A DNA stretch of 64,000 nucleotides from Dyella nitratireducens (GTDB lineage Bacteria > Pseudomonadota > Gammaproteobacteria > Xanthomonadales > Rhodanobacteraceae). The position numbers were made by a program, and so were the translations under genes. The notes under the pieces were generated by a model that was not told the DNA's origin, made no database searches, and saw only the letters and a program-made list of their open reading frames with translations. The stretch is from contig NZ_BMJA01000001.1 of the NCBI RefSeq assembly GCF_014642835.1, forward strand, positions 2,390,943-2,454,942, given 5' to 3'. Positions within the stretch are counted from its first letter, which is position 1. The number at the start of each line of letters is the position of its first letter. Of this stretch, positions 1 through 64,000 are shown piece by piece.

Positions 1-819
1 CAGTTCGGCCAGCAGTTCCGGATAGCTGGGAATGTTGGCATCCCATTCGAGCAAAGTGGACACCGCGCCGTTGCTGGACGCATCGGCACCGCAGCGCTGT
101 TGTGCCAACACATAGAGTTGCCAGACACGCGCGGGTACCGGTTGGTCATGCGTATCGATCAGCAGATCGCCGGTATCGCTGGGTCCGGCAAGATGGATCT
201 GCACGATGTGCTCGGGCGGCAACTGCCGAATATAGTGTTCGGGGTCGAAGCCATGGTTGTGGCTGGACACGTAGACGTTGTTGACGTCGAGCAACAGGCC
301 GCAACCGGTTTCCCGTGCGAGGCGCGCGAGGAAATCGCATTCGGCCATGGGTGAGCAGGCGAATTGCAGATAGCTGCTCGGGTTTTCCAATACCAAGGGC
401 CGCTGCAGCAGTTCCTGCACGGCTTCCACCCGCTGCCGTACGTGCTGGTAAGTGGGTTCGTCCAGGGGCAGCGGCAACAGATCGTGCGCGTTGATGCCTG
501 CCACGCCCGTCCAGCACAAGTGGTCGGAGATCCAGACGGGCTCGATGTCCTCAGCAAGTTGCTTGAGCTTGGCCAGGTACGTGCGGTCCAACGGATCAGC
601 ACTGCCGATCGACATGGAAACACCATGCATCACGACAGGAACCTGTGCACGAATGCGGTCCAATGCATGGCGCGCGTAACCGTGATGACCGATGAAGTTC
701 TCGCTGATGATTTCGAACCAGTCGACGCCGGGACCGTGGCGCAGGATGTGATCGAGATGCGCATTTCTCAGGCCAACGCCGAATCCGAGATTGGGCAGGC
801 CGAGCCGGGGAGCGGTCAT
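1..819 (-). CDS. DUF692/MNIO-family (MbnB/TglH-like) multinuclear iron oxidative enzyme, C-terminus cut by window edge
   Basis: The first 273 codons are visible, starting at the ATG at 819; GAAGG lies just upstream. The family folds as a TIM barrel and holds two or three iron atoms; characterised members (MbnB, TglH) oxidise cysteines of ribosomal peptides. Polar motifs fitting the metal site are present: E40 in SEN, H65 in MHG, D99-H100 in SDH, E145-N146 in LENP, D178-N181 in LDVNN, H187/H189, H209 in QIHLAG and D222/H224. It lies 74 bases downstream of a ferritin-like protein with a cysteine-rich tail on the same strand, so the two probably form an operon and that tail is a candidate substrate (inference). 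A partner protein or further genes may lie beyond the window edge. Confidence 0.85.
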
Positions 820-893
820 GATGTACCTTCGATGCGGGAAGGATGGTTGGATCTCGCCCTCGATGACGAGAGCGAGATCCACGTTCCTTGTTC

Positions 894-2948
894 TCAAGTA
901 GAAGGAGGCAAGGCGATGCGCAGGTCGGTCGCCTTGGGCGGCGTGCCGACCGGTTTGCCGCGCTGGCTCATCACTTTCTGATAAGCCTCCCAGGCCTTCT
1001 GGTACACGGAGTCACCCAAGGCAAACGTCATCGTGCCGATTTGCTTGGACTGATGACGCGGACCGACGAAGTCGTACAGCACCATCGTGCCGCCTTCGGG
1101 ATACAGCTGCGAGGCGGAGATGGGAACCGCACAGCCACCAAACGTGGCGCACTTGTTGTCACTGGGTGAACTGTAATTGCCCGTGGATGGTGGCGGTCCG
1201 CCGCACAGATTGCCTTCCGCGACGTCGTTGTGGCTCTTGCGTCCGCGCAGCATGTAGGGTGCATGGCCTTCCGGCACGCTGGCCGTCATGCCACAACCGC
1301 CGCTGTGACCGCATGATCCGCCGCCGCTGTCGAGTTGCGCGAAGCCGCAACCGCCTTGTGCTTTGCAAGTGTTGGAACCGCGGCAGGTGTGATAGACCTC
1401 GATGGCGGCGCAACTGCCGTCGCTGCCTTCCCACGCCATGCCCTGGCATGCGTGATAGAGCTTGTTGGGATTGACGTCACCGATGCCCAGCGCGAGGTTG
1501 GGTGCTCTCCCGAACACCGCCCAGCAAAGCGACACGCGGTCGCCGGAACCAGCCATCGACGGATAAGGGAACGTGGTGCTGGCATTTTGCCAATAGTCGT
1601 TGAGCACCGTCGTGACACCTTTGATGGCACCCACGGCCACCTTGCTCAATACGGCATGTTCGGCCGGGCCTTGTGCTTTCAGCCGGTTCAGCGCGTCGGC
1701 AATGTCCTGCGGTGGTGGAATGGGAGACGTTGCGGGTGCACTGTATTCGTTGGTAGTCAGCATCGCCGCGGTCCAATGATTCTTTCGGTCGGCGTGCCAC
1801 TTCTCCCAGGTCATGATCTTGTCCAGCTTGCCGTGCAGCGACTCGAATCGCTCGAAGTGAGTCTCGGGCGCGTAGCGTGCGCGAGCTTCGGCATCGGCCG
1901 AAGGGGCTGGCCCACCGTTGGCGTTGTAGGATAGGTAATCCACCTCCAGCGCGGACCTGTCTTCGCGATATTTCTCCTTCACGTCGGTCAGCGGTGCGGG
2001 GGAGAACCGGTAACGCAGCAGCGATTCACCGATGGAGATCAGGCTGCCTTCGCCCTGGTCGGTAATCGCCGACATCATGGTGATGGCCTTGTCGAAGGCG
2101 GCCCTGGGGTTGGCCAGGTCCTGCGCATTGAGCTTGGTTTCGAAGCCGGGGAATTCGCGCCTGGGGTGTCCTTTTTCCGTGACGTTGAAGAGATCCTGCT
2201 GCACGCAATCGGCCGTGAACAATTTCTCCCACAGCGTTTGGCCGTCCTCGTAACGCAGACGCAGGTATTTGGCGTAGCACTCGTACATATCACCGATGGA
2301 ACCGAACATCGGCAGCGGCTTGCCCGGGTCCCAGTCCGGGAACGGCACCTGCGGAAAATAGTTGTGCTTCGGATTGAGCACCATGCCTTCGCGAGCATCT
2401 TTCGTGGATTGCTCGATGGCGCAGAAGAGATCGAGGGTGTTTTTGTCGAGCGAACCGAGCGCGACCTTGGTGTCGTGATAGCGCTTGGTGTCCGTGAGGT
2501 CCACGATGTAAGGGATGGTTGTTTTCTCCGGACCGTAGCAATGCCAGCCATGATCCTTCGTCTGCAAGGCGGGGCTGGTGAACGTCGGTGCCAGGCCGAT
2601 GGCGGTGCTGATATTGGCGGCCATCTCCAGATGCAGCATTTCCTGGATGAAGACGCTGAAGATCAGATTGAAGGTCTTGCGCTCCTCGGTGTCCGGATTG
2701 GCGGTGGGCGCCATGCCCGGCCAACAGCGTCCCTTGTAGTAGTCGATGTTCTTGGCGTTGATTTCGTGCGTGCCGTAGATGGAATACATCGCTGTCATGT
2801 AAAGCGGTATCGTGAACAGCTCGACGTCGATGGCGGCTTGTGCGATGCCCCATACCGCGGCCTTGTCCGTTTCGAAATACTTGAGGCTTCGCTCGACGCA
2901 AATGCCGAGCTCACTTTCCAATCGCGTTGCCGTTGCCGTGTCATTCAT
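894..2948 (-). CDS. Ferritin-like (VioB/RebD-type iminophenyl-pyruvate synthase-like) protein with cysteine-rich C-terminal domain
   Basis: 684 residues, with AAGGAG upstream of the ATG. The N-terminal half resembles the ferritin-like fold of the iminophenyl-pyruvate dimer synthase family: E43 in VELFTIPLY and E103/H106/E108 in QEMLHLEMA are candidate diiron ligands. The C-terminal part carries ten cysteines between residues 501 and 606, including [16 protein letters not shown] at 521-536 and [12 protein letters not shown] at 542-553. Similar Cys/Gly spacing is, from memory, typical of proteins encoded beside DUF692 enzymes. No signal peptide is evident. The adjacent DUF692 gene suggests that the Cys-rich tail is either an oxidatively modified metal-binding segment or a site for a metal cofactor. 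Substrate and reaction are unknown. Confidence 0.75.
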
Positions 2949-3740
2949 GGGCTTTCTCTCCTTGCTGGCTATGGATAGGAAGGAACGGAAAACAGCGCGA
3001 CGAACCCTCGTTGGTGGAGGTCATGATCGAGTCGGAATCTTTGCATGCACCTTCAGGCCTCCGGATAGCCGGAAGCTTGGATGCATAAGAAGCCAAACGT
3101 TGATACCTGGGCCCCAGAAGCTTTTGAGGGCGCGTCCCTGTAGTAAAAAAGCACCCGCAGCGAACAAGTGAAAAACTTCACTTGCTGCTTCATCTCCAGT
3201 GGATCTACCCGGTGATCGAATGGCTTGGCGGGCAGTGCTGCGCCTGGCCGCCTTACATGTGGCAGAGGAATTGCCACGATGGTGTTTGCCTTCCCTAGCC
3301 ATTCCAAGTCCCCCAACCCGGATCACGCGAGCATACGCCGTGATCAAGTGTTGATTATGTGAATGGCTGTCCGTTGTGTAACGGGATCGCGGCTCAAGAT
3401 ATTTTTGCGAAGCGTAAAAATTTGCTGCCTAACGGCATCCAACCGGTGCGTGACAGCGTTCATTGCTGCGGTGCGTCCGAATAAGCGGGCTCGGTGCGTC
3501 GCCATCGCCTCGCCCGGGCGGTACTCCTGGACAGTGAGGAAAGTACTGAAGGTCTACCACTGCTGTCCGTGGGAAAATCGTTCCATTCACCGTAACGCTT
3601 GATAGATCGTCGTCCCGGCGAAAGCCGGGACCTAGCGACTTGCATGTCGCCCAAGACACTGGGCCCCGGCTTTCGCCGGGGCGACGATTTTCGGCGACGT
3701 TGAATGTACGGAAAAAATTTTCGCCGTCGGGCCACGTGTA
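2949..3740. other. Intergenic region without a supported gene
   Basis: About 790 bases between the ferritin-like gene and the hydrolase gene, both on the minus strand. It should hold the promoter of the ferritin-like/DUF692 unit near its left end. It also contains the GC-rich palindromic repeat at 3606-3688. Short ORFs on both strands here have no recognisable family, no convincing start signal and atypical composition, so none is called. Confidence 0.6.
3606..3688. repeat. Dispersed GC-rich palindromic intergenic repeat, full copy
   Basis: Left arm CGTCGTCCCGGCGAAAGCCG and right arm CGGCTTTCGCCGGGGCGACG are inverted around a centre reading about GCGACTTGCATGTCGC. Close relatives occur at 14797-14875 (full) and as half copies at 8962-8992 and 42712-42743. 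All sit between genes. The layout fits the REP-like or palindromic small repeats common in Xanthomonadales, with no coding content. Confidence 0.85.
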
Positions 3741-4529
3741 TTACGCGAGCCTTTGGGTGACAAGGTCCACGACGGCCTGGGTATTTTCTCGATGAGGAAC
3801 GTGGCCGCAGGCTTCCATCACCTTCAATGTCATGCGCCCTGCCGTGAAACGATCGATGCGCTCTGGCTGGCGAAGCGAGCTGTACTCGTCTTGGTCGCCG
3901 TAGATCGCCAGGATGGGACAGCGAATGTGGCGCAGTTCGGTATCAAGGTTCCAGTCTGTGAAGTCGGAGGCGAGCCAGGTGTCCATCCAGGCGCTGAGCA
4001 CCCAGGCTGCCTTGTCGCCATGGTATTTCTTCAAGCGTTCCAGCTGGCCCGGTTGCTGGAAGAGTCGTTTCGCCTGGCGAATACCATCGAGCGTATGAGG
4101 CTCGACGAACACCTGGGCCGATTCCACGATCAAGCCATCGCAAAAGTCTGCGTCACTTGCCGCGCAGACGATGGCCATGCCGCCACCGACGCTGTGACCG
4201 AAGGCGATGAAATGTTTTATCTGCAGTTGCTCGCGTACGGCGCGAAAGCTGGCACGTGCCTCATCGTGCACGAAGCGGTTGGTCAAACTCCCCGGGTGCG
4301 GATCGGATCGGCCAAAGCCAAGACGGTCATAGGCCACCACATCCCTTCCGGTCGCAAGTGCGAGACGCTCTGGGACATCGCGCCATAGCGCTACGCATCC
4401 GAGCGAGTCATGAAAGAGCACAATGGATGCATGGTCGTGTGATCGACTTGTCGCCGGTGACCAGCGCCTGGCGTAGAGCCGACCGAGTTCGGTGTTGATC
4501 CAACTATCTTGAGTCAAAGTGGAAAGCAT
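3741..4529 (-). CDS. Alpha/beta hydrolase
   Basis: 262 residues, the usual length for a single-domain alpha/beta hydrolase. The nucleophile elbow is GHSVGG (Ser near residue 113), the acid is probably the aspartate in the GDQDE segment (near 222), and the histidine lies in ACGHVPH close to the C-terminus. An oxyanion-type segment VLFHDS is near residue 38. No signal peptide is seen, so it is probably cytoplasmic. Its substrate cannot be told from sequence. It ends about 10 bases before azlD but that gene is upstream of it on the same strand, so the three minus-strand genes may be cotranscribed. Confidence 0.85.
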   Translation of the reverse strand: MLSTLTQDSWINTELGRLYARRWSPATSRSHDHASIVLFHDSLGCVALWRDVPERLALATGRDVVAYDRLGFGRSDPHPGSLTNRFVHDEARASFRAVREQLQIKHFIAFGHSVGGGMAIVCAASDADFCDGLIVESAQVFVEPHTLDGIRQAKRLFQQPGQLERLKKYHGDKAAWVLSAWMDTWLASDFTDWNLDTELRHIRCPILAIYGDQDEYSSLRQPERIDRFTAGRMTLKVMEACGHVPHRENTQAVVDLVTQRLA

Positions 4530-4538
4530 GCGGATACA

Positions 4539-4838
4539 TCAGGGAAGAAGATGGCGAAGCACGCCTGCCGCAACGACACCGATGATGACCGTGGCAAGCA
4601 TGGGCAGGCGTATCGCGGCGACTAGCGTGATGAGCAGCGCGAGGATATCGGCCAGTGAGTTGGAAACGAAACGTGGTGCAATCACGGCGATGAGCACGCA
4701 CCCCGGTGCTGCTTCCAGCACGGTGATGGCGCGTGTGCCCAGTGTGCGGTGACGCAGCACGAGATAGCCGGCGATCCGTGTCAGATACGTCATGGATGCC
4801 ATCAGCACGATGGCCAGAACGGTTGCAGGATGGATCAT
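4539..4838 (-). CDS. azlD: AzlD-family branched-chain amino acid exporter, small subunit
   Basis: 99 residues and strongly hydrophobic, with three or four membrane segments. The MTYLTRIAGY segment near residue 16 and the APGCVLIAVIAPR segment near residue 45 match AzlD proteins. The start overlaps the azlC stop by four bases (ATGA), indicating translational coupling. AzlCD proteins form a two-component inner-membrane exporter for branched-chain amino acids or their analogues. A longer frame open to 5348 is only read-through across azlC. Confidence 0.85.
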   Translation of the reverse strand: MIHPATVLAIVLMASMTYLTRIAGYLVLRHRTLGTRAITVLEAAPGCVLIAVIAPRFVSNSLADILALLITLVAAIRLPMLATVIIGVVAAGVLRHLLP

Positions 4839-5566
4839 GGCTGGTCTGCCCAAACGTACGCGGCAAGCAGCCCCGATGCTGCGCCGGCCGCCACGTACCA
4901 TGCTCCAGGTATCCATACATGCGTTGCTGCGGCCATGATCAAGCTCACCAGCCATGGGCGTGCAGCGCGTGCACTTTTCCACATGCCGCGCAGCAAGACG
5001 AGAAACACCGCGGGAAAAGCCATATCGAAACCGTAGGCATCGATATTTCCGATCATCGGGCCGACGATCGCGCCGATGGTGGTGAACGTTATCCAGGTCA
5101 GGTAAAGCCCGGCCGACAGTCCCAGGTAGTAGCGCAAGCTGAAAGATGGCGATGTGCTCGCGCGCTGCCGAGCATCGGCCAGGCCCATGGCCCAACTTTC
5201 GTCGCACATGAAAAACAGTGCAGGCAATGCTTTGCGCAGCGGCAGGTGTCGAATGAAACGCGCCAGCGTTGCACCCATCAGAAGGTGGCGGCTGTTGACG
5301 AGAAATGCGATCGCGACGATCAGCCCGATATGCGGCGGTGAGGTCCACAACCTGATGGCCGCAAACTCCGAACCACCGCCGAAATTGAGTCCCGTCATCA
5401 GCGGCACCTCGATGGGGCTGAGCCCTTTCTGGGCAGCTTGCGCGCCAAGCACGAGTGCAAAAGGGACAAAGCCGAGCATGACCGGCAGTGCAGCGACGAA
5501 GCCGCGCCGAGCTTCGTGGTGGTCGTGCGCGGGAGCGGCAAGCGTTGGGGACTGAAAGGCGCGCAT
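4835..5566 (-). CDS. azlC: AzlC-family branched-chain amino acid exporter, large subunit
   Basis: 243 residues from the ATG at 5566, or 273 from an ATG at 5656 that has a better ribosome site (TTGGAG). The shorter start is preferred because it leaves promoter space before the divergent regulator and fits the family N-terminus. Typical AzlC segments are ALPVMLGFVPFALVLGAQA, the AIAFLVNSRHLLMGATL stretch, and MCDESWAM. Several transmembrane helices are evident. It pairs with azlD. The divergent Lrp/AsnC regulator is the expected controller, as in many azlCD loci. Confidence 0.88.
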   Translation of the reverse strand: MRAFQSPTLAAPAHDHHEARRGFVAALPVMLGFVPFALVLGAQAAQKGLSPIEVPLMTGLNFGGGSEFAAIRLWTSPPHIGLIVAIAFLVNSRHLLMGATLARFIRHLPLRKALPALFFMCDESWAMGLADARQRASTSPSFSLRYYLGLSAGLYLTWITFTTIGAIVGPMIGNIDAYGFDMAFPAVFLVLLRGMWKSARAARPWLVSLIMAAATHVWIPGAWYVAAGAASGLLAAYVWADQP

Positions 5567-5688
5567 ATCGAATCTCAGTTGGGAGGTGAAAGCATAGGTT
5601 TCCCGTCGTGGGATCGGGTTGCGTTTATGCTCGAGATGGGAGGATATTTGGTACATAAATCTCCAATTTATGTAAATCGAGCAATCCC

Positions 5689-6156
5689 ATGCCAATCAAA
5701 CTGGACAAGATCGATCGCCGCATCCTGGCGGTGCTGCAGCAGGACGGACGCATTCAGAACGTGGAGCTGGCCAGCCGCGTCGGGCTTTCGCCATCGCCTT
5801 GCCTGAGGCGTGTTCGATTGCTGGAAGAAGAAGGCGTGATCGAGCAATACGTAGCGCTGCTCAACCCGGCCAAGATAGGTGCCGGTTTTACGGTCTTTGC
5901 ACGTGTATGGCTGACGGGACAGGACGAAGACACCGTCAATCATTTCATCGATGCAATCAAAGAGCTGCCGCAAGTCATGGAATGCCAATTGATGGCGGGC
6001 GATTGCGATTTTCTTCTGCGCATCGCCGTCGCCGATCTTGATGCTTACCGTCGATTCCAGATCGAACATTTGAATCGCATCAAAGGGATTCAGAGCGTCA
6101 AGACGGAAATCCCCATGCAGAAGATCAAGCTGACGTCGCAGTTACCTTTGGGCTAA
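5689..6156 (+). CDS. Lrp/AsnC-family transcriptional regulator
   Basis: 155 residues. The N-terminal winged helix-turn-helix is DKIDRRILAVLQQDGR followed by NVELASRVGLSPSPCLRRVRLLEEEGVI. The C-terminal ligand-binding RAM domain includes PQVMECQLMAGDCDFLLRIAV. It is transcribed away from azlCD, with only about 120 bases between the likely starts, so it probably senses an amino acid and controls that exporter. Family membership is clear; the effector is inference. Confidence 0.92.
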   Translation: MPIKLDKIDRRILAVLQQDGRIQNVELASRVGLSPSPCLRRVRLLEEEGVIEQYVALLNPAKIGAGFTVFARVWLTGQDEDTVNHFIDAIKELPQVMECQLMAGDCDFLLRIAVADLDAYRRFQIEHLNRIKGIQSVKTEIPMQKIKLTSQLPLG

Positions 6157-6234
6157 CGGTGTAAACAGTGTGAAGGCACTGCGTAACAGCGGATAGCACT
6201 GATGGTAATAACGACCACAAACCAAGGAAGGGGA

Positions 6235-6510
6235 ATGCAGCGAAATATCTTGCCGCGAGTGCGCCACCCCGAGCCCCTGCGGCTTCTTACCGAAGACTGC
6301 ACCGCCAACGTCTCGCCGAGATTGGCGTCTCCAATTATTCGCTTGTTGGATGGGTTGCTCTCAGGACAAGAGTGCGACGATTTGATTGCGCTAGCGGTGC
6401 CACGCCTGCAACGTCATTTTTTTGATGCTCTTAGGGATAGCCTGAAAAAAAATCCATCACAGCCTTTTCAGCCTGCGCTGCGTCCGGTATCCAAAGGAGC
6501 AATTGGATGA
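6235..6510 (+). pseudogene. Truncated 2-oxoglutarate/Fe(II) oxygenase (prolyl 4-hydroxylase-like) N-terminal fragment
   Basis: 91 codons from an ATG with a strong ribosome site (AAGGAAGGGGA). The stretch RLLDGLLSGQECDDLIALAVPRLQR resembles the segment before the catalytic core of prolyl-4-hydroxylase-like oxygenases, where LS..ECD.LI..A.PRL is typical. The frame then ends after a lysine/proline-rich tail, and the HxD...H iron site never appears. It is probably the leftover N-terminus of a longer gene, since the following 110 bases carry no continuation. An upstream in-frame ATG at 6202 lacks a good ribosome site. Confidence 0.5.
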
Positions 6511-6619
6511 AGCCATACAAAAATCTATTTTATCTCTCCCTAAGTTGAGTGAGGCCGGAATTCTTGAGTCAGCAAATTAACGGTATTCTTTTGAGCGAAG
6601 TGGTCGACAAAAACGAGCC

Positions 6620-8221
6620 GTGAGCGATGGTATGACATCCAGATTTTGGTGGCAGGTTATTTTCACTATTTTTGTTTTTTTTCGACTCGCCGTTGTGCAT
6701 GCGGCGGATACGACAAGTGTTTACGTTCACTACAGGTCCCCAAATCTCGTCTATATTGATGTAAAAGCGCCAGCTGGCACTGAAGTAATAAAGTTCTCGC
6801 CTGTAAATGGCGTGACACGTGATGCTATTTGGAAAGTGACTAGTGGCGGCATGTTAGATGGAGACACATTGAATCTCCAGGGTGGTTCGTCTGCGGTCCT
6901 TGTGATGGACGTTGCTCGACGGCCCCAAGTTCAGGACAGACATTATGCGCCGTTCTTTAACGCCTCAAATGATGGTGCGATTGTTTTAAATAGCCTTTTC
7001 ACAACCTTGTCGAAAACCAACGTCGCGTATGAAAAGTTGGCATCCACGAGTTGCAGCTCATTGGATATTCGACCGAATTGGGCAGTTTCAGCTGATGGGT
7101 CAGGTTACGCAGTTCTTGGCAATTTAAAGTGTTTGAAAATTCGCGCCGGAGTAATCGTCTATGATCCAACGGCTTCGCATGAATTAATTAAGAAAATACA
7201 TTCCTCGGCAGACCAGATAGTCAGCTACTACAACACAATGCTGAGAACGCAAAAACGTATTAACGTCCTTGCATACGTAACGAATGACAGTGGCGAATAT
7301 TTTCATGGTGATGATTTGGGTGATGGATTAGTTGTTGGATTCTCAAAGAGCCTAAGCCTCGACACATGGAATACTTATAGTGAATTTGGCCTTACTCAAT
7401 TTATCGCCCACGAAATCTTTCATCAATGGAATGCAGAAGTTTCCTACAGGGAAAACAGTGGAGTTCTCTTGAACGAGGGCGGCGCGGAGGATGCAGCTTA
7501 TTTTTACAGCGCTTCTCATGGCCTCCCGGGAACTCCGGCTCTAGCAGAATTCATACTGGGTAGGTCCAATCAATGCATTCTTGAGGTCGGCATCAATATG
7601 ACGATCAGAGGGATATTGGGAAGCGGTAATTTGAATCGAGTTCCTTACGACTGTGGTGCAGTTTATACGCTGGCTCGAATGCCATCTAATGGAGCGCTAA
7701 TCAGTACTGAATATTTCGATGCCTGGAGAGCCGTACTCCGGCTGGCGAATACATCCAAATCATTGGTTTCTGTGAACGAATTTGGCTTAGGTGCCGATAC
7801 CGATGAATTGCTTTCGACGTACAACGTGGCCGGTGCTATCGCACAGCGTTTTGAGTTAAACAACCTCCACTTTAGCGTGACGAAAGATGCCTCATCTGAC
7901 GAAAACCACAGCTTATTTCTCGACGTTGCAAAATTCTTAATGAACATGGATTGCAATGGTAACGTGGGGTTCTGGGATGGACCTAATAGCTTAACGATAG
8001 ACCCACAGGTCAAGACGTGTAAGGCGCTATCACATTTGACTTCTATATCGAAGATCGCGGGTTACGGCATGAACGACAATGCTGTCCACCTTGTTGCGGA
8101 TATGAATCATCTCTGCGAACGAGGTGAGCAAGTGCGCATTACAGGAAATGACGGAAAGGAAGCGAATCTACCGTGTCGTGCCGAAATTCATTTATTTGAG
8201 GGCTTCTTGAAATCGGAATAG
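6620..8221 (+). CDS. Secreted gluzincin-type zinc metalloprotease of unknown target
   Basis: 533 residues from a GTG; an ATG four codons in (6632) is equally possible. An N-terminal hydrophobic segment ending near VVHAAD is a likely signal peptide. The zinc motif HEIFH is at 264-268, followed by a tryptophan and, 17 residues later, glutamate E286 in LNEGGAE. This matches the HExxH...E arrangement of M1/M61-like enzymes. Base composition is clearly more AT-rich than its neighbours, and it is flanked by a truncated gene on one side and IS debris on the other, so it was probably acquired. Target unknown. Confidence 0.7.
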   Translation: MSDGMTSRFWWQVIFTIFVFFRLAVVHAADTTSVYVHYRSPNLVYIDVKAPAGTEVIKFSPVNGVTRDAIWKVTSGGMLDGDTLNLQGGSSAVLVMDVARRPQVQDRHYAPFFNASNDGAIVLNSLFTTLSKTNVAYEKLASTSCSSLDIRPNWAVSADGSGYAVLGNLKCLKIRAGVIVYDPTASHELIKKIHSSADQIVSYYNTMLRTQKRINVLAYVTNDSGEYFHGDDLGDGLVVGFSKSLSLDTWNTYSEFGLTQFIAHEIFHQWNAEVSYRENSGVLLNEGGAEDAAYFYSASHGLPGTPALAEFILGRSNQCILEVGINMTIRGILGSGNLNRVPYDCGAVYTLARMPSNGALISTEYFDAWRAVLRLANTSKSLVSVNEFGLGADTDELLSTYNVAGAIAQRFELNNLHFSVTKDASSDENHSLFLDVAKFLMNMDCNGNVGFWDGPNSLTIDPQVKTCKALSHLTSISKIAGYGMNDNAVHLVADMNHLCERGEQVRITGNDGKEANLPCRAEIHLFEGFLKSE

Positions 8222-8285
8222 TGATCTTGCCCCTCTTCCACAGACACCCGGTTAAGCGATTCAATTCGCTATCCGAGGTGAGTGA

Positions 8286-8435
8286 TGAAGCAGAAAGCAA
8301 ACGTGAAACAGAGCCGGCAGCGCTACAGCGACGAGTTCAAGGAGCAGGCTCTGCACCGAGCTGAGCAGGAAGCCATGGCAGCACATGACGGCTTTCCACA
8401 TCCACCGAAAACCTCACCGACCAGCCATTCGGCAG
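8286..8435 (+). pseudogene. IS3-type orfA N-terminal remnant
   Basis: The frame starts MKQKANVKQSRQRYSDEFKE, the usual N-terminus of IS3-family OrfA helix-turn-helix proteins. After about 30 codons the similarity stops at AEQEA and the sequence becomes the reverse strand of an IS66-type gene. The remainder of the element, including orfB and terminal repeats, is absent. Confidence 0.6.
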
Positions 8436-8642
8436 CCTGATTTCCACGCTCGCCTCCATGGAGGGCTTCGCCACGACCAGGGGCACGGCCCTCGTTGATG
8501 AGGTGGACTCGGTTCGTCGATGCAGCCAATTGCCGAAACTCGACAGCGACAGATCCTGTTGTTTGCAGTAAGCCGCCTGACTCAAGCCGCTTTGGCGCCA
8601 CGCATCCATATGCGCCGTCCAATACGTCTGTTTGCTTGCCAT
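8337..8642 (-). pseudogene. IS66-family accessory protein TnpA remnant
   Basis: From the ATG at 8642 the product reads TYWTAHMDAWRQSGLSQAAYC, then VEIRLPNGWSVRFSVDV; both are hallmarks of IS66 TnpA (Orf1). The C-terminus runs into the IS3 orfA fragment, so it is broken there. No TnpB or TnpC follows. With the adjacent IS3 piece it marks an old recombination point next to the AT-rich protease gene. Confidence 0.65.
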
Positions 8643-8961
8643 CGATTCACTCCCGTTGAAAGTCGATGGCGATATCAAACAAGATGCATGCGATCGTCGC
8701 GAGATGAGGTGGGGTGACGCTTACTATCCTCCGGTGCCTACCGCTTCAGAAATCATGCCGCTGACATCAAAAAGGAGAAACCGGACCCAACCTCAACCCT
8801 GATCTGAGCTAACCTGCAGCACTATACGGGTGGCTCACTTTTCGATGAAAAATTCGGCTCAGTTTTCCGCGGAAATCAACAGCCTTTGTAAGCCACCTGC
8901 TTAGCAGTGAGTTTGAGTCTTGCTCCCTGCGAAGCCGCGATTCGGTGTCTTTGGCCCTTAA

Positions 8962-8992
8962 GTCGCTGGGCCCCGGCTTTCGCCGGGGCGAG
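8962..8992. repeat. Half copy of the GC-rich palindromic intergenic repeat
   Basis: The sequence GTCGCTGGGCCCCGGCTTTC and its following GCCGGGGCGAG match the right half of the full copies at 3606-3688 and 14797-14875. It lies between IS debris and the TetR gene at 9058. The stretch 8643-9026 around it holds no supported gene. Confidence 0.75.
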
Positions 8993-9026
8993 GGGCAAGC
9001 AAGAAGGATACGGCATGCGCTTGACG

Positions 9027-9058
9027 TGTAACGATCGTTACATGTAACGTCTGTTACA
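9027..9058 (+). promoter_or_regulatory. Tandem palindromic operator abutting the TetR start codon
   Basis: TGTAACGATCGTTACA (9027-9042) is a perfect 16-base palindrome. TGTAACGTCTGTTACA (9043-9058) directly follows and is nearly perfect. The last A of the second site is the first base of the ATG. A TTGACG hexamer at 9021-9026 could be a -35 box. The pair looks like an autoregulatory TetR operator, inferred from position and symmetry. Confidence 0.75.
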
Positions 9059-9663
9059 TGCAAATCCGCAAAGAAGAACTCACCGCAGCGCTTATCGATT
9101 ACCTGCTGACGCATGGCCTGTCGGAGTTGTCATTGCGGCCACTGGCGGCCGAGTTGGGTACCAGCGCCCGCCTGCTGATCTACCACTTCGATTCCAAGGA
9201 AGGCTTGCTGGCCGCAGCGATGGACGCCATGCACACGCATCTGCGCCATTCGCTGCAGGCACTGGCGGAAGCCGAGGCGCCGAAGGGCATCAAGCCGTTG
9301 CGCCGGTTCTGGGATTGGGCCATCGCCGCGGAGAATTTGCCGTACATGAAGCTGCTTTACGAACTGCAGATGCTGGCGGTGCGCAATCCCGAAACCTACG
9401 GGCCTTTCTTGCAGAACAGCGCAGCGGGCTGGCTTGCACTGGTCAAACGCATCATGCCGGATGACGAGCGCGATGCAGCGATGACCAGTTTGCCGATCGC
9501 CGTGTTCGACGGCCTGTTTTTGGAACTGATGAGCACCGGCGACCGCCGCCGCACCACGCGAGCGCTCGATCGCTTTATCGAACTGGTAGAACAGGCGCGT
9601 CTCCATCGTGCGCAGGCTGTTCGCAAGCCGCGCAAGGCAGCCACACGCAAACGAGGGGCATGA
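9058..9663 (+). CDS. TetR/AcrR-family transcriptional regulator
   Basis: 201 residues. The N-terminal helix-turn-helix spans LTAALIDYLLTHGLSELSLRPLAAELGTSARLLIYHFDSKEGLL, a clear TetR DNA-binding domain. The C-terminal domain is of unknown ligand, with a basic tail. There is no ribosome site upstream of the ATG and the operator palindromes reach the start codon, so the message may be leaderless. The stop codon lies two bases before the start of the CPBP protease gene, so the two genes are cotranscribed. Confidence 0.88.
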   Translation: MQIRKEELTAALIDYLLTHGLSELSLRPLAAELGTSARLLIYHFDSKEGLLAAAMDAMHTHLRHSLQALAEAEAPKGIKPLRRFWDWAIAAENLPYMKLLYELQMLAVRNPETYGPFLQNSAAGWLALVKRIMPDDERDAAMTSLPIAVFDGLFLELMSTGDRRRTTRALDRFIELVEQARLHRAQAVRKPRKAATRKRGA

Positions 9664-9664
9664 C

Positions 9665-10330
9665 ATGGTTGCTTCCATAGCTGATGTGCCTGCACGCAGC
9701 AGATCTACCGTACGAACGCTGGGCGGGTTGTTGCTGGCGCTGGGAGGTATCAGCCTGCCATTTGGCAGCTGGCTTGACTCGTTTGCCGGGCTCGGTCATC
9801 TAATCGGCAATGAGCTGATCTACTGGGGATTGGTTGCCGCGCTGCTCTTTTACGTGGTGAAGGTGGAACGACGGCCGCTGGCATCGGTTGGATTCCGGCG
9901 GCCGGGCTGGATGGAGTGGCTGCTGGCGTTTGGTACAGGCGTGCTGATACTCGCCTGTCTTGGACTGATCTACTACGTGGTATTCCCGGCCTTGCACTGG
10001 AGCGAAAACCAGCAGCTGGCCAAGGTGTCTACGATTCCCTACTGGCTGAATTGCTTGATCGTGATACGTGCGGCGGTATCTGAGGAATTGCTGTTCCGCG
10101 GCTACGCTGTCGAGCGATTGCAGGAGCTGACCGGCAGCCGCTTGCTCGCCGGTGCGCTCAGCTGCACGGTGTTTACGCTGGACCACGTCAGCTACTGGGG
10201 CTGGCATCACGTGCTGATAGCTGGAACTGCCGGGGTCATCCTCACCGTGTTTTATCTGTGGCGGCGCAACCTATGGGCAAGCATGCTGGCGCATTTCATC
10301 GTCGATGCGGCTGCTTTTCTGTTGGGTTGA
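9665..10330 (+). CDS. CPBP-family intramembrane glutamic endopeptidase
   Basis: 221 residues from an ATG preceded by GAGGGG. The protein has several transmembrane helices. The signature EELLFRGYAVERLQ holds the catalytic glutamate pair and arginine. The later FTLDHVSYWGWHH and LWASMLAHFIVDAAAF segments carry the expected histidines. Family members cut substrates inside the membrane (Rce1/ABI type); the bacterial substrate is usually unknown. It forms an operon with the TetR gene. A longer frame from 9608 overlaps the regulator and is not preferred. Confidence 0.85.
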   Translation: MVASIADVPARSRSTVRTLGGLLLALGGISLPFGSWLDSFAGLGHLIGNELIYWGLVAALLFYVVKVERRPLASVGFRRPGWMEWLLAFGTGVLILACLGLIYYVVFPALHWSENQQLAKVSTIPYWLNCLIVIRAAVSEELLFRGYAVERLQELTGSRLLAGALSCTVFTLDHVSYWGWHHVLIAGTAGVILTVFYLWRRNLWASMLAHFIVDAAAFLLG

Positions 10331-10354
10331 GTTGTTAGTTAGATCGCAAAACCT

Positions 10355-11188
10355 TCAATGCTCTTGCGAAACATCGGCTGGCACCACCGCCATGACGCGT
10401 GCCGGAAAACCATCGCCGTTCTTGACCTTGGGCCACATCGCGATGAGTACGGCGCCCGTTGCAGGCACTTGATCGAGATGGGCCATGGCCTCGATCTGGT
10501 AATGGCCGTGCTGCAGCAGCCAGGTTTCCGAATCCATCCGTGGCGTCGTATCGGTATCGAGCGATTCGTGGCCGATCGCCACGACGCCGCGCTGTTCGAT
10601 CAAGAATTGCACGGCTGCCAGCGACCAGGCGGGGAAGGGTGAGCGTTTGAATCGCGCCGGGTTGGTATCCCAATCCCTGGACATGTCGGTTCGCAGTGCG
10701 GCGAACGATCCGGATGGAACGCGGCCGTGCACTTTTTCCCAAGCCAGGATGTCGTTGACGCTCAACGCATGATTGGGGTCCTTGTGCAGTAAGCCGGTGC
10801 TGTCGAAAACCACCAAGGGCAAGATCATCTGGTTCAACGGAATAGAGTCGACAGTTGCGCCGTGGGCATCGAAGTGTGCCGGCGGATCGACGTGCGTTCC
10901 GTACTGGCCAACCATCGAGAAGTAGTTCGCTCTGAAGCCGTTCTTTTCGATGGTGTACGGCTGGCCGGTTTTTGGATCTTTCGCAGGCGTGATGCTGGCT
11001 TGGCCAAAGCCGCTCCAGACTGGCGTGCTTGCACTGAACGAATGCGTCAGGTCAACCAGCTTGCTGGCATGGACGATGGCCAGAAGCTCGGTGGTCTGGT
11101 TGTCATGAGCGTCGCTTGCGTTTGCCTGAGCAATAACGCCCATGCTTATGAAAGAAAGCGCCATGACGGCAATCATGCGATGGATCAC
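10355..11188 (-). CDS. Secreted cyclase/kynurenine formamidase-like metal hydrolase
   Basis: 277 residues with an N-terminal signal peptide ending near AQANA. The cyclase-family (PF04199) metal motif appears as QYGTHVDPPAHF near residue 95. A second conserved segment is GVVAIGHESLDTD near 202. Family members hydrolyse amide or ester bonds using Zn or Mn. The signal peptide makes tryptophan catabolism unlikely and suggests a periplasmic substrate. It converges with the CPBP gene, with only 24 bases between them. Confidence 0.82.
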   Translation of the reverse strand: MIHRMIAVMALSFISMGVIAQANASDAHDNQTTELLAIVHASKLVDLTHSFSASTPVWSGFGQASITPAKDPKTGQPYTIEKNGFRANYFSMVGQYGTHVDPPAHFDAHGATVDSIPLNQMILPLVVFDSTGLLHKDPNHALSVNDILAWEKVHGRVPSGSFAALRTDMSRDWDTNPARFKRSPFPAWSLAAVQFLIEQRGVVAIGHESLDTDTTPRMDSETWLLQHGHYQIEAMAHLDQVPATGAVLIAMWPKVKNGDGFPARVMAVVPADVSQEH

Positions 11189-11379
11189 GTTTGGACCTCC
11201 GTAGCAGTGTTGCCTAGTGATGGATACATGGCATCGAGGGTGGGTGCGTTTAAGAAGCGTGGCGCTTACTTAAGCACGCATCTGGAACCGCGCGAAAGAC
11301 CATTCCGTCCCGGAGAGCCGGATGGGGTGCGAGCGAAGCGAGCGGCGGGGGCAGATGCAGTCTGCACCAACTGCAAACA

Positions 11380-11892
11380 TCAGGTGTCGAGCAGAACGAC
11401 GCAGTCGATGCCGGCCCTGGCCATTTTCGAGTAGGGACAGATGCGCTCGGTATCGCGCACCAACTGCTCGGCAACCGCTCGCTCGACACCTGGCAAGCGG
11501 ATGCGAACCTCCGCGGCAAGCGTGAACAAGCCGTCGACCGGGTCGCGGCCAAAGGTCACCGAGGCGATCACCTCGGCGTCCGGGATCGCGACATTCGCCC
11601 GTGTCGCCAGCAAGCTCAGGGCACCGTGGAAGCAAGCGGCGTAGCTGGCGGCGAACAGCTGCTCCGGATTGGTGCCGCCGCCCGGTCCGCCCAATGGTTG
11701 AGGCATCCGCAATGGCAGCTTAAGGACGCCATCGTCGGACCGTGCGATGCCCGAAGCGCGGCCATGCCCGGCTTCACCGCCGTTGACGCACACGGTTGCG
11801 GTGTAAAGCGGAAGGAAATCCGTTCCTATGTACTTGTCGAGCAGAGAGGTGGCCGGTGGTCGCAGCTGGCTCATGATGGCTTTCATCACCAT
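11380..11892 (-). CDS. Ohr/OsmC-family peroxiredoxin-like protein
   Basis: 170 residues from the ATG at 11892; ATGs at 11886 and 11874 are alternatives, and the last gives a more typical family N-terminus (MSQLRPPATSLLDKY). Both redox cysteines are present, in AASYAACFHGAL and RICPYSKMARAG. The first half contains LGGPGGGTNPEQLFA, typical of the Ohr branch that reduces organic hydroperoxides. The open frame extends far upstream to 12246, but that part only shadows the next gene. No MarR-type OhrR gene is adjacent. Confidence 0.88.
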   Translation of the reverse strand: MVMKAIMSQLRPPATSLLDKYIGTDFLPLYTATVCVNGGEAGHGRASGIARSDDGVLKLPLRMPQPLGGPGGGTNPEQLFAASYAACFHGALSLLATRANVAIPDAEVIASVTFGRDPVDGLFTLAAEVRIRLPGVERAVAEQLVRDTERICPYSKMARAGIDCVVLLDT

Positions 11893-11965
11893 GTTGTACG
11901 GCACGCCGATTCGACGAGCATGAGGTGTACGGCCAACGAATCGATGCGCTGCAGATAGCAGAGCC

Positions 11966-12742
11966 TCACGCCCCCGCTCCGTGGCTGGCGAAGGCCGAGT
12001 GAGCGAACCAGGTCTGGAAATCCTGTGCGCCCAGCCACGCACCATCGCCCGGCAGCAGCGTATCCGGCTCCAGCACGGCACCAAAGTAAGGTGCCTTGGC
12101 ATCCGCGATAACTTTGCGCGGGTCGCCGATGGCGGTGAGGAAGCGCTGCACGAATGCCGCGAGCGGTGCCTTCTCGGGGCCGGCAATTTCCACGATGCCG
12201 TTGATGGCCGGGCCGAGCGCGGCATCGGCGACGGCATCGGCGACATCGTCCGAGGCGATCGGTTGCATCAGTCCGCTTGAAAGGTGGATTTCCTGGTCGG
12301 CGCCACCATTGCCGGCTATGCCGTTGAGGAATTCAAAGAATTGGGTGGCATGAACGATGGTGTACGGAATGCCGGCGCTGCGCACCAGCTGTTCCTGCGC
12401 CATCTTGGCGCGGATGTATCCGCTCGCTGCAAAAGCAGGGCGTCCGGTGCCCACTACCGACAGCGCCAGGTGATGCTTCACGCCGGCCTTCTTTTCCGCG
12501 GCGGCCAGGTTGCGTCCCGACTTTTCGAAGAAATCCAGCGCCGCCTGATCTTCGAACGAGGGCGAATTGGCGACGTCGATGACGACGTCTGCGTCGGCCA
12601 TGGCCTGGTCCAGACCTTCCCCGGTGACGGTATTGACGCCTGATGAAGGCGCGGCCGGAACGGCCGCGTGTCCGTGCTTACGCAGGCGTTCAACGACTTT
12701 TCTGCCGATGAGTCCGGTACCACCGATGATGACGATTTTCAT
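11966..12742 (-). CDS. NAD(P)-binding SDR-like protein (NmrA/atypical SDR)
   Basis: 258 residues from the ATG at 12742, preceded by GAGG. The N-terminal MKIVIIGGTGLIGRKVVERL is a Rossmann dinucleotide site. The substrate half contains SGYIRAKMAQEQLVRSAGIPYTIVHATQFFEF, usual for NmrA-like proteins. It precedes the Ohr-like gene by 73 bases on the same strand, so the two may respond to the same oxidative or electrophile stress. The substrate is unknown. Confidence 0.83.
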   Translation of the reverse strand: MKIVIIGGTGLIGRKVVERLRKHGHAAVPAAPSSGVNTVTGEGLDQAMADADVVIDVANSPSFEDQAALDFFEKSGRNLAAAEKKAGVKHHLALSVVGTGRPAFAASGYIRAKMAQEQLVRSAGIPYTIVHATQFFEFLNGIAGNGGADQEIHLSSGLMQPIASDDVADAVADAALGPAINGIVEIAGPEKAPLAAFVQRFLTAIGDPRKVIADAKAPYFGAVLEPDTLLPGDGAWLGAQDFQTWFAHSAFASHGAGA

Positions 12743-12875
12743 GGGAGACCTCGCATGGATGTTGATGCTGCAGACGCGTGGTGAATGCATGCTAGGCGCG
12801 GCCATGAGCAGCCGGTAGCACCACCGATGGGCTCATGGTGTTGCCTGCCGCGCACCAATCATGGCCTTGGCGATG

Positions 12876-13904
12876 TCACGCCATGCTCACCGCCGCTATC
12901 GGGCTCGCCTTGTCTGCAGGCAGGGATAAAGTGGAAACGAGCCCCAGGTCCAAGGCGCGTATGCCAGCGGTCATGAAGTCGATGAACACGCGTATCCGCG
13001 CCGGCAGCTGCTGCCGGCTCAGGTAACAGAGGTAATGCCCGCGATCGTCCGGCGCGTATTGCGCCAGGCATGCCATCAGTCGACCGGCACGCAAGTGCCC
13101 GCTGATCTGATAGCCGGCCATCTGCGCGATGCCCTGGCCGTCAAGCACGGCTTGCAGCACCAGTTCCTCGTCGTTGAAGGTGGAGGTGGACGATGGCAGG
13201 AACTTCTGGATCCGCGCGCCAATCTTGAACTCCCATTCGAAGATCCGGCCGGACGCCGTGCGGAGATTGATGCAGCGATGTGCGGCCAGGTCTTCCACCT
13301 GACGTGGCAAGCCATGCGCGCGCCGATAAGCCGGCGACGAGCAGACCAGCAGCGGCATCGGAATCAATTGTCTGGCGATGACTTGGCTGTCTTCCATGCG
13401 CCCGTTGCGAAAAGCGACGTCCACCCGGTCCGCGCTGAAGTCCGTCGTGCGATCGTCCAGCAACAGATCGACCGCGATATCCGGGTAGCGCGCGCGAAAG
13501 CCGTTGAGCAATGGCGCCACGATGCGACGCCCGAATCCCACGGTGGCGCTGATCCGCAGTTGCCCGCGCGGCGGACCTTCGCGCAGATCGCGCATATCTT
13601 CCAGCGCTTGAACGATGCGCTCCACACCTGGATGGCAGTTGCGATAGAACAGCTCGCCTTCGCGTGTCAGCGTGGTGCTGCGCGTGGTACGCAAGAACAG
13701 TCGCGTGCCCAGCTGTGTTTCGAGCTTCTGCACGCTACGGCTGACGGCCGAGCGGCCAATGCCGAGTCGATCACCGGCGCGAGCAAAACTGCCTTCGGTT
13801 GCGACAGCGATAAACGCAACGACACCGGCGTAACTCGCGGAAAAACTCGACGCGAGTGCGTCACTGTTTGCGCAGTGAGGTCGATCTGGTGAATCGGTCG
13901 TCAT
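12876..13904 (-). CDS. LysR-family transcriptional regulator
   Basis: 342 residues, slightly long because of a 25-residue N-terminal lead. The winged helix-turn-helix reads FIAVATEGSFARAGDRLGIGRSAVSRSVQKLETQLGTRLF. The effector domain follows, with the common DVAFRNGRMEDSQVIARQL stretch. It lies 133 bases upstream of the SDR-like gene on the same strand and is transcribed towards it, so it may belong to the same transcription unit or control it. Confidence 0.9.
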   Translation of the reverse strand: MTTDSPDRPHCANSDALASSFSASYAGVVAFIAVATEGSFARAGDRLGIGRSAVSRSVQKLETQLGTRLFLRTTRSTTLTREGELFYRNCHPGVERIVQALEDMRDLREGPPRGQLRISATVGFGRRIVAPLLNGFRARYPDIAVDLLLDDRTTDFSADRVDVAFRNGRMEDSQVIARQLIPMPLLVCSSPAYRRAHGLPRQVEDLAAHRCINLRTASGRIFEWEFKIGARIQKFLPSSTSTFNDEELVLQAVLDGQGIAQMAGYQISGHLRAGRLMACLAQYAPDDRGHYLCYLSRQQLPARIRVFIDFMTAGIRALDLGLVSTLSLPADKASPIAAVSMA

Positions 13905-14170
13905 CTTCGTGTTCCCGCCAGGCTTCGCGCTTGTCGCCGCGCATCACATCCAACACCGGCAGCGGCCGGCTCTCTATCTGATAGACGTTTTGGCGGCGAC
14001 AGGTGTGACAGCACTGGCCGGATTGTTTCCTGAGGGACAACACCAAGAGCCCGTCGCCGGATCTACCGGGTGTATCAGACCGGTTTTACGCTGTGTGCCG
14101 CTGGACCGATACCTTGCCAACGCAGCCTCGCTAGGTGCCGCGGCCGCGGATCATTTACGAGGACATATCC

Positions 14171-14596
14171 ATGCGCACGTTCCTGTCATTCGGGTTGTTG
14201 TTCCTGCTCGCCGTCGGCGTAGCCGAAGCCCAATCAACCGGAGAATCCGCCACGGCATCGACACCGCCGCGGGCTCAGGTCTCCGAATTGATGACCAAGG
14301 CCCTCAAGGACTATCCCGGTAAAGAAGGCACGATGATCCTCGTTACCTACCCGCCTGGTGCGGTCGATCCGGTCCATCGCCACTACGCGGATGCTTTTGT
14401 CTATGTGCTCGAAGGTTCCATCGTGATGGGACTGAATGGCGGCAAGAACGTAACGCTAGGTCCGGGACAGACTTTCTACGAAGGTCCGGACGACGTGCAC
14501 ACGGTGGGCCGCAATGCGAGCCGCACCAAGCCAGCCAAGTTCGTGGTGTTTCTGCTCAAGGATCAGAACAAGCCGGTGCTGGTACCGGTGCACTGA
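14171..14596 (+). CDS. Secreted single-domain cupin protein
   Basis: 141 residues from the ATG at 14171, preceded by GAGG. The first 22 residues (FLSFGLLFLLAVGVAEAQ) form a signal peptide. The cupin barrel shows PVHRHYADAFVYVLEGSIVM for motif 1 and a second motif around FYEGPDDVHTVGRN. The histidines could bind a metal. Its role is unknown; proteins of this type often sit beside LysR regulators and oxidoreductases. Translation from an upstream ATG at 14135 is less likely. Confidence 0.82.
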   Translation: MRTFLSFGLLFLLAVGVAEAQSTGESATASTPPRAQVSELMTKALKDYPGKEGTMILVTYPPGAVDPVHRHYADAFVYVLEGSIVMGLNGGKNVTLGPGQTFYEGPDDVHTVGRNASRTKPAKFVVFLLKDQNKPVLVPVH

Positions 14597-14682
14597 CTGA
14601 GATGAGGTGCCTGAGGTATCCCCATTTTTTCCGGTACCTCGGCAAGAACCGAAGTTCACGTCAATACTGTTTCAGAGCGAGT

Positions 14683-14946
14683 CGTCATTCCGGCGAAGGC
14701 CCACTGCTGTCCGGGGAAAATTCGCCGCGCTCTAGACAGGCATCTGCAACTCAACCGAAGCCTGTATTTTTGCCAGTCAATTCAACGCTAGCGATTCGTC
14801 GCCCCGGCGAACGCCGGGGCCCAGTGTCTTTGACGATCTGCAAGTCGCTGGGTCCCGGCTTTCGCCGGGACGACGAGCCTTTTAGCCATGTCGCTAGAAC
14901 AAGCAAAACTTTCCCCGGACAGCAGCGGGCGAAGGCCGGAATGACG
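14683..14946. repeat. Inverted-repeat-bounded element carrying a nested palindromic repeat
   Basis: The left arm at 14683-14722 contains CGTCATTCCGGCGAAGGC and CTGCTGTCCGGGGAAA. The right arm at 14910-14946 is its imperfect reverse complement (TTTCCCCGGACAGCAGCGGG, then CCGGAATGACG). Between them lies a full palindromic repeat at 14797-14875. There is no reading frame inside. It resembles a non-autonomous, MITE-like insertion or a composite of two repeat families. Confidence 0.65.
14797..14875. repeat. Dispersed GC-rich palindromic intergenic repeat, full copy
   Basis: Arms CGTCGCCCCGGCGAACGCCG and CGGCTTTCGCCGGGACGACG flank a centre that includes GATCTGCAAGTCGCTGGG. It is the same family as the copy at 3606-3688. 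Confidence 0.8.
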
Positions 14947-15561
14947 AGCAAAAGCGCCTGGCAGTTGCTGCAACTGCCTTTCTGATTTGCCGATGATCTT
15001 TGGCAGCAAAACGTGGGAATACCTCAGGGGCTTTCTGCTTTCACGATTTGGCGTAAACGTTTGTGATGTGATGCGCAAATACACGCATTCATGACAATCA
15101 ACTCATTATGATTGCTACTGTTGCTTGGTTGTGAAATTGGAAAGACAGGTATGTGTGCGGCGTTATTTGCCGCGTGAAGATCTATGAGAAAACGTCGTGC
15201 CGCCGTGCATGCATGCGAGGCGGCTCCATGGATGCGCTCAATGTCATATCACGTATTGATCCTGGCGTTGTGTTCGACGGAGACGGCACCGTTCGGTTGC
15301 TTTCATGTTTCATTGGCGCAGCAAGTCCATCGAGCCAGTGCGCTCAGGGCTGAGCTGCTGAGTCATGCCATCAGGGATGATGGATTACGGTCTGCTTTCG
15401 AATATCACGCGCCTATTCGCGTCCTTTCCGCCTGCGTTGTTGACGTCCACGCTGGACGCTGGCGCCCACCCACTGCGCTGCGACGGCGGCACTGATTTGA
15501 CGGCGTTATCCAAAGAGGCAGTTATCAGCAGCTTCTGATTCGGATGGTTCGGGAGGGCGGA

Positions 15562-16464
15562 ATGCATAGCTCAGAGGCGACTGGTCGCCGGGCGGCTTCG
15601 GTAGTCGGAGCTATTCGCCGTGCCGGTAACAAGCCACGTCATGTCGCGCCGGTAACCGTGGTGGTTCCATGCTTTCGTTGCGCGCATACGATCGAGCAGG
15701 CGGTGATCTCTGTGGCCAATCAGAGTCTGCGCCCGGCGGAGGTGCTGCTGGTTGATGACCGTAGCGGCGACGACACACTGGCGAATTTGATGCATGTGGC
15801 GCGGGCTTATCCGCCAGGCTGGGTCAAAGTGCTGGCCATGCCTGAAAACCGGGGGCCGTCGGCGGCGCGCAACTGCGGGTGGGCGCACGCTTCTCAACCT
15901 TGGATTGCCTTCCTGGACGCCGATGACAGCTGGCACCCCCACAAGCTTTGGCTGCAAATGCAGACCTTGCAGGATGATCCACACATCGATCTGATCGCGC
16001 ATGACATGAATGTGCAGCCGCGCGGCACGCCTGCGCTGGCACTGCGTTATCCCGTTCGATGCCGTATTTCCCCCAGACGTCTTTCGTTGTTCCGCTCGTC
16101 CTTTCCCACCGCCTCGGTGGTATTGCGCCGGGACTTGCCCTTTCGCTTTGACGAAAGCAGAAGGCGAGCCGAGGACTTTCTGCTCTGGGCACAAATTCTG
16201 TTGTCAGGTTATCGATGCGCCCGTCTCAATCAGGTATTGGCTTCCTGGCACAAGCCGCCGTACGGCGCTGGTGGCTTGAGCGGTGATCTCAAAGCGATGT
16301 ACCAGGCTGCGGTGGAGGTGCGTGGTGTATTGCACCAGCAAGGTTTGTTGAGCACGGGACAGCTGTACGCCGCGCACACGATAGGGTTTGCGCGTTATCT
16401 ACGCCGCTGCGTGCTCACGTCGGTCCGCTACGGCATCGCAGCGGCGCAGGCCGATTCACGTTAA
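15562..16464 (+). CDS. Family 2 glycosyltransferase
   Basis: 300 residues from an ATG with GGGAGG upstream. The GT-A fold is clear: VTVVVPCFRCAHTIEQAVISVANQSLRPAEVLLVDDRSGDDT at the start, then the NRGPSAARNCGWAHA stretch and the AFLDADDSWHPHKL metal-binding DxD region. A later RRAEDFLLWAQIL segment fits the acceptor/catalytic base region (ED). There is no membrane anchor. It ends four bases before the asparagine-synthase-like gene, so the two act together, possibly on a surface glycan or glycosylated metabolite. Donor and acceptor are unknown. Confidence 0.9.
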   Translation: MHSSEATGRRAASVVGAIRRAGNKPRHVAPVTVVVPCFRCAHTIEQAVISVANQSLRPAEVLLVDDRSGDDTLANLMHVARAYPPGWVKVLAMPENRGPSAARNCGWAHASQPWIAFLDADDSWHPHKLWLQMQTLQDDPHIDLIAHDMNVQPRGTPALALRYPVRCRISPRRLSLFRSSFPTASVVLRRDLPFRFDESRRRAEDFLLWAQILLSGYRCARLNQVLASWHKPPYGAGGLSGDLKAMYQAAVEVRGVLHQQGLLSTGQLYAAHTIGFARYLRRCVLTSVRYGIAAAQADSR

Positions 16465-16468
16465 GGCG

Positions 16469-17968
16469 ATGGCCGTGGAAACCGTCGCCCCACCTGTCAG
16501 CATGGAACCCTCGCCGCCACTGGCGCTGCGCGCTCGCAACGATACACGCGATATCGATTTTTCCGCACTGGATGCGCTACCCAAAGGCAGCATGGAACTT
16601 GATCCGGTGTCGATTGCCGATCTATTGCGCAATGCCTTTGTTTATCCACCGCACTCTGTTTACCGCCACGCCAAGCTGGTCTTGCCGGGCGACCCTTCCG
16701 GATCAAAGCGCCAAGACGAAGATCCCGTATTGCATGCAACACTCGCCTCATGGGCGGCAAGCTTTCGGCAGACGCCGAGCCTTCCCGGCAGCCAGGCGTT
16801 GGTCGAGCACTATCATCAGTTGCTGTGTGCGGCGGTGGAGCGCACCACGGCATCAATGCAGCGTCCCTGGTTTCTTCAAAGCGGTGGCAAAGATTCCACG
16901 TCCATGGCCATTGCCACGTCCGAGGTGCGTCCAGACGTCACCTGCATCACCTATCTGGGTGGGCGTGAGGAAAACGAGCTGGCATCGGCGAAATGGGTGG
17001 CACACCAACTCGGCTTGTGCCATGAAACGCTGGTTTGCAACCCTGGACGGGCCTACGACCGGTATTTGGCGTGCGTGCCGCAAATGCCCTTGTTGACCGC
17101 GGATTTCGCCATGTTGTCGTACGTGGATCTGGTCACGGAAATCCGCGCGAATGATGGCGATGGGGTGATCGATGCGCTCGGATCGGATGTGTATTTCGGC
17201 ATGCCGGCCCGCTGGCGTCACCTGGTCATTCGCGTTCTGGCGCAGCGGTTTCCGTTGCCCACGGTTTTGTTCAAGCTGTGGGGGATCCGGCACAGCTTCC
17301 ACCTTTGCTACGCCCTCAGCATCTTGCAGATGAGTGCATTCGAGCGCTTCTATCCAGGCTCGCGCTTCAGCGATCAAGAGGTGGATGCGCTCGTTGGCGA
17401 GCCCATCGCTGCGCAGTCACGACAGCGCTTGAATGTATTCTTGCCCGCCATCCACGCCGCCGGCTCGATCGCGGAGCGTCGGCGCCTGGCTGCCGCCATC
17501 GTGGAAGCGGCCAGCTTCGGTAAAGGGCTCTATACCGCCAACGCATTGCAGCTGCCACTGGCCTACCCCTATTGCGATGCGCGGCTTGCGGAATGGCTCA
17601 TGCACGACGTGCCTGACGATCAGCTCGTGGCGCCCGATGGCACCAGCAAGGTTCTGGTTCGAAAGCACATTGCGCGATCATTCGAGAATCTTCCCTACGT
17701 CAAGAAAAAGGGTTGTTTCCGATTTGACGTGTGCGGACTTGCACGCCTGCGTTTCGATTGTGTTCGCCAGTTTGCCCTCGACGCCAAGACCCAGGGGTTC
17801 CTCCCGGGTGCCGCCGCGTGGTTGGACGCCCATCGCATGCACCTGGGCAACAAGTATTTTGCGTCCAAGTTCTACCTTCTGGCGGTAGTGTTGCCGTGGT
17901 TGCTGAGCCGTACGCAGCCGCCTGTTTTGCACGTGACGCATGGACTTCAGCGTGAGCGCCGTGTCTGA
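16469..17968 (+). CDS. Asparagine synthase (AsnB)-like ATP-dependent amide ligase without glutaminase domain
   Basis: 499 residues from the ATG at 16469. The PP-loop SGGKDST at 138-144 binds ATP; canonical AsnB has SGGLDSS. The C-terminal part keeps AsnB-like features: YPYCDARLAEWLMHDVPDD near 366-384 and DGTSKVLVRKHIARSFENLPYVKKKG near 390-415. The N-terminus lacks the Cys2 glutaminase domain, so it cannot make ammonia from glutamine by itself. Relatives modify sugars in O-antigen loci or form amides in natural products. It follows the GT2 gene directly. The product is unknown. Confidence 0.78.
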   Translation: MAVETVAPPVSMEPSPPLALRARNDTRDIDFSALDALPKGSMELDPVSIADLLRNAFVYPPHSVYRHAKLVLPGDPSGSKRQDEDPVLHATLASWAASFRQTPSLPGSQALVEHYHQLLCAAVERTTASMQRPWFLQSGGKDSTSMAIATSEVRPDVTCITYLGGREENELASAKWVAHQLGLCHETLVCNPGRAYDRYLACVPQMPLLTADFAMLSYVDLVTEIRANDGDGVIDALGSDVYFGMPARWRHLVIRVLAQRFPLPTVLFKLWGIRHSFHLCYALSILQMSAFERFYPGSRFSDQEVDALVGEPIAAQSRQRLNVFLPAIHAAGSIAERRRLAAAIVEAASFGKGLYTANALQLPLAYPYCDARLAEWLMHDVPDDQLVAPDGTSKVLVRKHIARSFENLPYVKKKGCFRFDVCGLARLRFDCVRQFALDAKTQGFLPGAAAWLDAHRMHLGNKYFASKFYLLAVVLPWLLSRTQPPVLHVTHGLQRERRV

Positions 17969-18007
17969 ATCACCGTCACGCTGGATCCAAATCAATTATG
18001 CAGAAAC

Positions 18008-18943
18008 CTACAGTCGCTGTTTGCTCATGAAATTCAGGATAAGCGCCGCGATTTCGTCAACTTTTTCGTCCCATGGAAAATGGCCGGCGTCCAGCAGATG
18101 GATCTCGGCATCCGGCAGGTCATGTTTATAAGCTTCCCCGCCTGCGGCGATAAACGACGGATCATTTTTGCCCCAGAGCACCAGGGTTGGAGGCTTGTGT
18201 TCTCGAAGCCATGCTTGCCAGGCCGGATAAGCGGCGACGTTGGTGCGATAGTCGTAAAGCAGATCGCCTTGGATCTCGCGCTGTCCGGGGCGTGACAGGT
18301 GCGCGTATTCGTCCGTCCAGGTGTCCGGGTTATAGCGCTCCGGATGGGCAGTTCCAAGCGTGTGGCGTTTTTCGGTAGCTTCGAACGAGATGAAGGCATC
18401 GAGGACTTCCGGATGCGCTTTCGGGTCGGCCCAATAGTGCGCGATCACGCTCCACTTCTTGCCGAGGCCTTCCTGATACGCGTTGGCATTGGAGATGATC
18501 AAGGCCTGCACCCGTTGCGGATGCGCAAGCATGATCCGAAAACCGACCGGGCCGCCGTAATCGTGCATGTAAAGCGTGTATCGATTCACGCCGAGTTGCT
18601 CGAGCAAATCGTTGGTCGTTTTCGCCAGATGATCGAATGTATAGGTGTACGCAGATGGAGCCGGGGTGTCGCTTTGACCGAAGCTCGGATAATCCGGTGC
18701 GATCAGATGGAAGCGCGCAGCAAGCAGCGGAATGAGGGCATCGAATTGCCGCGACGATGACGGAAAACCGTGCAATAGCACGATGGTTGGCGCGTCCTTG
18801 GGACCCGCCTCACGATAGAAGATGCCAACGCCGTCGACTGTTGCGCGATGGTAGGTGGTCGTGGCGGAGGTCGAAGTGAGAGAGGTTGCATGCGCCGAGG
18901 CTCCCAGCAACATGCTTGCAGCCAAGAGGGAAAGATTTTTCAT
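18008..18943 (-). CDS. Secreted epoxide hydrolase/haloalkane dehalogenase-like alpha/beta hydrolase
   Basis: 311 residues with a signal peptide ending near SAHA and GGAG before the start. The oxyanion motif is LLHGFPSSS. The nucleophile is an aspartate in MHDYGG, not a serine, which is characteristic of epoxide hydrolases and dehalogenases. The acid lies in LWGKND and the histidine in DAGHFPWDE. Its natural substrate is unknown. It converges with the asparagine-synthase-like gene. Confidence 0.85.
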   Translation of the reverse strand: MKNLSLLAASMLLGASAHATSLTSTSATTTYHRATVDGVGIFYREAGPKDAPTIVLLHGFPSSSRQFDALIPLLAARFHLIAPDYPSFGQSDTPAPSAYTYTFDHLAKTTNDLLEQLGVNRYTLYMHDYGGPVGFRIMLAHPQRVQALIISNANAYQEGLGKKWSVIAHYWADPKAHPEVLDAFISFEATEKRHTLGTAHPERYNPDTWTDEYAHLSRPGQREIQGDLLYDYRTNVAAYPAWQAWLREHKPPTLVLWGKNDPSFIAAGGEAYKHDLPDAEIHLLDAGHFPWDEKVDEIAALILNFMSKQRL

Positions 18944-19025
18944 CTGCGTTCTCCAGCGTCATCAGCAAGTGTGCGCCCAGTCCGGACCTGATGCATCGGC
19001 GCCGTCCGTCGAGTGCATCACGCCA

Positions 19026-19559
19026 TCAAGCCGGAACGTACGTCAACCTGATCACGTCCTCGCCGATTAAATCGCTGGCCACGAAGCGGAGCGGCGGTCG
19101 AGGGCCCATGAAGAATGGCTTGCCACGACCAAGCACGACAGGGCGGAAGTAGAGTTGATACTCATCGATGAGACCAAGGTCGCTCAGGCTTCGCGCCAGG
19201 TCTGGTCCGGCAACGTCGATCTCCCCGGCGAGCCTGGCCTTCAGTCCCCGTATTGCCGCCTCGATGTCATCGGCGACAAGGGTGGCATTCGGGCCGACTG
19301 ACGCCAGCGAGCGCGACACGACCCACTTTGGTTTGCTCCGCCATACCGCCGCAAAGTTGCGGTCGTCCGCGTCCCAATCCGGCAGGTCTTCGTCCCAATA
19401 ACGCATGATCTCGTACATGCGGCGGCCGTACAGCATGCCCGCCAGGTTGCGCACGTGTTCTACGAAATAACGAGCGACCAACGGAGCAGGGGGGCCTAGT
19501 TCCTGGTGGTCGACATAGCCATCGAGGGACTGCATCAATCCGAACACGAACTTTGCCAT
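19026..19559 (-). CDS. RibD C-terminal/dihydrofolate reductase-like protein
   Basis: 177 residues, with GGAGG before the ATG. It starts KFVFGLMQSLDGYVD, the usual N-terminus of the RibD_C family. It continues with MLYGRRMYEIMRYWDEDLPD and ends with VVLGRGKPFF and DVIRLTYVPA. These proteins are NADPH-dependent reductases of unknown substrate, distinct from true FolA. The gene stands alone between the hydrolase and the efflux operon. Confidence 0.85.
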   Translation of the reverse strand: MAKFVFGLMQSLDGYVDHQELGPPAPLVARYFVEHVRNLAGMLYGRRMYEIMRYWDEDLPDWDADDRNFAAVWRSKPKWVVSRSLASVGPNATLVADDIEAAIRGLKARLAGEIDVAGPDLARSLSDLGLIDEYQLYFRPVVLGRGKPFFMGPRPPLRFVASDLIGEDVIRLTYVPA

Positions 19560-19732
19560 GGGAAACCTCCGCTCGAGAGTCTTCAGGACAGTATGTGGTG
19601 CGAGTGCCTTGGAACCGGTCTATTCACTACGACGACGAATGGCGAAACCAGAACTCTACAAGGTGCCCGGAAAAAATGGCTTCTTTCATAGGGAGCATGG
19701 GTCGGCTCAAACGGCGATAGCTAACGTGGCAT

Positions 19733-22700
19733 CTATCCGGCAGAGGACGGGGCTGCATGAACCATGGCAGCCTTGCGTATCCGGTGTAACGCGAGCAATC
19801 GGAACGCCGCCGGCAAAACAACCATCGACAGAAGAGGCGCCGTCAGCATGCCGCCGATCATCGGCGCTGCGATGCGCTGCATAACCTCTGAACCCGCGCC
19901 GTGTCCAAGTAGGATCGGGAACAAGCCCGCCAGGATGACGGCGACCGTCATGGCCTTGGGGCGCACACGTTGCACCGCACCTTCGCGAATCGCCATGTCT
20001 AGTTCGGTAACACCGGCATGCGGGTTTTGCTCAAGCTGCCGGTCCCACGTATGGCGAAGATATAACAGCATCACGACACCGAATTCAGCCGCCACGCCAC
20101 TGAGTGCAATGAAACCGATCATGGTCGCCACGGATACCGCATGGCCAAGCAGCCAGATAAGCCACAGGCCACCTACCAATGCGAGCGGCACACTTGCCAT
20201 GATCAAAGCGGCTTCACTGGAGCGGCGAAAGACAACAAAGATCAGCCCGAAAATGATCGCAAGCGCGACAGGTACGACGAGCTTCAGGCGTTGCATGGCG
20301 CTCTCCAAATACTCGAATTGTCCCGACCAGGCGATGGTCACGCCGGATGGCAGCGAAACGTGTTCCGCCACGGCGCGCTGCAAGCGGCTCACGACCGTCC
20401 CCAGGTCGCTGCCGGACGTATCGACGTAAACGTACGTCGCCAACTGGCCATTCTCGCTTTTCAGATCGGATGGCCCCGCATCCAGGCTAACGTCGGCGAT
20501 TTGAGCGAGCGTGAGCTGTGTCCCGTTGGCAAGCAAAGGCAACGCCCGCAACGCTTCGACCGAATCACGCACGAGTCGCGGGTAGCGCACGACGATGGGA
20601 TAGCGCTCCCGCCCTTCAACGGTCTGCCCAATGGGATCGCCACCCACTACCGTGGCGATGAGCTGCTGCACCTGATCCTGCGTCAGCCCATAGCGCGCGG
20701 CGGCATCCCGCCGCACGTGCACGTCGATGTAACGGCCACTGGTGGGACGTTCCGCAATGGCGGAGCTCACGCCCGGCACGGTCCGGGCCACGATCTCGAT
20801 GCGATCCGCCGCGGTTTGCAGGGTCATCAAATCGGTACCCAGTACCTTGATGCCGATCGGACTCTTAATGCCGGTGGACAGCATGTCGATCCGGTTGCGA
20901 ATCGGCGGCACAAAGAGATTGGTCAAGCCGGGTACGCGCACGGCCTTGTCCAGCTCCGCCTCGATCCTGGCCATGGTCATCCCGGGGCGCCATTGATCCT
21001 TGGGCTTGAAGGTGATCGTGGTCTCGAACATCTCCAGCGGTGCCGGATCGGTTGCGCTTTGGGCGCGTCCAGCCTTGCCGAAAACATGATCGACTTCCGG
21101 AACGGTCTTGATCATGCGGTCGGTGAGCTGCAGCAACTGCGCGGCCTTGTCGGCGGAAAGTCCGGTCAGCGCCGTCGGCATGTACAACAAGGTGCCTTCA
21201 TCCATGGGCGGCATGAACTCGCCGCCTAACTGGCTCATGGGTATCGCTGCACTCAGCAACAGCGCGCCGGCCAGCGCGAGCGTTGTTTTTGGATAGCGCA
21301 GCACTGCGTCCAGAATCGGCCGATACAGAGCCATCAGGCCGCGATTGAGTGGGTTGTCGTTCTCATGATGAATACGGCCCCGCACGAGATAACCCATCAA
21401 CACCGGTACCAAGGTAATGGCCAATCCCGCCGCCGCGGCCATCGCGTACGTCTTGGTGAAAGCAAGCGGCTTGAAGAGCTTGCCTTCCTGTCCTTGAAGC
21501 GCAAACACCGGTACGAATGACAGCGCGATGATGAGAAGACTGATGAACAGCGCCGGCCCCACTTCGGCCGCCGATTGCGCCACCAGCTCCCAGCGAGCCG
21601 CCGCTTGCGGCTCTTTTCCATCATGGGCATCGCGCCAATGTTCCAGATGCTTGTGCGTGTTCTCGATCATCACGATGGCAGCGTCCACCATCGCGCCGAT
21701 GGCGATCGCAATGCCGCCCAGTGACATCAAGTTGGCCGACACGCCTTGCACGTTCATCACGATGAAAGCGGCCAGCACGCCCAACGGCAGTGTGATGACC
21801 GCAACGAAAGCCGATCGCAGATGACCAAGGAACAAGGCACACACCAATGCGACAACCAGGAACTCCTCCAGCAACTTGCCCCAGACGTTCTCGACGGCCG
21901 CGTCGATCAGCTGCGACCGGTCGTAGGTCGGCACAATCTCCACGCCTGCCGGCAGGCTGCGCCGGAGTTCGGCCAGTTTGGCCTTGACGGCGGCAATCGC
22001 GGTCCGTGCATTCTTCCCCGATCGCAGCACGATCACACCGCCGGCCACCTCGCCCTGGCCATCCAGTTCTGCGATACCGCGTCGAAAGGTGGGGCCGCGC
22101 CGTACGGTTGCGACATCGCGCAACAGCACCGGTATACCGACGTTGTTGGTGACGACAGGAACGTTTTCGAAGTCGCTGCGCGTTTTCAAATAACCTTCGC
22201 TGCGCACCATCAGTTCGGCCTCGCCTTGCTCAATGACCGAACCGCCATTCGCGCCATTGGCAGCGCGAACGGCGTCAATCAGTTGGGTGACGGTCATGCC
22301 GCGAGCAGCAAGTGCCTGAGGATCAGGAACGATCTGCCAGGCGCGCTCCATGCCTCCGATGCTGGCTACTTCCGCAACATCGGGCACCGTCTTCAGCTGG
22401 TAGCGAAGAAACCAGTCCTGCATCGCCCGCAGCTGACCCAGGTCGTGTTGCCCGGTGCGATCGACCAGTGCGTACTCGTAGATCCATCCAAGTCCCGTTG
22501 CATCGGGTCCCAAGGCGGGATTTACGCCGGCTGGAAGACTGCTGCGAACCTGACTCAGATACTCCAGTACGCGTGATCGCGCCCAATAGAGATCCGTGTT
22601 GTCGTCAAACAGCACGTAGACATAGGAGTCACCGAAAAACGAATAGCCGCGCACGACCTTGGCTCCGGGTACGGACAGCATGGTCGTGGCGAGGGGATAG

Positions 22701-22897
22701 GTAACTTGATCCTCTACCACTTGCGGCGACTGACCCGGCCAGGTCGTACGGATGATCACCTGCGTGTCGGAAAGATCGGGTAACGCATCAATCGGCGTAT
22801 GCGTGGTGGCATACACCCCGATGACGGCCAGAACCATCGCAGCCAGTAACACGAACACGCGATGCGCGATGGCGGCACGAATCAGCGCGGCAATCAT
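19733..22897 (-). CDS. cusA: CusA/CzcA-type heavy-metal RND efflux pump, inner-membrane subunit
   Basis: 1054 residues, normal for the heavy-metal efflux RND branch. It starts [22 protein letters not shown] and has the two large periplasmic loops. [21 protein letters not shown] and [23 protein letters not shown] are hallmarks of CusA-like pumps. Proton-driven transport of Cu(I)/Ag(I) is likely, but the metal is inferred from the Met-rich adaptor and the neighbours. The start overlaps the adaptor stop by four bases (ATGA). It is the last gene of the operon. Confidence 0.92.
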
Positions 22898-24177
22898 GGC
22901 TGATCTCCCATGGGCATCGCTGACGTCGACGTGCTCGTTGCCGAGGCGGGTTGAGCGGCATGGGTATCGAGCCGATCGAGCGCACCGGACAAGCTTGCTT
23001 CCGAATCAATCAGGAATTGACCGGACACCACGACTTTTTCGTTGCCCTGCAGACCGGCGAGAATTTCCGTGTATCCCTGTGAGGAGCGGCCCGTGCGTAC
23101 GGCGACGGGGCGGAAGTGTCCGTTTCCCTCGACGACGATCAAGCGTGCTTCAGGACCTGACGTGATGAGTGCATCGCTTGGTACAGCCACTACCGCTTCG
23201 CCATTTGCCGGTGCGACGCGCACCGAGGCAAACATGCCCGGACTCAGCGCGCCATCCGCGTTATCGAGCACGATGCGCGCACGCTGCGTGCGTGTCATGG
23301 CGTCGATATCGGGCAGCAAGGTTTCCACGCTGCCGTGGAACTCGCGTCCGGGCAGCGCATCCGCCGTAACCGTCACGGGTGTGCCACGACGTACTGTTCC
23401 AGCAATGGCTTGAGGAAGTGCGGCTTCGACCCACACCGTGGACAGGCCATTGACGGTCATCAGGGTCTGGCCGGCAGTAACGCGTTGCCCTTCGCGTACA
23501 TCCAGCGCAGTCACGACACCGCTCGCAGGTGCATGCAGTGTTATGCCGCCGTTCGGACCACGACGTGCGCTTTGGATATCAGCGTCGGTCAGGCCCAGAA
23601 CATCCAGGCGCTGCCGTGCAGCCGCTCGCAATGCCTTGGCGTCGACCGATTGTGCTTGCTGAAGCGCGCTGTACTCGGCCAGCGCCGAATCCCATTCGGG
23701 CGCCAACAGGGTTGCCAACGGCTCGCCCGCCACAATGGCGGTGTACGGAGCGCGTACGTAGAGTTGGCTGATGACACCGTCGACGCGAGCGCTGATCGTC
23801 GTGGCTTGCCGCAGATCCCAGGTCACGGTGCCGGGAACCTGGCTTACCGAAGCTAGCACCCGATGCTCCACTGGGGCGGTTCGTATGCCCAGATTTTGCA
23901 CGGTAGCCGGATCAATCCGGACGATGTTCGGGTCAGCGCCTTCATCGGCGTACTTGGGCACCATTTGCATGCCCATGGGCGACAAACCCGGGTGATCGAA
24001 ATGCTGATTCGGCACCATGGTGTCGTACCAATACAGAATGTTCTTGGTCTGCGTTCCGGGTGTCGCGGTGACCGGTGGCATGGATGACGACGAGAGATGT
24101 CGACCACCGAGGTAGCCAACAGCAAGCAATAGCGCTGCGATGAAGACAGCAGCAAAAGCGATCAGCGCACGCTTCAT
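22894..24177 (-). CDS. cusB: CusB-type RND efflux periplasmic adaptor
   Basis: 427 residues from the ATG at 24177. One N-terminal membrane segment is followed by the heavy-metal binding motif [10 protein letters not shown]...[21 protein letters not shown], found in CusB-like adaptors. The hairpin, lipoyl-like and beta-barrel regions follow, and the tail is rich in Ser/Thr/Met. It links the outer-membrane channel to the RND pump. It overlaps both neighbours by four bases, showing tight coupling. Confidence 0.9.
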
Positions 24178-25448
24178 GGCATGGCCTCCGACGTCGGTAA
24201 CAGATAAGACAGCGATGCCCACAACCGTGCGCGCGACGTCAGTGCGTCGACGTAGGCCAGGCGCAGTTCGATTTCGTCGCGACGAGCATCCAGCCAGGGT
24301 TGCAATGGACCACCCCCACGGTAGGCAGCCAATGCCGTTTGCGTGCGATCACGATCAAGCGGAAGCATCGTGTCTTGGTATCGCTGGATCTGACGCGCCA
24401 AGCCCTGCCAGCTCGCCACCGTGCGTGCGATGACGGCGCGTTGCTCGCGGCGTGCGTCCTCATGCGCATCCTGTGCGGCTTCCCATTGCTCTTCTTTCGC
24501 ACTGATGGCTCGGTCCTGCCGATTGCGTGTGAACAACGGCAGACTCACGCCGAATTCCACCATCACCATGTCCGACAGCGGCCCCGCGCGTTGGCCGTAA
24601 AGAAAACTCACGCTCCAGTCGGGATGTTTCGTCGCACGTGCACGATCCAGCGCGGCCTGCGCAACCTGCTCGCGGGACGCCCAGACTTGCATCGGCGCTT
24701 GCTGATCGACGGCTTGCTCCAGATGTTCTGGTGCGACCGGCAACTTTCCGAAGTCGGGCGCATCGCCAAGATCCGTCATGGTCTGTCCCAGCCAGCGCTG
24801 CAAACCCGCTTGAGCCCCCGCAATGTCCGCATCGGCCGCTTCCAGGCGATTGTCGAGTGCAGCCGCCTCGGCGCGAACGGTCAACGCATCCGTGGCGCTG
24901 CCGCCGCCACCTTTCAATCGCGCCTGCGCAATGTGCACGGCCAGCGCATTTTCAGCGTGAAGCTCGGAAAGTAGCGCACGCTTTTGCCGGGCTGCCCACA
25001 GGTCAATCCAGGCATCCGCGATGCGTTCCTGCACCGACGCCATGGTGTCGGCGCCCTCCGCATCGGCCGCCTTGACGTCTGCATCCGCCACTTCGCGATC
25101 AGCCGATCGTGCGGCCCGGGAGGGAAGCGCCTGTGTGACGCCAATGACGCGCATCGTCATGGGATCAGAGCGAATGCTGAAAGCGCCTGGTGCGGTGATA
25201 GGAAAATTCTGGACACCAACATTCAATGTGGGATCAGGCAAGCGACCGGCGCGAACGGCTTCTTCGTGCATCGATGCAACGTGTGCGTGATGCGCCATGA
25301 GCACGGGTGCCTGGGCCATACCTTTTTGAACGGCGGCTTCCAGCGTCAACGGCGGATCTGCCGCATGTGCCGTGGAGGCCAACGCCCCGCCCAGGACGAC
25401 AGCCAATCCCGATGCCATCGCGCATCGGGTGAATCGAGAGAACAACAT
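24174..25448 (-). CDS. cusC: TolC/CusC-family outer-membrane efflux channel
   Basis: 424 residues with a signal peptide ending near ASTAHA and GGGAG before the start. Two repeats of the outer-membrane efflux protein family are visible, rich in Ala/Leu/Glu heptads; FLYGQRAGPLSDMVMVEFGVSLPLF is a typical segment. No lipobox cysteine is seen at the signal peptide, unlike E. coli CusC. It opens the tripartite efflux operon. Confidence 0.88.
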   Translation of the reverse strand: MLFSRFTRCAMASGLAVVLGGALASTAHAADPPLTLEAAVQKGMAQAPVLMAHHAHVASMHEEAVRAGRLPDPTLNVGVQNFPITAPGAFSIRSDPMTMRVIGVTQALPSRAARSADREVADADVKAADAEGADTMASVQERIADAWIDLWAARQKRALLSELHAENALAVHIAQARLKGGGGSATDALTVRAEAAALDNRLEAADADIAGAQAGLQRWLGQTMTDLGDAPDFGKLPVAPEHLEQAVDQQAPMQVWASREQVAQAALDRARATKHPDWSVSFLYGQRAGPLSDMVMVEFGVSLPLFTRNRQDRAISAKEEQWEAAQDAHEDARREQRAVIARTVASWQGLARQIQRYQDTMLPLDRDRTQTALAAYRGGGPLQPWLDARRDEIELRLAYVDALTSRARLWASLSYLLPTSEAMP

Positions 25449-25523
25449 GATGGGTACTCCCAGCAGCTGATGACCATCGCACCCAGACGGGCACGACGAC
25501 GCTTCAACGCGAAGCGCAACTGG

Positions 25524-25985
25524 CTAAATCAACAGGGAGCAGAACAGGAGGTTTGTCGGTGGTGGCGTTCGAAGACGGTCACGTTGTCGCCGGTGGGGCG
25601 TCATCGGCGACGACAGCGCGACAGCCATCGGCAACGAGGGAGGCAGGGCCACCAGAACGCTGGGTGGTACAGACAGTGAATGAATCGCAGTGGGAGCAGA
25701 CGCATCGGATGCACAGTGCCTGGCACATAGCGCCCGGTCCGCTGCGGTGTGTTTCATCTGCGGGCAGGTTGACGCCATGGCCGCGTCGGCTCGCGAGGTG
25801 CCCATCGCCATCGTCGGACTCATTGCGCCATCCGGCATGTTGCAGACATAAGCGGCGAGTGCCGACTGCAGTCCCACCATGAACAGCAGTCCCCCGAGCA
25901 GCAGCCAACGCGTCAGCCGCGCGCGACGAATATCGCGTAAACGCCAACGGGTAGGACCCAGCTTGGGGATCGACAGGTGCATCAT
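25524..25985 (-). CDS. Small Cys/His/Met-rich membrane or secreted protein at the head of the efflux operon
   Basis: 153 residues from the first of two tandem ATGs (25985 or 25982). A hydrophobic segment at about residues 28-48 (WLLLGGLLFMVGLQSALAAYVC) is a signal or membrane anchor. It is followed by CNMPDGAMSPTMAMG and CPQMKHTAADRALCARHCASD, which offer several soft-metal ligands. The C-terminus is proline/arginine-rich. The family is not recognised. Its position 75 bases before the efflux channel suggests a role in metal sensing or delivery (inference). Confidence 0.6.
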   Translation of the reverse strand: MMHLSIPKLGPTRWRLRDIRRARLTRWLLLGGLLFMVGLQSALAAYVCNMPDGAMSPTMAMGTSRADAAMASTCPQMKHTAADRALCARHCASDASAPTAIHSLSVPPSVLVALPPSLPMAVALSSPMTPHRRQRDRLRTPPPTNLLFCSLLI

Positions 25986-26180
25986 GGGAGATGGATTGTA
26001 CTCTCGCCCAACGGAAGCGTTGCTCTTCCCTAAGTTCGCCGACGAGCGCGAATGGTTACATGCGCCCAGGATGACCTGATCTATTCCACGCATCCGGCGT
26101 GACGCGCTATGCCCGAAGCACAGTCGAGAAACTCAAACAGTATCTTGAAACGGACCCAGCAACGCAGGGGTGTCTTAGTC

Positions 26181-26543
26181 TTAGGTCGCGCGTCGGCGCG
26201 TTCGCGATGTGGTGGCAGTGCGAGGCTTGGATGTCCGCGTCGCCGGGCGTGCGCAGCTCTGCCCTTGGCAGCAGTTTTCCGTCAGGTAGCCAACGAGATC
26301 GTTCATCGCCTCGATGACAGGGGCGTAGTAGACGAAGCGCCCGCTTTGTCGGCTCGTCACGAGGCCAGCGTACAGCAGCTCTTTGAGATGAAACGACAGC
26401 GTGGCATTGGGGATGCCCAGCGTTTCCCCAATCGTTCCCACCGGCAAACCTTCAGGGCCTTGCTCGACCAGCAAACGAAAAATCGCCAGACGCGATTCCT
26501 GCGCGAGTGCGGAGAGCATTTTGACAGTCTGTGCGATCTGCAT
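26181..26543 (-). CDS. arsR: ArsR-family metalloregulator
   Basis: 120 residues. The winged helix-turn-helix is LAIFRLLVEQGPEGLPVGTIGETLGIPNATLSFHLKELLYAGLV, then RQSGRFVYYAP. Cysteines in the NCCQGQSCARP segment near the end of the fold could bind As(III). The tail is Arg/Thr-rich. It lies 188 bases downstream of acr3 on the same strand, an unusual place; the arsC-acr3 operon has lost its own leading arsR (see 28321-28419). It may control the arsenic genes in trans or the neighbouring efflux operon. Confidence 0.85.
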   Translation of the reverse strand: MQIAQTVKMLSALAQESRLAIFRLLVEQGPEGLPVGTIGETLGIPNATLSFHLKELLYAGLVTSRQSGRFVYYAPVIEAMNDLVGYLTENCCQGQSCARPATRTSKPRTATTSRTRRRAT

Positions 26544-26731
26544 GGTTGGGAATGATGGTGTGAAGCTTCAAGGGGTTAGTGTAGCGGACCGGCCGTCCCT
26601 GGGTGGCTCAGCGCGTTCTTTCGTTTAAACGCATAAAAAAGTGCTGCCCATAGCATCAGGATGGGATTGATGAACGTAATTGAAAACATCGCATCGTGAG
26701 ATTTTCCTCATTCGCCAAATATGCATCTGCG

Positions 26732-27811
26732 TTACGCGCGTGCCTCGTACCAGTGACGCGAGCGATTCACGACACTGACCACGGAAAGCATGACTGGCAC
26801 CTCGATCAGCACGCCAACCACGGTGGCGAGCGCCGCACCGGAGTGCACGCCAAAAAGGCCCACCGCCGTGGCCACGGCAAGCTCGAAGAAATTGCTCGCA
26901 CCAATCAGCGACGAAGGGCCGGCCACGCAGTGAGGCACCTTGAGCTGACGGTTGAGCAGATACGCGAGGCCCGAGTTGAAGTAAACCTGGATCAGGATCG
27001 GTACCGCGAGCATGGCAATAACCAGCGGTTGTTCGAGAATCTGCTGGCCCTGGAAGCCAAACAACAACACGAGCGTTGCCAGGAGTGCCACTAGCGAGAC
27101 GGGGCCAAGGCGGTGCAGCAGTGACTGCAGTATCGGCTGGCCACCGCGCGCCAGAATCATGTGGCGCAAGACAACACTGATGAGTACCGGTACGACGATA
27201 TAAAGAATCACCGACAAGATCAGTGTGTTCCAGGGCACCGTAATGGACGAGATGCCAAGCAAGAGCGCGACGATCGGTGTGAACGCCACCACCATGATGG
27301 CGTCGTTCAAGGCGACCTGGCTCAACGTGAAGTGCGGCTCACCGCGGCAGAGGTTGCTCCACACGAACACCATTGCCGTGCACGGCGCGGCCGCGAGCAA
27401 AATCAGACCGGCCACATAGGAATCCAGCTGCTCGGCCGGCAGGTACGCTGCAAACACATGGCGCACGAAGAACCATCCGAGCAGTGCCATCGAGAAGGGC
27501 TTCACCGCCCAATTGATGAACAACGTGACGCCAATGCCTTTCCATTGTTTCCGCACGTCGGCCAGCGCGCTGAAGTCGATCTTCAGCAACATGGGGATGA
27601 TCATCAGCCAGATCAGTACAGCCACCGGGAGGTTGACCTGCGCGGCGTGCATGTGACTGATCGCTTCAAATGTTGCGGGTAGTCGATGACCCAGCAACGT
27701 GCCAGCGACGATGCACAGGAGTACCCAGACCGTCAGGTAGCGCTCAAAGAAGCCGATGCGTGCTGGTGCAGGCGGCGTGTCTGCCAATGCGTCCGCGTGC
27801 ACCTGCGTCAT
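26732..27811 (-). CDS. acr3: ACR3-family arsenite efflux permease
   Basis: 359 residues with about ten transmembrane helices. LLAAAPCTAMVFVWS holds the conserved cysteine required for arsenite transport in ACR3. QVALNDAIMVVAFTPIVALLLG and AGPSSLIGASNFFELAVATAVGLFG are also family segments. It exports As(III) made by the arsenate reductases. The start overlaps the arsC stop by four bases. Confidence 0.93.
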   Translation of the reverse strand: MTQVHADALADTPPAPARIGFFERYLTVWVLLCIVAGTLLGHRLPATFEAISHMHAAQVNLPVAVLIWLMIIPMLLKIDFSALADVRKQWKGIGVTLFINWAVKPFSMALLGWFFVRHVFAAYLPAEQLDSYVAGLILLAAAPCTAMVFVWSNLCRGEPHFTLSQVALNDAIMVVAFTPIVALLLGISSITVPWNTLILSVILYIVVPVLISVVLRHMILARGGQPILQSLLHRLGPVSLVALLATLVLLFGFQGQQILEQPLVIAMLAVPILIQVYFNSGLAYLLNRQLKVPHCVAGPSSLIGASNFFELAVATAVGLFGVHSGAALATVVGVLIEVPVMLSVVSVVNRSRHWYEARA

Positions 27812-28320
27812 ACGTGCTCCTCCTCATCATCCATGATCGTCCCGATGCGATCGAGCGCCTGCTGCAGCGCTTCCTTGGAAAGGGTTTCCACCGGCAGGTT
27901 TAACAGCGCCAGGAGCCGGGTCGTAATGAGCGCATGGGCATGCTCGAACGCGGCAGCGATCGTCGCCGGATCGCCTTTGACGGCCGCAGGATCGGGCAGG
28001 CCCCAATGCGAACGTACGAAGTCACCAAAAAGCACCGGGCACGGTTCGCTGGCTGCGCTGTCGCACACCGTGATGACGATATCGAGCGCTGGCGCACCGT
28101 CTCCGACAAAGCGGTCCCACGACTTGCTGGATAGGTTATCGATCGGTATGCCGGCAGCCTTCAATTGATCGATGGCGTGGGGATTGACCTTGCCGGTGGG
28201 CTGGCTGCCCGCGCTATACGCCTCAAAGCGACCTTTTCCCAGACGATTGAGTGTGGCTTCCGACAGAATGCTTCGCGCGGAGTTACCTGTGCAGATGAAT
28301 AAGACGCGGCAAGGGTGCAT
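27808..28320 (-). CDS. arsC: Thioredoxin-dependent arsenate reductase (LMW phosphatase-like ArsC)
   Basis: 170 residues from the ATG at 28320, preceded by TGGAG. The P-loop is CTGNSARS near residue 10 (CX5R). Cys in ITVCDSAASEPCP corresponds to the relay cysteines. It reduces As(V) to As(III) for export by Acr3, whose gene it overlaps by four bases. The frame stays open for 33 codons upstream into an ArsR-like stub, so a fusion protein starting at 28419 is also possible. Confidence 0.9.
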   Translation of the reverse strand: MHPCRVLFICTGNSARSILSEATLNRLGKGRFEAYSAGSQPTGKVNPHAIDQLKAAGIPIDNLSSKSWDRFVGDGAPALDIVITVCDSAASEPCPVLFGDFVRSHWGLPDPAAVKGDPATIAAAFEHAHALITTRLLALLNLPVETLSKEALQQALDRIGTIMDDEEEHV

Positions 28321-28419
28321 GGTGGTCTCCAGGCAATGGATGACGAGGTAGCGGAAGATGCTGAATCGGCTGTCCTGGGCCAAACCGGCAAGCGAGCGAA
28401 CGGCGGCCTTGGTTTCCAC
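28321..28419 (-). pseudogene. ArsR N-terminal remnant fused in frame to arsC
   Basis: Starting from a GTG at 28419 the frame reads ETKAAVRSLAGLAQDSRFSIFRYLV, which matches the first helices of ArsR-type regulators, including the copy at 26181. The DNA-binding half is missing. The frame then runs through IHCLETT into the arsC start without a stop. It looks like an in-frame deletion of an original arsR. Confidence 0.65.
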
Positions 28420-28421
28420 AT

Positions 28422-28445
28422 TTCCATATTGATAGAATTATGGAA
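28422..28445. promoter_or_regulatory. ArsR-type operator between arsC and arsH
   Basis: TTCCATA and TATGGAA form 7-base inverted arms separated by 10 AT-rich bases. The site lies between the divergent arsC and arsH genes, directly upstream of the ArsR remnant, where an ArsR operator is expected. Confidence 0.6.
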
Positions 28446-28471
28446 TACAAGCAACAGGATGTGGCGCACTC

Positions 28472-29272
28472 GTGGCCCCTGAAGACCTTCCCAACATTGT
28501 CAGCGATGTCTTGGACATGCCCAATCACGAAAAGCTGATGCTGCCGGCGGCTTCGGCGCATCCACCGCGGATATTGATTTTGTACGGCTCGCTGCGGCCG
28601 CAGTCCTTCAGCCGCAAACTGGCGCTGGAGGCCGGGCGCATACTGCGTCAGTTCGGCGCCGAAACACGTGTGTTCGATCCCCACGACTTGCCGATGCTCG
28701 ATAGTGTTCCGGCCACCCACTCCAAAGTGCAGGAGCTGCGCTCTCTCTCGCTATGGTCCGAGGGCCAGGTGTGGGTCAGTCCGGAGCGGCATGGTGCCGT
28801 GACTGGTGTCTTCAAAAACCAGATCGACTGGTTGCCGCTGGAGGAGGGCAGTGTGCGCCCGACTCAAGGCCGGACGCTGGCCGTCATGCAAGTTTGCGGT
28901 GGGTCGCAGTCGTTCAACGTGGTCAACACGCTACGTGTACTCGGTCGTTGGATGCGCATGGTGACGATCCCCAATCAATCGTCGGTGCCCAAAGCTTGGC
29001 AGGAATTCGATGACCAGGGCCGCATGAAACCGTCTGCGTACTACGATCGCGTTGTTGACGTCATGGAAGAACTCGTCAAGTTCACCTTGATGGTGCGTGA
29101 CCGCTCGGACTACCTGGTCAGCCGCTATAGCGAGCGCAAAGGCGCGGCGGAAGCCGTGGCACTGTCGTCGTCGGCTGGCGTAACCGAGAACTCTGCGGTC
29201 GCCACCGCCATGCCAAGTATTCCGCAGCCCCAAACGGCATGCTGCGGCACCAACACAAGAGCCTGTTCATGA
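28472..29272 (+). CDS. arsH: ArsH-type NADPH-dependent FMN reductase
   Basis: 266 residues from a GTG; an in-frame ATG at 28517 is an alternative. The flavodoxin-like segment [28 protein letters not shown] and the [21 protein letters not shown] stretch are diagnostic for ArsH. ArsH enzymes oxidise trivalent organoarsenicals. The C-terminal 40 residues are divergent and include [11 protein letters not shown]. It overlaps the next arsC by four bases. Confidence 0.9.
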
Positions 29273-29706
29273 CGACACACGACACGTTTCCCGTCACGAT
29301 CTATCACAACCCCGATTGCGGCACGTCACGCAATACGTTGGCGCTGATTCGTCACGCAGGTATTGAGCCGACCATCATCGAGTACCTGAAAACGCCGCCG
29401 ACGCGGGAGGTGCTGGTTCGTCTGATCGCCGAAGCCATGTTGCATCCGCGCGAGGCGGTACGTGAGAAGGGAACGCCATTTGCGGAACTAGGCTTGGGCG
29501 AACCGGGGATTACCGATGAGATGTTGATGGATGCCATGCTCGCGCATCCCATTCTCATCAATCGACCGTTCGTGGTGACACCCCATGGAACGCGGCTATG
29601 TCGCCCTTCAGAGGTCGTGCTGGATATCTTGCCGCCAGTAACCGCGCCCTTCACGAAAGAAGACGGTGAAGTCGTCATCGACAACCAAGGGCGCCGGGTG
29701 CGCTAA
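29269..29706 (+). CDS. arsC: Glutaredoxin-dependent arsenate reductase (ArsC, ArsC/Spx family)
   Basis: 145 residues from an ATG overlapping the arsH stop. The active site [12 protein letters not shown] is near residue 15, with arginines in [13 protein letters not shown] matching the arsenate-binding set. It is unrelated in fold to the thioredoxin-type ArsC at 27808, so the cluster carries both kinds of arsenate reductase. A stretch of 128 bases with no gene follows. Confidence 0.92.
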
Positions 29707-29834
29707 GCGTTAGGCACTTCGGCGCTGAGCATGCTGTTGGCTGATTTTGCCCGTGCTATGTCGCGATGCCGTACTGGTTCAGATCATGGAAGTTGATTTG
29801 ATCCCGCGTTCGACTTCGCAAGGCCGTACATCGG

Positions 29835-30425
29835 TCACTGCCCTTTCTTGAACAGATCCTGGAAGATCAGGGGCCCCCAGATCCCGTCCCGCGCCTGCAC
29901 GAGCAGACCACCTTCCGCGATCTTGCCGAGATTGACCGGCGCATAGCCAAGCTGCTCGACCAGGGCGGCGACCGTTGCGGCTGCGCTTTCATCATCGCTC
30001 GACAGGAATACAACCCGTCGCCCGCCGTTGATGGCGGGGTCCTCCGCGAGAACGCGGGCAGGCAGATGGTTAAACGCCTTGACCAGTTGAGCGCCGGGCA
30101 GGGTCTGGGCTATGACCGAAGAGGAAGGAACGCCGCCCAGATCTTCGAGACTGTTCGTCACGTCAATCACGATCTTGTCCTTCCAACTTGCTCGCGCCTT
30201 CGCAACCTCTCGGTGCTGCCAGTAAGGGACAGCCAGCATGACGATGTCGGCGTCGAGCGCCTCCTTCAAGGTCTTGGGAACGACCATCGGGCCTATCGCG
30301 TTTGCCTGCGGCGCGAGCGCTTCAGGCGGATGCCTGCTCGCTACCGTCACGTCGATACCCTTGCGGGCGAACATGCGGGCCAGCGCCTGGCCGACCGCGC
30401 CGAAACCTACAATTGCGTAGCTCAT
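29835..30425 (-). CDS. NADPH-dependent F420 reductase-like/NAD(P)-binding oxidoreductase
   Basis: 196 residues from the ATG at 30425, with GGAAAA upstream. It starts SYAIVGFGAVGQALARMFARKG, a Rossmann site. VTVASRHPPEAL and LVKAFNHLPARVL follow, as in the F420-dependent NADP reductase-like family (PF03807). F420 itself is unlikely in this group, so the natural cofactor is probably NADP. It lies downstream of the SDR gene and probably shares its operon and TetR control. Confidence 0.83.
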   Translation of the reverse strand: MSYAIVGFGAVGQALARMFARKGIDVTVASRHPPEALAPQANAIGPMVVPKTLKEALDADIVMLAVPYWQHREVAKARASWKDKIVIDVTNSLEDLGGVPSSSVIAQTLPGAQLVKAFNHLPARVLAEDPAINGGRRVVFLSSDDESAAATVAALVEQLGYAPVNLGKIAEGGLLVQARDGIWGPLIFQDLFKKGQ

Positions 30426-30527
30426 GTTGCTTTTCCGATCGGTGTTGAAGTGGGTTGCCCAGCATGCTCCAGGTGTGACAAGCGTCTTCCCGGAATGCCA
30501 GGCATCCACACGCTTTTCAGCGTGATG

Positions 30528-31262
30528 TCAGATAGCCGAGAAGCCGCCATCGACAGACAACTCCACCCCGTTCACGAAACTCGAATCGTCTGAAGCAAGA
30601 AACAGCGCGGCCGTCGCAATTTCCTCAGGACGCCCCATCTTTCCCCGCGGGATCAGGGATTCGAACATCTGCTTCGCCTCCTCGGTGAGAACTTGGTCCT
30701 GCATCGGTGTGGCGATCGGTCCAGGGCTCAGCACGTTTACCCGGATATTCCGGCCCTTCAGTTCGTTGAGCCAGGTGCGTGCGAATGAGCGCAACGCCGC
30801 CTTGCTCGCCGCATACACGCCGTAACCGGGAAAGCCTTTCACCGAAGCTACCGATCCGGTCATGAAGATCGATCCGCCATCGTTGAACAGCGGTAATGCC
30901 TTTTGAACCGTAAACAGCGTGCCTCGCGCATTCAGATCGAAGGTCGCATCGAAATGCTGCTCGGTGATCTCGCCCAGTGGGACGGCTTCGCCTATGCCGG
31001 CGCTCGCGTACAGGACGTCGATCTTGCCCTTTTCCTGCTTGACCGTATCGAACAGACGGTCGAGATCGTCGAGATTGGCCGCGTCGCCGCGCACACCGGT
31101 CACGTTGCGGCCGATCAGCTTGACGGCCTCATCGAGCGCCTCCTGCCTTCGGCCCGTGATGAAAACGTAGGCACCTTCTTCAACGAACCGCTTGGCGCTC
31201 GCCAGCGCCATGCCGCTCGATCCGCCTGTGATGACGGCAACCTTACCCTCAAGCTTTCCCAT
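30528..31262 (-). CDS. Short-chain dehydrogenase/reductase
   Basis: 244 residues of classical SDR type: TGGSSGMALASAKRF for the cofactor, NAG-like YASAGIGEAVPLG, catalytic YAASK near 154 after the serine segment MTGSVASVKG, and the C-terminal FVNGVELSVDGGFSAI. It is divergent from a TetR gene, and the intergenic space carries a 48-base inverted repeat. Such SDRs are commonly induced by aldehydes or aromatic compounds; the substrate is unknown. Confidence 0.9.
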   Translation of the reverse strand: MGKLEGKVAVITGGSSGMALASAKRFVEEGAYVFITGRRQEALDEAVKLIGRNVTGVRGDAANLDDLDRLFDTVKQEKGKIDVLYASAGIGEAVPLGEITEQHFDATFDLNARGTLFTVQKALPLFNDGGSIFMTGSVASVKGFPGYGVYAASKAALRSFARTWLNELKGRNIRVNVLSPGPIATPMQDQVLTEEAKQMFESLIPRGKMGRPEEIATAALFLASDDSSFVNGVELSVDGGFSAI

Positions 31263-31328
31263 GACTTTTCACCTTTCGTCGCGTCGGACAGCGTCTTGAG
31301 TTCCTATTGGTACAAGGGCGCTGTATCT

Positions 31329-31406
31329 TGTGGATCACCGATCCACATCCTGATTCAGGACAAGCGGATCACTGATCCAAATATATGGATCAGTGATCCG
31401 CTTGTC
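31329..31406. promoter_or_regulatory. Long inverted-repeat operator for the TetR/SDR pair
   Basis: Perfect 21-base arms lie at 31359-31379 and 31386-31406, separated by AATATA. Each arm contains GGATCACTGATCC or its complement. A third box, TGTGGATCACCGATCCACA, is at 31329-31347. The cluster fills the space between the divergent SDR and TetR genes and reaches to within ten bases of the TetR ATG. Confidence 0.85.
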
Positions 31407-31416
31407 AAGGCACCCC

Positions 31417-31995
31417 ATGCGAGCCGACGCCAGAAAAAATTACAGCCATCTACTTGCCGTCGCGCGTGATGTCGTCACCGAGGATGGTGTCGATGCGTCC
31501 ATGCGCGATATCGCCCGCCGCGCCGATGTCGGGCTGGCCACACTGCTTCGTCATTTCCCGACGCGAGAAGCCTTGTTCGAGGCGTTGTTGCGTACGGGGC
31601 TGGACGCACTGACGAAGAAGGCGGGCGAGCTCGAAACGTCGACGCCACCTGACGAAGCGCTCGTGTCCTGGTTTCACGGAGGGGTGGCATTCGTCCACAG
31701 CTATCGCGGCGTTGTCGACTTGATGGCGAGCGCCCACGTGGACCCGGACTCTGCGCTTTATGCTTCATGCGCAGCGATGCACTCCGTGGGCGCGCGACTA
31801 CTGCTTCGTGCGCAGACCGAAGGAACGGCGCGTGCCGATATGAATGGGGACGACCTGTTCGCCCTGATGTCGGCACTCGGCTGGCTCGCCGGCCAACCCG
31901 CATTCGCGCCGCGGGCCGATCATCTCTTTCAGGTTATCGCGAGCGCCATCCTGACAAGCCCGTCGAGCAAGGATGACAAGAAGGCAGCGTGTTGA
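31417..31995 (+). CDS. TetR-family transcriptional regulator
   Basis: 192 residues from the ATG at 31417; a GTG at 31393 lies inside the operator and is not preferred. The helix-turn-helix reads DVVTEDGVDASMRDIARRADVGLATLLRHFPTREALFEALL. The ligand domain follows, with a PF21597-like WFHGGVAFVHSYRGVVDLMAS region. It probably represses itself and the divergent SDR/reductase genes through the GGATCA boxes. Confidence 0.9.
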   Translation: MRADARKNYSHLLAVARDVVTEDGVDASMRDIARRADVGLATLLRHFPTREALFEALLRTGLDALTKKAGELETSTPPDEALVSWFHGGVAFVHSYRGVVDLMASAHVDPDSALYASCAAMHSVGARLLLRAQTEGTARADMNGDDLFALMSALGWLAGQPAFAPRADHLFQVIASAILTSPSSKDDKKAAC

Positions 31996-32218
31996 ATCCA
32001 ATCGGCGATTGGATGCTCGATGTTTTCTTTCGGCGCATGGTGAGTGCGATGTCAGCCTGGATAGGCGCCACATTGTTGTCCGACAAGTGGTAATGGATAA
32101 ATGGATTGCCGTCGCTGCAAATGGCTATCTCTGGCGCGCATACCACTCAGGCCAATGAACTGACCAGCTTTGCCATTCATCTGACAGTGGGCAGTTCACC
32201 GCCCAAGGCCAGTCCTCG

Positions 32219-32572
32219 CTACGAAAAGCGGACCACTACAGTAACTACAATGAGAGCCGAGAAGATCAGCGCCGGGGCGAGATGCGCGAACGGTTCCCGG
32301 TTTCTTAGCAACGTGACGAGCGCGCCGATCATGATCGCGCCGGCCAGCGTTAGGCCCAAGACTCTGGTTTGCTGCTCAAGAAGAAGTGCTGCACTGAGCA
32401 GTTCGAGAGCACCACAGAGCAACTGAAACCACGCCGGATAACCCCAGCGTGCGAAGTCTCGCTTCGGCGCGCCGCGTCTGGCGAGATTGACTACCCCGGC
32501 AACCGCGAACAGAGCTGCTACGATCACCGCAAGAATTGATTCGAACGACGCACTGTTCCACGCCATCATCAT
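32219..32572 (-). CDS. DoxX-like small membrane protein
   Basis: 117 residues from the first of three tandem ATGs (32572), with AAGGGA upstream. It has four hydrophobic helices. NLARRGAPKRDFARWGYPAWFQLLCGALELLSAALLL fits the DoxX-like family. The start overlaps the stop of the epimerase gene, so the two are cotranscribed. Its function in redox or quinone chemistry is unclear. Confidence 0.8.
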   Translation of the reverse strand: MMMAWNSASFESILAVIVAALFAVAGVVNLARRGAPKRDFARWGYPAWFQLLCGALELLSAALLLEQQTRVLGLTLAGAIMIGALVTLLRNREPFAHLAPALIFSALIVVTVVVRFS

Positions 32573-33492
32573 GTTCCCTTGATGTGCTGAAAGTGGTTTT
32601 GCGCAGAGAGGTCCGCAATCAGGCCGGGGCCATGGGGTTCCCACGCAAGCACTCGCCGGGCATGCTGGCCGCTTACTGTCTGGTCGAGCGCCAGCGCATC
32701 AGCGAACGGTCCCAGCGATTGGCGAGCATCGTCGAGTGGCCAGGGTTCGACGCGGTCGGCGCCAATCGAGGCCCGAATTGCTTCACCCATATCGGCGACG
32801 GCAACGGCATCTTCCGCGACCACATTGAAGATCTGTCCTGTCACTTGACCGTCCCCGCTTACTGCCCGCTCCATCGCGCTCAGGTAAGCCGTCGCGAGAT
32901 CATCGACGTGCACGGCAGGCCAGTGATTGCGACCATCGCCGACGACTCGCACGCTGCCGGTTTGACGCGCCATGCCGGCAAGCATGCCGAAGACGCCGCC
33001 GCCGTAGCCGTGCACCATCGCCGGCCTGAGGATCACGGTGGCTATCGAACGGCTTGTTGCTAACGCCAGCACCTGCTGCTCCACCGCGGGCCGCCAGGCG
33101 ATGAGCGGCGTCGGATTCAGCGGCGATGTTTCCGTGGCGGGCCTTCCCTGCGTATTGCCATAGACCCAGGTGCCGGACGTGTAGACAAACGCCGCGCCCG
33201 GACGCAAATGCGAAAGCATCGCTACCGCCGCCGCCTCATCAGCCGCAGCGGCGGAAGCGTCGGCGGTCGACGCGGTGTGCACCACGCCATCCGCGGCACC
33301 GGCCGTCGCAGCGAAAGACTGTGGCTCCCGCAGGTCGCCGGCATGCAGTTTCACGCCGAGACGTGCCAGCTCGCTGGCGGCCGCCGACCCGTCCTGGCGC
33401 ACCAGCGCCGTTACCTGATGGCCGAGACTGATGGCCTTGCGCGCAACCGCGTGCCCGATGTAGCCGGTACCACCTGTCATGAATAGTTTCAA
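32569..33492 (-). CDS. NAD-dependent epimerase/dehydratase (extended SDR-like), TTG start
   Basis: 307 residues from a TTG at 33492 with GGGAG at ideal spacing; the first ATG (33480) would cut into the KLFMTGGTGYIGHAV Rossmann segment. Other features are VYTSGTWVYGNTQGRPATETSP and the LRPAMVHGYGGGVFGM stretch. The usual YxxxK is not clear: the region has WRPAVEQQV, so catalysis may differ. It is divergent from a TetR gene across a long inverted repeat. Confidence 0.83.
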   Translation of the reverse strand: MKLFMTGGTGYIGHAVARKAISLGHQVTALVRQDGSAAASELARLGVKLHAGDLREPQSFAATAGAADGVVHTASTADASAAAADEAAAVAMLSHLRPGAAFVYTSGTWVYGNTQGRPATETSPLNPTPLIAWRPAVEQQVLALATSRSIATVILRPAMVHGYGGGVFGMLAGMARQTGSVRVVGDGRNHWPAVHVDDLATAYLSAMERAVSGDGQVTGQIFNVVAEDAVAVADMGEAIRASIGADRVEPWPLDDARQSLGPFADALALDQTVSGQHARRVLAWEPHGPGLIADLSAQNHFQHIKGT

Positions 33493-33520
33493 AGCGTTCT
33501 CCCAGCGATGGCTCGCGAAA

Positions 33521-33587
33521 TAGATTGGCCGAAACGAGACCAATAAGTCTCGTTTCGGCCAATCTAAACGAGACTGGTAAGTCTTGT
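33521..33587. promoter_or_regulatory. Long inverted-repeat operator for the TetR/epimerase pair
   Basis: Perfect 20-base arms lie at 33521-33540 (TAGATTGGCCGAAACGAGAC) and 33547-33566, separated by CAATAA. A second, weaker box at 33568-33587 has ACGAGACT and AGTCTTGT around GGTA. It lies between the divergent epimerase and TetR genes. Confidence 0.85.
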
Positions 33588-33618
33588 CAACCATGCAGCG
33601 ATCTGTTAATTACCCCCT

Positions 33619-34224
33619 ATGGACGCTTCCTTTCCCCTCGGTCTGAGCCCGCTGCAACGCCGCAAGCGGTCTGCCATCCTCGACGGCGCGAAAACGGTTT
33701 TCTTACGCCAGAGTTTTGCTCTGGCGAGGATGGACGATGTCGCTGCCGCCGCTGGCGTCGGCAAACAAACGGTCTACCGCCACTTCAAATCGAAGGAGGC
33801 GCTCTTCGTGGGTCTGGTGATGTCGATGTGCGCTGAGGTGGGCGCGCTTCTTGCTAACCCTCAGCGCGAGCCATCCGATGACTCACCGGAGGCCGAGTTG
33901 CACGCATTGGGATCGTTGCTGGCGCAAATCCTTATTGCGCCGGATGTCCTGCGGCTTTACCGAGCCATCGTTGCTGAGGCCGAGCGTCTGCCGGAACTCG
34001 GCCAGGTGTTTTATGAAAATGGCGCAAAGGTCGTGCGTGCCATCGCCGCCAACATTCTGCGAAAGCGCTTTGACGAATCGACGGCTGCCTTGCGGGCAGC
34101 GACATTCATCAATCTGGTGCTGGGCGATGCGTATCTGGAACTGTCCATTGGCTATGCGGTGCCTGATGTTGAAGCGCGCTTTGCGCTGCAGATTGATGAG
34201 GCCGTGGCGGCGGCACTTCGCTAA
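33619..34224 (+). CDS. TetR/AcrR-family transcriptional regulator
   Basis: 201 residues. The N-terminal domain reads RRKRSAILDGAKTVFLRQSFALARMDDVAAAAGVGKQTVYRHFKSKEALF. The C-terminal domain resembles the AcrR/YerO type, with LLAQILIAPDVLRLYRAIVAEAERLPELGQVFYENG. It probably represses itself and the divergent epimerase-DoxX operon through the 46-base inverted repeat. Confidence 0.9.
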   Translation: MDASFPLGLSPLQRRKRSAILDGAKTVFLRQSFALARMDDVAAAAGVGKQTVYRHFKSKEALFVGLVMSMCAEVGALLANPQREPSDDSPEAELHALGSLLAQILIAPDVLRLYRAIVAEAERLPELGQVFYENGAKVVRAIAANILRKRFDESTAALRAATFINLVLGDAYLELSIGYAVPDVEARFALQIDEAVAAALR

Positions 34225-34550
34225 GGAGCGCCTGGCATGCCGTTCATTCGTCCCAGGCATTCGGAGAATGGAACTGCTGTCTGGCGACAGGATTGTCTGT
34301 TCGCGACAGCGTTAAGCATTCCCGATAACAGACTGGACAGAACTCCATAGTCTGTACCCCCCTGGAACAGGCGGCGAAAGAGCGCCACCTTTTCAGCCGT
34401 GTTGAGTTTCGTTGACTCCGTTTCTCCAAGGATGGTTGGTGAAGGCCCCGGCATCGGCGACAGACGCCATTCGATGCCGTGTGCTTCCAACAGCGCAACA
34501 AGCCGTGCGTTTTCCGCTTGAAGAGTGGTCAGAGAGATATTGTTCGCCAT
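34221..34550 (-). pseudogene. N-terminal remnant of a TOTE conflict-system primase/helicase protein
   Basis: From the ATG at 34550 the frame reads LQAENARLVALLEAHGIEWRL, then LNTAEKVALFRRLFQGGTD. The second segment matches the start of the archaeo-eukaryotic primase domain of TOTE conflict-system proteins (ALFRRLFRGRTD is typical, recalled from the family). After about 80 codons the similarity ends and the frame closes near the TetR stop. The parent protein is many hundreds of residues long, so this is a deletion remnant. Confidence 0.6.
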
Positions 34551-34774
34551 ACAAAGTACTTTTCTGACATCCCTCATCTCAGCACAAGAAGTCTACTGGC
34601 CCTGAGATTTCCCGCGTCTCTGCTTAGAACCGGACCTGGTCCATCAGGCGGCCAATTGCACGGCGGCGCCACGTCAACTGCACACGAAGGCCAGCCTGCG
34701 TAGGCCGGAAAAGCCCGGCCGGACGGCTCACCATAGGAATGCCTATTTGGACGATTTACAGCGGATTTGTGATA
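34551..34774. other. Intergenic stretch between TOTE remnant and toxin-antitoxin pair
   Basis: With the remnant this makes about 590 bases without an intact gene. No further protein family, RNA gene or terminal repeat is seen. It is probably degraded accessory DNA. Confidence 0.5.
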
Positions 34775-34797
34775 GACTTAGTTCATTAAACTAAGTC
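34775..34797 (+). promoter_or_regulatory. Toxin-antitoxin operator
   Basis: GACTTAGTT and AACTAAGTC are 9-base inverted arms around CATTA, 14 bases before the antitoxin ATG. The position fits autoregulation by the Phd-type antitoxin. Confidence 0.7.
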
Positions 34798-34810
34798 AAG
34801 CGAGGACGCC

Positions 34811-35056
34811 ATGCAGACCTACAATATCCACGATGCAAAAACCCAGCTATCGCGGCTGGTGGACCAGGCTGCGAAGGGTGAGTCGTTCGTGATTGCCAAG
34901 GCTGGCAAGCCGATGGTTAAGGTCATCGCCCTGAATGCCCCAGAGCCATCGCAGGTCAAGCGGTTTGGTTTCATGGCCGGGCAGATCAGCGTGCCGGACG
35001 ATTTTGACAAGATGGGCGCGGCAGACATCGAGAAGATGTTTGAAGGTGACGCATGA
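34811..35056 (+). CDS. Phd/YefM-family antitoxin
   Basis: 81 residues. MQTYNIHDAKTQLSRLVDQAAKGESFVIAKAGKPMVKVIAL is the typical prevent-host-death DNA-binding fold. The C-terminus, with DFDKMGAADIEKMF, is the usual toxin-neutralising segment. Its stop overlaps the toxin start by four bases. It should bind the palindrome at 34775-34797. Confidence 0.93.
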   Translation: MQTYNIHDAKTQLSRLVDQAAKGESFVIAKAGKPMVKVIALNAPEPSQVKRFGFMAGQISVPDDFDKMGAADIEKMFEGDA

Positions 35057-35439
35057 AGCTGCTGCTGGACACACATCTGCTGCTGTGGGCGGCAGAAGGC
35101 ATTGAGCGGCTCCCGCCGGAGGCCCAGGCATTGATGAGCGACCCCGACAATGAGCTGTTCTTCAGCGTCGCCAGCCTGTGGGAAATTGTTATCAAGCGCG
35201 GCTTGGGGCGCTCGGATTTCAAGGTTGATGCTCGGGTGTTGCGTCGTAGCTTGCTGGACAACGGCTATAGCGAGTTGTCGATCCTCAGTGAGCACGCGGT
35301 GGCAATCGACGCTTTGCCCCCGATCCATAAAGACCCGTTCGATCGTCTATTGGTAGCGCAAGCCACGGTGGAGGGCATCACACTGCTGACGGCGGACGTG
35401 AATGTAGCGACCTATCCTGGCCCCGTAAGGCGGGTGTGA
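35053..35439 (+). CDS. PIN-domain RNase toxin
   Basis: 128 residues. The acidic metal site is visible as D6 in LLLDTHLLLW, the E in LWEIVIKRGLGR, D in KDPFDRLLVAQA and the later TADVN. This is the PIN family paired with Phd-type antitoxins, similar to VapC. All active-site residues seem intact, so the toxin is probably functional. Confidence 0.93.
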   Translation: MKLLLDTHLLLWAAEGIERLPPEAQALMSDPDNELFFSVASLWEIVIKRGLGRSDFKVDARVLRRSLLDNGYSELSILSEHAVAIDALPPIHKDPFDRLLVAQATVEGITLLTADVNVATYPGPVRRV

Positions 35440-35560
35440 ATGCCGTAGTTTTGTACAACGTGCACAAACTATGGCTTTGCTGTCGAATAATCAGGCCAAG
35501 CCTGTTCCTTTGTCCCAATAAGCATTTGCACCAACCGGGCGCATTGTCCATGATGGTGCA

Positions 35561-36595
35561 ATGAGCGAGCGTCAGGCCCAAAGCTGGGTGGAGCAGATGT
35601 CGACCGGGTTGGCGGTGGTCGATGGGGGTTTGCGTGTGTTGTGGATCAATCCGGCGCTGGCGGAATTGCTGGGGCTGGGTTTGCGGCACGCGCAGGGGCA
35701 GCCGTTGCAGGGGTTGCTGCCGGACGCGGGGGTGGCGGAGCAGGCGGCGCGGAGTTTGGCGGAACAGCGGTCGGTGCAATGCCGCGGGGTCTTGTTGCCG
35801 AGCGTGACGGGTAGTCAGCGGGTGGATGTGACCCTGCAGCCCGTGGAAAAGGGCGAGCTGCTGGTGGAGGTGCATGTGCTGGCGGAGCTGCCGTCCACGG
35901 TGTCGCCGCTGTCGGCTACGTTGCGTGGTTTTGCGCATGAAGTGAAGAACCCCCTGGCAGGTTTGCGCGGCGCGGCGCAATTACTGCAGCGGCGGTTGGA
36001 TGATCCGGACATGCAGTCGCTGGCGGGCATGGTGATCAAGGAGGCGGATCGGCTCGCTGAGTTGGCGAATCGGCTGCTGCGTCATGACGGTGCGCCGCAC
36101 CTGGCTCCCGTGAATCTGCATCAATTGATGGAGCGTGTCGCGGAATTGATTCGCGCAGAACCGAAACCGCCGCGCTTGCGTCCCGACTACGACCCCAGCT
36201 TGCCGGATGTGGAGGGTGATGCCGATCGCTTGCAACAGGTGTTGCTCAATCTGGCGCGCAATGCGATCGAGGCCGGAGCGAAGACGCTGACGTTGCGCAG
36301 CCGTGTCGAGCATGGCGTGCGTCTGGGCGAGCGCATGTTTCGCAGCGCGTTGCGGCTGGATGTGATGGATGATGGCCCGGGTGTGCCGCCTGCCTTGCGC
36401 GATACCTTGTTCGAGCCGTTGGTGTCAGGACATGTGGACGGCACCGGCCTGGGTCTGGCGTTGTCGCGCGAAATCGCACACGAGCATGGCGGCGAATTGC
36501 GCTTTGTCAGCCGCCGCGGCGAAACCGTCTTCTCACTTTATCTACCATTGCCGCCGCGAATAGGCGTTGCAACGACGGGGCGCACGCATGGCTAA
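35561..36595 (+). CDS. glnL: Nitrogen regulation sensor histidine kinase NtrB (GlnL)
   Basis: 344 residues. An N-terminal PAS-like region (GLAVVDGGLRVLWINPALAELLGL) precedes the phosphoacceptor histidine in GFAHEVKNPLAGLRGAAQLL. The ATPase domain has NLARNAIEAGAKTL (N box), DDGPGVPP (G1) and GTGLGLALSREIAHEHGG (G2). In the family it phosphorylates NtrC according to PII state. It overlaps ntrC by eight bases. Confidence 0.92.
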   Translation: MSERQAQSWVEQMSTGLAVVDGGLRVLWINPALAELLGLGLRHAQGQPLQGLLPDAGVAEQAARSLAEQRSVQCRGVLLPSVTGSQRVDVTLQPVEKGELLVEVHVLAELPSTVSPLSATLRGFAHEVKNPLAGLRGAAQLLQRRLDDPDMQSLAGMVIKEADRLAELANRLLRHDGAPHLAPVNLHQLMERVAELIRAEPKPPRLRPDYDPSLPDVEGDADRLQQVLLNLARNAIEAGAKTLTLRSRVEHGVRLGERMFRSALRLDVMDDGPGVPPALRDTLFEPLVSGHVDGTGLGLALSREIAHEHGGELRFVSRRGETVFSLYLPLPPRIGVATTGRTHG

Positions 36596-37982
36596 TTCGA
36601 ACGATCGGTCCGGCGTCTGGATCGTCGATGACGATCGCGGGGTGCGCTTTGTACTCGCCGAAGCGCTGCGTGATGCCGGCTTCGAAGTGCGCGAATTCCA
36701 GGATGTGGTGAGCGTACGCAAAGCCTTGCGCGATGCGATGCCGGCGCTGCTGATCACGGACGTGCGCATGCCGGGCGAAAGCGGCCTGGCCTTGCTGGAT
36801 GAGTTGCGGGAGCAAGGTATCGGCCCGGTGATCGTGATGAGCGCTTACACCGATGTGGCCACCACGGCGGCGGCCTATCGCGCCGGTGCCGCGGATTATC
36901 TTGCCAAGCCGTTCGATCTGGATCAGGCGCTGGCTTCCGTGCAGCGCGCGCTGGCGGACGTGCCGCATGCGGAACTTGCGCCCACCGGAACGGCCATTCC
37001 CGCCCATGCGTTGCTGGGCGAAAGCGTGCCGATGCGCGAAGTGTTTCGCCTGATCGGCCGCATAGCGGCGAGCGATCTCAACGTGCTGATCACTGGTGAA
37101 ACCGGCACCGGCAAGGAGTTGGTTGCGCGTGCGTTGCATGAGGAAAGCGCGCGGCGCGGCAAGCCCTTCGTGGCCTTGAACACGGCGGCGATTCCCAGCG
37201 AGCTGCTGGAAAGCGAATTGTTCGGCCACGAAGCCGGCGCGTTCACCGGTGCCACGCGCCGCGTGGCCGGACGCTTCGAGCAGGCGGAGGGTGGCACGCT
37301 GTTTCTCGACGAGATCGGCGATATGCCGCTGATTCTGCAGACGCGTCTGTTGCGTGTGCTGGCTGGCGGCGAGTTTTACCGTGTCGGCGGACGCGAGCTG
37401 ATTCGTTGCAATGTGCGTATCGTGGCCGCCACGCATCAAGATCTGGATGCGCGTGTGGCGGCAGGGCAGTTTCGTGCCGACCTGAAGCATCGCCTGGATG
37501 TGGTGCGCATTGAACTGCCGCCGCTGCGCCAGCGACGCAGCGATATTCCGCTGTTGGCGCAACACTTTCTGGCCGCGGCAGCACAGGAGTTGAAGCTGCC
37601 GCCCAAGCGTTTTTCCAAGGCAACGTTGAAAGCGATCGCGCAACGGGATTTCCCAGGCAATGTGCGCGAGCTGGAAAATCTTTGCCGACGCCTGGCGGTG
37701 ATTGCTACGGGCGCAGAAATTTTGCCTGCCGATCTGGGCAAATCAACGGATGCACAACGCGGTGATTGGACGGATGCCTTGCGCGACTGGGCCGATCGTG
37801 CGCTGGAGCGTGGCGAGGCGGATATTCATACGCGCGCGCGCGAAGCACTCGATCGCGTGTTGATGGAAGCGGCATTAGCCGCCAACGATGGACATCGCCA
37901 GCACGCAGCGGCGGCGTTGGGGGTGGGCCGCAATACGCTTACGCGCAAGCTGGGCGCTTCGCGTGCGCGCCGCAAGTCATAA
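36588..37982 (+). CDS. glnG: Nitrogen regulation response regulator NtrC (GlnG)
   Basis: 464 residues from the ATG at 36588. The receiver domain has IVDDDRGVRF and the phosphoacceptor in LLITDVRMPGESG. The sigma-54 AAA+ domain shows GETGTGKELVARALHE (Walker A), GAFTGATRR (sigma-54 contact) and GTLFLDEIGDMPL (Walker B). The Fis-type helix-turn-helix is at the end (AAAALGVGRNTLTRKL). It activates nitrogen-assimilation promoters. Confidence 0.94.
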   Translation: MANSNDRSGVWIVDDDRGVRFVLAEALRDAGFEVREFQDVVSVRKALRDAMPALLITDVRMPGESGLALLDELREQGIGPVIVMSAYTDVATTAAAYRAGAADYLAKPFDLDQALASVQRALADVPHAELAPTGTAIPAHALLGESVPMREVFRLIGRIAASDLNVLITGETGTGKELVARALHEESARRGKPFVALNTAAIPSELLESELFGHEAGAFTGATRRVAGRFEQAEGGTLFLDEIGDMPLILQTRLLRVLAGGEFYRVGGRELIRCNVRIVAATHQDLDARVAAGQFRADLKHRLDVVRIELPPLRQRRSDIPLLAQHFLAAAAQELKLPPKRFSKATLKAIAQRDFPGNVRELENLCRRLAVIATGAEILPADLGKSTDAQRGDWTDALRDWADRALERGEADIHTRAREALDRVLMEAALAANDGHRQHAAAALGVGRNTLTRKLGASRARRKS

Positions 37983-38001
37983 GAAGAAAGGGAGTCCAGA
38001 C

Positions 38002-38454
38002 GTGTCGACATTGATCATTCGCCCAGCCGAACGTGGTGACATGGCAGCCATTGCCGAATGGAACATGGCGATGGCCTGGGAAACGGAACAAAAGCAACTG
38101 GATTTGCAGGTGCTTTCGCGCGGCGTGGCGGCGGTGCTGGATGAGCCGCGGCGCGGGTTTTATCTGGTGGCCGAGCGCGACGGAGCGGCCGCAGGTTGCT
38201 TGCTGGTGACCTATGAGTGGAGCGATTGGCGCAATGGCGATATCTGGTGGATCCAGAGCGTTTACGTGACGCCGGATGCGCGCAGGGGCGGTGTGTTTCG
38301 TGCGATGTATGCCGATGTGGCGCAACGGGCGAAGCAGGCGGGCGCGGTGGGGTTGCGCTTGTATGTGGAGACGGAGAATTTACGGGCGCAGCAGACTTAC
38401 CAAGGGCTGGGGATGGAGCAGTGTCATTACTTTATGTATGAGCAGATGTTTTAG
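38002..38454 (+). CDS. GNAT-family N-acetyltransferase
   Basis: 150 residues from a GTG with GGGAG upstream. The fold signs are STLIIRPAERGDMAAIAEWN at the start, the acetyl-CoA segment VYVTPDARRGGVFRAMY near 98 and LYVETENLRAQQTYQGLGM near 125. The substrate is unknown. It starts 20 bases after ntrC and may be cotranscribed. Confidence 0.88.
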   Translation: MSTLIIRPAERGDMAAIAEWNMAMAWETEQKQLDLQVLSRGVAAVLDEPRRGFYLVAERDGAAAGCLLVTYEWSDWRNGDIWWIQSVYVTPDARRGGVFRAMYADVAQRAKQAGAVGLRLYVETENLRAQQTYQGLGMEQCHYFMYEQMF

Positions 38455-38457
38455 CGC

Positions 38458-40371
38458 TCATAGCACGCCTTTGATACCGCCCCCAAACGCGGTAATCAGC
38501 CGCGTATAAAGCAGCTTTGGCGAAACCGCCACGTCCGGGAAATCGCCCACTGCGGTATAGCAACGGGTGAAGTCTGGATTGCTTGGTTGCATCGGCGGGC
38601 AATCGGCGCTTGGATTCAGGTTGTAGCTGGTGGCGTAGCGGAATGGCCAGATGTCGAACAGCGGCAGTTTGGCCGAAAGATCGCCGATCAGCTGGCTGAT
38701 TTGGCCGAGCACGGGAATGGTCGGCTTGCGTGGTGCGATCACCCATGCATTCTGCGGTTGCGTGGCTTCGAGAATGGAGTCGCGCAGTGCAGCGGCAAAG
38801 CGCGGGTCGTACACGATCACGCCGGCTTCGGTGTTGTAGTGGTCGGAGCGTGGATCGAAATTGTGCGAGCCGACCATGCCCAAGTCATCGTCGATCACCA
38901 GCGACTTGGCGTGCAGGCCAAAGCGACGGCCGGGGCTGGTGAGTGGCGCAGGGCGATTGCGTTTGCCGGCGCTGCCGAAAAGACCGGGGCGCCGGTCGGT
39001 GCCAGGGAAGCGTTTGTGCTTTTTGCCTGCTGCGCCAGCGACCACGGCAGTGCCGTCGTCTTCGTCCTCAACGTTGGCTTGCATGTATGCATCGGTGGCG
39101 AGGTCGGCGCGCGGCTTCATTTCGTAAATGTCGAAGCCGTATTTCGTGAGATAGTTTTTGCGGTGCTTGTAGGAGTACGCATACACCGCAAAAGCATCCG
39201 TAGACGCCAGCGAATTGGTGGACACGATGATTTGCGGCGGCGGGTTTTCGTGATGGAGTTTCTTGAAGATTTTTTCCGCGCGCCGGCTCATCACCAGGTA
39301 CGGCGTTTGCAATATCACTTGCTGCTTGGCGTGGTTGACCAATTGCATCAGGTGCGCAGTGAATTCACGTGCCTGGCGCCGTGAGGGTTGCTCGGTCTTG
39401 GCAGGGAGATCGCTGAAATACTCCACCTTGCTGGTGTGGAGGGCGTTGTCCAGGATGTGTTCGTTGAGCCAGTTCGGATCTTCCGCCTCGGCCTGGGCGG
39501 CGGCGACTCGGGCAGGGTAGACATAATGTGGTCCAGGCCATGCTGGCGGCGAAGGATTGCGCAGGATCAGCCGGTTCACGTCGCGCAGATGTGTGAGCGG
39601 CACGGCGCGTCTGTGTTTCCAGAACAGGTCGAAGCTTTTCGCCATGTCCTGCGCGGCGGGGCCGCCGACCATGATGTCGCGATCGACGTAGTCGAAGTCG
39701 TTGTCCCAGTTGAAGTAGCGGTCCTGGTAGTTGCGTCCGCCGGTGATGCCGATGGTGTTGTCCACCACCAATACTTTGTTGTGCATGCGCTGGTTGAATG
39801 TCAGGAAGCAGCAGGCAATACCCGCGGCAAATTCCAGTGGCGACGTGCGTGAGTTGTGAAAGGTGGGGTTATACAGGCGTATGTGCAGGTTGGGGCTGGT
39901 GCGCACGAGCTGGGCGAGCAGCGCCGGGTCTTCGAACGAAAACAGTTGGTCGGCAAGAATGCGTACATTCACGCCACGCCGTGCGGCGTCGACGAGCTCG
40001 CTCAATGCGAGCTGGCCGAGGTCATCTTCGTCCCAGATGTAGGTTTGAACGTCGATCGATGTTTTCGCGGCGCGAATCAGGTTGATCCGTGCGGCCAGCG
40101 AAGCCTCGCTGTCGTCGAGCAGAACGACGACATGTTGTGGGTGGCCGGGTGTGGAATCGGCCATGGCTTGGGTGGCCGCGTCCAGCAGTGGTGATGGGGT
40201 GGCGCAGTGATCGTCTCGGCTGCAGCTGCTCTGGCGATCAACACTGGCGGCGACGGCGGCATCGGCTTGCTTGATTTGTGCACGGCTCAGCACGCAGCCC
40301 TGCAACAGGGATGCCAGCAGCAAGATCAGCGGGAGGCTGCAGCGCATGCGCATCGGAACAAGCTCGTTCAA
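38458..40371 (-). CDS. Phospholipase D-like lipoprotein (cardiolipin synthase-type)
   Basis: 637 residues from 40371; ATGs six and eight codons in are alternatives and give a cleaner signal sequence. The lipobox-like segment LLQGC ends near residue 26. Two HKD motifs are intact: H197-K199 with D204 in MHNKVLVVDNTIG...GGRN, and H487-K489 in LHAKSLVIDDDLG..GSHN. This is the ClsC/PLD layout acting on phospholipids at the membrane. A basic insertion with KKHKRFPG lies near 450. It converges with the GNAT gene, with three bases between. Confidence 0.9.
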   Translation of the reverse strand: MNELVPMRMRCSLPLILLLASLLQGCVLSRAQIKQADAAVAASVDRQSSCSRDDHCATPSPLLDAATQAMADSTPGHPQHVVVLLDDSEASLAARINLIRAAKTSIDVQTYIWDEDDLGQLALSELVDAARRGVNVRILADQLFSFEDPALLAQLVRTSPNLHIRLYNPTFHNSRTSPLEFAAGIACCFLTFNQRMHNKVLVVDNTIGITGGRNYQDRYFNWDNDFDYVDRDIMVGGPAAQDMAKSFDLFWKHRRAVPLTHLRDVNRLILRNPSPPAWPGPHYVYPARVAAAQAEAEDPNWLNEHILDNALHTSKVEYFSDLPAKTEQPSRRQAREFTAHLMQLVNHAKQQVILQTPYLVMSRRAEKIFKKLHHENPPPQIIVSTNSLASTDAFAVYAYSYKHRKNYLTKYGFDIYEMKPRADLATDAYMQANVEDEDDGTAVVAGAAGKKHKRFPGTDRRPGLFGSAGKRNRPAPLTSPGRRFGLHAKSLVIDDDLGMVGSHNFDPRSDHYNTEAGVIVYDPRFAAALRDSILEATQPQNAWVIAPRKPTIPVLGQISQLIGDLSAKLPLFDIWPFRYATSYNLNPSADCPPMQPSNPDFTRCYTAVGDFPDVAVSPKLLYTRLITAFGGGIKGVL

Positions 40372-40547
40372 TGCATGCGCAAGGTTGTACCGAATGCTGC
40401 ATCAAGGGCTTGGTTGCGTACCCGCACGGTTGTCCGCTCACATCTCCACATACCGTTCACCTTCCTGATCTGCGTACAACAAACATGGGGCGGCGCGCCG
40501 GGTGTCGCCGGGCGAGCACATCATAACGGCCGATCAATAACGGCCGT

Positions 40548-41108
40548 TCAACGGGTATCCGGTTGCAGCGTGATGTTGAGGTTGAGGTCGACGCTGTCGG
40601 ACAGTGCGAAGCGGTCGCTGGTCATGCCGAATGTGCTGCGTTGGACCATGCCGCGCAATACGATCCTGCACGGTGTCGTTACCTGGTGCCTGCATTGCAC
40701 CGGCTCCACGGCAAACTGGATGGGCGCGGTGATGCCGCGCATGGTGAGGTAGCCGGTAAGGGTGCCGCCATGCGCCAGCTCGCCTTGCGCGATCGGGTTG
40801 GAAACGAAGTGGATGGTCGGGTGGTGCTGGACGTCGAAGAACGACGGCGCCAATAAGAGTTGGCGCATGCGCGTCGAGGGTACGGCGACGCTGTCGACAG
40901 GGATGGTGGCGTTGACTACCCAGCTGTTTGGTTGCGGTCCTTGTTCCACGTCGCCATCGACATGAGTGAACTCGCCGTTGACCTTGTCCAGCCAAAACAG
41001 GCGGACGCGAAACATGGCCTCGGAAGTGGTCGAGTCGATGCGGTAGTCACTGCCGGTAGGTGCTGCGAACAGCGATGGCGGCAGTGACAGTAGCAGCAGA
41101 AGAGCCAT
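40548..41108 (-). CDS. YceI-like periplasmic lipid-binding protein
   Basis: 186 residues from the ATG at 41108, with signal peptide MALLLLLSLPPSLFA. The barrel fits YceI: DYRIDSTTSEAMFRVRLFWLDKVNGEFTHVDGDV, then NATIPVDSVAV and FFDVQHHPTIHFVSN. YceI proteins bind isoprenoid lipids. The open frame continues far upstream through a repeat element, but that part is not coding. Confidence 0.85.
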   Translation of the reverse strand: MALLLLLSLPPSLFAAPTGSDYRIDSTTSEAMFRVRLFWLDKVNGEFTHVDGDVEQGPQPNSWVVNATIPVDSVAVPSTRMRQLLLAPSFFDVQHHPTIHFVSNPIAQGELAHGGTLTGYLTMRGITAPIQFAVEPVQCRHQVTTPCRIVLRGMVQRSTFGMTSDRFALSDSVDLNLNITLQPDTR

Positions 41109-41418
41109 GTGCCGCGATGCGTGACGCTGCAACGCGGGACCAAGGGATGCTCTTACCCATTTTGCGTGGGCGTCACCGTGCCTGTCTGTTCGCAGATCAC
41201 AGGGCCATCGGCGAAGGCAGACTGGCCGTCTGTCGAGACGATGGACCGAAGAGATGCGGACAGACAGGTACGGTCCGAAGGGTGATGTCCAGAAGGCCCG
41301 CAGGCTGCGCCACACGGCTTGAAAAGACGGCCAGTCTTCCCGGCGCCGTGCGACACACCCTGCGAGCCTTCTGGACATCATGCCGCCTACGCAAAATGGG
41401 TAAGAGCATCCCTGTTTT
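41109..41418. other. Intergenic region occupied by an inverted-repeat element
   Basis: The whole space between yceI and sixA (both minus strand) is filled by the element at 41143-41413. No gene is supported. Confidence 0.7.
41143..41413. repeat. Inverted-repeat element with multiple nested palindromic arms
   Basis: Terminal arms are perfect over 25 bases (41143-41167 against 41389-41413, GGATGCTCTTACCCATTTTG and complement). Inside are two more inverted pairs: AGACTGGCCGTCT at 41219-41231 with its complement at 41325-41337, and GATGTCCAGAAGG at 41284-41296 with its complement at 41367-41379. No transposase gene is present. It looks like a MITE or a highly structured repeat. Confidence 0.75.
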
Positions 41419-41892
41419 TCATGGCGACCAGAACGCATCCAGTCGTGCGTTGCCCGGTTCCAGCGGGCCATCCAGATGAAGCACGGCCAAGCCGGCCGGT
41501 GGCATGCCACGGAAGTCGTCGGAGCGGCCCTCCACCAACAGCGCAACCAGCCGCTCGATGCCCGGGTTGTGGCCGACCAGCATCACGGTGTTCGCATCAC
41601 CATGCTGGTCGAGCAGGGCCAGCAGTTCGCCGGGCGTGGCGTTGTAGATTTCCTGCGCGGTCAGCATGGCCGGTGCGCGTTCTATCTCTGCCAACGCAAG
41701 GTTGGCGGTGGCGCAGGTGCGCTCGGACGGGGAGCACAGCACGCGATCCGGACGCTTGCCGTGTTTGCTCAACCACGCACCGGCGGCACGCGCTTCCTGT
41801 TCACCGCGGCCGCTGAGGCGGCGCACCTCATCTTCCCCGCCGAGCGGGGCGGGCTGGGCTTCGGCGTGGCGTAACAGGATCAGTTCGTGCAT
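41419..41892 (-). CDS. sixA: SixA-like phosphohistidine phosphatase
   Basis: 157 residues, with GGAGG shortly before the start. The histidine-phosphatase motif LILLRHAEAQPA begins the protein and the second active-site region is MLVGHNPGIERLVALL near 104. SixA enzymes remove phosphate from histidine in phosphotransfer proteins such as NPr. It stands between a repeat element and a ParA-like gene. Confidence 0.9.
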   Translation of the reverse strand: MHELILLRHAEAQPAPLGGEDEVRRLSGRGEQEARAAGAWLSKHGKRPDRVLCSPSERTCATANLALAEIERAPAMLTAQEIYNATPGELLALLDQHGDANTVMLVGHNPGIERLVALLVEGRSDDFRGMPPAGLAVLHLDGPLEPGNARLDAFWSP

Positions 41893-41943
41893 GGCTGTGA
41901 ATTCTCCCCGAGGAGGTTCTGGTTCGTTGTGAAAGGGGTCTTT

Positions 41944-42576
41944 TTAATGCTGTCGCTTGATCCAGCGCAGCAGTGGGGTCCAGTCCTGCTGATGGCCGCG
42001 GACCTGCTCGGAGCCGTAGTCGAAGATGCCCTTGCCGAGCGAGGTGAGCAGTACGTAGGCCTGGGTATCGCGCAATTGCGCCACCACCGGGAAGGGTGCC
42101 TGTTCGGCCAATTGGTTGATTGCGTCCTGGCTGGCATGCGTCCAGGGTTTGAGGCGGTTGCCGACCAGGGCCACCGGCAGCTTGCCGCGCTTTATGCGGC
42201 CGACGCCGCGCAGATGCTCAAGGAATTTCAGGGTGGCATGCAGATCGAAGGAGGAGGGCAGCACCGGCACCAATACCACGTTGGCCTGCTCCAGATAGGG
42301 CTCCAGTTCCTTTTCGTGCGAGCCGGCTGCGGTGTCGACCAGCACGCGGTCGGTGTCTTCGGGCAGTTTGTCCAGTGCCCGTTTGCCGCCTTCCAGGGCC
42401 AGCACGCCCGGCACGTTCTCCGGGCGCAGGCCTGCCCAGCGATAGCTGGAGCCTTGTGGATCGCTATCGACAATAGCGGTGCGTTTGCCGTCTTGCGCCC
42501 AATGCGAAGCAAGCTGGGTTACCAGCGTGCTCTTGCCGCAACCGCCTTTGCTGCTTGCTACCAATACGGTGAGCAT
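41944..42576 (-). CDS. ParA/MinD-type ATPase
   Basis: 210 residues. The deviant Walker A is ASSKGGCGKSTLVTQLASHW. The Walker A' is AIVDSDPQGSSYRWAGLR and Walker B-like VLVDTAAG. The length and absence of a DNA-binding domain match short ParA orphans used for protein or chemoreceptor positioning. No parB lies beside it, so it is probably not a plasmid partition pair. Confidence 0.88.
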   Translation of the reverse strand: MLTVLVASSKGGCGKSTLVTQLASHWAQDGKRTAIVDSDPQGSSYRWAGLRPENVPGVLALEGGKRALDKLPEDTDRVLVDTAAGSHEKELEPYLEQANVVLVPVLPSSFDLHATLKFLEHLRGVGRIKRGKLPVALVGNRLKPWTHASQDAINQLAEQAPFPVVAQLRDTQAYVLLTSLGKGIFDYGSEQVRGHQQDWTPLLRWIKRQH

Positions 42577-42711
42577 CGGTTACCCCTAGTGGCGTGAGGT
42601 GGGCTCAAGCGTAGCGGGGGAAAGCGGAAGGGGGAAGATGAGCTTGTTGCGGATATGAACTCCATGTCGCCCGGGCGAACGACAGGGTTTACGCCTTGAG
42701 CCGCGAACAAG

Positions 42712-42743
42712 GTCGCCGGGTCCCGGCGTTTGCCGGGACGACG
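42712..42743. repeat. Half copy of the GC-rich palindromic intergenic repeat
   Basis: GTCGCCGGGTCCCGGCGTTT and the following GCCGGGACGACGA match the right half of the full copies at 3606-3688 and 14797-14875. Confidence 0.7.
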
Positions 42744-42758
42744 AATAAGGTGTTCCCG

Positions 42759-43775
42759 TTACTTCGACGGCTGCCAATCCGTCGGCGCATCCGTAGCAAC
42801 CCCCGCATCATGCAGGGCGGCGAGCACCAGGCTCATCTGGGTTCCGCCGCTGCGCGCCAGCGCCAGCAGATGCTGCGCCTGGGCTTTGTCGTTCTGTGCG
42901 CGGAAAGAAACGGCGGCGAAGTTTTGCACCTGCCAGATCAGGTTGCGGCGGGCATTCTGGGCGTCCTGCTGCTGGGCCGGATCAGCGTTGAGTACTTGGC
43001 GCAGGTGCAGGCCCAGTGAGCGAGCCAAGGGGCTGGAACCCCACTCCAGCAACTGGCCCAGTTTGAGACAGTCGCTCTTGATCGAGTCGTCCTTGGGCGC
43101 TTTTCCCTCACAAAAGCTGGCCGTATCGCGCAGCGCCGGCTGCGGCATGCCGGCAGCACTGCCGAAGGCGATCAGCACCTGCACACCGTTTGCGCCGGCA
43201 TTGGAGTTGGGGTCGAGTGTCGCACTCGGCGGCGGCAGGAGGGTGGCGGCGTTGGCCAGGTCTTTCAGCGCGACGCCGCTGTAGTCGTCATACAGCTTGG
43301 CCGATGCGGCCTTGGCCAGATCCTGGCGGGCGTCGTCGTTTTTGAGGTTGTTGGTGTCCAGGCTCAGCTTTACCAGCCACACGGCGGCATTGTCCGGCGC
43401 CTGTTGCACCAGCTGCGCCACGGCATCGCTGTTGGGGCAGGCGTGCGCGTTCGGGTCGCAGTCGGCCAGGCGCGCCCAGCTCACGGCGGGGCCGGCACCG
43501 TCGACGCGGGCGGCGCGTTCGATCAGGGAGTGGAAGCTGTTCAGCTTGCTGGGGTTGGGCAGCGGGCGGGCCAACAGGGCGGCGGCCAGCAGGCGCTCTG
43601 GATCCCCGCTGGGAGCAAGCACGTTGATCAGGTCGTTCTGAAACCCGAGCAGCGCCTTTTCACGAGGTGGTGCTGGTGTGGCGTTAGCTGCGTTAGGCGC
43701 CGGCTGCTTGGCGGCTACCGCTGTAGCGCTGATGGCGCAGGCCAGAGTGAGGGCAATAAGGCGCCATCCACGCAT
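42759..43775 (-). CDS. Secreted alpha-helical hypothetical protein
   Basis: 338 residues from the ATG at 43775, preceded by GTGGAG. A signal peptide (LIALTLACAISATAVAA) is followed by an Ala/Pro-rich linker. The rest is helical, with about five cysteines (DCDPNAHACPN and FCEGKAPKD...SDCLKL), which could form disulfides in the periplasm. The repeating LLAAALLARP and ALKDLANAATLL segments resemble tetratricopeptide-type helices. No family is recognised. Confidence 0.65.
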   Translation of the reverse strand: MRGWRLIALTLACAISATAVAAKQPAPNAANATPAPPREKALLGFQNDLINVLAPSGDPERLLAAALLARPLPNPSKLNSFHSLIERAARVDGAGPAVSWARLADCDPNAHACPNSDAVAQLVQQAPDNAAVWLVKLSLDTNNLKNDDARQDLAKAASAKLYDDYSGVALKDLANAATLLPPPSATLDPNSNAGANGVQVLIAFGSAAGMPQPALRDTASFCEGKAPKDDSIKSDCLKLGQLLEWGSSPLARSLGLHLRQVLNADPAQQQDAQNARRNLIWQVQNFAAVSFRAQNDKAQAQHLLALARSGGTQMSLVLAALHDAGVATDAPTDWQPSK

Positions 43776-43939
43776 GGGAACTCCACGGGTCATAAAAACG
43801 AAAAGCATAACGGGAAGGGATTGAGGGACTTCTGAACAGGAAGTTCTTCGATTTTTCGCTGAACGCGATGCCTTGGGCATGCCGCGCCGGCTCCTGTAGC
43901 ATGCAGGGTCGCTGCCCACGAGGAACCCAGGAGAAAGCT

Positions 43940-44140
43940 GTGGAGTCGTTTTCGTTTCTGACCCAGGCGAATGCTGCCCCGTGGTTCGTGGGATGGGGCA
44001 CGCTGGCCTTGATCAATGCCGGCCTGGCGCAGGGCAAGAATCGCAGCGGCTTGCTGTGGTTCGTGCTGTCGCTGCTGTTTGGTCCGTTTGTTACTTTGGC
44101 GATCGTGCTGTTGCCGAAGGTGCGCAGCCGGATCTTCTAG
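43940..44140 (+). CDS. Small two-helix membrane protein, GTG start
   Basis: 66 residues from a GTG with AGGAG at good spacing. After MESFSFLTQANAAPWFVGWGT it has two hydrophobic segments (LALINAGLAQG and SGLLWFVLSLLFGPFVTLAIVLLP) ending in KVRSRIF. This resembles small inner-membrane proteins annotated only as hypothetical. It is divergent from the secreted protein at 42759-43775. Its function is unknown. Confidence 0.65.
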   Translation: MESFSFLTQANAAPWFVGWGTLALINAGLAQGKNRSGLLWFVLSLLFGPFVTLAIVLLPKVRSRIF

Positions 44141-44148
44141 CTGCATCG

Positions 44149-44176
44149 CGGTCATTCCCGCCTGCGCGGGAATGAC
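44149..44176. repeat. Short palindrome between convergent genes
   Basis: GTCATTCCCGCCTGCGCGGG with following AATGAC folds into a GTCATTCCCGC hairpin. It sits between the small membrane protein gene and speE and could act as a bidirectional terminator. A degenerate relative lies near 48145-48176. Confidence 0.6.
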
Positions 44177-44196
44177 GACGTTTGGCACGGCGCGGC

Positions 44197-45048
44197 TTAT
44201 TCGCCCAGCGCCTCGCGCATGAATTCCGGCAACGCCAGCGCACCCTTGTGCACGTCGGCGTTGTAGTAGCGCGTGGAGAAGTTCTTGCTCAGCGCACCGC
44301 GTTCGCGGAAGCCGGCCAGGTCGCCGCCCTTGCGTGCCATGGTGCAGCTCCACCAGCCGGTGGGGTAGCACGGTTGCGGGAAGGGCAGCGTCTTCACGGC
44401 ACTGAAGCCGGCCGTGCGCATCGCGGCGCGCATCGACTTGATCAGCTCAATATGTGCCAGCGGCGACTCGCTCTGCTGCACCAGGATGCCGCCGTGGCGC
44501 AGCGCCTTGTGGCAGCTGGCATAGAAAGCGGCGTTGAACAGGCCTTCGGCCGGACCGACCGGGTCGGTGGAATCGACGATGATCAAGTCCAGCGATTCCG
44601 GTTCCGCATCGGCCATGTACTTGATGCCGTCGATGAACAACAGCTCCGCGCGCGGATCGTTGTTGGATTCGCACAGTTCCGGGAAATACTGCTCGGCCAG
44701 GCGCGTGACGCGCTCGTCGATCTCGACCTGCGCGGCGTGCTCAACTTCTTCGTGCTTCAACACTTCGCGCAGCGTGCCGCAGTCGCCGCCCCCGATGATC
44801 ACCACGCGCTTGGCGCGCGCATGGGTGAACAGCGCCGGGTGGGTCATCATCTCGTGGTAGAGGAAGTTGTCGCGGGTGGTGAGCATCACGCAGCCATCGA
44901 TCACCATCAGGTTGCCCCAGTCGGTGGTCTGGTAGATCTCGATGGTCTGGAACGGGGTTTTCTCGGCATGCAGCAGCTTTTCAACGCGATAACCGATGGA
45001 GGAACCGGAAGCCTGGTGTGCTTCGGTGAACCAGCTGGGCTGCGACAT
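44197..45048 (-). CDS. speE: Spermidine synthase
   Basis: 283 residues from the ATG at 45048. Core motifs are ESxxxYQxIxI-like TPFQTIEIYQTTDWGNLMVIDG, VVIIGGGDCGTLREVLKHE, the acidic DLIIVDSTDPVGPAEGLF and the C-terminal LPFPQPCYPTGWWS. It transfers aminopropyl from decarboxylated AdoMet to putrescine. It is divergent from speA, so the two polyamine genes share a regulatory space. Confidence 0.95.
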   Translation of the reverse strand: MSQPSWFTEAHQASGSSIGYRVEKLLHAEKTPFQTIEIYQTTDWGNLMVIDGCVMLTTRDNFLYHEMMTHPALFTHARAKRVVIIGGGDCGTLREVLKHEEVEHAAQVEIDERVTRLAEQYFPELCESNNDPRAELLFIDGIKYMADAEPESLDLIIVDSTDPVGPAEGLFNAAFYASCHKALRHGGILVQQSESPLAHIELIKSMRAAMRTAGFSAVKTLPFPQPCYPTGWWSCTMARKGGDLAGFRERGALSKNFSTRYYNADVHKGALALPEFMREALGE

Positions 45049-45341
45049 GACGGACAGATCCTTGGAACTCGGGTTAAAGGAAAGTAATTGTAGCGGTAAC
45101 GATTGACGCCGTGCCGCTTCAGGCCTCCCGGAAAAGGGATTGAGCAAAGGCCCACGCTGACCTCAAATTGTCGCAGCCCGCCGTTACAATACGAGTCCGG
45201 TCGCCGCGTGCGGCCGTCAGGCTCTTCCGGCCCCGCGGCGTGCGAGGCTTCCGGCCGGTGAGCCAGGGAAGCATCCCAAGTGTTCGTCAAGGCTCCGCCG
45301 CTGCGACGACGACATCCCCCTTCATGAGGAGATACCGTCAC
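45049..45341. promoter_or_regulatory. speE-speA divergent control region with GC-rich speA leader
   Basis: The 293 bases hold both promoters. The speA-proximal 160 bases contain GC-rich self-complementary stretches, such as CTTCCGGCC...GGGAAG near 45251-45273, and end at GAGGAG before the speA ATG. An RNA structure is plausible, but no known riboswitch class was recognised. Confidence 0.4.
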
Positions 45342-47231
45342 ATGGCGAATGCCTGGAACACCGATGTCGCCCGTCACACCTATGCCGTGCCTTACTGGGG
45401 CGATGGCTACGTCGACATCAACGACGCCGGTCACATCGTGATCCGTCCGCATGGCCCGAGCGGCCCTGGCTTTTCCCTTCCTGATATCGTCGAACGTGCC
45501 CGCGCGGAAGGTTTGCGCCTGCCCTTGCTGGTGCGCTTTCCGGACATCCTGGCCGACCGTCTCGCACGCCTGCAGGGCGCGTTCGCCAAGGCGATCGGCG
45601 AGTGGAATTACGGCGGCGACTACACCGCCGTCTATCCGATCAAGGTGAACCAGCAGCGCGGCGTGGTGGCCGAGTTGGTGGCGGCCGGCGCGCATGGCTT
45701 TGGCCTGGAAGCCGGTTCGAAGCCGGAATTGATGGCCGTGTTGGCGATGGCGCGGCCGGGCTCTGTCGTGGTCTGCAATGGCTACAAGGATCGCGAATAC
45801 ATTCGTTTGGCACTGATAGGGCGCAAGCTTGGCCTGCGCATCCACATCGTGATCGAGAAACTGTCCGAGCTTGATCATGTGATCAGCGAATCGAAAGCCT
45901 TGAACGTGGAGCCGCTGCTTGGCGTGCGCGTACGCCTGGCGTCGATCGGCGCGGGCAAATGGCAGAACACCGGCGGCGACAAGGGCAAGTTCGGCCTTTC
46001 GCCCGCACAGGTACTGCAACTGGTAGCGCGCCTGGATCAGGCCGGTCTCAAGCACACGCTGAAACTGCAGCACTTCCACATGGGTTCGCAGATTTCCAAC
46101 GTACGCGACATCGCCAACGGCATGCGCGAGGCAACACGTTATTTCGTGGAACTCACGCAGATGGGCGTGCCGTTGGAGATCGTCGACGTCGGCGGTGGCC
46201 TGGGCGTGGATTACGAAGGTTCGCGTTCGCGCAGTCACAACTCCATCAATTATTCGATCGAGCAATACGCGGCGACCATCGTGCAATCTTTGGCGGAGGC
46301 GGTGGAAAGCGAAGGGCTGAAAGCGCCGCATATCATCACCGAGGCAGGCCGCGCCATGACTGCGCATCACGCCGTGATGGTGGTGAACGTGAGTGAAGTG
46401 GAATCGGTGCCAGCCGGCAGCTTGCCGCCTGCAGAAAGTGATGAGCCGGCGGTGCTGCGCCACTTGCGCGAAGTGTATGAAGAACTGGACACACGCCCGC
46501 CGCTGGAGCTGTTCCACGAAGCGCAGCATCACGTGCAGGAAGGCCAGACGCTGTACGCACTGGGCCAGCTTTCGCTGGCGGCGCGTGCACAGCTGGACGA
46601 GCTTTACTACGCGATCGTCAATGCGGTGCGTGTGCGTCTGCTGCCGGCGGAGCGTGCGCATCGACAGGCGTTGGACGAGCTGGATGAAAAGCTGGTCGAC
46701 AAGTACTTCGTCAACTTCTCCGTGTTCGAATCGGTGCCGGATGTGTGGGCCATCGATCAGATCTTTCCAATCGCCCCGATTGCGCGTTTGAACGAACGGC
46801 CGACGCGTCGCGGTGTGCTGGTCGATCTCACCTGCGATTCGGATGGCCGTATCGACAACTATGTGGATGCCGAAGGCGTGGACGTCAGTCTTCCACTCCA
46901 TGCGTTGAAGGACAGCGAGCCGTATCGGCTCGGCATCTTCATGGTCGGTGCCTATCAGGAAACGCTGGGCGATATCCACAATCTATTCGGCGATACCGAC
47001 GCGGTGAACGTGCGCGTGGAGGGTGGGAACTATGTGTTCGCGCACAAGCGTCGTGGCGATACGACCGACCTAATGCTGGACTATGTCGGTTACGACCTGG
47101 AAGCGTTACGTCGCAGTTATCGTGAACGCATTTCGGCGGCCGGTATAGATGGCGAGCAGGCGGAAACGCTGTTTGTAACATTGAATGAAGGGCTGACCGG
47201 CTATACCTATCTCTCCGAGGGCGTGCGTTAG
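45342..47231 (+). CDS. speA: Biosynthetic arginine decarboxylase
   Basis: 629 residues from the ATG at 45342, with GAGGAG upstream; the family is about 630-660 long. The PLP lysine K101 lies in [33 protein letters not shown] and the [16 protein letters not shown] phosphate-binding region follow. It makes agmatine from arginine, feeding putrescine and, through speE, spermidine. The frame is open further upstream but has no second start signal. Confidence 0.95.
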
Positions 47232-47244
47232 CGATATCGCCTCA

Positions 47245-47275
47245 AGGATGTTTCGGCAAACGGTCGAAACATCCT
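47245..47275. terminator. Hairpin between speA and the hydroxybutyrate dehydrogenase gene
   Basis: AGGATGTTTCG (47245-47255) pairs perfectly with CGAAACATCCT (47265-47275) across a 9-base loop. No T run follows, so it may be a rho-aided terminator or an operator for the next operon. Confidence 0.5.
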
Positions 47276-47326
47276 GCGGCGATGCGATGTGCTGCCCCAT
47301 TTTTTATTCATCCGAAGGAGTGGCAC

Positions 47327-48112
47327 ATGGCAAGTCTCGACGGCAAGGTTGCATTGATCACGGGCGCCGCTAGCGGCCTGGGTAAAGCTATCGCCGAACT
47401 TTATGCGAAGAACGGTGCGGCGGTAGCGATCGCCGACATCAATCAGCAGGCAGCAGATGCTGCCGCGGCGGAGATCAAGGCGGCCGGCGGTAAAGCCATC
47501 GGCATCGCCATGGACGTCACCAGCGAAGAAGCGGTAAACGCGGGCACGGACAAGACCGTGGAAGCTTTCGGCAGCCTGGATGTGCTGATTTCCAACGCGG
47601 GCGTGCAGATCATCAATCCGATCGACCAGTTCTCGTTCGCGGACTGGAAGAAGATGCTGGCGATTCACCTGGATGGCGGCTTCCTGACCACCAAGGCCGC
47701 ACTCAAACATATGTACAAGGATAATCGTGGCGGTACGGTTATCTACATGGGTTCGGTGCATTCGCACGAAGCCTCGAAACTGAAGTCCGCTTACGTGACC
47801 GCAAAGCATGGCCTGCTTGGCCTTGCACGCACACTGGCGAAAGAAGGTGCGGCACATAACGTGCGTTCGCACGTGATCTGCCCAGGCTTCGTACGCACGC
47901 CACTGGTAGAGAAGCAGATTCCCGAGCAGGCCAAGGAGCTTGGCATTACCGAAGCCGACGTGATCAAGAACGTCATGCTCAAGGACACGGTGGATGGTGT
48001 GTTCACCACTGTCGACGATATCGCACAGACGGCGCTGTTCCTGGCGGCATTCCCGAGTGCGGCGCTGACCGGTCAGAGCTTTGTGGTCAGCCACGGTTGG
48101 TACATGCAGTAA
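47327..48112 (+). CDS. bdhA: 3-hydroxybutyrate dehydrogenase
   Basis: 261 residues from the ATG at 47327, preceded by GAAGGAG. Classical SDR features: [36 protein letters not shown], the [19 protein letters not shown] catalytic segment and the C-terminal [11 protein letters not shown], which is typical of D-3-hydroxybutyrate dehydrogenases. It links 3-hydroxybutyrate and acetoacetate; the next gene acts on acetoacetate. Confidence 0.92.
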
Positions 48113-48226
48113 AGCCGCGCTAGGCCAATGGCCCTACCTCACCTGGCCGTCTTCCCGCCTTCGCGGAAATGACGGCACAGGTAAGTGTACGGATCTCGTG
48201 CAGCATCCTTTCGTAAGGAAGTGAAA

Positions 48227-49018
48227 ATGAAAATCGCCGACGTCAAAGCAAACGCCTTCGCCATGCCGCTGACCAGCCCTGCTTTCCCCAAGGGACCGTA
48301 CCGCTTCGTCAACCGCGAATTCCTGGTCATCACCTATCGCACCGATATGGATGCGCTGCGCGCCGTGGTGCCGGAGCCGCTGGAAGTCACCGAGCCGGTG
48401 GTGAAGTACGAATTCATCCGCATGCCCGATTCCACCGGTTTTGGCGATTACACCGAATCGGGTCAGGTGATACCGGTGAGTTTCCGCGGTGAGCGTGGCG
48501 GTTACGTGCATGCGATGTACCTCAACGATCATCCGCCGATCGCCGGCGGCCGCGAGTTGTGGGGCTTTCCGAAAAAGCTGGCCACGCCCATCTTGGAAAC
48601 GGAAATCGATACGTTGGTTGGCACGCTCGATTACGGCAAGGTGCGCGTGGCCAAGGCCACCATGGGCTTCAAGCATCGCCCGGCGGATGCGGATGCGATC
48701 CTGGCAGGTCTGGCGGCGCCCAGTTTTCTATTGAAGATCATCCCGCATGTCGACGGCACGCCGCGTATCTGCGAATTGGTGCGCTATTTCACGACCAACG
48801 TCACGCTGAAAGGTGCGTGGACTGGCCCCGCTTCGTTGGAACTGCATCCGCATGCGCTGGCGCCGGTAGCTGATCTGCCTGTGCTCAAGATTGAGTCGGC
48901 GGTGCATTACATCACCGATCTCACGCTCGATCTGGGTACCGTGGTTTATGACTATCTTGACGAAAAAGAACACACAGGAAAAACTCATGGACGCGAAGAA
49001 GACCTCGTCCAAGGCTGA
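48227..49018 (+). CDS. adc: Acetoacetate decarboxylase
   Basis: 263 residues from the ATG at 48227, with AAGGAAG upstream. The Schiff-base lysine lies in [15 protein letters not shown] near residue 115-129. [21 protein letters not shown] is another family segment. It would convert acetoacetate to acetone and CO2. The last 32 bases overlap the patatin gene, so translation is coupled. Confidence 0.9.
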
Positions 49019-50171
49019 GGCTGGTCCACACCATCCGGCGCAGGATGCCTACAAGGTCACCGCGCTGGTGCTGCAGGGCGGTGGTGCGCTTGGTGCGTAC
49101 CAGGCGGGCGTGTATCAGGCGATGGCGGAAGCCGGTTTGCATCCGAACTGGATCGCCGGTATTTCCATCGGGGCGTTGAATGCAGCGATCATTGCGGGCA
49201 ATGCACCGGAGCACCGCGTTGAACGGCTGACCGAATTCTGGGAAGGCATCTGCAAATCGGCACTATGGCCGAGTTCGCCGGGCAATCCGTGGATCGAAGG
49301 CATGAACATGCCGCCGATCGTGCGCGAAGGCGTCAACATGTTTGCCGCATGGCGCGCGATCATGGAAGGGCAATCCGGCTTCTTCCAGCCGCGCGTGCCA
49401 CCGCCGGTGATGCAGTGGCACACCTCGCCCACGACCACCAGTTGGTATGACACGGCGCCGTTGCGCGCGACGCTGGAACGCCTGGCCGATTTCGATCGCA
49501 TCAACCATCCGAGTTGTGTGCGTGTATCGGTGGGCGCAGTAAACGTACGCACCGGCAATTTCGCCTATTTCGACAACCGCGTCGGCAAGCTGAGACCCGA
49601 GCATTTCATGGCCTCGGGCGCGTTGCCGCCGGGCTTCCCTGCCGTGGAAATCGATGGCGAGTACTACTGGGATGGCGGCATGGTTTCCAACACGCCGCTC
49701 TATAAGGTGCTGAGCGAGCGTCCGCATCGCGATTCGCTGATCTTCCAGGTCGATCTATGGAGTGCGGTCGGTGCCTTGCCGCGCGACATGGGTGGCGTGA
49801 CGGAACGCGCGAAGGATATCCAATACTCCAGCCGCACGCGCCTGGTCACCGAATACATGCACCAGACGCGTGAACAGCAGCGCTTCCTGCATGAGCTGAT
49901 GGAGCTGATTCCTGAGGACAAGCGCGACACGCCGGCGTACAAGCGCGCCGAGCGTTACGCCAATGGTGCGTTGACCAACCTCATCCATCTGATCTATCGC
50001 AACAAGCCCTACGAAGGGCATTACAAGGATTACGAGTTCAGCGCGGCGACCATGCACGAGCACTGGCAAAGCGGGTTGGCCGATATGCGCCACACGCTGA
50101 GCCATCCGCACTGGCTGGAGCCGCCTTCGGCGGAAAATCCCTTCGTGACACACGACGTCCATCGTGGCTGA
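48987..50171 (+). CDS. Patatin-like phospholipase/acyl hydrolase
   Basis: 394 residues from the ATG at 48987, with AGGA upstream. The oxyanion stretch [21 protein letters not shown], nucleophile serine in [11 protein letters not shown] and the aspartate of [14 protein letters not shown] form the patatin dyad. The C-terminal domain of DUF3734 type follows. Patatin genes beside bdhA and adc are known in polyhydroxybutyrate-using bacteria, so a role in the same pathway is likely but unproven. Confidence 0.92.
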
Positions 50172-50202
50172 ATATGGTTTTCCTTAGGGGAAACCGTTCA
50201 AC

Positions 50203-51555
50203 ATGATGCATGACGACGGCGGACAGGCTTCCGCCATGGAGCGGTTCTTCGGCATACGTGCCGCCGGTTCCAGCGCCCGGATAGAGGTGCTGGCCGGCAT
50301 CACCACGTTTCTCACGTCGATGTACATCATCGTGGTGAATCCCGCTGTGCTGGCGCACGGCGGGGTGCCGTTTTCTGCGGGCCTGACGGCGACCGTGCTG
50401 GTGAGTTTCTTCGGCAGTTGCGCGATGGGCTTGTATGCGCGCAACCCGGTGCTCGTCGCGCCAGGTATGGGTATGAACGCGCTGTTCGCCTTTGTGATGG
50501 TGCACGGCGGAGGCATGTCCTGGCAGACGGCGTTGGGCTGTGTGTTCTGGTCAGGTGTGATCTTTGCGCTGCTGGCGCTGTTCAATGTGCGCAAGCTGGT
50601 GGTGGATGCGATTCCGGAAAACCTGCGCCATGCCGTGTCATGCGGTATCGGCTTGTTCATCAGCTTGATTGGCCTGGTCAACGCCAAGTTCATCGTGGGC
50701 GATCCGGTGACGCTGGTGCATTCGGCCAAGCTCAATCCGGTGTTACTTACCTTTTTGGCCGGACTGGCGCTGACCATCTTTCTGGTAGCACGGCGCATCA
50801 AAGGTGCGTTGATGTTGGGCATCGTGCTGACGACGGTGTTGGCTATTCCGATCGGTCGCTGGTGGGGTGATGGCAGTGCCTATGGCGGAGCGGCAACGCT
50901 GGTGAACTGGCAGGGCTTTTTTGCAGTGCCGGACTTTTCGGCCATCGGTCAGCTTGATCTGCTGGGTTCGCTGAAGCTGGCGTACTGGCCTTTTATCTTT
51001 GTCATGCTGTTCACCTCGTTCTTCGACGCCTTGTCCACGTTCATGGCGGTGTCGGATGCGGGCAATCTGTTGGATGAGGACGGCAACCCACGCAATATCC
51101 GCCAATCCATGCGCGTAGATGCATTTTCCGCCTTGGTGTCGGCGCCGCTGGGCACGAGTCCGGCCAATGCCTTTATCGAATCGGCCGCAGGCATTTCGCA
51201 GGGCGGGCGCACTGGGCTGGTGGCGGTGGTGGCGGGGCTGTGCTTTCTGCCGTTCCTGTTCCTGTCGCCCTTGCTTTCGCTGGTACCTGCTATTGCTACG
51301 GCGCCGGCGTTGATCCTGGTCGGCGTGTTCATGATCGAAGCGATCACGCGCATCGAATGGCAACGGTTTGATGAGGCTGTGCCGGCCTTCGTAGCGATCC
51401 TGCTGATTCCGCTTACGTATTCCATCACCGATGGTGTGGCTTATGGTTTTCTCTCCTATGTGCTGATCAAGCTCGCCACCGGCAAGGTGCACGACGTGAA
51501 GCCGGCGATGTGGGTGATTGCGGCGTTGGCGGTGCTGTTGCTGGCGCATCTTTGA
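50203..51555 (+). CDS. AzgA/PbuG-type purine permease (NCS2/NAT superfamily)
   Basis: 450 residues with about 12-14 transmembrane segments. It starts with MERFFGIRAAGSSARIEVLAGITTFLTSMYIIVVNP and has APGMGMNALFAFVMVHG, TSFFDALSTFMAVSDAGNLLDEDGNP and APLGTSPANAFIESAAGISQGGRTGL, all hallmarks of adenine/guanine/hypoxanthine proton symporters. It is 31 bases after the patatin gene; whether it shares the operon is unclear. Confidence 0.9.
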   Translation: MMHDDGGQASAMERFFGIRAAGSSARIEVLAGITTFLTSMYIIVVNPAVLAHGGVPFSAGLTATVLVSFFGSCAMGLYARNPVLVAPGMGMNALFAFVMVHGGGMSWQTALGCVFWSGVIFALLALFNVRKLVVDAIPENLRHAVSCGIGLFISLIGLVNAKFIVGDPVTLVHSAKLNPVLLTFLAGLALTIFLVARRIKGALMLGIVLTTVLAIPIGRWWGDGSAYGGAATLVNWQGFFAVPDFSAIGQLDLLGSLKLAYWPFIFVMLFTSFFDALSTFMAVSDAGNLLDEDGNPRNIRQSMRVDAFSALVSAPLGTSPANAFIESAAGISQGGRTGLVAVVAGLCFLPFLFLSPLLSLVPAIATAPALILVGVFMIEAITRIEWQRFDEAVPAFVAILLIPLTYSITDGVAYGFLSYVLIKLATGKVHDVKPAMWVIAALAVLLLAHL

Positions 51556-51641
51556 TGCGCGCACGCGGCGCGTTCTTCATACTTGAAGGCCTGACACCTC
51601 TTCGTCGCCGACAACTCATCGACCTCTAGCAAGGATTACGT

Positions 51642-52505
51642 ATGACCCTCAAGGCAGCATTTATCGGCCTCGGCGCCATGGGCGAACCGATGGCTGGGCA
51701 TTTGAAGCAGCATGGTTTGTTGCACGCAGTTGCCAACCGGACGCATGCCAAGGCGGAAGCACTGGCGCGCACGCTGGGTGTTACCGCGCCCACGTTGGAA
51801 GAGCTGGCGATGCAGTGCGATGTGATTGCGTTGTGCGTCACCGCCGATGCCGATGTCCTGAACACGGTCGACGCGCTTGCATCGCACCTAAAGCCGGGCA
51901 CGATCGTGATCGATCATTCCACCGTCGCGCCGGATACCGCCAAGCAGGCAGCGGCACGCCTTGCCGCAGTGAACGCGCATTTCCTCGATGCGCCGGTTTC
52001 CGGTGGCGTGGAAGGTGCGAAGAACGGCAAGTTGTCGATCATGGTAGGTGGTGATGCTGCCGTACTCGAACGTGCACGACCCGTGCTGGAAGCATATGCC
52101 TTGCGCATTACGCATCTGGGCGACGTGGGCGCCGGGCAGGCCACCAAGGCGGTGAATCAGGTGTTGGTGGCAGGCATTGCGCAGGCGGTTTGCGAAGGGC
52201 TGGCGCTGGGTGAGGCGCTGGGGCTTGAGCCGGAGCGCTTGATTCCTACGCTCGGCGCTGGCGCTGCCGGCAACTGGTTCCTGGAGAAGCGCGGCGCGAC
52301 GATGTTGAACGATCAGTTCAGTGTGGGCTTCAAGCTTGCGCTGCTGCACAAGGATCTGAGCATCGTGCGTGGTATTGCAGAGAAGGCGGGTACATCGCGC
52401 GTGGTGATCGAGCAATCGTTGGCCGACTATGCCGAGCTGATGCAGCAAGGGCATGGTGATGACGATATTTCGGGGCTGATCCGACTTAAGCGCGCGCATT
52501 CGTAG
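51642..52505 (+). CDS. NAD-dependent 3-hydroxyisobutyrate/tartronate semialdehyde reductase-type dehydrogenase
   Basis: 287 residues. The Rossmann start is KAAFIGLGAMGEPMAGHL. The substrate loop is FLDAPVSGGVEGAKNGKLSIMVGG, and the catalytic lysine lies in GAGQATKAVNQVLVAG. These are the three signatures of the beta-hydroxyacid dehydrogenase family. The exact substrate (hydroxyisobutyrate, tartronate semialdehyde or other) cannot be decided. Confidence 0.9.
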   Translation: MTLKAAFIGLGAMGEPMAGHLKQHGLLHAVANRTHAKAEALARTLGVTAPTLEELAMQCDVIALCVTADADVLNTVDALASHLKPGTIVIDHSTVAPDTAKQAAARLAAVNAHFLDAPVSGGVEGAKNGKLSIMVGGDAAVLERARPVLEAYALRITHLGDVGAGQATKAVNQVLVAGIAQAVCEGLALGEALGLEPERLIPTLGAGAAGNWFLEKRGATMLNDQFSVGFKLALLHKDLSIVRGIAEKAGTSRVVIEQSLADYAELMQQGHGDDDISGLIRLKRAHS

Positions 52506-52574
52506 GTTGGGGTGTAAACCCCAACATAAGGTGATCACAAGCATGGTGATGTTGGGGTTTGCACCCCAACCTAC
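52502..52574. repeat. 73-base palindromic repeat between convergent genes, copy 1
   Basis: GTAGGTTGGGGTGTAAACCC and its extension (52502-52527) pair with 52549-52574. A nearly identical unit is at 60349-60420. Each arm is also internally palindromic (GGTTGGGGT.TAAACCCCAACA). It overlaps the stop-side of the dehydrogenase gene and could terminate transcription from both sides. Confidence 0.85.
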
Positions 52575-52602
52575 GCAGTGCAAGCGAGCAGTGACGAAAA
52601 CA

Positions 52603-52628
52603 ACAAGGGCGCCGATCGGCGCCCTTGT
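52603..52628 (-). terminator. Intrinsic terminator of the SPOR gene
   Basis: ACAAGGGCGCC and GGCGCCCTTGT pair perfectly around GATC. In the minus-strand direction the hairpin is followed by TGTTTTC, so it ends the argS-SPOR transcript. Confidence 0.8.
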
Positions 52629-52652
52629 GTTTGCAAAGCATGGGTTGGCGCG

Positions 52653-53357
52653 TCAGCCGCCAGCCTTCAATGCAATCGCCGAAATCCCCGCCGCCGACAA
52701 GCGCTGCTTCGTCGCTTCCAGATCGGTTGCAGAGTGGAACGGCCCCAGGCGTACACGGTGATAGGTCTGTCCACCGACGTTCACTGATTGCACGTTGGCA
52801 ACAAAACCTTGCAACGCGAGCTTTGCCTTCAGCGTTTCCGCATCGGCCGCACTTGGGAAGGCACCTACCTGCAGCAGATAACCACTGGGGCCGTTCGAGG
52901 GCGGTGGTGCGACGGCCGCTGCGGGCGCAGCGGTGATGTTCTGCGTGACGGCAGGCGGTGCGTTGGGCGGCAGCTTGGGTGCAGCCGGAGCGATGGGTTG
53001 CGCCTGTTGCTGCTGTTTCTGTTGTGCTTGCTGCTGTTCGGCCTTGGCCTGCGCGCTGATCTCCGAATCCGGAATGCGCACTTCCTTCTCCGACAGCACG
53101 GAGTAGAAGTCGTACTGCGGTTTCTTCGGCGCGGTGTTGCTGGCCGCCGGCGCCAGGCCTTCATCGCTGCCGGGTTGCGCGGTGGCTTCCGGGTTGGGTT
53201 GCGGGCCCTTGGGCGTCATCGGCACCAGCGAGTGGCGCATCAGCACCACCACGACCAGGCCGCCGATCAGGATGCCAACCAGAATGCCGGCCCATGCCGG
53301 GAACCCGCCGCCGCTATTGCGAACGGCCTGGCGGCCTTTACCCTTGCGTGTTGCCAT
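52653..53357 (-). CDS. FtsN-like SPOR-domain cell-division protein
   Basis: 234 residues. A short basic N-terminus (MATRKGKGRQAVRN) leads to one membrane helix (FPAWAGILVGILIGGLVVVVLM). A Pro/Ala/Gln-rich linker with a run of glutamines follows. The C-terminal SPOR domain is YLLQVGAFPSAADAETLKAKLALQGFVANVQSV...HRVRLGPF. SPOR domains bind denuded septal peptidoglycan. Its location next to argS matches ftsN in related bacteria. Confidence 0.88.
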   Translation of the reverse strand: MATRKGKGRQAVRNSGGGFPAWAGILVGILIGGLVVVVLMRHSLVPMTPKGPQPNPEATAQPGSDEGLAPAASNTAPKKPQYDFYSVLSEKEVRIPDSEISAQAKAEQQQAQQKQQQQAQPIAPAAPKLPPNAPPAVTQNITAAPAAAVAPPPSNGPSGYLLQVGAFPSAADAETLKAKLALQGFVANVQSVNVGGQTYHRVRLGPFHSATDLEATKQRLSAAGISAIALKAGG

Positions 53358-55082
53358 TTACATCTTCTCCGGCGCGCTGAGACCCAGTAAATCCAAACCA
53401 TTGCGTATCACTTGGCGGGTGGCGACGGCGAGCGTGATGCGCGCGTTGCGCAACGCGGCGTCGTCCACGATCCATTTGTGCTCGTGATAGTAGCTGTGAA
53501 GTGCGCCAGCGAGTTCCCGCAGGTATTGTGCGATCAGGTGCGGTTCCAGATTGTTGGCGGCAGCCTCCACCACTTCCGGGTAGCGCGACAGCTCGGTCAG
53601 CAGGATCTGCTCGTGTTCCGTATCCAGCCGGGCCATGCCTGCGATGCCTGCCTGGGTGTCCACCGGTGGCAGGCTGCGTTCGGCCAGCTCTTCCAGCACG
53701 CGGCAGACGCGGGCGTGGGCGTACTGGATGTAGTAGACCGGGTTGTCGTTGCTCTGCGAGCGGGCAAGGTCGATGTCGAAGACAAGTTGCGAATCACCCT
53801 TGCGCGCGATGAGGAAGTAGCGCGTGGCATCGCGGCCGGTTTCGTCGATCAGGTCGCGCAAAGTGACATAGCTGCCGGCACGCTTGGAGATCTTCACTTC
53901 CTCGCCACCGCGCATCACCGTCACCATCTGGTGCAGCACGTATTCCGGCCAGCCTTTGGGAATGCCGCAATCCAGGGCCTGCAGACCGGCGCGCACACGG
54001 GCGAGGCTGCCGTGATGATCCGAACCCAACTCGGTGATCGCGCGTTCGTAGCCACGCAGCCATTTGCTGCGGTGATACGCCACGTCCGGCAAGAAGTACG
54101 TGTAGGTGCCGTCGGATTTGCGCATGACGCGGTCCTTGTCGTCACCGAAATCTGTGGTGCGCAGCCACAGCGCGCCGCCTTCTTCATAGGTATGGCCGTG
54201 GGCGACCAGCTCGCGCACGGTTTCTTCCACCTTACCGTCGGTGTACAGCGAGGATTCCAGGAAGTACACGTCGAAGCCGACGCCGAAGGCTTGCAGATCC
54301 AGATCCTGCTCGCGGCGCAGCGAGGCAACCGCGAAGTGGCGGATCGCTTCGAGATCGTCCGGATTCTTGGCGCCGGTCAAGGCATGGCCGTCGGCGATTA
54401 CCGTTTCACCACCCAGGTAAGCGCGCGCCACGTCGGCAATGTAGTCGCCGCGATAGCCATCTTCCGGCCAGCCGGCGTCCCCAGGGCCGATACCGCGCGC
54501 GCGCGCCTGCACGGAGATCGCCAGATTCTGAATCTGCACGCCGGCATCGTTGTAGTAGAACTCGCGCTTGACGTTCCAGCCGGTGGCTTCGAGCAGGCGA
54601 CTCAGGCAGTCGCCGATGGCGGCGGCACGACCATGGCCCACATGCAGCGGTCCGGTGGGATTGGCCGATACGAACTCCACACCAACTGTATGCCCGGCGC
54701 CGCTCTGATTGCGGCCGTAAGTGGGGCCTTCGGAAAGAATGCGGCCCGCCTCGGCGTGGTACGCCGTCGCCGCCAGAAAGAAGTTGATGAAGCCCGGACC
54801 CGCGATTTCCACTTTGGCCACCAAGGCATTGGCGGGCAGGGCGGCGACCAGTTTTTCGGCCAGCTCGCGCGGTTTGGCGCGTGCGGGCTTGGCCAGCAGC
54901 ATGGCCACATTGGTGGCGAAGTCGCCATGCTCGCGGCTGCGGGCTCGCTCGATCACGAAGTTGGGCAGATCAAGGTCGGCGGGCAGGACGCCATTGCCTT
55001 GCAGGGTCCGGATCGCCGAGTGGACCAGTTCGCGCAGCGCTTCTTTCACAGGAGGGGATCGTTCGGGAATGGAACCGCGCAT
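53358..55082 (-). CDS. argS: Arginyl-tRNA synthetase
   Basis: 574 residues from the ATG at 55082; a GTG at V12 ([14 protein letters not shown]) may be the true start, as no ribosome site is clear for either. Class I motifs: [20 protein letters not shown] (HIGH) and [13 protein letters not shown] (KMSKS-like). The N-terminal Add1 region and C-terminal anticodon-binding helices ([17 protein letters not shown]) are present. It ends one base before the SPOR gene. Confidence 0.95.
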
Positions 55083-55564
55083 CGTAACAGACCGCTGCGC
55101 TCGGACTCGCCTTGCCGTAGGAGGGCGTCATCCATACCGCCGAAAAGCTGCTGCAGCGCAGTGGATCAAGCTGTGGATAAGTCTGTGGGGAAAGTGAAGG
55201 CCTTGTCGTCGAGATAGCGAAAAATCCCGACGGAAACCATGCTGTCATGCAGATTATCTTTTTAAAACAATAAATTAAAATGTGAACTTGATGTGCTTCG
55301 CAGTGATGTGAAGCTAAGTGGGCTTCGTGGCGTTGTGTGCATAAGTCTTGCCAGGGTCGGTCGGGCAAGGGTTTGGTAGGAGGATTCGGGGTGGCATGGC
55401 CGACGATGTCATACGCTAGTCATGATGCGACGCGACAATGCGCAGGTATCTCCGGCGTCTCCCCCGTCGGCTCGATACGGGACCGCCGCATTCCCTCATA
55501 CCCTCCCCTCATGCGGCTCCCGGCGCGCACCCTCCCGGTCGCGCCGTTTTTTTTTGCGTGTCGT
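55083..55564. other. Intergenic region with an orphan plus-strand terminator
   Basis: About 480 bases between argS and radC, both transcribed leftward. It has an AT-rich stretch near 55250-55280 (probable argS promoter) and a strong terminator at 55521-55555 that faces plus-strand transcription. No protein gene is supported; a small RNA on the plus strand is possible. Confidence 0.6.
55521..55555 (+). terminator. Orphan intrinsic terminator
   Basis: CGGCGCG (55521-55527) pairs with CGCGCCG (55540-55546) and is followed by nine T residues. It is a typical rho-independent terminator on the plus strand, but no plus-strand gene is seen upstream. In the minus direction it lacks a T run, so it does not terminate radC. 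Confidence 0.85.
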
Positions 55565-56236
55565 TCAGAGCATGCCCCGTGCGGCCATGGATACCGGCTC
55601 GGCATGACCGATCACCAGGTGATCCAGCACCCGCACGCCGATCAGCCGCAACGCCTGACCCAGCTCGCGGGTGACGGCTTGGTCGGCGGCACTTGGTTCG
55701 GCTACACCGCTAGGGTGGTTGTGGGCGAAGATCACCGCGGCAGCGTTGTGCTTCAGGCAGGCGCGGACCACTTCGCGAGGATGCACGCTGGCACCGTCCA
55801 CCGTGCCCCGAAACAATTCTTCAAAGGCAAGCACGCGGTGACGGTTGTCGAGATAGAGGCAGGCGAACACCTCGTAAGGCAGATGCCGCAACCGGGCGTT
55901 CAAGTAATCACCGCTATCGCGCGGATCGCGCAGCGACGGCCGATCAGTGAGCTGCTCGGCCAGACTGCGGCGAGCCAGTTCCAGCGCGGCAGCCAGGCGT
56001 GCGCGCTTGGCAGGGCCGAGCCCGGAAACGCGCAACTGTCCATCTTGGCAGCCGAGCAGGGCACTCAGGCTGCCGGTTTGCTGCAGCAATTCGCGCCCCA
56101 GGGCGATGGCGTCCTTGCCGCGCACGCCGCTGCCAAGCAGCACGGCGAGCAGTTCTGCGTCGGAAAGGGAGGCGCTGCCTTGCGTCAATAATTTCTCGCG
56201 AGGTCGTTCGGTTTCGGGCCAATGTCGGATGCTCAT
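55565..56236 (-). CDS. radC: RadC-family JAB1/MPN (JAMM) DNA repair-associated protein
   Basis: 223 residues. The N-terminal helix-hairpin-helix includes [23 protein letters not shown]. The JAMM metal site is visible as [19 protein letters not shown] and [16 protein letters not shown]. The exact biochemical function of RadC is not known. It is divergent from coaBC across about 100 bases. Confidence 0.93.
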
Positions 56237-56335
56237 GTGACCAGCATCCCGTTCGGGGCCCTCTCCGGACAGCAGTTGGCCTATGTGAATCCGGTAAGCT
56301 AGCCGTCTATCTGAACGTCGGGCCCCTCTTACACC

Positions 56336-57541
56336 ATGAGTCTTGCTGAGCGCCGCATCGTGCTGGGAGTGTCAGGCGGCATCGCTGCCTACAAATCCTG
56401 CGAGCTGGTTCGCCGCATGCGCGACCTCGGCGCGCACGTGCGCGTGGTGATGACCGAGAACGCCACACGCTTCGTCACGCCCACCACCTTCCAGGCACTC
56501 TCCGGCGAGCCGGTGCGCGTGAGCCTATGGGACGAATCGGCTGAAGCGGCGATGGGGCATATCGAGTTGGCGCGCTGGGCGGAGCGCGTGCTGATCGCGC
56601 CGGCCAGTGCGGACCTGATCGCACGCCTGGCTCATGGCCATGCCGACGATCTGTTGACCACGCTGTGCCTGGCCACGGCGGCGCCGGTGTACGTGGCGCC
56701 GGCGATGAATCAGCAGATGTGGGCGCATGCCGCCGTGCAGGCCAATGTTGCAACCTTGCGTGCGCGCGGCGTGCACATGCTTGGGCCGGCTTCCGGCGAC
56801 CAGGCCTGCGGTGAGATCGGTTCAGGCCGCATGCTGGAGCCGCACGAATTGCGCGCGGCGATGGTCGCGTCATTTGCCGAGCAGGTGCTGGGTGGAAAGC
56901 GTGTCGTGGTCAGCGCAGGGCCCACTTACGAAGACATTGATCCCGTGCGCTTCATCGGCAATCGCAGCTCGGGACGCATGGGGTTTGCCGTGGCTGGTGC
57001 GGCGGCGCGTGCGGGCGCGCAGGTTACGTTGGTCGCCGGGCCGGTGAGCCTGGCGACACCGTTTGGCATCGCCAGGCGGGTCGATGTGCGCAGCGCGGCG
57101 CAGATGCATGCAGCCGTGACGGAAGCAGCGCAAGGCGCGGACATCTACATCGGCTCGGCCGCTGTTGGCGATTACCGCCCGAACAGCACGGCCGAGCACA
57201 AGCTGAAGAAACACGACGGCGCCGACCTCACGCTGCAGCTGGCGGAGAATCCCGACATCCTCGCCAGCCTCTCGGCGATTGAGCCGCATCCGTTCCTGGT
57301 GGGTTTCGCCGCCGAAACGCAGAACGTGGAGAAATATGCGCGTGACAAACTGCAACGCAAAGGCCTGGACATGATCGCTGCCAACCAGGTCGGCGAGGGG
57401 CTTGGTTTTGAAACGGCCGACAATGCCATCACGCTGTATTGGGCCGATGGTTCGCTGGAATTGCCGCGCACCGACAAGGCCGCACTCGCACGCCAGCTCA
57501 TCGAATGCATCGCCAGCCGCTACAAGGCGGTGCGTGGATGA
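56336..57541 (+). CDS. coaBC: Bifunctional phosphopantothenoylcysteine decarboxylase/synthetase
   Basis: 401 residues. The flavin CoaC half has [19 protein letters not shown] and the APAMNQQMW motif. The CoaB half begins with [26 protein letters not shown]. It performs two successive steps of coenzyme A synthesis. The stop overlaps the dut start by four bases. Confidence 0.95.
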
Positions 57542-57993
57542 TCGACGTCGAAGTGAAGATTCTCGACCCGCGTCTGGGCGGCAGTATTCCGCTACCGCAG
57601 GCAGCCACCACCGGTAGCGCAGGCATGGACCTGCGTGCAGCGCTGCAGGAGCCGCTTACCTTGGCCCCCGGTGAAAGCGCCTTGGTGTCCAGCGGCATGG
57701 CTATTCACATCGGCGATCCGGGCTGGTGCGCGCTGATCGTGCCGCGCTCAGGGCTTGGCCATAAGCATGGGTTGGTGATGGGCAATCTGGTGGGTGTGAT
57801 CGATGCGGATTACCAAGGGCCGCTGATGATCTCGTGTTGGAATCGCGGCACGCAGCCCTACACCATCGCGGTGGGCGAGCGCGTCGCGCAATTGCTGCTG
57901 GTGCCGGTGGGGCAGGCACGGCTGCATATTGTCGAGGAGTTCGTACCTACGGAACGGGGCGAGGGCGGATTCGGTTCAACCGGAAAACATTAA
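57538..57993 (+). CDS. dut: dUTP diphosphatase
   Basis: 151 residues. The five trimeric dUTPase motifs are readable: [31 protein letters not shown], the GERVAQLLL segment and the C-terminal [10 protein letters not shown]. It hydrolyses dUTP to dUMP. It overlaps coaBC by four bases, and its stop shares a base with the next start (TAATG), so the three genes are coupled. Confidence 0.96.
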
Positions 57994-60341
57994 TGGGGTT
58001 ACGGGGCATGGCGATGAACGGCGCACGAGCGCGTTTGCCGGGTGTGCAGTGGGGACGATTGCTGATGCTGGCGGGCGGCACCTTGCTGCTGGCGCTGGCT
58101 GCGTTTTGCGCATGGCAGACCTGGCTGATTGCCGATCAGGGCAGCGCCGTGGCGAGCGTGCATGCCGCGCAAGATCGGGCTGTGCAGGCGTTGAGCGATG
58201 AAATCGCCAAGCAGCACGATATGGTGAACGAGGCGGTTGCGGGTGTTGATGCCAGCGGCATGCCGGACAGTGCAGCGCAAATCGCGGCTGCATTGAAGCA
58301 GCGCTTGCCGCAAGCGTTGAACATCGAGCTGTACAGCGCCGGCCTGGACGAAGTGCTGCACGCCAACTATCGCGAGTTCGGTTATGCGAAAGCGGCGCAA
58401 CTGATGTCCGCACCCGATGCCGAAGGCGCACCGCCTATCGAGGCGATACTCAAGGGCCTGGGCGACCGCCGTCTGACCATAGTGGAACCTCTGGGGCCAT
58501 CGCAAAAACCGCTCGCCTGGGCGTGGATCGAGCTGCCGTTTACACCTATCGCCGACCGTTTTGAGGCGATACCGACCGGCGACGGCCGGCTCCAGTTGCA
58601 CCAGAGCACGGACCGTGGCGACAACCTCGAGCTGATGGCGCACGGCAATGCCAGCTCCGCCGATATCGAACCCGCCGGCAAACCCGTCGCAGGCAGCAGC
58701 TTCAATGTCGTGGCGGTATTGCCGGGCGCCTACATCGTGCTACCCCCATCTTGGGGATTTGCGGCCTTCCTCACGCTGGTGGGCGTGGCTGGCGGCATCG
58801 GCTTATTCTGGTTGTTTGCGCGCGTTGGCAAGCCTGCGCGAGCGCCTGTCGAGGAACCCACGTTGTCGGATGTCGTAGAAGCCCTGCCGTCTAAACCTGA
58901 AGCGGTCAAACCTGCCGCTGTTGCTGCCAAGCCTGCATCGGTCCCTGTTCCGACGAACATCAATGTGGATCCGGCGATCTTCCGTGCGTACGACGTGCGC
59001 GGAGTCGTTGGCAAGAGCCTTACGCCGGCGGTCGCCAAGCTGCTCGGTCAGTCGATCGGTACGGTCATGCGCGAGAAAGGTCTGCGCGAAATTGTAGTGG
59101 GTCGTGATGGTCGCCTTTCGGGCCCGGAGTTGGCAGGTGCGCTGGCGGATGGTCTGCGCCTGGCCGGCGTCGACGTGATCGACGTTGGTGCGGTGCCAAC
59201 GCCGGTGGTGTACTACGCCACGTATCGCTACAACACCGGTTGCGGCGTTGCCGTCACGGGCAGCCACAATCCGCCGGACTACAACGGCTTCAAGATCGTG
59301 GTTGGTGGCGAAACCTTGTCGGAAGGCGCGATCCAGGATCTCTATCAGCGCATCACCACGGGGGCACTTGAGTCGGACGGCGGCGGCAGCCTGCGCCTGG
59401 TCGACGTGGTGCCCGACTACATCGAACGCATCACGTCCGATGTGCAGACCGAGCGTCCGCTGAAGATCGTGGTCGATTGCGGCAATGGCATTCCGGGTGC
59501 GGTGGCGCCGCATGTCCTGGAAGGCATCGGTTGCGAAGTCATCCCGCTGTATTGCGAGGTCGATGGCAGCTTCCCCAATCACCATCCCGATCCATCCGAT
59601 CCACATAATCTGGAAGACCTTATTCTTTCAGTGAAGCAGACCGGTGCGGACCTGGGCCTGGCCTTCGACGGCGATGGCGATCGCCTGGGCGTGGTCACGC
59701 GCAGCGGTGAGATCGTATTCCCCGATCGCACGCTGATGCTGTTTGCGCGTGACGTGCTGTCACGCCAGCCGGGCGCGACGATCATCTATGACGTGAAGTG
59801 CACCGGTCATCTCAAGGGTCAGATTCTCGATGCCGGCGGCAGTCCGCTGATGTGGCGCACGGGCCATTCGCTGATCAAGGCGAAGATGCGCGAAACCGGC
59901 GCGGAGCTGGCCGGCGAGATGAGCGGGCATTTCTTCTTCAAGGAACGCTGGTACGGTTTTGACGACGGTATCTACGCCGCTGCGCGCCTGCTGGAAATTC
60001 TTGCCGGCGATCTCGATGGCCGCACCCCGGAAGAGATTTTTGCGACGTGCCCAAAGGGCGTTTCCACCCCGGAACTCAAAGTGGAAATGGCCGAAGGCGC
60101 GCATTACCGCTTCATCGAAAAATTCCGCGAGCAGGCCCATTTTGGCGATGCCACCCTGATCACCATCGACGGCGTGCGTGCTGATTGGTCGGATGGCTGG
60201 GGTCTAGTGCGTCCTTCCAATACGACGCCGATCCTGGTGCTGCGTTTCGATGCGGATAACGAGCAGGCGCTCCAACGCATACAGGACACGTTCCGTGCGC
60301 AGTTGCTGGCGGTAGATGCTTCGCTGAAGTTGCCGTTCTAG
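57993..60341 (+). CDS. algC: Phosphomannomutase/phosphoglucomutase with N-terminal membrane-anchored extension
   Basis: 782 residues from the coupled ATG at 57993; ATGs at 58008 and 58014 are alternatives. The first third has a membrane helix (LLMLAGGTLLLALAAFCAWQTWLI), a periplasm-like region and a second helix (AAFLTLVGVAGGIGLFWLFA), then a Pro/Ala linker. The catalytic half starts near FRAYDVRGVVG. The phosphoserine is S424 in VTGSHNPPDYNG and the metal site is AFDGDGDRLG. It makes mannose-1-P or glucose-1-P for surface polysaccharides. Confidence 0.92.
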   Translation: MGLRGMAMNGARARLPGVQWGRLLMLAGGTLLLALAAFCAWQTWLIADQGSAVASVHAAQDRAVQALSDEIAKQHDMVNEAVAGVDASGMPDSAAQIAAALKQRLPQALNIELYSAGLDEVLHANYREFGYAKAAQLMSAPDAEGAPPIEAILKGLGDRRLTIVEPLGPSQKPLAWAWIELPFTPIADRFEAIPTGDGRLQLHQSTDRGDNLELMAHGNASSADIEPAGKPVAGSSFNVVAVLPGAYIVLPPSWGFAAFLTLVGVAGGIGLFWLFARVGKPARAPVEEPTLSDVVEALPSKPEAVKPAAVAAKPASVPVPTNINVDPAIFRAYDVRGVVGKSLTPAVAKLLGQSIGTVMREKGLREIVVGRDGRLSGPELAGALADGLRLAGVDVIDVGAVPTPVVYYATYRYNTGCGVAVTGSHNPPDYNGFKIVVGGETLSEGAIQDLYQRITTGALESDGGGSLRLVDVVPDYIERITSDVQTERPLKIVVDCGNGIPGAVAPHVLEGIGCEVIPLYCEVDGSFPNHHPDPSDPHNLEDLILSVKQTGADLGLAFDGDGDRLGVVTRSGEIVFPDRTLMLFARDVLSRQPGATIIYDVKCTGHLKGQILDAGGSPLMWRTGHSLIKAKMRETGAELAGEMSGHFFFKERWYGFDDGIYAAARLLEILAGDLDGRTPEEIFATCPKGVSTPELKVEMAEGAHYRFIEKFREQAHFGDATLITIDGVRADWSDGWGLVRPSNTTPILVLRFDADNEQALQRIQDTFRAQLLAVDASLKLPF

Positions 60342-60348
60342 GATTTTG

Positions 60349-60420
60349 TAGGTTGGGGTGCAAACCCCAACATCTTGCTGGTCGGTGACATCGCATGTTG
60401 GGGTTTGCACCCCAACCTGC
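60349..60420. repeat. 73-base palindromic repeat between convergent genes, copy 2
   Basis: GTAGGTTGGGGTGCAAACCC and its extension (60349-60374) pair with 60396-60420. It is nearly identical to the unit at 52502-52574 and also lies between convergent genes (algC and the DUF4124 gene). Confidence 0.85.
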
Positions 60421-60435
60421 GAGATCAGTGCGGGA

Positions 60436-61089
60436 TCAATATCCGCGGTCGGCCTTTTCTGCCGCCTTCAACTCACGAAAGTGTTGCAGCTCCTGCGCCT
60501 GCTGCTGCACGGTTGCTTCGCGATTGGCTTTCTCGCGTTCGAGCAAGGCACGCTCATTCGCCACCACATTGCGCTGCGTGGCGATCTGGTCGGTAAGAAA
60601 TTTCGGGACAGGCTTTTTCTGGCGCTCTTCGTCAGCGGCACGGTTGAGCAGATCGGTCAGCGCGGCGTCCTGGCTGTGTAGGTTCAGCCGTGTGGTACTC
60701 ATCTGCTCGTCGAGATGATCCAGAATCTGCTGTTGCTGGGTCTTCAGCGCGTCTTCGTCGGGATATGTGTTGAGGAGCTGGATGTCGTTGGCCTTTTGCG
60801 CGTCAACGGCATGTTGCTTGGCAGCCGCTTCGGCGGCCTGTTTTTCCGCGGCGGCGCGTTCGGCGGGCGATAGCTGCTTCTGGACGTGCTCCACCACCAT
60901 GCCGTTGCTGTTGATGACCTCGTAGCCGTACTTGAGGGCATCTACCGTCAGGCTGTCGCTGTAATGCGGCAGGCCGCTGCTATCCACCCAGCGGTAGTGG
61001 ACGCCGCCGGAGCCTGTCTCCTGGGCTGTCGCCAGCCCGGTCAGGCCGAGCGATAAGATGATGGTTGCGCTGAGCGCGAGTCGACGCAT
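60436..61089 (-). CDS. DUF4124-domain secreted coiled-coil protein
   Basis: 217 residues from the ATG at 61089, with GAGGAGGGG upstream. The signal peptide ends near ATAQ. The DUF4124 domain is YRWVDSSGLPHYSDSLTVDALKYGYEVIN. A long charged coiled coil follows (ERAAAEKQAAEAAAKQHAV..., then ALLEREKANREATVQQQAQELQ). It is probably periplasmic; the role is unknown. Confidence 0.82.
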   Translation of the reverse strand: MRRLALSATIILSLGLTGLATAQETGSGGVHYRWVDSSGLPHYSDSLTVDALKYGYEVINSNGMVVEHVQKQLSPAERAAAEKQAAEAAAKQHAVDAQKANDIQLLNTYPDEDALKTQQQQILDHLDEQMSTTRLNLHSQDAALTDLLNRAADEERQKKPVPKFLTDQIATQRNVVANERALLEREKANREATVQQQAQELQHFRELKAAEKADRGY

Positions 61090-61189
61090 GATTCCCCTCC
61101 TCATCATCCCAGTATAGTCATGGCGTTTGACAGCCTCGATGTCAAAAGTGCGCCAACGTGACTAGGGTCACTGCACCGCTAGGGACACC

Positions 61190-61837
61190 TCAGGCGCTGA
61201 CGCCGTAGCGCTCGCGATAAGCCAGCATACGCTGGTGCTCCGCTGCCATATCGGGCCGCTCGCCGGCATAGGCCAGTACGTCGCTAAAGCTGGTGATGGC
61301 GACCACTGGAATGCCGTAGTCGCGCTGCACTTCCTGCGCAGCGGACAACTCGCCCTGGCCGCGTTCCTGGCGGTCCAGCGCAATCAGTACGCCGGCCGGC
61401 TCGGCGCCCTGGGCGCGGATCAGGGCGAGGGATTCGCGTACGGCGGTGCCGGCGGTCATCACGTCATCCACGATCAGTACGCGGCCTTTGAGCGGCGCAC
61501 CCACCAAGACGCCGCCCTCGCCGTGGTCTTTTGCCTCTTTGCGGTTATAGGCCCAGGGCAGGTCGCGGCCATGCGGGTCGGCCAGTGCGATGGCGGTGGC
61601 GGCGGCCAGGGCGATGCCTTTGTAGGCGGGTCCAAACAGCATGTCGACATCCAGGCCTGAGTTCACTACGGCAGCGGCGTAGGCACGGCCGAGACGGGCC
61701 AGCGCCGCGCCGGAATCGATGCGCCCCATGTTGAAGAAGTACGGACTGATGCGTCCGGACTTGAGCGTGAATTCGCCGAAGCGCAGTACGTCGCGTTGCA
61801 GAGTGAGTTCGATGAAGTCGCGCTGATAATCGTGCAT
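61190..61837 (-). CDS. pyrE: Orotate phosphoribosyltransferase
   Basis: 215 residues. The PRPP-binding motif [17 protein letters not shown] is near 121. [16 protein letters not shown] and [15 protein letters not shown] are typical of PyrE. It adds ribose-5-phosphate to orotate in pyrimidine synthesis. It is divergent from xthA. Confidence 0.95.
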
Positions 61838-61931
61838 GAGCGTGTCGGGCAGGGGACAAGGTGTGCCATGGTACCGCGTCCCTCGCTCCGTGCTCGATTG
61901 CTATCATGGCCTGCCCCCACGAGGAACGCGC

Positions 61932-62702
61932 ATGCGCATCATCAGCTTGAATGCCAACGGCATCCGCTCCGCCGCGACCAAAGGTGTCTTCGATTGGCTG
62001 CGCAAGCAGCGTGCGGACGTCGTCTGTCTGCAGGAAACCAAGGCGCAGGAAGATCAGCTCACCGATCCGATGTTCCGCCCTGACGGGCATCATTGTTTCT
62101 ATCGTGACGCCAGCAGCAAAAAGGGCTACAGCGGCGTGGCAATTTACGCCAAGCGCGAGCCGGACAAGGTGCTGACGGAACTCGGCTGGGATGAATTCGA
62201 CAACGAAGGCCGATACATCGAGGCACGCTTCGGCAATCTGAGCGTGGTGTCGCTGTACGTGCCTTCTGGCTCGTCAGGTGATGAGCGGCAGCAATTCAAG
62301 TTCAAGGTGATGGAGTGGATCACTCCCATCTTCGACAAGTGGCTCAAGAGCAAGCGTGACTACGTCATCTGCGGCGACTGGAACATCGTGCATACCAAAG
62401 ACGACATCAAGAACTGGAGTTCAAATCAGAAGAATTCCGGTTGCTTGCCGGAAGAGCGCGCTTGGCTGGATCTGTTGTTCAAGCAGCGCGGTTGGGTCGA
62501 CAGCTTCCGCGCCTTGAAGCCCGATGCGGTGGAATATACGTGGTGGTCCAATCGTGGCCGCGCTCGCGAGAACAACGTGGGGTGGCGAATCGACTATCAA
62601 GTGGTAACGCCATCGCTGCGCGACCGTCTAAAGCACTGCTCGATCTATCGTGACGAACGCTTCTCCGACCACGCACCCTACACGGTCGACTATGCCGACT
62701 GA
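61932..62702 (+). CDS. xthA: Exodeoxyribonuclease III/AP endonuclease
   Basis: 256 residues from the ATG at 61932, with GAGGAA upstream. Catalytic segments are LNANGIRSAATKG, LQETKAQEDQ, ICGDWNIVHTKDDIKNW and FSDHAPYTVDY at the end. It cleaves DNA at abasic sites. The end overlaps the following transporter gene by 11 bases. Confidence 0.94.
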   Translation: MRIISLNANGIRSAATKGVFDWLRKQRADVVCLQETKAQEDQLTDPMFRPDGHHCFYRDASSKKGYSGVAIYAKREPDKVLTELGWDEFDNEGRYIEARFGNLSVVSLYVPSGSSGDERQQFKFKVMEWITPIFDKWLKSKRDYVICGDWNIVHTKDDIKNWSSNQKNSGCLPEERAWLDLLFKQRGWVDSFRALKPDAVEYTWWSNRGRARENNVGWRIDYQVVTPSLRDRLKHCSIYRDERFSDHAPYTVDYAD

Positions 62703-63990
62703 AGGCGGCGTGGCGGCTGCGCGCAAGCCATCTATCTGGCAAGCGTTTTCGCAGCCGTCTGCGTGGACGATGTGCCTGCTGGGCTTTTCCTCGGGCCTGC
62801 CGTTTCTGTTGGTGTCTTACACGTTGTCGTTCTGGCTGAAGCAGAACGGCATCGTGTTGAAGGACATCACGATGATCGCCAGCGCCGGTATGACCTATGC
62901 GTTCAAGTTCGGATGGGCGCCCTTGCTGGACCACTGGCGATTGCCGTTATTCACGCGTTTAGGGCAGCGGCGCGGATGGCTGTTGCTGGCGCAGCTCGGT
63001 GTGCTGGTCGGCTTGCTGGTCATGGCGATGCTGACACCGCGTCAGTTGGTGTTGTTTGTCGCAGCCACGCTGTTCGTAGCCTTCATGGGTGCTACGCAGG
63101 ATATTGCGATCGATGCGTATCGCATCGAAATCGCGCCGCCTTCGGCGCAAGGCGCACTGGTTGCCACCTATTCGCTGGGTTACCGGCTTGGGCTGCTGGT
63201 TTCCGGCGCGCTGGCGCTGATCCTGTCTGACCACATCGGCTGGGCGCCCATCTATGTGCTGATGGCTGTGACGATGGCGATTCCGGTCATCACTACGCTG
63301 AACATGCGGGAGCCGGAAGTGCTGCGCCTGTCGCCTTCGTCGTGGCGCGAGGCGATGCGTGAAGGCGTCATCGATCCGTTCACGGATTTCTTCCGGCGCT
63401 ACCACTGGGCCATCGCGTTGCTGACCCTGATGTTCATCCTGCTGTTCAAGATTCCGGAGCAGGCGATCATTGGCGGGGTGATGGGGCCGTTCTATCGCGA
63501 CATGGGTTTCAGCAACACAGAAATCGGTGCAGTCACCAAGATCTACGGCATCTGGATCGGCATTGCCGGTGCGTTTGCCGGTGGCGTGGCGGTGGCGCGC
63601 TGGGGCGCGTGGCGCAGCCTTGGGGTGTGCATTGTGTTGGGTGCCATCAGCAATTTGCTTTACCTGTTGCTGATTGCGCACAAGGGCCATCTGACCATGC
63701 TGACGCTGGCGATCTCCGGGCAGAACTTTTTTGAAGGCATGCTGGGGCCGCCCACGGTTGCTTTCCTTTCCTTGCTGGTGAATCGCCAACATACGGCCAC
63801 GCAATATGCGCTATTGAGTTCACTGGTGAATCTGCCGGGCAAGGTGCTTGGCTTTTTTGCGGGCGGCATTGTCGCCGCGTCAGGTTATGGCGGCTACTTT
63901 GTCATTACCGTGTGTTCCGTGTTGCCGGCGATGCTGCTTTTCGCGGGTCTATGGCGGCGATTCGATCCCATCGCGTCTCGCGCGGAATAA
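62692..63990 (+). CDS. AmpG-like MFS permease
   Basis: 432 residues from the ATG at 62692; a GTG at 62650 would overlap xthA more. About 12 transmembrane helices. GFSSGLPFLLVSYTLSFWLKQNGI, then FKFGWAPLLDHWRLPLFTRLGQRRGWLL and MGATQDIAIDAYRIE are signatures of AmpG muropeptide permeases. It probably imports anhydromuropeptides for cell-wall recycling. Confidence 0.88.
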   Translation: MPTEGGVAAARKPSIWQAFSQPSAWTMCLLGFSSGLPFLLVSYTLSFWLKQNGIVLKDITMIASAGMTYAFKFGWAPLLDHWRLPLFTRLGQRRGWLLLAQLGVLVGLLVMAMLTPRQLVLFVAATLFVAFMGATQDIAIDAYRIEIAPPSAQGALVATYSLGYRLGLLVSGALALILSDHIGWAPIYVLMAVTMAIPVITTLNMREPEVLRLSPSSWREAMREGVIDPFTDFFRRYHWAIALLTLMFILLFKIPEQAIIGGVMGPFYRDMGFSNTEIGAVTKIYGIWIGIAGAFAGGVAVARWGAWRSLGVCIVLGAISNLLYLLLIAHKGHLTMLTLAISGQNFFEGMLGPPTVAFLSLLVNRQHTATQYALLSSLVNLPGKVLGFFAGGIVAASGYGGYFVITVCSVLPAMLLFAGLWRRFDPIASRAE

Positions 63991-64000
63991 AGAGCTGAAA

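Follow-up and report, generated by a model that had tools for sequence, protein, structure and literature searches.

A conserved gene cassette joins an MNIO and a DUF2063 partner to a ferritin-like protein with a cysteine-rich loop, its candidate substrate

Most of what is known about MNIO enzymes concerns the modification of small copper-binding peptides, many of which are secreted. In the stretch of Dyella nitratireducens DNA analysed here (64,000 nucleotides, G000:C1:2390943-2454942; hereafter the window), a DUF692 gene of this family lies directly 3′ of a gene for a 684-residue ferritin-like protein with ten cysteines in its tail. This arrangement had been read in a first-pass annotation, and the open reading frames and the matches to PF12902 and PF05114 agree with it. 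The locus raises the question whether the tail of such a large protein is the substrate of the neighbouring enzyme. We refer to the ferritin-like protein as A, to the MNIO as B and to a DUF2063 partner as C (Table 1).

The three genes and their surroundings

Table 1. Location of the cassette genes and of the parts of A (window positions unless a locus is named)
Feature	Position	Strand	Basis
Ferritin-like protein A (684 aa) with a Cys-rich internal loop; candidate MNIO substrate	894..2948	(-)	ORF, Pfam, conservation, gene context
PF12902 ferritin-like domain of A, residues 37-303	2040..2840	(-)	Pfam, E 2.3e-24
Cys-rich loop of A, residues 499-606, proposed modification site	1131..1454	(-)	alignment, AlphaFold, profile comparison
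C-terminal folded part of A, residues 616-684, PPST end	897..1103	(-)	alignment, AlphaFold
MNIO gene B (DUF692/PF05114, BufB type), truncated by the window edge	1..819; whole gene L003:8812-9762	(-)	Pfam, NCBIfam
DUF2063 partner gene C, beyond base 1	L003:7992-8828	(-)	PF09836

In the Pfam search A matched PF12902 alone (87 bits, cut-off 22.3), the NCBIfam search gave no match, and A showed no match to the known precursor families BufA2 NF050166, DUF2282 and the EGKCG repeat. Homologues that are not cut by a contig edge are 625-778 residues long, and among named relatives the protein of Dyella acidisoli is closest to the focal one (89%). Residues E43, E103, H106, E179 and E300, kept in 84-85 of 85 aligned proteins, are candidate dimetal ligands and may bind metal in A. 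The AlphaFold model had a mean pLDDT of 81.6 and a pTM of 0.86, with residues 20-480 mostly confident. Its sole PDB fold match with E <0.001, and also the sole PDB profile match, was 3hl1 (two chains), the ferritin-like PF12902 protein CC_0557 of Caulobacter vibrioides. Unlike A, the 3hl1 chain has only 289-317 residues, and by profile it aligns with the ferritin-like part of A without the tail. By a crude hydrophobicity measure, applied to approximate start codons, 4 of 84 A homologues reached the signal-peptide threshold, compared with 32 of 38 BufA2 precursors. A and its homologues seem to lack an N-terminal signal peptide and to be non-secreted.

A second PF12902 protein is encoded in the same genome (L111, G000:C4:28000-42000, about 7205-7879, minus strand). 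A C-terminal cysteine motif, which we take to be CDGSH-like, replaces the MNIO-linked tail in this protein. The PF12902 protein of genome G419 has the same arrangement with a CDGSH-like motif at its end.

The product of gene B matched PF05114 with 344 bits (cut-off 25, E 6.4e-103) and the NCBIfam model NF050167 MNIO_BufB with 348 bits (cut-off 310). Its start is likely the ATG at window position 819 rather than the TTG at 897, because the open frame in the 89%-identical locus L019 begins just before that ATG. The gene ends about 130 bases past base 1 of the window in the whole genome. It had been suggested that a partner protein might be found beyond this edge, and a DUF2063 gene is indeed present there, overlapping the 3′ end of B by 17 bases; as it is located outside the window, the first-pass annotation could not include it. 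C matched PF09836 with 64 bits (cut-off 27.2, E 1.6e-17) and is of the DUF2063 type, PME-type 1. To the NCBIfam model HvfC it scored 41 bits, far under the cut-off of 142. With the DUF2063 gene beyond base 1, the gene order is that of a bufferin operon.

The Dyella genome also contains an ordinary bufferin operon (L004:5813-7850, plus strand) with a BufA2 gene (NF050166 over cut-off), an MNIO gene and a DUF2063 gene. The partner encoded in this operon had no NCBIfam match at all. An MFS transporter gene (PF07690) and genes that we read as narG, narH and narJ lie further downstream of the cassette, and the ORFs at window 4504-6156 presumably encode an AzlC/AzlD-type pair beside an Lrp-type regulator.

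Linkage of the cassette genes across genomes

Relatives of A were collected from one genome per species, with a seven-protein alignment as query and scan patterns that lay within the ferritin-like domain and not in the tail. Searches with the protein itself had given homologues in 3 of 61 relatives and in 5 of 398 genomes of the order, own genome included. The one-per-species scan yielded 158 loci with an A relative, of which the best 80 were kept. MNIO and then DUF2063 genes directly followed A on the same strand in 78 of these 80, and in the other two (L048 and L089) the contig ends just after the ferritin-like gene. The two genes also follow A in L011, L012 and L016-L018 and in the divergent genomes G543 and G530. 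Thus, the predicted co-occurrence in other genomes was found. The pattern-based scan of viral_contigs gave no viral relative of A.

The genera with A loci include Dyella, Xanthomonas, Chromobacterium, Janthinobacterium, Massilia, Undibacterium, Ralstonia and Caulobacter, and further loci were found in Sphingomonas, Vibrio, Saccharothrix, Actinophytocola, Mucilaginibacter, Chitinophaga, an Ignavibacteria MAG and Sulfidibacter. From these genus names we take the carriers to belong to several phyla. Two Pseudoalteromonas plasmids encode full-length A proteins with 35% identity. MNIO genes occur in many genomes (143 of 229 of the class), and since at most five were among the matches listed per genome, their abundance does not explain the 78 adjacencies. 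Chance adjacency of A and the MNIO was ruled out by the 78 of 80 loci.

As controls we used PF12902 proteins without the tail. Among 369 class genomes, eight contained nine PF12902 matches over the cut-off. Three of the nine carry the Cys tail (focal, G543 and G530), and all three are beside MNIO and DUF2063 genes. For the tail-less proteins, on the other hand, no MNIO gene was found in the stretch examined around any of eight (the six other class-genome matches and hits on Gloeothece and Ruegeria plasmids; the sub-threshold G434 match was left out), two of which lie on short contigs (G516, 6.5 kb; G634, 3.9 kb). A different pairing was seen on the Gloeothece and Ruegeria plasmids (L013, L014), where the tail-less gene directly follows a GMC oxidoreductase gene. 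A distant 592-residue relative with 17 cysteines in G039 (L117:4027-7704) is encoded on the opposite strand and is still beside MNIO and DUF2063 genes; Cys-Lys-Gly motifs resembling those of BufA2 are preserved in its tail. In this genome the orientation has changed while the linkage stayed.

The three genes might travel together by descent or transfer without the MNIO acting on A, and the clustering of related species in the 80-locus sample (Janthinobacterium, Mucilaginibacter, Sphingomonas and Caulobacter) is in line with this. However, the linkage persists at 35-45% protein identity in genera that we assign by name to several phyla, it was kept in G039 despite the altered orientation, and tail-less PF12902 proteins do not show it. 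We therefore regard adjacency without function as very improbable.

The cysteine-rich loop and the search for another precursor

The ten tail cysteines of A are at positions 501, 513, 522, 528, 534, 546, 552, 582, 600 and 606 and belong to the motifs HxCQG, HxCxGSNxCxxxGGCGF and [15 protein letters not shown]. Cysteines 501, 522, 528, 534, 600 and 606 are kept in all 85 aligned proteins, Cys513 in 82, Cys546 in 78 and Cys582 in 70, whereas Cys552 is not conserved. Since nine of the ten are kept in 70 to 85 of 85 relatives, the tail is more than a chance accumulation of cysteines. A histidine two residues ahead of a cysteine is likewise conserved (H520 in 85 of 85, H499 in 83 of 85). PPST is the last sequence of every one of the 84 proteins with a complete C-terminus; this ending is missing from the divergent proteins of G543, G530 and G039, and the G530 protein has only six cysteines within its last 200 residues.

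In the AlphaFold model, about 80 of the 106 residues of 501-606 have a pLDDT <50, and the chain folds again from about residue 616 into a hairpin with helices. A loop that is predicted with low confidence and is yet invariant would fit a need of modification or metal for folding, though this is no proof. Its near-absolute invariance is unlike what is expected of a plain metal sponge. We also searched for the tail as a free-standing domain among 398 phylum genomes, with the best first-look candidates being scored; two genomes matched, the open frames concerned being 708 and 676 codons long, and a free-standing domain was rejected.

Next to its conservation, the tail shows some likeness to BufA2. 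When its profile was aligned to a profile of 50 BufA2-type precursors picked by motif, the score was 30.1 over 26 columns, with the aligned core HxCxGxNxCKxQG...GF. This is higher than in all of 200 column shuffles (maximum 23.4), in all of 200 four-column block shuffles (maximum 26.6) and with the reversed tail (15.7). As the match extends over 26 columns and the HHalign probability is only 47%, homology is not proven; judged from the profiles, the likeness is weak but more than composition, and both descent and convergence may account for it.

In flanks of up to 2 kb around 79 cassettes, outside the short gaps within the cassettes, no short ORF matched the BufA2 profile (E 0.01) and none had an EGKCG repeat. 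Six loci contained short ORFs rich in Cys, six in all, which have no visible common motif. A recognisable small precursor was thereby rejected for the scanned flanks of these 79 cassettes. A could be a further tailoring or helper enzyme, the MNIO substrate being an unrecognised small peptide and the tail cysteines binding zinc or an iron-sulphur cluster or forming disulphides. PF12902 includes biosynthetic enzymes such as VioB, which counts in favour of such a role. Enzymes do occur among the large proteins whose genes precede those of MNIOs, as with adjamnio-II and -III (PMC12452194), and in four loci (L022, L052, L075 and L090) the gap of about 190-240 bases between A and the MNIO was outside the ORF scan. 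On the other hand, A occupies the precursor position, its tail resembles BufA2, the MNIO tracks with this tail and not with the ferritin-like domain, and no ORF of the BufA2 or EGKCG type lies near the 79 cassettes. We consider a helper role of A improbable.

We also compared the surroundings of the cassettes, using 75 first neighbours picked by eye from 105 eligible ones, with genes called by a simple script. No Pfam family occurred in more than two of the 75 neighbours (25 of 63 families listed), so the unit seems to consist of three genes. DoxX and sigma-factor genes, which are named for bufferin clusters in PMC12452194, were not recurrent among the families listed for these neighbours. The same applies to copper genes, which counts against a bufferin-like role of the cassette. 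One AcrB-type pump was among the listed neighbours, and the other families may include single metal or stress genes.

MNIO grouping and the possible product of the cassette

A tree was built from 108 MNIOs, of which 60 belong to cassettes and 48 do not; the cassette MNIOs form one side of a branch with bootstrap 99 and SH-aLRT 94. For this tree 26 cassette rows were dropped by eye as redundant, as were the long controls L150, L162 and L166; the alignment of L067 and L086 is poor, and the bootstrap had not converged. In an earlier tree, built without L019 and with L066 misread, two changes were needed for the cassette MNIOs.

The cassette MNIOs also differ in the residue that follows the Asp in the E-R/W-D motif. 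In the focal MNIO these two residues are Asp286 and Ala287, numbered by the long frame. According to PMC13097082, the position after the catalytic Asp is a selectivity site, and a Phe/Asp pattern beside the proposed catalytic base is tied to substrate choice; because our alignment has the same Phe/Asp pattern, we took the Asp of the motif as equivalent to this base. The following residue is Ala in 80 of 84 cassette MNIOs (two of the 86 rows are gapped here), Asp in 24 of 27 MNIOs whose precursors are of the Cys-Lys class and Phe in all 7 that have EGKCG precursors, the precursor classes coming from a simple motif rule over upstream ORFs that leaves some labels doubtful. Ala is not unique to cassettes, as it was also present in 4 of 51 non-cassette MNIOs (50 loci and the genome's own; 30 were top-scoring matches and 20 hand-chosen, rather than drawn at random). 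The Ala position suggests a third MNIO specificity class.

The closest known arrangement is the bufferin 2 operon (bufA2-bufB-bufC; Cys-Lys captophorins). It shares with the cassette the order precursor-MNIO-DUF2063, an MNIO that passes NF050167 and the core that the tail of A resembles. In contrast to bufferin 2, A contains a ferritin-like domain, its Cys loop is internal and capped, and it seems to have no signal peptide. The cassette MNIOs form a separate group and mostly have Ala where Asp usually follows the catalytic Asp in the Cys-Lys enzymes. In the EGKCG captophorins (oxazolin and fontiphorin) an MNIO with a DUF2063 partner likewise acts on Cys-rich precursors (PMC13097082), but A has no EGKCG repeat, and their MNIOs have Phe where the cassette enzymes mostly have Ala. 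Long proteins have been proposed as MNIO substrates before: PMC12452194 describes fused or large precursors such as Buf1-cytochrome c-FGE, MerC-bufferin, Buf_EGKCG-EF-hand, TIGR04222 and the adjamnio families. None of those named in its main text is ferritin-like, and its clusters I-IV comprise 119-386 residues. Adjamnio-1 and -2 have PME-type 2 partners, while the cassette partner is of the DUF2063 type. Since DUF2063-type partners go with signal-peptide-bearing precursors in PMC12452194 and A seems to have no signal peptide, substrate recognition by C must differ.

Linkage, conservation, motif resemblance, MNIO grouping and the lack of another recognisable precursor all point to the Cys tail as the substrate. 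Together with the tail-less controls, this gene context strongly supports the earlier proposal that the MNIO acts on a tail fused to a ferritin-like protein; no result favours in particular the 'peroxide-handling' protein that was suggested alongside. While the Cys loop of A as MNIO substrate is well supported by gene context, we infer the occurrence of the modification, its chemistry, the cysteines that are hit, the metal bound and the physiological role.

We favour as probable a self-contained cassette in which B and C oxidise the Cys loop of A, building a bufferin-like metal site in a non-secreted protein. C would be a DUF2063/RRE-type partner and B an MNIO dedicated to A. Both would bind A, and B with C would then oxidise cysteines in the flexible loop, at about residues 499-606. 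The products would most likely be 5-thiooxazoles, as shown for related MNIO-DUF2063 pairs (PMC13097082). The modification would install the metal site in a folded, presumably dimetal, intracellular protein and not in a secreted peptide. Between a copper buffer and an enzyme cofactor, we lean to a role of the product in metal handling. The invariance of the loop, the lack of recurrent copper genes and the low HvfC score of C count against this bufferin-like explanation, although the partner in the genome's own bufferin operon had no NCBIfam match either.

It is possible, at a clearly lower probability, that A becomes an active enzyme through maturation by B and C. The groups made by the MNIO would then be a built-in catalytic or redox cofactor, comparable to the protein-derived quinone cofactors, and the modified loop would fold onto the dimetal body. 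The near-invariant loop motifs with a His two residues ahead of Cys, the conserved dimetal ligand candidates, the predicted folded parts that hold the loop at both ends and the absence of a recurrent neighbour family are in line with a cofactor. However, no catalytic activity is known for the protein family of A, the loop resembles the BufA2 metallophore core, and the modified loop is beyond what AlphaFold can show. Tentatively, the invariant HxC and GGC cysteines could form a heterocycle-metal site that works with the dimetal centre of A, in a new kind of matured metalloenzyme.

It has been proposed in PMC12452194, without naming the family of A, that proteins may be among the substrates of MNIOs, and the word 'ferritin' is absent from the main text of that paper; the family may be among the more than 1,000 signal-peptide-less genes considered there. 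In the available text of PMC8224329, 'ferritin-like' occurs in a reference title only. In literature pairing MNIO, DUF692, DUF2063 or bufferin with a ferritin-like protein, covered for PMC12452194 without its supplements, we found no description of such a system.

If the cassette MNIO is indeed dedicated to one folded, non-secreted protein of ~70-85 kDa, this chemistry would extend to the maturation of ordinary proteins. Because the cassette departs from the correlation of DUF2063 partners with signal peptides in PMC12452194, it is a clean system for studying partner-substrate recognition. If the loop does serve as a cofactor, bacteria of several phyla would contain a new kind of matured metalloenzyme.
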